A stretch of 10,901 bases of DNA. Source: Pirellulaceae bacterium (GTDB lineage: Bacteria; Planctomycetota; Planctomycetia; Pirellulales; Pirellulaceae). This document shows positions 1-10,901 of this stretch, piece by piece. Position numbers and translations under genes: made by a program. The number at the start of each line of letters is the position of its first letter. The first letter of the stretch is position 1. The notes beneath the pieces were generated by a model, which searched no databases, was not told the DNA's origin, and saw only the letters and a list, made by a program, of their open reading frames with translations. The stretch is taken from NCBI GenBank assembly GCA_013002105.1, contig JABDKS010000895.1, forward strand, positions 1-10,901. The letters are read 5' to 3'.

Positions 1-318
1 CCGGGATCGCCTTTGCCCAAATGCACCGATGGAGATTTCCGCTTTGGCGACTGCTGCATTGACTTCACCTGCCGCGTCCCAGGGCAACTTTCCCACTTCG
101 CGTGTGATCAACTTGGTAATCTCGTCCCGATTTGCGTCGATGTACTGACCATAATCCCGCACAATCTGTTCACGCTGTCGTGGATCGACCCTCCTCCAAG
201 CTTCGCCAGCGATTCGCGCCCGCTCGATGGTATCGTTGACCTGCTGGCTAGTCGTCTCGGTTCCCCTCCAAACAATGGAATCATCGATCGGGCTAGTGGT
301 TTTGATCTCAGTCGACAT
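1..318 (-). CDS. astD: AstD-like N-succinylglutamate semialdehyde dehydrogenase (N-terminal part, truncated by window edge)
   Basis: The gene starts at ATG 318-316 and stays open for 106 codons to position 1, so only the N-terminal fifth of an aldehyde dehydrogenase of about 480 residues is present. The residues match the N-terminus of AstD: an opening SPIDDSIVWRG (compare NPVSGEVLWQG in E. coli), then a helix with RARIAGEAW, R-Q-R-E-Q-I-V-R, an ITREVGKLPWDAAGEV segment (compare IARETGKPRWEAATEV), and KAEISIGAF before the edge. AstD oxidises N-succinylglutamate 5-semialdehyde to succinylglutamate in the cytoplasm, the fourth step of arginine catabolism by the succinyltransferase route. The NAD site and catalytic Cys and Glu lie outside the window, so activity cannot be judged. 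No clear SD precedes the ATG. The sulfatase gene ends 51 bp upstream on the same strand. Membership of the aldehyde dehydrogenase superfamily is firm; the exact substrate is inferred. Confidence 0.72.
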   Translation of the reverse strand, partial: MSTEIKTTSPIDDSIVWRGTETTSQQVNDTIERARIAGEAWRRVDPRQREQIVRDYGQYIDANRDEITKLITREVGKLPWDAAGEVNAAVAKAEISIGAFGQRRSR

Positions 319-369
319 GTCGTTTTCTCAGCGGCAAAAAGGTCTCATCATTGGATCACAATCGAAGCA

Positions 370-1713
370 CTATTGCTGACTCATCTGTTGCACGAGGTCG
401 GGATGCCGACTCGCGAGATTGTTTGTTTCGTTTGGGTCGTTCGACAGATCAAATAACATCGGTTCTTGCTCGGGCGGCTGTACGAATTTCCAATCGCCCT
501 GACGAACCGCCAACCACGATTTTCGATCGAGGGACTGGTGGGCGGCTGTTTTCCATACCAAAGTGCGAGGTTTGGATGTCGATTCGTTCGGCAACAGGTC
601 GCCTCGAAGGATACCGGCAAGCGATTGACCATCGGTACGGTCTACTTCGTACCCGGTCATTTCGCCGAAGGTCGCGTACCAATCGATCGCACAGGTTACC
701 GCATCGCTTTCACTGCCAGCGGCAACCACAGCAGGCCAGCGAACAAGGCACGGTACACGAATACCTCCTTCGAAGAGCGTCGCCTTTTCGCCGCGCAGGG
801 GCTGATTGGATCCTCCATAGCGCGGGTCGCCGCCGTGATCGGTCATGAAGATCACGAGCGTGTTGTCGCGCAGCGAAAGGTCGTCGATTGTTTTCAGCAG
901 TCGCCCAATGCTCTCGTCCATGCCGACCACTTTGGCGGCGAATGATCGACGCAGCGGATCGGCAATCCCGGAGACCTTTTGTAAATCCGCGGGTTTGGGC
1001 TGCATCACGTTCTCGGGTTTGCCCTGTTGCTGGTTCCAGGCTTTGCCAAAGTGCGGCGCGTTGTAGGAGACTTGCAGGTACAGGGGCCGATCACTGGAGC
1101 GGTGCCGGCGCATGACCGCAATCGCTTCATCGGTAATCACATCGGTCGCATAGCCGTTGGTAGAAACAATCTCACGTCCGCGGTACCAATCAGGTCGGTT
1201 TCCATAATGGAGAGTAAAAAAGTCAACGCATCCGCCGGTATGTCCAAAAAAAGAATCAAAACCGTGATTCGTTGGCCAGAATTCATCGCTGCCGTGGCCC
1301 AAATGCCATTTACCGACGAGCGCAGTTTGGTAACCGACCGCCTGCAGATGCGAAACGAACGTTCGCTCAGTGCGTCGTAAGCCACGCTGCGCATCGGCGG
1401 CTTCCATGAACATCAACGCGCTCAACAGTTCATCTTGCGACCGATGGGGATACTGGCCCGTCAACAAGCCAAACCGCGAGGGCGTACAGATACTGCTGGC
1501 AGCATAAAACTGATTGAATTTCATACCGTCCTTGGCAAGCGAATCAATATGCGGTGTCGCGATCTCGCTGCCGTAGCAACCGACGTCATGAACACCTTGG
1601 TCGTCGGTGAAAATCATCAGGATATCGGGATGGTCGGCCCCCCAACTGTGAGCGGCAAGCAGCCCCACTGAGAGAACAGTCAGTAGCGGCTGGAAGAGCG
1701 TGGGACGGAGCAT
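370..1713 (-). CDS. Secreted type I (formylglycine-dependent) sulfatase
   Basis: 447 residues. Residues 1-26 form a signal peptide ending in A-H-S-W-G-A. Metal-site aspartates D37-D38 sit in I-F-T-D-D-Q-G. The sulfatase signature C-T-P-S-R at 76-80 supplies Cys76 (codon 1486-1488), expected to be converted to C-alpha-formylglycine, the catalytic nucleophile. G-K-W-H-L-G-H at 134-140 gives the conserved Lys135 and His137. Downstream are N-A-P-H-F, a second metal motif T-D-H-G-G, and G-E-K-A-T-L-F-E-G-G-I-R-V-P, typical of the arylsulfatase (S1) family. The family hydrolyses sulfate esters, in planctomycetes mostly on algal or other marine polysaccharides; the export signal places it in the periplasm or outside. 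The maturation enzyme is not in this window and the substrate cannot be read from sequence. The start has no SD but is the only one giving a full signal peptide. It diverges from the CVSCH-protein gene across 166 bp. Confidence 0.95.
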   Translation of the reverse strand: MLRPTLFQPLLTVLSVGLLAAHSWGADHPDILMIFTDDQGVHDVGCYGSEIATPHIDSLAKDGMKFNQFYAASSICTPSRFGLLTGQYPHRSQDELLSALMFMEAADAQRGLRRTERTFVSHLQAVGYQTALVGKWHLGHGSDEFWPTNHGFDSFFGHTGGCVDFFTLHYGNRPDWYRGREIVSTNGYATDVITDEAIAVMRRHRSSDRPLYLQVSYNAPHFGKAWNQQQGKPENVMQPKPADLQKVSGIADPLRRSFAAKVVGMDESIGRLLKTIDDLSLRDNTLVIFMTDHGGDPRYGGSNQPLRGEKATLFEGGIRVPCLVRWPAVVAAGSESDAVTCAIDWYATFGEMTGYEVDRTDGQSLAGILRGDLLPNESTSKPRTLVWKTAAHQSLDRKSWLAVRQGDWKFVQPPEQEPMLFDLSNDPNETNNLASRHPDLVQQMSQQ

Positions 1714-1879
1714 TGAGTTTGGTCTTGCGGATTAGTTCGAACTAGGAATCGGGACTTGCACGTAATGGACCTATTAAAGCTTATCGAATGCTTCGCATCG
1801 GTGACGCAATCGGTTGGATTCTTTCAAATTCGTTTGGTTGTTTGGTTCGACGGGTCAGTCCGTTCGTTAATCTGGGTGC
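1714..1879. other. Divergent intergenic region with a 12-bp palindrome
   Basis: This 166-bp region separates the sulfatase (minus) from the CVSCH/prenyltransferase-repeat gene (plus), so it should hold promoters for both. The only distinct element I see is a perfect 12-bp palindrome, TAGTTCGAACTA, at 1733-1744, 20 bp upstream of the sulfatase start codon. No convincing -35/-10 pair stood out on either strand. The role as operator is a guess; a 12-bp palindrome is expected a few times by chance in a window of this size. Confidence 0.3.
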
Positions 1880-2881
1880 ATGTCTGCACTGCGAAATTCA
1901 ATCATGATTTGGGGCCTTCTGCCAGCGCTGGTCGCAAGCACCGTTACTGCTGGTGACGTCCAGCAGGCCGAACCCGGATCGGTTGCAACGGATGTTCAAG
2001 CCGCTGTCGAACGCGCCGTCCCGTACTTGAAGGCCGAAGGGCAGACATGGATGGACAAGCGTGGCTGTGTATCGTGCCACCAAGTGCCGTTCATGATTTG
2101 GAGTTTGACGTCTGCTAATGAGCATGGTTTTGATGTCAGTCGCGAGGAGTTGGACCAGTGGCAATCGTGGTCCACCGATGTCGTCAATTTCGTAAAACCC
2201 GAACAGAAGGAGAACGTGGACGTTGAAAAAACTTTGACGTCCAACATTGACACCATGACATCGCTGATGATGGCGATGGATCCCTTCGACGGACAGCGAC
2301 AGTGGACCGAGACGTTTGCCGACGCGTTGATCGCCAATCAGGAGGAGTCGGGGACTTGGAAGCCGTGTGGTCAACTGCCGCTGCAAAAACGTCCCAGTGA
2401 AGAAACAACGCGCGTGACCACGATCTGGGCACTCTTGGCGCTGCAAAATCAGGGCAGTACATGGCCGAAGCAAACGTCTGCGTTAGAAAAGATCGACGCA
2501 GGTGGGGAGGCGAAGTCGACTGAATGGTGGGCCAGCCGACTATTGCTTGCACTTGCGCGCAACGAACGAAATGTAGTCTCAAGGTTGCGAAATACATTGC
2601 TCGAGCAGCAAAACGGCGATGGCGGTTGGGGATGGATCGTTGGCGAAGCGAGCGATGCGCTGGGAACAGGATTGGCGCTTTACGCATTGAAACGATGCGA
2701 TGACATGCCGGCGATCACCACCGCATCGAAGCGGGCCACGAAGTTTCTGATATCGACTCAAAAGGACGACGGTTCCTGGACGGTCAATGGAACCAAAAGA
2801 GCGACCAAGGCTAAGCCGACTCCGACGGCCAACTATTGGGGGACGGCTTGGGCCGTGATCGCACTGCTGCAGGCGGACTGA
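1880..2881 (+). CDS. Exported prenyltransferase/squalene-cyclase-repeat protein with one haem c-type CxxCH motif
   Basis: 333 residues. Residues 1-24 form a signal peptide ending V-T-A before G25. A C-V-S-C-H motif at 63-67 fits covalent c-type haem attachment and would need export, as the signal peptide predicts. It is followed by QVPFMIWSL (68-76). The rest resembles the alpha-alpha toroid of terpenoid cyclases and prenyltransferases, with three QW-type motifs (Q-x4-5-G-x-W): 154-160, 244-250 and 294-300. The D-x-D-D catalytic acid motif of squalene-hopene cyclase is absent and the protein is half that enzyme's length, so cyclase activity is unlikely. A role in periplasmic electron transfer or binding is inferred only. 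Planctomycetes carry many paralogues combining CxxCH with these repeats, usually of unknown function. ATG 1880 is chosen because it opens the signal peptide. The DUF1080 gene follows 79 bp downstream on the same strand. Confidence 0.85.
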   Translation: MSALRNSIMIWGLLPALVASTVTAGDVQQAEPGSVATDVQAAVERAVPYLKAEGQTWMDKRGCVSCHQVPFMIWSLTSANEHGFDVSREELDQWQSWSTDVVNFVKPEQKENVDVEKTLTSNIDTMTSLMMAMDPFDGQRQWTETFADALIANQEESGTWKPCGQLPLQKRPSEETTRVTTIWALLALQNQGSTWPKQTSALEKIDAGGEAKSTEWWASRLLLALARNERNVVSRLRNTLLEQQNGDGGWGWIVGEASDALGTGLALYALKRCDDMPAITTASKRATKFLISTQKDDGSWTVNGTKRATKAKPTPTANYWGTAWAVIALLQAD

Positions 2882-2950
2882 GAGCCGCCCACTAAGTAGG
2901 CAGCGTTGAGCGAGTAGAATGCACACGACGATTTTTATCATTCGCTTTCT

Positions 2951-2955
2951 GGAAG
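2951..2955 (+). promoter_or_regulatory. Ribosome binding site deciding the DUF1080 gene start
   Basis: GGAAG lies five bases before ATG 2961. It favours this start over the in-frame upstream ATG at 2919, which would add 14 residues in front of an otherwise standard signal peptide. Confidence 0.6.
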
Positions 2956-2960
2956 ACGTT

Positions 2961-3668
2961 ATGTACTGGCGTTCGGTTGTGTTGGGTTTGGCTTGGTTCG
3001 CTCTGGCTGCGGCATCTGTTGCGCAGGAGCGTGCATTTATCGACGGAACTGGACCGGGTTGGGTCACGCTGGGGCAGCAGGACTTCGAGCGTGTCAACGG
3101 CGATGATCAGACGATGACCTGGAGCGACGATGGCGTGCTCTGCAGCGGCCGGCCGATCGGTGTGACGAAAACCAAGAAGAAGTACAAGAACTTTGAGTTG
3201 GTGATTCAATGGCAACATCAGAAGTCGGCAGGTAACTCCGGTGTGTTCGCGTGGGTCCCCGATTCCGCGTTGAAAGATTTACCACCGAACCGATTGCCCG
3301 GCGGTGGGATCGAAATTCAAATGCTCGATCACGGCTATACCCAGCAGTATGAAGAGCGTTCTGGCAAAAAGGCGGACTGGTTTTCGACCAATGGCGATAT
3401 CTTTCCGGTGGGATCGTCCAAGATGAAACCGTTTCCGCCGCTTTCGCCCAATGGCAACCGGAGTTTTCCCACCAAGGAACTGAGCCATGGTTTTGGCCAG
3501 TGGAATCACTACTACGTCCGCGCGATCAATGGCGAAGTCCGATTGTGGGTCAATGGCGAAGAAGTTTCCGGCGGAAACGAGTGTGAGCCGCGCGAGGGTT
3601 ATCTCTGTTTGGAGCACGAAGGTTCGCCGATCAAATTTCGCAACATTCGGATTCGCGAGTTGCCTTGA
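2961..3668 (+). CDS. Secreted DUF1080 protein (3-keto-disaccharide hydrolase fold)
   Basis: 235 residues from ATG 2961. Residues 1-21 form a signal peptide with a likely cut after S-V-A. The mature part is a single DUF1080 domain, a concanavalin-like beta-sandwich. Landmarks are D56-D57-G58 with L60, YKNFEL (75-80), GNSGVFAW (91-98), GGIEIQMLDHGY (115-126), WNHYYVRAINGEVRLWVNG (181-199) and a closing GYLCLEHEGSPIKFRNIRIR stretch (213-232). Some characterised members act on 3-keto-glucosides or 3-keto-disaccharides made by sugar dehydrogenases; most of the very large planctomycete set is uncharacterised. Export and its place next to a sulfatase and a haem-type protein suggest a role in extracytoplasmic glycan or glycoside breakdown, which is inference. 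An in-frame ATG at 2919 is rejected because it lacks an SD and pushes the signal peptide inward. The gene converges on tdk with 18 bp between stop codons. Confidence 0.9.
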   Translation: MYWRSVVLGLAWFALAAASVAQERAFIDGTGPGWVTLGQQDFERVNGDDQTMTWSDDGVLCSGRPIGVTKTKKKYKNFELVIQWQHQKSAGNSGVFAWVPDSALKDLPPNRLPGGGIEIQMLDHGYTQQYEERSGKKADWFSTNGDIFPVGSSKMKPFPPLSPNGNRSFPTKELSHGFGQWNHYYVRAINGEVRLWVNGEEVSGGNECEPREGYLCLEHEGSPIKFRNIRIRELP

Positions 3669-3683
3669 TCGTTCGGCGATCGA
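3665..3683. terminator. Possible short hairpin terminator between convergent genes
   Basis: A seven-pair stem with one G-U wobble (3665-3671 with 3677-3683) and a five-base loop TTCGG lies over the DUF1080 stop codon, followed on the plus strand by GATTTATT. It fills the 18-bp gap between the DUF1080 and tdk stops. The stem is short and the T tract interrupted, so termination here is only a suggestion. Confidence 0.3.
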
Positions 3684-3686
3684 GAT

Positions 3687-4307
3687 TTATTGCATTGCAT
3701 CGAGCAGAGGTAATTCGTCGCTGCGGCGCTCGGACATGCCTTCTTTGAAGTGCTGTCGGCAGACGGAGACGTATCGGTCATTTCCGCCGATCTGAATTTG
3801 CTGACCATCCTTGATGGCGTGGCCTTTGGCATCCATTCGCAACACCATCGTTGCTTTGCTGCCGCAATGACAAATGGTTTTGATCTCCGACAAATTGTCG
3901 GCCCACGCCAACAGTTCCGCGCTGCCCTCGAACAGTTTGCCTTGGAAATCAGTCCGTAGACCATAAGCAAGCACCGGGATATTCAGTTGGTCGCAAATAT
4001 CGCTCAGTTGATGAACTTGGCGTTTGGTCAAAAATTGTGCTTCATCCACTAGTACACAATCGATCGATGACTGTTCATGCCGCTTGGAGACAGTAAAAAA
4101 AAGGTTGTCCGAAATATTAAATGTCACCGCGTCTGCTTCGATCCCAATCCGTGAGGTTACTTTGCCCGCTTTTTCACGCGTGTCGATCTCTGGCAGCAAG
4201 ATAATCGTGTGCATGCCACGTTTGCGATAGTTGTAACTGGACTGCAGCAAGATCGTGGATTTGCCAGCGTTCATCGCGGAATAGTAGAAGTAGAGCTTGG
4301 CGGCCAT
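3687..4307 (-). CDS. tdk: Thymidine kinase (type II, zinc-containing)
   Basis: 206 residues from ATG 4307-4305, the normal length for this family. It phosphorylates thymidine with ATP to dTMP in the pyrimidine salvage pathway, in the cytoplasm. The N-terminus [16 protein letters not shown] holds the P-loop (G15-K16-S17). [10 protein letters not shown] (85-94) gives the Walker B-like Asp88 and the catalytic base Glu89. [12 protein letters not shown] (115-126) is the conserved core loop. The structural zinc site is complete: C146 and C148 (T-I-C-H-C-G), C183 and H186 (V-C-R-Q-H). The lasso region near 171-182 ([10 protein letters not shown]) binds thymidine. The frame is open for 41 further codons upstream to 4430, but that stretch has no family similarity, so the internal ATG is chosen. 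Similarity to the E. coli enzyme is unusually high over the whole length. Confidence 0.97.
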
Positions 4308-4478
4308 GGTCTGAAATGTCGGTGAAGACGATACGAGCAGCGAGGTTCCGTGGGGATTCAGTTTAACATTGACGCGAATTGATGGGAGACTTTGCGACGA
4401 CGCCTCTGAGAGAAAGTACAATTGCACCACCGTTGATGGTTTCGCTTTGAGATATTGGGTCCAAAAGGTTTGTCGCGA
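4308..4478. other. Divergent intergenic region between tdk and the FG-GAP gene
   Basis: 171 bp that must contain promoters for tdk (minus) and the FG-GAP protein gene (plus). I found no well-spaced -35/-10 pair and no strong inverted repeat. AAAAGG at 4463-4468, ten bases before ATG 4479, is a weak ribosome binding site for the plus-strand gene. Confidence 0.3.
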
Positions 4479-5624
4479 ATGTCTAGATTACTTTGCAGAA
4501 TAATCGCCAGCTCGGCGGTTGTCGCAGCAACAGCCAACGCACAGGAAACTGCATGGCAGAAACATGTTGTCCATCAAGGTGCGCAAACCATGACTGCCGT
4601 GGCAGGCGATTTCACCGGTGATGGATTGCCGGATATCATTGCCGATAGTGATCAGAAGACGCGATTGTTTGTCGCGCCGAAGTGGAACGAAGTGACGTTG
4701 TATGAACATGACGACTTTCGATCGTTTATCCACAGTGAGTGCTTCGATATCGATGGCGACGGGGATCTGGATTACATCGGCGCGCGATACAACCCCGGCT
4801 TGATCATTTGGTTGGAACAGCCCGACGCGGGCGCGACCGATCGTTGGCACCGGCGATTGATCGACGACCAAGTTCACGGCATCCACGGATTGATTCAAGG
4901 CGACGTCGACAACGATGGGAAAACCGATCTCTTGGCGACAAGCGCCCAGCCCAAACCGCCCTACCCGGAATCACTGGCGTGGTTTCGCGTGCCGGATCAC
5001 CCACGCAGCGCTGACCGTTGGACACCGAATATTTTTGCCAATCAAGATGCGCCGGGGCTGACCCATTATTTGGGTGTGGGCGACGTCGATGGCGATGGTC
5101 GCACCGACGCAGCGACCGGCGCCAAAGGCGGACCATCGGCAACGTCACCGGGAGAATGGTTTGCGTGGTGGCGGGCTCCCGAGAATCCTGAGTCAGCGTG
5201 GACAAAAAATTTGATCAGTGATCACGAACCAGGTGCGACCAACATTCACCCGGTCGACGTAAACGGCGATTCGAAGATGGATTTTATCGCGTCACGCGGG
5301 CACGGTCGCGGCGTGGTCTGGTTTGAGGCACCGCAGTGGAAACGGCACAACATTGATGCCGAGTTAAAGGAGCCGCATTGTCTGGTCGCGGTCGATATGG
5401 ACGACGACGGTGACGTGGATGCGGCGACCTGTGCATTCGGAGACAAACTGGTTGTCTGGTACGAAAACGATGGCAAAGGAAAATTTGTTCGGCACATCGT
5501 GGGCACGGATCAAGAATCCTACGACATTCGTGCAGTGGACATGGATGTCGACGGGGATTTGGACCTGTTGATCGCAGGTCGCGGCAGCAAGAATGTCGTT
5601 TGGTATCAGAATCCGCAAAAGTAA
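4479..5624 (+). CDS. Secreted FG-GAP/VCBS-repeat protein, probable seven-bladed beta-propeller
   Basis: 381 residues from ATG 4479. Residues 1-22 form a signal peptide ending A-N-A-Q. The mature protein carries seven calcium-binding loops of the D-x-D-x-D-G-x-x-D type, at about 44-52 (first loop degenerate, DFTGDGLPD), 90-98, 142-150, 202-210, 260-268 (DVNGDSKMD), 306-314 and 354-362, each followed by a hydrophobic strand. Aromatic strands such as I-I-W-L-E, W-F-A-W-W, V-V-W-F-E, V-V-W-Y-E and V-V-W-Y-Q recur between them. Seven units fit one closed seven-bladed propeller of the FG-GAP/VCBS type, with no room for an added catalytic domain. Such propellers serve in binding, adhesion or as polysaccharide lyase-like scaffolds; the role here is unknown. 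A TTG at 4455 in frame is an alternative start, but ATG 4479 begins the signal peptide cleanly. It converges on rph with 23 bp between stops. Confidence 0.88.
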
Positions 5625-5647
5625 TTTACTTGCGGTAAGACGACGCG

Positions 5648-6346
5648 TTACGACAAGGCGTCGATTTGCATTGCGGTCAGTTCTGCGATGCCCTTTTTGG
5701 CGACGCTCAGCATCTTGGATAATTGGGCGTCATCAAAGGTTGCTTCTTCGCCAGTGCCCTGGATTTCGACGAATCGACGACTCCCGGTCATAATCACGTT
5801 CATATCGACATCGGCGGCCGAATCGAGTTCGTAATCCAGGTCCAGGTTCACATCGTCGCCGACGAGTCCGACACTGATTGCGGCTACCGAATCGATCAGC
5901 GGTCCGTCACCAATTTTGCTGCCGGGAACCGCTTGTTGCACGGCGTCGGCCAAGGCGATGAACCCGCCGGTGATCGATGCGGTTCGTGTGCCTCCATCGG
6001 CTTGCAGTACATCGCAGTCGACGGTGATGGAGAATTCGCCGAGCGCTTTCAAGTCGATGATGGCTCGCAAGCTGCGACCGATTAAACGTTGTATTTCCGT
6101 AGTGCGTCCGTCGACCTTTCCGCTTCGATCACGTCGCTTGCGCGGACTCGTGCTGCCGGGCAGCATGTTGTATTCCGCGGTCACCCACCCCTTGCCTTTG
6201 CCTTCGAGCCACGGTGGCACGCTCGCTTCGAGTGACGCGGTGCACAGGACGATCGTTTTTCCGCAACGATACAGCACACTGGCTGGGTTGGATTCGAGGT
6301 AGCCGCGTTGGATTTCGACGTCGCGGAGCTGATCGGATGGTCGCAT
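5648..6346 (-). CDS. rph: Ribonuclease PH
   Basis: 232 residues. RNase PH is a phosphate-dependent 3'-5' exoribonuclease that trims tRNA 3' ends and acts as a hexamer in the cytoplasm. The start R-P-S-D-Q-L-R-D-V matches the family N-terminus, slightly shortened. [14 protein letters not shown] (53-66), [12 protein letters not shown] (84-95) and [20 protein letters not shown] (98-117) are family core. [10 protein letters not shown] (118-127) is the phosphate-binding motif with Arg121, and [13 protein letters not shown] (175-187) holds active-site Asp175 and Asp181. The residue before the first of these, usually Glu, is Leu174. It is the last gene of the arginine cluster: argF ends nine bases upstream and its stop codon TAA runs into the AAGG ribosome binding site, suggesting translational coupling. 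rdgB, which often follows rph in bacteria, is absent; downstream is a convergent unrelated gene. Confidence 0.96.
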
Positions 6347-6353
6347 GGTGAGG

Positions 6354-6357
6354 CCTT
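6354..6357 (-). promoter_or_regulatory. Ribosome binding site of rph overlapping the argF stop codon
   Basis: On the minus strand the argF stop TAA (6358-6356) continues as TAAGG, so AAGG overlaps the stop and lies seven bases before the rph ATG. This geometry usually means ribosomes finishing argF reload on rph. Confidence 0.55.
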
Positions 6358-7294
6358 AGGCTTTTACGTTTTGATCAATCCAGTCGCGATTGAGCAACCA
6401 GACGAGCAAGCCTTTTTGTGCGTGCATCCGATTACCGGCTTGCGAGATAACATCGCTTTGGTCACTGTCGATAACGCCGTTTGTGATCTCTTCGCCGCGA
6501 ACTGCGGGCAGGCAGTGCAGGACGCGGGCGTGGCTGGGGGCCGCTTTCATCAGATCTTCGTTGACCTGGTAGTCTGCGAACGCTGCCTTGCGAATTGCTG
6601 ATTCATCCTCCTGCCCCATGCTGGTCCAGACGTCGGTGTAGATCGCGTCAGCATCTTGGACAGCCTTTTTGGGATCGGTGACCTGATCAATGGCGGCTTT
6701 GGGGTAGGCTTTCATGACACGATTGACCCAATCGCTGTCCATTTCGTAGCCGCTCGGGCAGGCCAATGTGAATCGCATCTTCAGCATCGCGCAGATCAGC
6801 GCCAGCGAGTGAGCCACATTATTGCCATCACCGACAAAGACGATGTGCTTGCCATCGAGGGAGCCGAGTGATTCTTGTACCGTCAGTACATCGGCCATCG
6901 CTTGGCAAGGATGACAAAGGTCGGTCAAGCCGTTAATGATTGGCATCGCGTTGAAGCTGGCCAATTGCTGGACACTACTATGGCTCTTGGAGCGGCAGAC
7001 AACGATGTCGACAAACTGTCCCAGCACTTGGGTAAAGTCTGACGCGGCCTCCCGCTTTCCCCATCCCACATCCGCACCCAGAAACAGGCTACTGCCGCCC
7101 AGGTGGGCCATACCGGTCTCGAAACTCACTCGCGTGCGGAGACTTTGCTTTTCGAACAATAGGCCCAGCACACGTCGTTGGAGAACCTCCGGACGATCGC
7201 CAGCCTTCAACCGTGACTTCAGGTGTGCAGCAGTGGCCAGCACGCTTCGAAGTTCGTCCGGTTGGATGTCAAAGAGGGATAACAAATGTTGCAT
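6356..7294 (-). CDS. argF: Ornithine carbamoyltransferase
   Basis: 312 residues, full length. It joins carbamoyl phosphate and L-ornithine to give L-citrulline, the sixth step of arginine synthesis, as a cytoplasmic trimer. The carbamoyl-phosphate loop is S-L-R-T-R (51-55) in [13 protein letters not shown], where most family members have S-T-R-T-R. HPCQ (128-131) is the second carbamoyl-phosphate motif. [11 protein letters not shown] (153-163) is the ornithine-domain turn. D-V-W-T-S-M-G (221-227) is the ornithine-binding SMG loop, which argues against an N-acetyl- or N-succinylornithine enzyme. H-C-L-P-A (260-264) provides the catalytic Cys261. The start ATG 7294 has AAGG seven bases upstream. 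It lies 33 bp after the class III aminotransferase-like gene and nine before rph, consistent with one transcript from argB. Confidence 0.97.
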
Positions 7295-7301
7295 GATGTT
7301 G

Positions 7302-7305
7302 CCTT
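7302..7305 (-). promoter_or_regulatory. Ribosome binding site of argF
   Basis: AAGG on the minus strand, seven bases before ATG 7294. It supports this start for argF. Confidence 0.5.
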
Positions 7306-7327
7306 GCTGTAGCGACGGGCGTCGCGT

Positions 7328-8506
7328 TTAACCGTTGAGTGCTTCTGCCGTTTCTCGTTCGAGTTGTTCCATTGTTTGTCCGAATCGCTCAATCAACAAT
7401 TCACTTGACTGTTGGTCGACGTTGATGGGCAATTGGATTCGGACGGCGGTGTCACCAGCCGATTCGATCCGCAACCGGTGGTGGGCTGCCAATCGCACGA
7501 TCTCGTCGGACGCGATGTCCGTGTCGATTCCGATGGTTGTTCCCGTTGCCAATACGTCACGAACAAACTCAAAACCGCCGATACGTTCCGCCAAGGCGAC
7601 CGCAAAATCTTGCATCGATTGGGCGACGCTCTGCGGTAGATTTTGTTCCTTCATCGCTGACAGCGTGGCCAATACGGCAGCGCGTTGCATCGGATATCGA
7701 ATCGAATGGGAATCGGAAGACTGAGTCAGTTTCTGGGCACCGACAAAAATGCCGCCGCTCATGCCACCAAACAGGCCTGCTGACAAGACGACACCATCAG
7801 CCTTGATGTCGGCGATGGAGGAAAAGACAAACGGTTCACCTGAGCTGCCAAAGCTCAGTCGCGATTCGTCCACAATCAGTGCGATGCGATTTTGGTCACA
7901 GAGTTCGCGGGCTGCCTGGAGGAAGTCACTGGTCAGCGGGCGGGCGGCATCGTGAAGGTCGACCGGACAGACCAACAAACACGCGGTTTGTGGATCGACG
8001 GTGGCGCGCAGTGCATCGATATCGTTGGCTGGCACATGGGCAAACCCTGCCATCATTGGCCCATAGCCGTGATGTAGTTCAGGTCGCCCGCTGGCGGTTC
8101 GACTGGCGGCAGTTCGTCCGTGATCGCTGCCGATCAATGCGATCGTTCGATAGGCGTCGGTTTTCCAACGTCGGGCAAAACCGATGGCGGTTTCGACGGC
8201 TTCGTCAGCCGAAGCACACAGAAACGCTGATTCGGCAGCCACGTGTGTCGAGTCGCCAATCACCGCTCGCAAGGCGTTGAGGAATGTTTCTTGTGGATCG
8301 ATGCGGTCGTCGTCCGGCTGATTCGGATCCCCTAAGTAATTCTCAGCCGCCGCCGCGATCGCATCGGTAATCGCGTCGAAACCAAATCCGAACAAGCAGG
8401 AGCGACCAGCGAGCGCATCTAGAATCTCTTTTCCCTCGTCATTCACACGACGTAAGCCGACAGGTCGCGACTCGTCGGCGTCGTCTGATGGTTGTGTTTC
8501 GCTCAT
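7328..8506 (-). CDS. ArgD-like class III aminotransferase-fold protein lacking the PLP lysine (probable pseudoenzyme)
   Basis: 392 residues, the usual length of acetylornithine aminotransferase. Landmarks of the class III family are readable: C-A-S-A-D-E-A-V-E-T-A-I (97-108) at the PLP-phosphate turn (N-S-G-A-E-A-N-E-A-A in ArgD); D-H-G-R-T (128-132) at F-H-G-R-T; G-F-A-H-V-P-A-N-D-I-D-A-L (154-166); I-V-D-E-S (211-215) with the pyridine-binding Asp213; and Arg356 near the C-terminus where ArgD binds the substrate carboxylate. The segment that should read L-A-K-A-L-G-G-G is L-S-A-G-L-F-G-G (241-248), so the Schiff-base lysine is replaced by Ala243 (codon GCA, 7778-7780). The G-N-P-L-A motif has also become R-Y-P-M-Q-R. 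The reading frame is intact, so this is not a decayed pseudogene. Position between argB and argF is the classic argD place, but normal transamination is not expected. Function is unknown: a regulatory or scaffolding partner, or altered chemistry. AGGA lies seven bases before the ATG. Confidence 0.85.
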   Translation of the reverse strand: MSETQPSDDADESRPVGLRRVNDEGKEILDALAGRSCLFGFGFDAITDAIAAAAENYLGDPNQPDDDRIDPQETFLNALRAVIGDSTHVAAESAFLCASADEAVETAIGFARRWKTDAYRTIALIGSDHGRTAASRTASGRPELHHGYGPMMAGFAHVPANDIDALRATVDPQTACLLVCPVDLHDAARPLTSDFLQAARELCDQNRIALIVDESRLSFGSSGEPFVFSSIADIKADGVVLSAGLFGGMSGGIFVGAQKLTQSSDSHSIRYPMQRAAVLATLSAMKEQNLPQSVAQSMQDFAVALAERIGGFEFVRDVLATGTTIGIDTDIASDEIVRLAAHHRLRIESAGDTAVRIQLPINVDQQSSELLIERFGQTMEQLERETAEALNG

Positions 8507-8603
8507 CGATTCATCCTGATTGCGGAGCCAGTACGGAAATGGGAAAGAAGGAGGTCACAGGTGGGCGGAGGAAGGTTCGCGAGGATCGGCAAGCAGTGAG
8601 GCA
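8507..8603. other. Spacer between argB and the ArgD-like gene, strongly purine-biased on the plus strand
   Basis: 97 bp, the largest gap inside the arginine cluster. The transcript strand is pyrimidine-rich in the middle and contains ACCUCCUU (complement of 8548-8555), matching the 3' end of 16S rRNA. No terminator hairpin or second promoter is evident, so read-through from argB is plausible but not shown. Confidence 0.35.
8514..8517 (-). promoter_or_regulatory. Ribosome binding site of the ArgD-like gene
   Basis: AGGA on the minus strand, seven bases upstream of ATG 8506. This is among the better SD sequences in the window and supports active translation of the lysine-less ArgD homologue. 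Confidence 0.55.
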
Positions 8604-9530
8604 CTACTTGCGAATCTCCGTTCCCACTCCACTGGTCGTGAAAATTTCTAGCAACAGAGAATGCCGTAGCTGCCCGTCCACGATGTGTACTTTCTGAACA
8701 CCACGGCCGAGTGTCTCCAAACAGGCTTCGACCTTGGGGATCATGCCGGCGTCGATCGTGCCATCGGAGATCAACTCACGCGCTTCTTGTGCGGTCAGTG
8801 AATGAATGATCGTATCGGGATCTTCTTTGTCGCGACGAACGCCATTGACGTCAGAGAGGAAGACCAGCTTTTCGGCACCCAGAGATTGAGCGACCGCCAT
8901 GGCGGCGGTGTCAGCATTGACGTTGTAGTATTCGCCGTCGGGGCCTTCGCACATCGATGGGATCACTGGAACTTGATCGGTATACGAGAGGCCTTCGATC
9001 ACACTACGATCGACACGGGTGACGTGTCCGACCGAGCCCAAGTCTTCGCCGCTTGGCAGTTGGAGTTTTTCGCCAAACAAAACGTTGGTGGTATGAAACG
9101 ACAGGTTCATTGCGCGACCACCGAGTCGCTCAATTTCTTCGGTTAAGAAAACATTTAAGTCACCGGCCAGGACTTTGGTCACGACCTGCAGTGTTTTGTC
9201 GTCTGTATAACGCCGGCCGTGTATGAAATTGGGTTCAATATTGGCTTCAGCCAGTGCACGGTTGATGGCCTTGCCCCCACCGTGTACCAAGACTGGCTTC
9301 ATGCCGACGGTTTCCATGAAAATCACATCCAGCAGGATGTGCATCAAGGCTTCTTCGTTGTCCACCACGCTGCCGCCAAGTTTGATGACGGTGGTCTTGC
9401 CGCGAAACTTCCGAATCCAGCCCATCGCTTCGATCAGCGTATTGGCCTTGGTGATCGCTTCTTGCACGCTGAATTCTCTGTCTGTATCGACTCCAAAAGG
9501 AGTCTGGGTCGCGCCACCACAGAAAGTCAT
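8604..9530 (-). CDS. argB: Acetylglutamate kinase (arginine-sensitive type)
   Basis: 308 residues from ATG 9530. It phosphorylates N-acetyl-L-glutamate with ATP, the second and usually controlling step of arginine synthesis, in the cytoplasm. Landmarks are V-I-K-L-G-G-S (48-54) with catalytic Lys50, V-H-G-G-G-K-A-I-N (82-90), [14 protein letters not shown] and F-L-S-D-V-N-G-V. An N-terminal helix (about 21-43, V-Q-E-A-I onward) precedes the first strand. E. coli ArgB lacks it, whereas arginine-inhibited hexameric enzymes have it. The C-terminal V-H-I-V-D-G-Q and [13 protein letters not shown] also fit the arginine-binding type, so feedback inhibition by arginine is likely. H-G-G-G is followed by K rather than the usual P. 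The start is uncertain: ATG 9530 has no SD, and an in-frame GTG at 9467 would remove 21 residues just ahead of the helix. It heads the arginine cluster and diverges from proC. Confidence 0.96.
9489..9504. repeat. Perfect 6-bp hairpin near the argB 5' end
   Basis: GACTCC-AAAA-GGAGTC is a perfect inverted repeat with a four-base loop. It lies inside argB if translation starts at ATG 9530, but in the 5' leader if it starts at GTG 9467. It may be a chance feature. Confidence 0.35.
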
Positions 9531-9662
9531 ACGGATTGCCAGTCAGGTGGTGATTTTGGGGGGAATGTCGGGAATCGGAAAAACCGATCAATTTAGAGGT
9601 GGTCAGCAAGAGGGTCAATTGAGAACAATGGTCTGCCGCACCGTAAAACACGAGAAGATTGA
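9531..9662. promoter_or_regulatory. Shared divergent control region of argB and proC
   Basis: 132 bp between the argB (minus) and proC (plus) starts, expected to hold both promoters. A small inverted repeat ATCGG-AAAAA-CCGAT occupies 9574-9588. GAGAAG at 9652-9657 is a likely ribosome binding site for proC. No sequence I could confidently call an ArgR box was seen, and the -35/-10 elements are not clear. Confidence 0.4.
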
Positions 9663-10472
9663 ATGAACAAGATGCAATTAGCAGTCGTCGGAGGCGGTCA
9701 GATGGGCCGAGCGTTGGTAGGCGGCATGCTGGCCAGTAACGTTTTGACCCCGCAAAACGCACATATCGTCGAGCCAAACGGCGAAAGTCAGGCATGGTGG
9801 AAAGAGCACTATCCAAACGTTGCCATCGGTGACGATTTGTCGGCAGCCGTAAAAAAATCTGACACCGTCCTGTTTGCCGTCAAGCCAAACGTGTTGCCGC
9901 ACGTCGCCACTCAACCGACGCCTTTCTGGTCCGGAAAGCTGGTTGTCTCGATCGCCGCGGGTGTCAGCATCGCCAAATTGTGCTCCTGGGTCGGGCACCA
10001 GCGTGTCGTACGAGTCATGCCGAATACACCAAGTCTGGTCGGGGCCGGTGCCAGTGCGTTTTGCATCGGAAGCGACGTGACCAAGGGGGATGTTGATGCG
10101 ATCACATCGATGCTCAGCAGTGTCGGAATGGCGGTCGAAGTGAACGAGTCGCAAATGGATGCTGTCACCGGGCTGAGCGGATCAGGACCGGCCTATGTCT
10201 GCCTGATCATCGAGGCGCTGGCCGACGGCGGTGTTTTGACTGGGTTGCCGCGACCGTTGGCGATGAAGCTGGCAACGCAGACCGTGTTGGGGGCGGCCAA
10301 GATGGTTGCCGAAACGGGGCGACATCCCGGTGAGCTCAAGGACGCTGTGGCGAGTCCCGGTGGCACGACCATTGCCGCTTTGAAGGTGCTGGAACAAAAT
10401 GGTGTTCGCGGAGCACTGATCGAAGCGGTCAAGGCGTCGGCAAATCGAAGTCGCGAACTAGGCCAAGAGTAG
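9663..10472 (+). CDS. proC: Pyrroline-5-carboxylate reductase
   Basis: 269 residues, normal length. It reduces 1-pyrroline-5-carboxylate to L-proline with NAD(P)H, the last step of proline synthesis, in the cytoplasm. A Rossmann start A-V-V-G-G-G-Q-M-G (7-15) binds the dinucleotide, and F-A-V-K-P-N (71-76) and V-S-I-A-A-G (95-100) follow the family. R-V-M-P-N-T-P (117-123) and the C-terminal signature T-G-L-S-G-S-G-P-A-Y (169-178), then D-A-V-A-S-P-G-G-T-T (227-236), are diagnostic of the dimerisation and substrate domain. ATG 9663 has GAGAAG five bases upstream; ATG 9672 (Met4) is a close alternative that would give the standard short N-terminus. proC diverges from argB, so proline and arginine synthesis genes share one control region. 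The next plus-strand gene begins 93 bp downstream. Confidence 0.97.
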   Translation: MNKMQLAVVGGGQMGRALVGGMLASNVLTPQNAHIVEPNGESQAWWKEHYPNVAIGDDLSAAVKKSDTVLFAVKPNVLPHVATQPTPFWSGKLVVSIAAGVSIAKLCSWVGHQRVVRVMPNTPSLVGAGASAFCIGSDVTKGDVDAITSMLSSVGMAVEVNESQMDAVTGLSGSGPAYVCLIIEALADGGVLTGLPRPLAMKLATQTVLGAAKMVAETGRHPGELKDAVASPGGTTIAALKVLEQNGVRGALIEAVKASANRSRELGQE

Positions 10473-10565
10473 CACGGGTGCGGGCGACTGCCGCAAAACC
10501 AATCACGCACGCAATCAATTTTTTGTCACAGTAAAAATCCTACCGACGTATCACAAAGATCAAAG

Positions 10566-10799
10566 ATGGACACACCAATCATCATTTTGGATGACAAGCA
10601 TGTTCCGCTTTACCGGATTGTTTGGATCAGCGACGTTCCGCATTTTTGCGGTGAAGACGATTGCATGCACGAAGGAGATTACGAAGTCCGATTGGACGTG
10701 GACGATTCCCTCTGGATCAGCGGCGACGGTCGCGACCGCGTGGTCGCGGCGCTGACACGATGGTGCCAAGATCCAAGCGGTGAAAGTGGTCATCATTGA
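10566..10799 (+). CDS. Small acidic hypothetical protein with an H-x-C-x4-C-x-H cluster
   Basis: 77 residues; I do not recognise the family. The composition is strongly acidic, with no signal peptide or membrane segment, so it is probably cytoplasmic. Residues 4-8 and 16-21 look like short beta strands. H26-x-C28-x4-C33-x-H35 (in P-H-F-C-G-E-D-D-C-M-H) could bind a metal such as zinc. The remainder reads as a beta strand pair (39-51) and a helix (56-67). The protein ends with Gly-His-His. It sits 93 bp after proC on the same strand; TTGTCA at 10523-10528 in the gap could be a -35 element, but the -10 partner is poor. No SD precedes the ATG. The intact frame and orderly composition favour a real gene, though it might be spurious. 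Confidence 0.6.
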   Translation: MDTPIIILDDKHVPLYRIVWISDVPHFCGEDDCMHEGDYEVRLDVDDSLWISGDGRDRVVAALTRWCQDPSGESGHH

Positions 10800-10823
10800 T
10801 GTCATTGCGAGATTGATGTCATT
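10795..10823 (+). repeat. Two 12-bp direct repeats after the small hypothetical gene
   Basis: ATTGATGTCATT occurs at 10795-10806 and again at 10812-10823, a 17-bp period. The first copy includes the stop codon of the small gene. Function unknown; it may be a trace of local duplication. Confidence 0.45.
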
Positions 10824-10862
10824 TCTAGAGCATTTTCACTTAATACGTGGGATCAATCGTAG

Positions 10863-10901
10863 GCCAGGACCTGTCCTGGCGCAGCTGTGCCAGGACAGGT
10901 C
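10863..10901. repeat. GC-rich palindromic element, REP-like, cut by the right window edge
   Basis: GACCTGTCCTGGC (10868-10880) and its exact reverse complement GCCAGGACAGGTC (10889-10901) form a 13-bp perfect stem around the 8-base loop GCAGCTGT. An overlapping second palindrome, GCCAGGAC-CT-GTCCTGGC (10863-10880), means the 8-bp arm occurs three times and allows alternative hairpins. The element could continue past the window. The structure fits an intergenic REP-type repeat or a strong transcription end for the genes before it; no T tract is visible within the window. Confidence 0.7.

Follow-up and report, generated by a model that had tools for sequence, protein, structure and literature searches.

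A lysine-less ArgD-fold protein in the argD position of Pirellulaceae and the probable takeover of the ArgD reaction by an aminotransferase of AST-type operons

The Arginine Gene Run and the Protein in its argD Slot

The stretch of DNA analyzed (hereafter the window) comprises 10,901 nucleotides of a contig from a Pirellulaceae bacterium (GenBank assembly GCA_013002105.1, contig JABDKS010000895.1) and contains a gene run in which argB, a class III aminotransferase homolog and argF are followed by rph, with proC placed divergently upstream of argB (Table 1). The homolog occupies the argD slot, separated from argB by 97 bases and from argF by 33 bases. The initial annotation had described an intact frame of 392 codons between argB and argF without giving a strand; the frame was confirmed and is read from the minus strand. 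A good Shine-Dalgarno site had also been assigned to this gene, of which the AGGA motif itself stands, but as a likely fair site rather than a good one. The genes in the left half of the window are included in Table 1.

Table 1. Genes, sites and protein segments located in the window.
Feature	Position	Strand	Remarks
Lysine-less ArgD-fold protein in argD slot	7328-8506	-	392 aa, ATG start, no internal stops
AGGA, likely Shine-Dalgarno of slot gene	8514-8517	-	7 bases before ATG
Residues 126-157, GSDHGRTAASRTASGRPELHHGYGPMMAGFAH	8036-8131	-	Substrate-side loop of ArgD/AstC; best conserved family segment
Asp213-Glu214	7865-7870	-	Asp213 aligns with AstC residue contacting PLP N1; kept in 118/118
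Residues 242-248, SAGLFGG, lysine loop	7763-7783	-	Gly244 and Gly248 in 118/118
Ala243 codon GCA	7778-7780	-	Schiff-base lysine position, by homolog alignment
argB, N-acetylglutamate kinase	8604-9530	-	TIGR00761, 212.4 bits (cut-off 151.3)
argF, ornithine carbamoyltransferase	6356-7294	-	TIGR00658, 345 bits (cut-off 280.9)
rph, ribonuclease PH	5648-6346	-	After argF in gene run; TIGR01966, 326.3 bits
proC	9663-10472	+	Divergent, upstream of argB; TIGR00112, 285 bits, synteny
Sulfatase	370-1713	-	
Weak squalene-hopene-cyclase match	1880-2881		Below gathering score
3-keto-disaccharide hydrolase domain protein	2919-3668		
Thymidine kinase	3687-4430	-	
FG-GAP repeat protein	4455-5624		

The slot protein matches the Pfam profile Aminotran_3 (PF00202) over residues 16-377 with 114.3 bits, above the gathering score, and this profile together with the fold places it in the class III aminotransferase superfamily. 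Its top NCBIfam models are those of ArgD; the best score was 139.4 against a cut-off of 372, and for each of the best five models listed the protein stayed below 40% of the cut-off. With 135.3 bits against the 410.05 required by TIGR00707, it is not an ArgD by score.

The Schiff-base Lysine is Missing from a Conserved Family

Alignment with homologs places Ala243 at the Schiff-base lysine position, as had been annotated. This column holds Lys in the 18 ArgDs (18/18) that were read from the same slot in other genomes, and Ala, Ser or Gly in 118/118 members of the lysine-less family, which is defined as the listed database proteins (that of the window included) with one of these three residues at the position. 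Among the best 120 of 134 matched proteins, again including that of the window, the column is Ala in 70, Ser in 24 and Gly in 24, so that Ala243 is no chance occurrence; of the remaining two, one is a fragment that is gapped at this position and the other, 34% identical, carries Lys. The initial annotation had also named a different lysine at the Schiff-base position as a result that would speak against its reading. None is conserved elsewhere in the 118-member family, the best column reaching 43/118 within an insert.

A genome scan returned 24 loci. None of the 21 from Pirellulaceae (L001-L020, L022) has Lys, which the three loci outside this family (L021, L023, L024) do carry. The named loci include those of Planctomycetes bacterium K23_9 (Stieleria marina by source name), strain CA13 (apparently Novipirellula herctigrandis by source name), Rhodopirellula maiorica SM1, Rubripirellula obstinata, Roseiconus nitratireducens and Roseimaritima sediminicola. 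Among the 28 slots without Lys in the genome survey described below, this residue is Ala in 21, Ser in three, Gly in two, Glu in one and Gln in one. As the window is a single contig and offers one reading of it, a sequencing or assembly error at Ala243 had to be considered; the chance of this is negligible, since 117 other database proteins carry Ala, Ser or Gly and none of the 28 slots has Lys, which refutes it.

As far as contigs extend, the Pirellulaceae loci share the order proC (divergent), argB, slot and argF. Of the 17 loci among L001-L019 that extend past argF, 16 have rph as the next gene; it is missing from this place in L015, where 0.7 kb are left on the contig, and in L020. Within this run the slot protein diverges fastest, with 38-54% identity to that of the window (L001-L019) vs 67-89% for argB and argF. 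The nearest survey genome to the window is G001 (argB 89%, argF 85% identity), in agreement with the tree. A plasmid search returned 273 records below 60% identity, the five listed being class III proteins at 28%. Acid-rich (Glu/Asp) N-terminal extensions of about 100-300 residues were observed in six proteins (P0017, P0047, P0063, P0097, P0100, and P0111); the window protein is without one.

What is Left of the PLP Site

The PLP site was compared between the 118-member family and the 18 ArgDs from the same gene position, using as reference the functional residues of Escherichia coli AstC, the succinylornithine transaminase of the arginine-succinyltransferase (AST) pathway, given in an excerpt of PMC3590144: Lys252, Asp223, Gln226, Gly105/Ala106, Phe138, Arg141, which holds a substrate carboxylate, and Thr281, located in a loop that reaches the PLP of the partner subunit. 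These were matched to the window protein by motif, and the ring-stacking role of Phe138 is our own assignment. The phosphate-binding S-G-T/A of ArgD has mostly become S-A/P-D in the family (S-A-D in the window), the Phe of FHGRT is replaced by Asp128 in 116/118, and the TFGGNP loop has mostly disappeared, as have the EPIQGEGG glutamates. Judged by its phosphate, stacking and partner-loop residues, the slot protein falls outside ArgD. Around the missing lysine, AK[A/S]LCGG of true ArgD has turned into SAGLFGG with conserved glycines, indicating that the loop was rebuilt and not altered by a one-residue mutation. On the other hand, Arg131, the counterpart of AstC Arg141, is kept in 116/118, His129 in 115/118 and Asp213 in 118/118, as is the GPMMAGF loop. 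The initial description of the DHGRT segment (residues 128-132), of Asp213 and of an altered GGNP motif is confirmed. The predicted structure of the slot protein keeps the fold, with pLDDT below 50 at residues 132-146 and 150-152. Taken together, the alignments indicate that the cofactor site is mostly lost in the slot family.

It is highly improbable that the protein continues to act as an N-acetylornithine aminotransferase by means of another lysine or a mechanism with free PLP. Its position in the arginine run, the invariant Asp213 and the conserved fold would fit such an activity, but there is no conserved lysine, the phosphate-binding motif is mostly changed, the stacking Phe is Asp in 116/118, neither the GGNP loop nor the glutamates of EPIQGEGG persist, and relatives do without the gene.

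The family has also acquired features of its own. In fourteen columns at least 95% of the family share a residue that is not conserved to this degree in true ArgD (F128D, R136, Y157H, C203, and F246 among them), and 23 columns invariant in ArgD are kept. This pattern raises a second alternative, a new PLP-independent enzyme that would use Asp128, His129, Arg131, Cys135-Arg136, His157, Cys203 and Asp213-Glu214, since drift under relaxed selection should not fix novel residues. In the 28 survey slots, which include divergent groups, Arg131 is present in 17, His129 in 24, Asp128 in 22 and Glu214 in 23, which would be unusual for one catalytic site; moreover, position 135, Cys in the family consensus, is Ser in the window, and the loop has low model confidence. 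A new enzyme is hence regarded as unlikely, though it is the strongest of the alternatives considered here.

Three States of the argD Slot

In an order-wide draw, ArgD exceeded its cut-off in 134/146 genomes. A survey of 149 genomes of the family detected it over the cut-off in 75 and found it absent in 74. The interval between argB and argF was read in the 62 ArgD-less genomes with argB and in 18 of the 72 ArgD genomes with argB. Lys was present in the slot of all 18 ArgD control genomes. The 62 ArgD-less genomes comprised 28 with a lysine-less slot, 26 with an empty slot, in which argB is directly followed by argF, two in which ArgD is cut by the contig end (G195 and G257, initially counted as ArgD-less) and six in no slot class (G167, G181, G194, G219, G233, and G251). 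Four of the latter (G181:C152, G194:C31, G233:C294, and G251:C2) have an argB of 453-471 aa, a divergent, lower-scoring argC within about 1.5 kb and no ArgJ match, and have possibly acquired a different arginine pathway as a block.

The initial annotation had suggested that the slot protein could pair with a true ArgD. This was not upheld: ArgD over the cut-off was found in 0/12 genomes with the lysine-less gene (best score 338 bits) and in 0/28 of the survey, the latter having been selected from ArgD-less genomes. Three genomes (G008, G012, and G125) encode another class III protein scoring 320-341 bits to the ArgD model, with Lys present in the two copies read (L025, L026); it is absent from some ArgD-less genomes.

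The remainder of the pathway is largely retained. At 1e-40, ArgC was detected in 143/149 genomes and ArgJ in 138/149; among the 28 lysine-less genomes one is without an ArgC match and one without an ArgJ match (G006, G260), and both proteins are missing in one of the 26 empty-slot genomes (G252). The retention of ArgC and ArgJ implies that the acetylated route still seems to need a transaminase.

On the tree of slot proteins, the lysine-less ones form one clade (bootstrap 100) with a long internal history. On an argB+argF tree of 73 tips, the empty state appears at three places, one of them inside the lysine-less group, where an empty clade (G132, G148, G246, G259, and G276) is nested among holders of the gene. 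In the same tree two genomes with Lys-containing ArgD (G209, G162) fall beside the Roseimaritima group (support 0.87, 0.25), a placement that would need two lysine losses. The two trees point to one loss, possibly two, as long branches could group the slot proteins by rate.

Selection on the Slot Gene

Frames are unbroken in 28/28 lysine-less slots. Using the Nei-Gojobori method, 11 slot pairs were compared; the argB values of G248/G065 and G230/G249 were excluded as artefacts (identity 87-89%, dN above 2), and two infinite dS values for argF were left out. The closest slot pairs gave dN/dS ratios of 0.072 (G166/G218, dS 0.26) and 0.120 (G168/G006, dS 0.62), and argB and argF of these two pairs gave 0.013-0.061. 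For true ArgD the ratio was 0.017-0.033 (six pairs, dS 0.6-0.9), so that the slot gene lies several-fold above ArgD at similar dS. The nine wider slot pairs, with dS of at least 1, ranged from 0.09 to 0.39, compared to 0.04-0.13 in wider true ArgD pairs. Ratios below 1 and above those of ArgD indicate that selection maintains the slot gene under a weaker constraint than ArgD. Loss of a catalytic residue throughout a conserved clade and maintenance by selection (0.07 and 0.12 in the closest pairs) are the marks of a pseudoenzyme, and the proposal of a maintained pseudoenzyme made in the initial annotation is supported by this conserved lysine-less family with its intact frames.

The raised ratio and the absence of the gene from a clade nested among holders could alternatively be read as signs of a functionless, decaying relic on its way to an empty slot. 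Such decay is rather improbable given that all 28 frames are intact, that the proteins form one clade with a long internal history, that the ratio is low in the closest pairs and that new residues have become conserved.

Aminotransferase X and the AST Operon

The true N-acetylornithine aminotransferase had been expected elsewhere in the genome, an expectation that is supported in a more specific form. No second canonical ArgD over the cut-off was found, but relatives encode a different class III enzyme, here called X; all observations on X come from these relatives' genomes and not from that of the window contig. X was present in all 12 lysine-less genomes first examined, in G006 and G009 by the family survey; of ten copies compared, the nine others share 66-76% identity with that of G001. 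Two further class III proteins of G001 exceed the cut-offs for BioA and HemL, and X stays below that of every model shown. At 1e-20 the empty-slot genomes G132, G148, and G246 show only three class III proteins each, one of them being X. Across the family survey, X was detected at 1e-60 in 81/149 genomes and, by slot state, in 27/28 lysine-less, 25/26 empty and 20/75 ArgD genomes (raw counts, kinship ignored). Thirteen of the 74 ArgD-less genomes are without X; ten of these also have no argB match and G195 has an ArgD truncated at the end of its contig, which leaves G258 (lysine-less slot) and G264 (empty slot) as true exceptions.

In two genomes that keep ArgD (G027, G044), X is located in a run composed of an M20 hydrolase, X, astA, astD and astB. 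The scores and cut-offs in G027 are 355/284 bits for the AOST model, 577.6/579.3 for astD, 596/514 for PRK09457 and 547/538 for astB, and in G044 580.2/579.3 for astD and 557.6/538.3 for astB, astA being recognized there by similarity and PF04958. In G001 the M20 gene, X and astA stand together without astD or astB close by, and no AstA was found near X within the stretch read in the empty-slot genomes G132, G276, and G144; the full AST run is present in two of the six X regions read, both from ArgD genomes. AstA (PF04958) was detected in 59/149 genomes and lies at most 1.5 kb from X in 46 of the 56 that have both. In ten genomes with both proteins (G132, G276, G144, G217, G243, G266, G274, G005, G180, and G244) they are more than 1.5 kb apart, some on different contigs, and the AST run may therefore have been broken up. 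X without AstA occurs in 0/20 ArgD genomes vs 25/61 ArgD-less ones (raw counts, kinship ignored); the tree includes 24 of the 25, which fall into 11 separate clades. In the sampled genomes, X thus outlives AstA only where ArgD is gone.

With 94 bits against a cut-off of 609.95 for the astC model TIGR03246, X is not AstC by score, and its role is consequently argued from the operon and from its residues. Among the best 120 of 3062 X homologs, 12 of the 13 true-ArgD positions tested, including the partner Thr and Lys, are kept in 120/120; the one exception is the initial G of GGN, replaced by Thr in 119 of the 120 listed. X is a class III lineage distinct from AstC, perhaps with the same role. 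According to the excerpt of PMC3590144, AstC and ArgD are interchangeable in E. coli, which makes the recruitment of X from the AST pathway plausible. An M20-family hydrolase gene precedes X (L239:3677-4879, L243:3880-5124, and L244:3629-4873; PRK07338 above the cut-off in G001 and G027) and may encode the last, succinylglutamate-cleaving step of an AST-type pathway; the matches shown for the X-bearing run include no AstE model. In a phylum-wide sample of 246 genomes, X was found in 16 (1e-80) and an ArgD match in 106 (1e-115), 85 of them over the cut-off; by these thresholds many genomes outside the family are without ArgD and X, so that the complementarity of X and ArgD is proposed for the family alone.

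The presence of X in nearly all genomes with a lysine-less slot could also suggest that the slot protein is a non-catalytic subunit of X, comparable to LCB1 with LCB2. Such pairing appears very unlikely, since X is equally present with an empty slot and in 20 ArgD genomes, the two proteins are distant and joined by long branches, and the loop with the Thr that in AstC reaches the partner's PLP (excerpt of PMC3590144) is lost in the slot protein.

A Proposed History of the Slot

The argD lysine was lost and the gene kept apparently because the aminotransferase of the AST operon took over its job. The slot gene would be the old argD of an argB-argD-argF run, and X, a non-orthologous aminotransferase from an AST-type arginine degradation operon, would have assumed the ArgD reaction. 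It is very probable that X displaced ArgD, and from its conserved residues and gene context we infer that X makes N-acetylornithine in vivo. With X present ArgD would have become dispensable, and some lineages would have deleted argD. In the ancestor of a group that includes Rhodopirellula, Rubripirellula, Novipirellula, Stieleria, Roseiconus, and Roseimaritima, the lysine and most PLP contacts would have been lost. Purifying selection would then have preserved a protein that folds, is independent of PLP and has a conserved site that is in part new. We infer that the slot protein works without PLP. Displacement by X together with retention of a PLP-free pseudoenzyme is the probable explanation overall; the points against it include that only 20 X-bearing genomes keep ArgD, that the dN/dS of the slot gene is raised and that close relatives are without the gene.

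What the slot protein does can be proposed more tentatively. The new site would consist, in the family consensus, of Asp128-His-Gly-Arg-Thr..Cys-Arg..Ser-Gly..His157, Cys203 and Asp213-Glu214. The protein may bind a pathway ligand through the old substrate loop, the candidates being acyl-ornithine, glutamate or arginine, and signal to a partner among the arginine enzymes of the same gene run, plausibly ArgB or ArgF. A ligand-binding regulatory partner of this kind is the likeliest of several roles, though held with somewhat less than even confidence. Close relatives that have X show an empty slot, making a role essential in the whole group unlikely, and the variation of Arg131 (17/28) and Asp128 in divergent slots argues against a single ligand for the whole clade. 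The broader possibility that, after the AST takeover, an aminotransferase fold without PLP and with a new conserved ligand or catalytic site serves across this planctomycete branch as a sensor, a regulator or a new enzyme of arginine metabolism stands close to an even chance.

Comparison with Known Systems and Outlook

Structures of ArgD are available from S. typhimurium and T. thermophilus. Compared with ArgD (TIGR00707), the slot protein is devoid of the Schiff-base lysine, the phosphate-binding S-G-T, the stacking Phe and the partner Thr loop. Fold-type-I proteins without the internal-aldimine lysine include ColD, which employs a His and remains dependent on the cofactor, and LCB1 of serine palmitoyltransferase, which works in a heterodimer with LCB2. 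The slot protein resembles them in the missing lysine and differs in that most of its cofactor site is gone and that the distribution of its gene points to no required partner. X takes the place of the aminotransferase in the astA-astD-astB run, like AstC in E. coli, but belongs to another class III lineage and has an M20 hydrolase in its run. As a precedent for a protein-binding role of ArgD, the Synechocystis enzyme binds Gun4 in a role that responds to ornithine; in the excerpt of that study it is treated as an enzyme of arginine metabolism and not as lysine-less (PMC10783636).

Searches of open-licence PMC articles showed neither a lysine-less ArgD nor an X-type displacement in planctomycetes. 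Pseudoenzymes and non-orthologous displacement are known kinds of event; what these searches did not show is a conserved ArgD fold that occupies the argD position without a PLP site and whose replacement can be traced to an AST operon. In terms of annotation, some sources name the lysine-less proteins acetylornithine or succinyldiaminopimelate aminotransferase, which calls for correction, and X would fill a gap in the arginine synthesis of the group.

One bacterial family presents a natural experiment in which an enzyme, a pseudoenzyme or nothing occupies a single slot, and in which the likely replacement was seen without AstA only in genomes that have lost ArgD. The slot family itself is an aminotransferase fold that has stayed conserved while its cofactor site disappeared.
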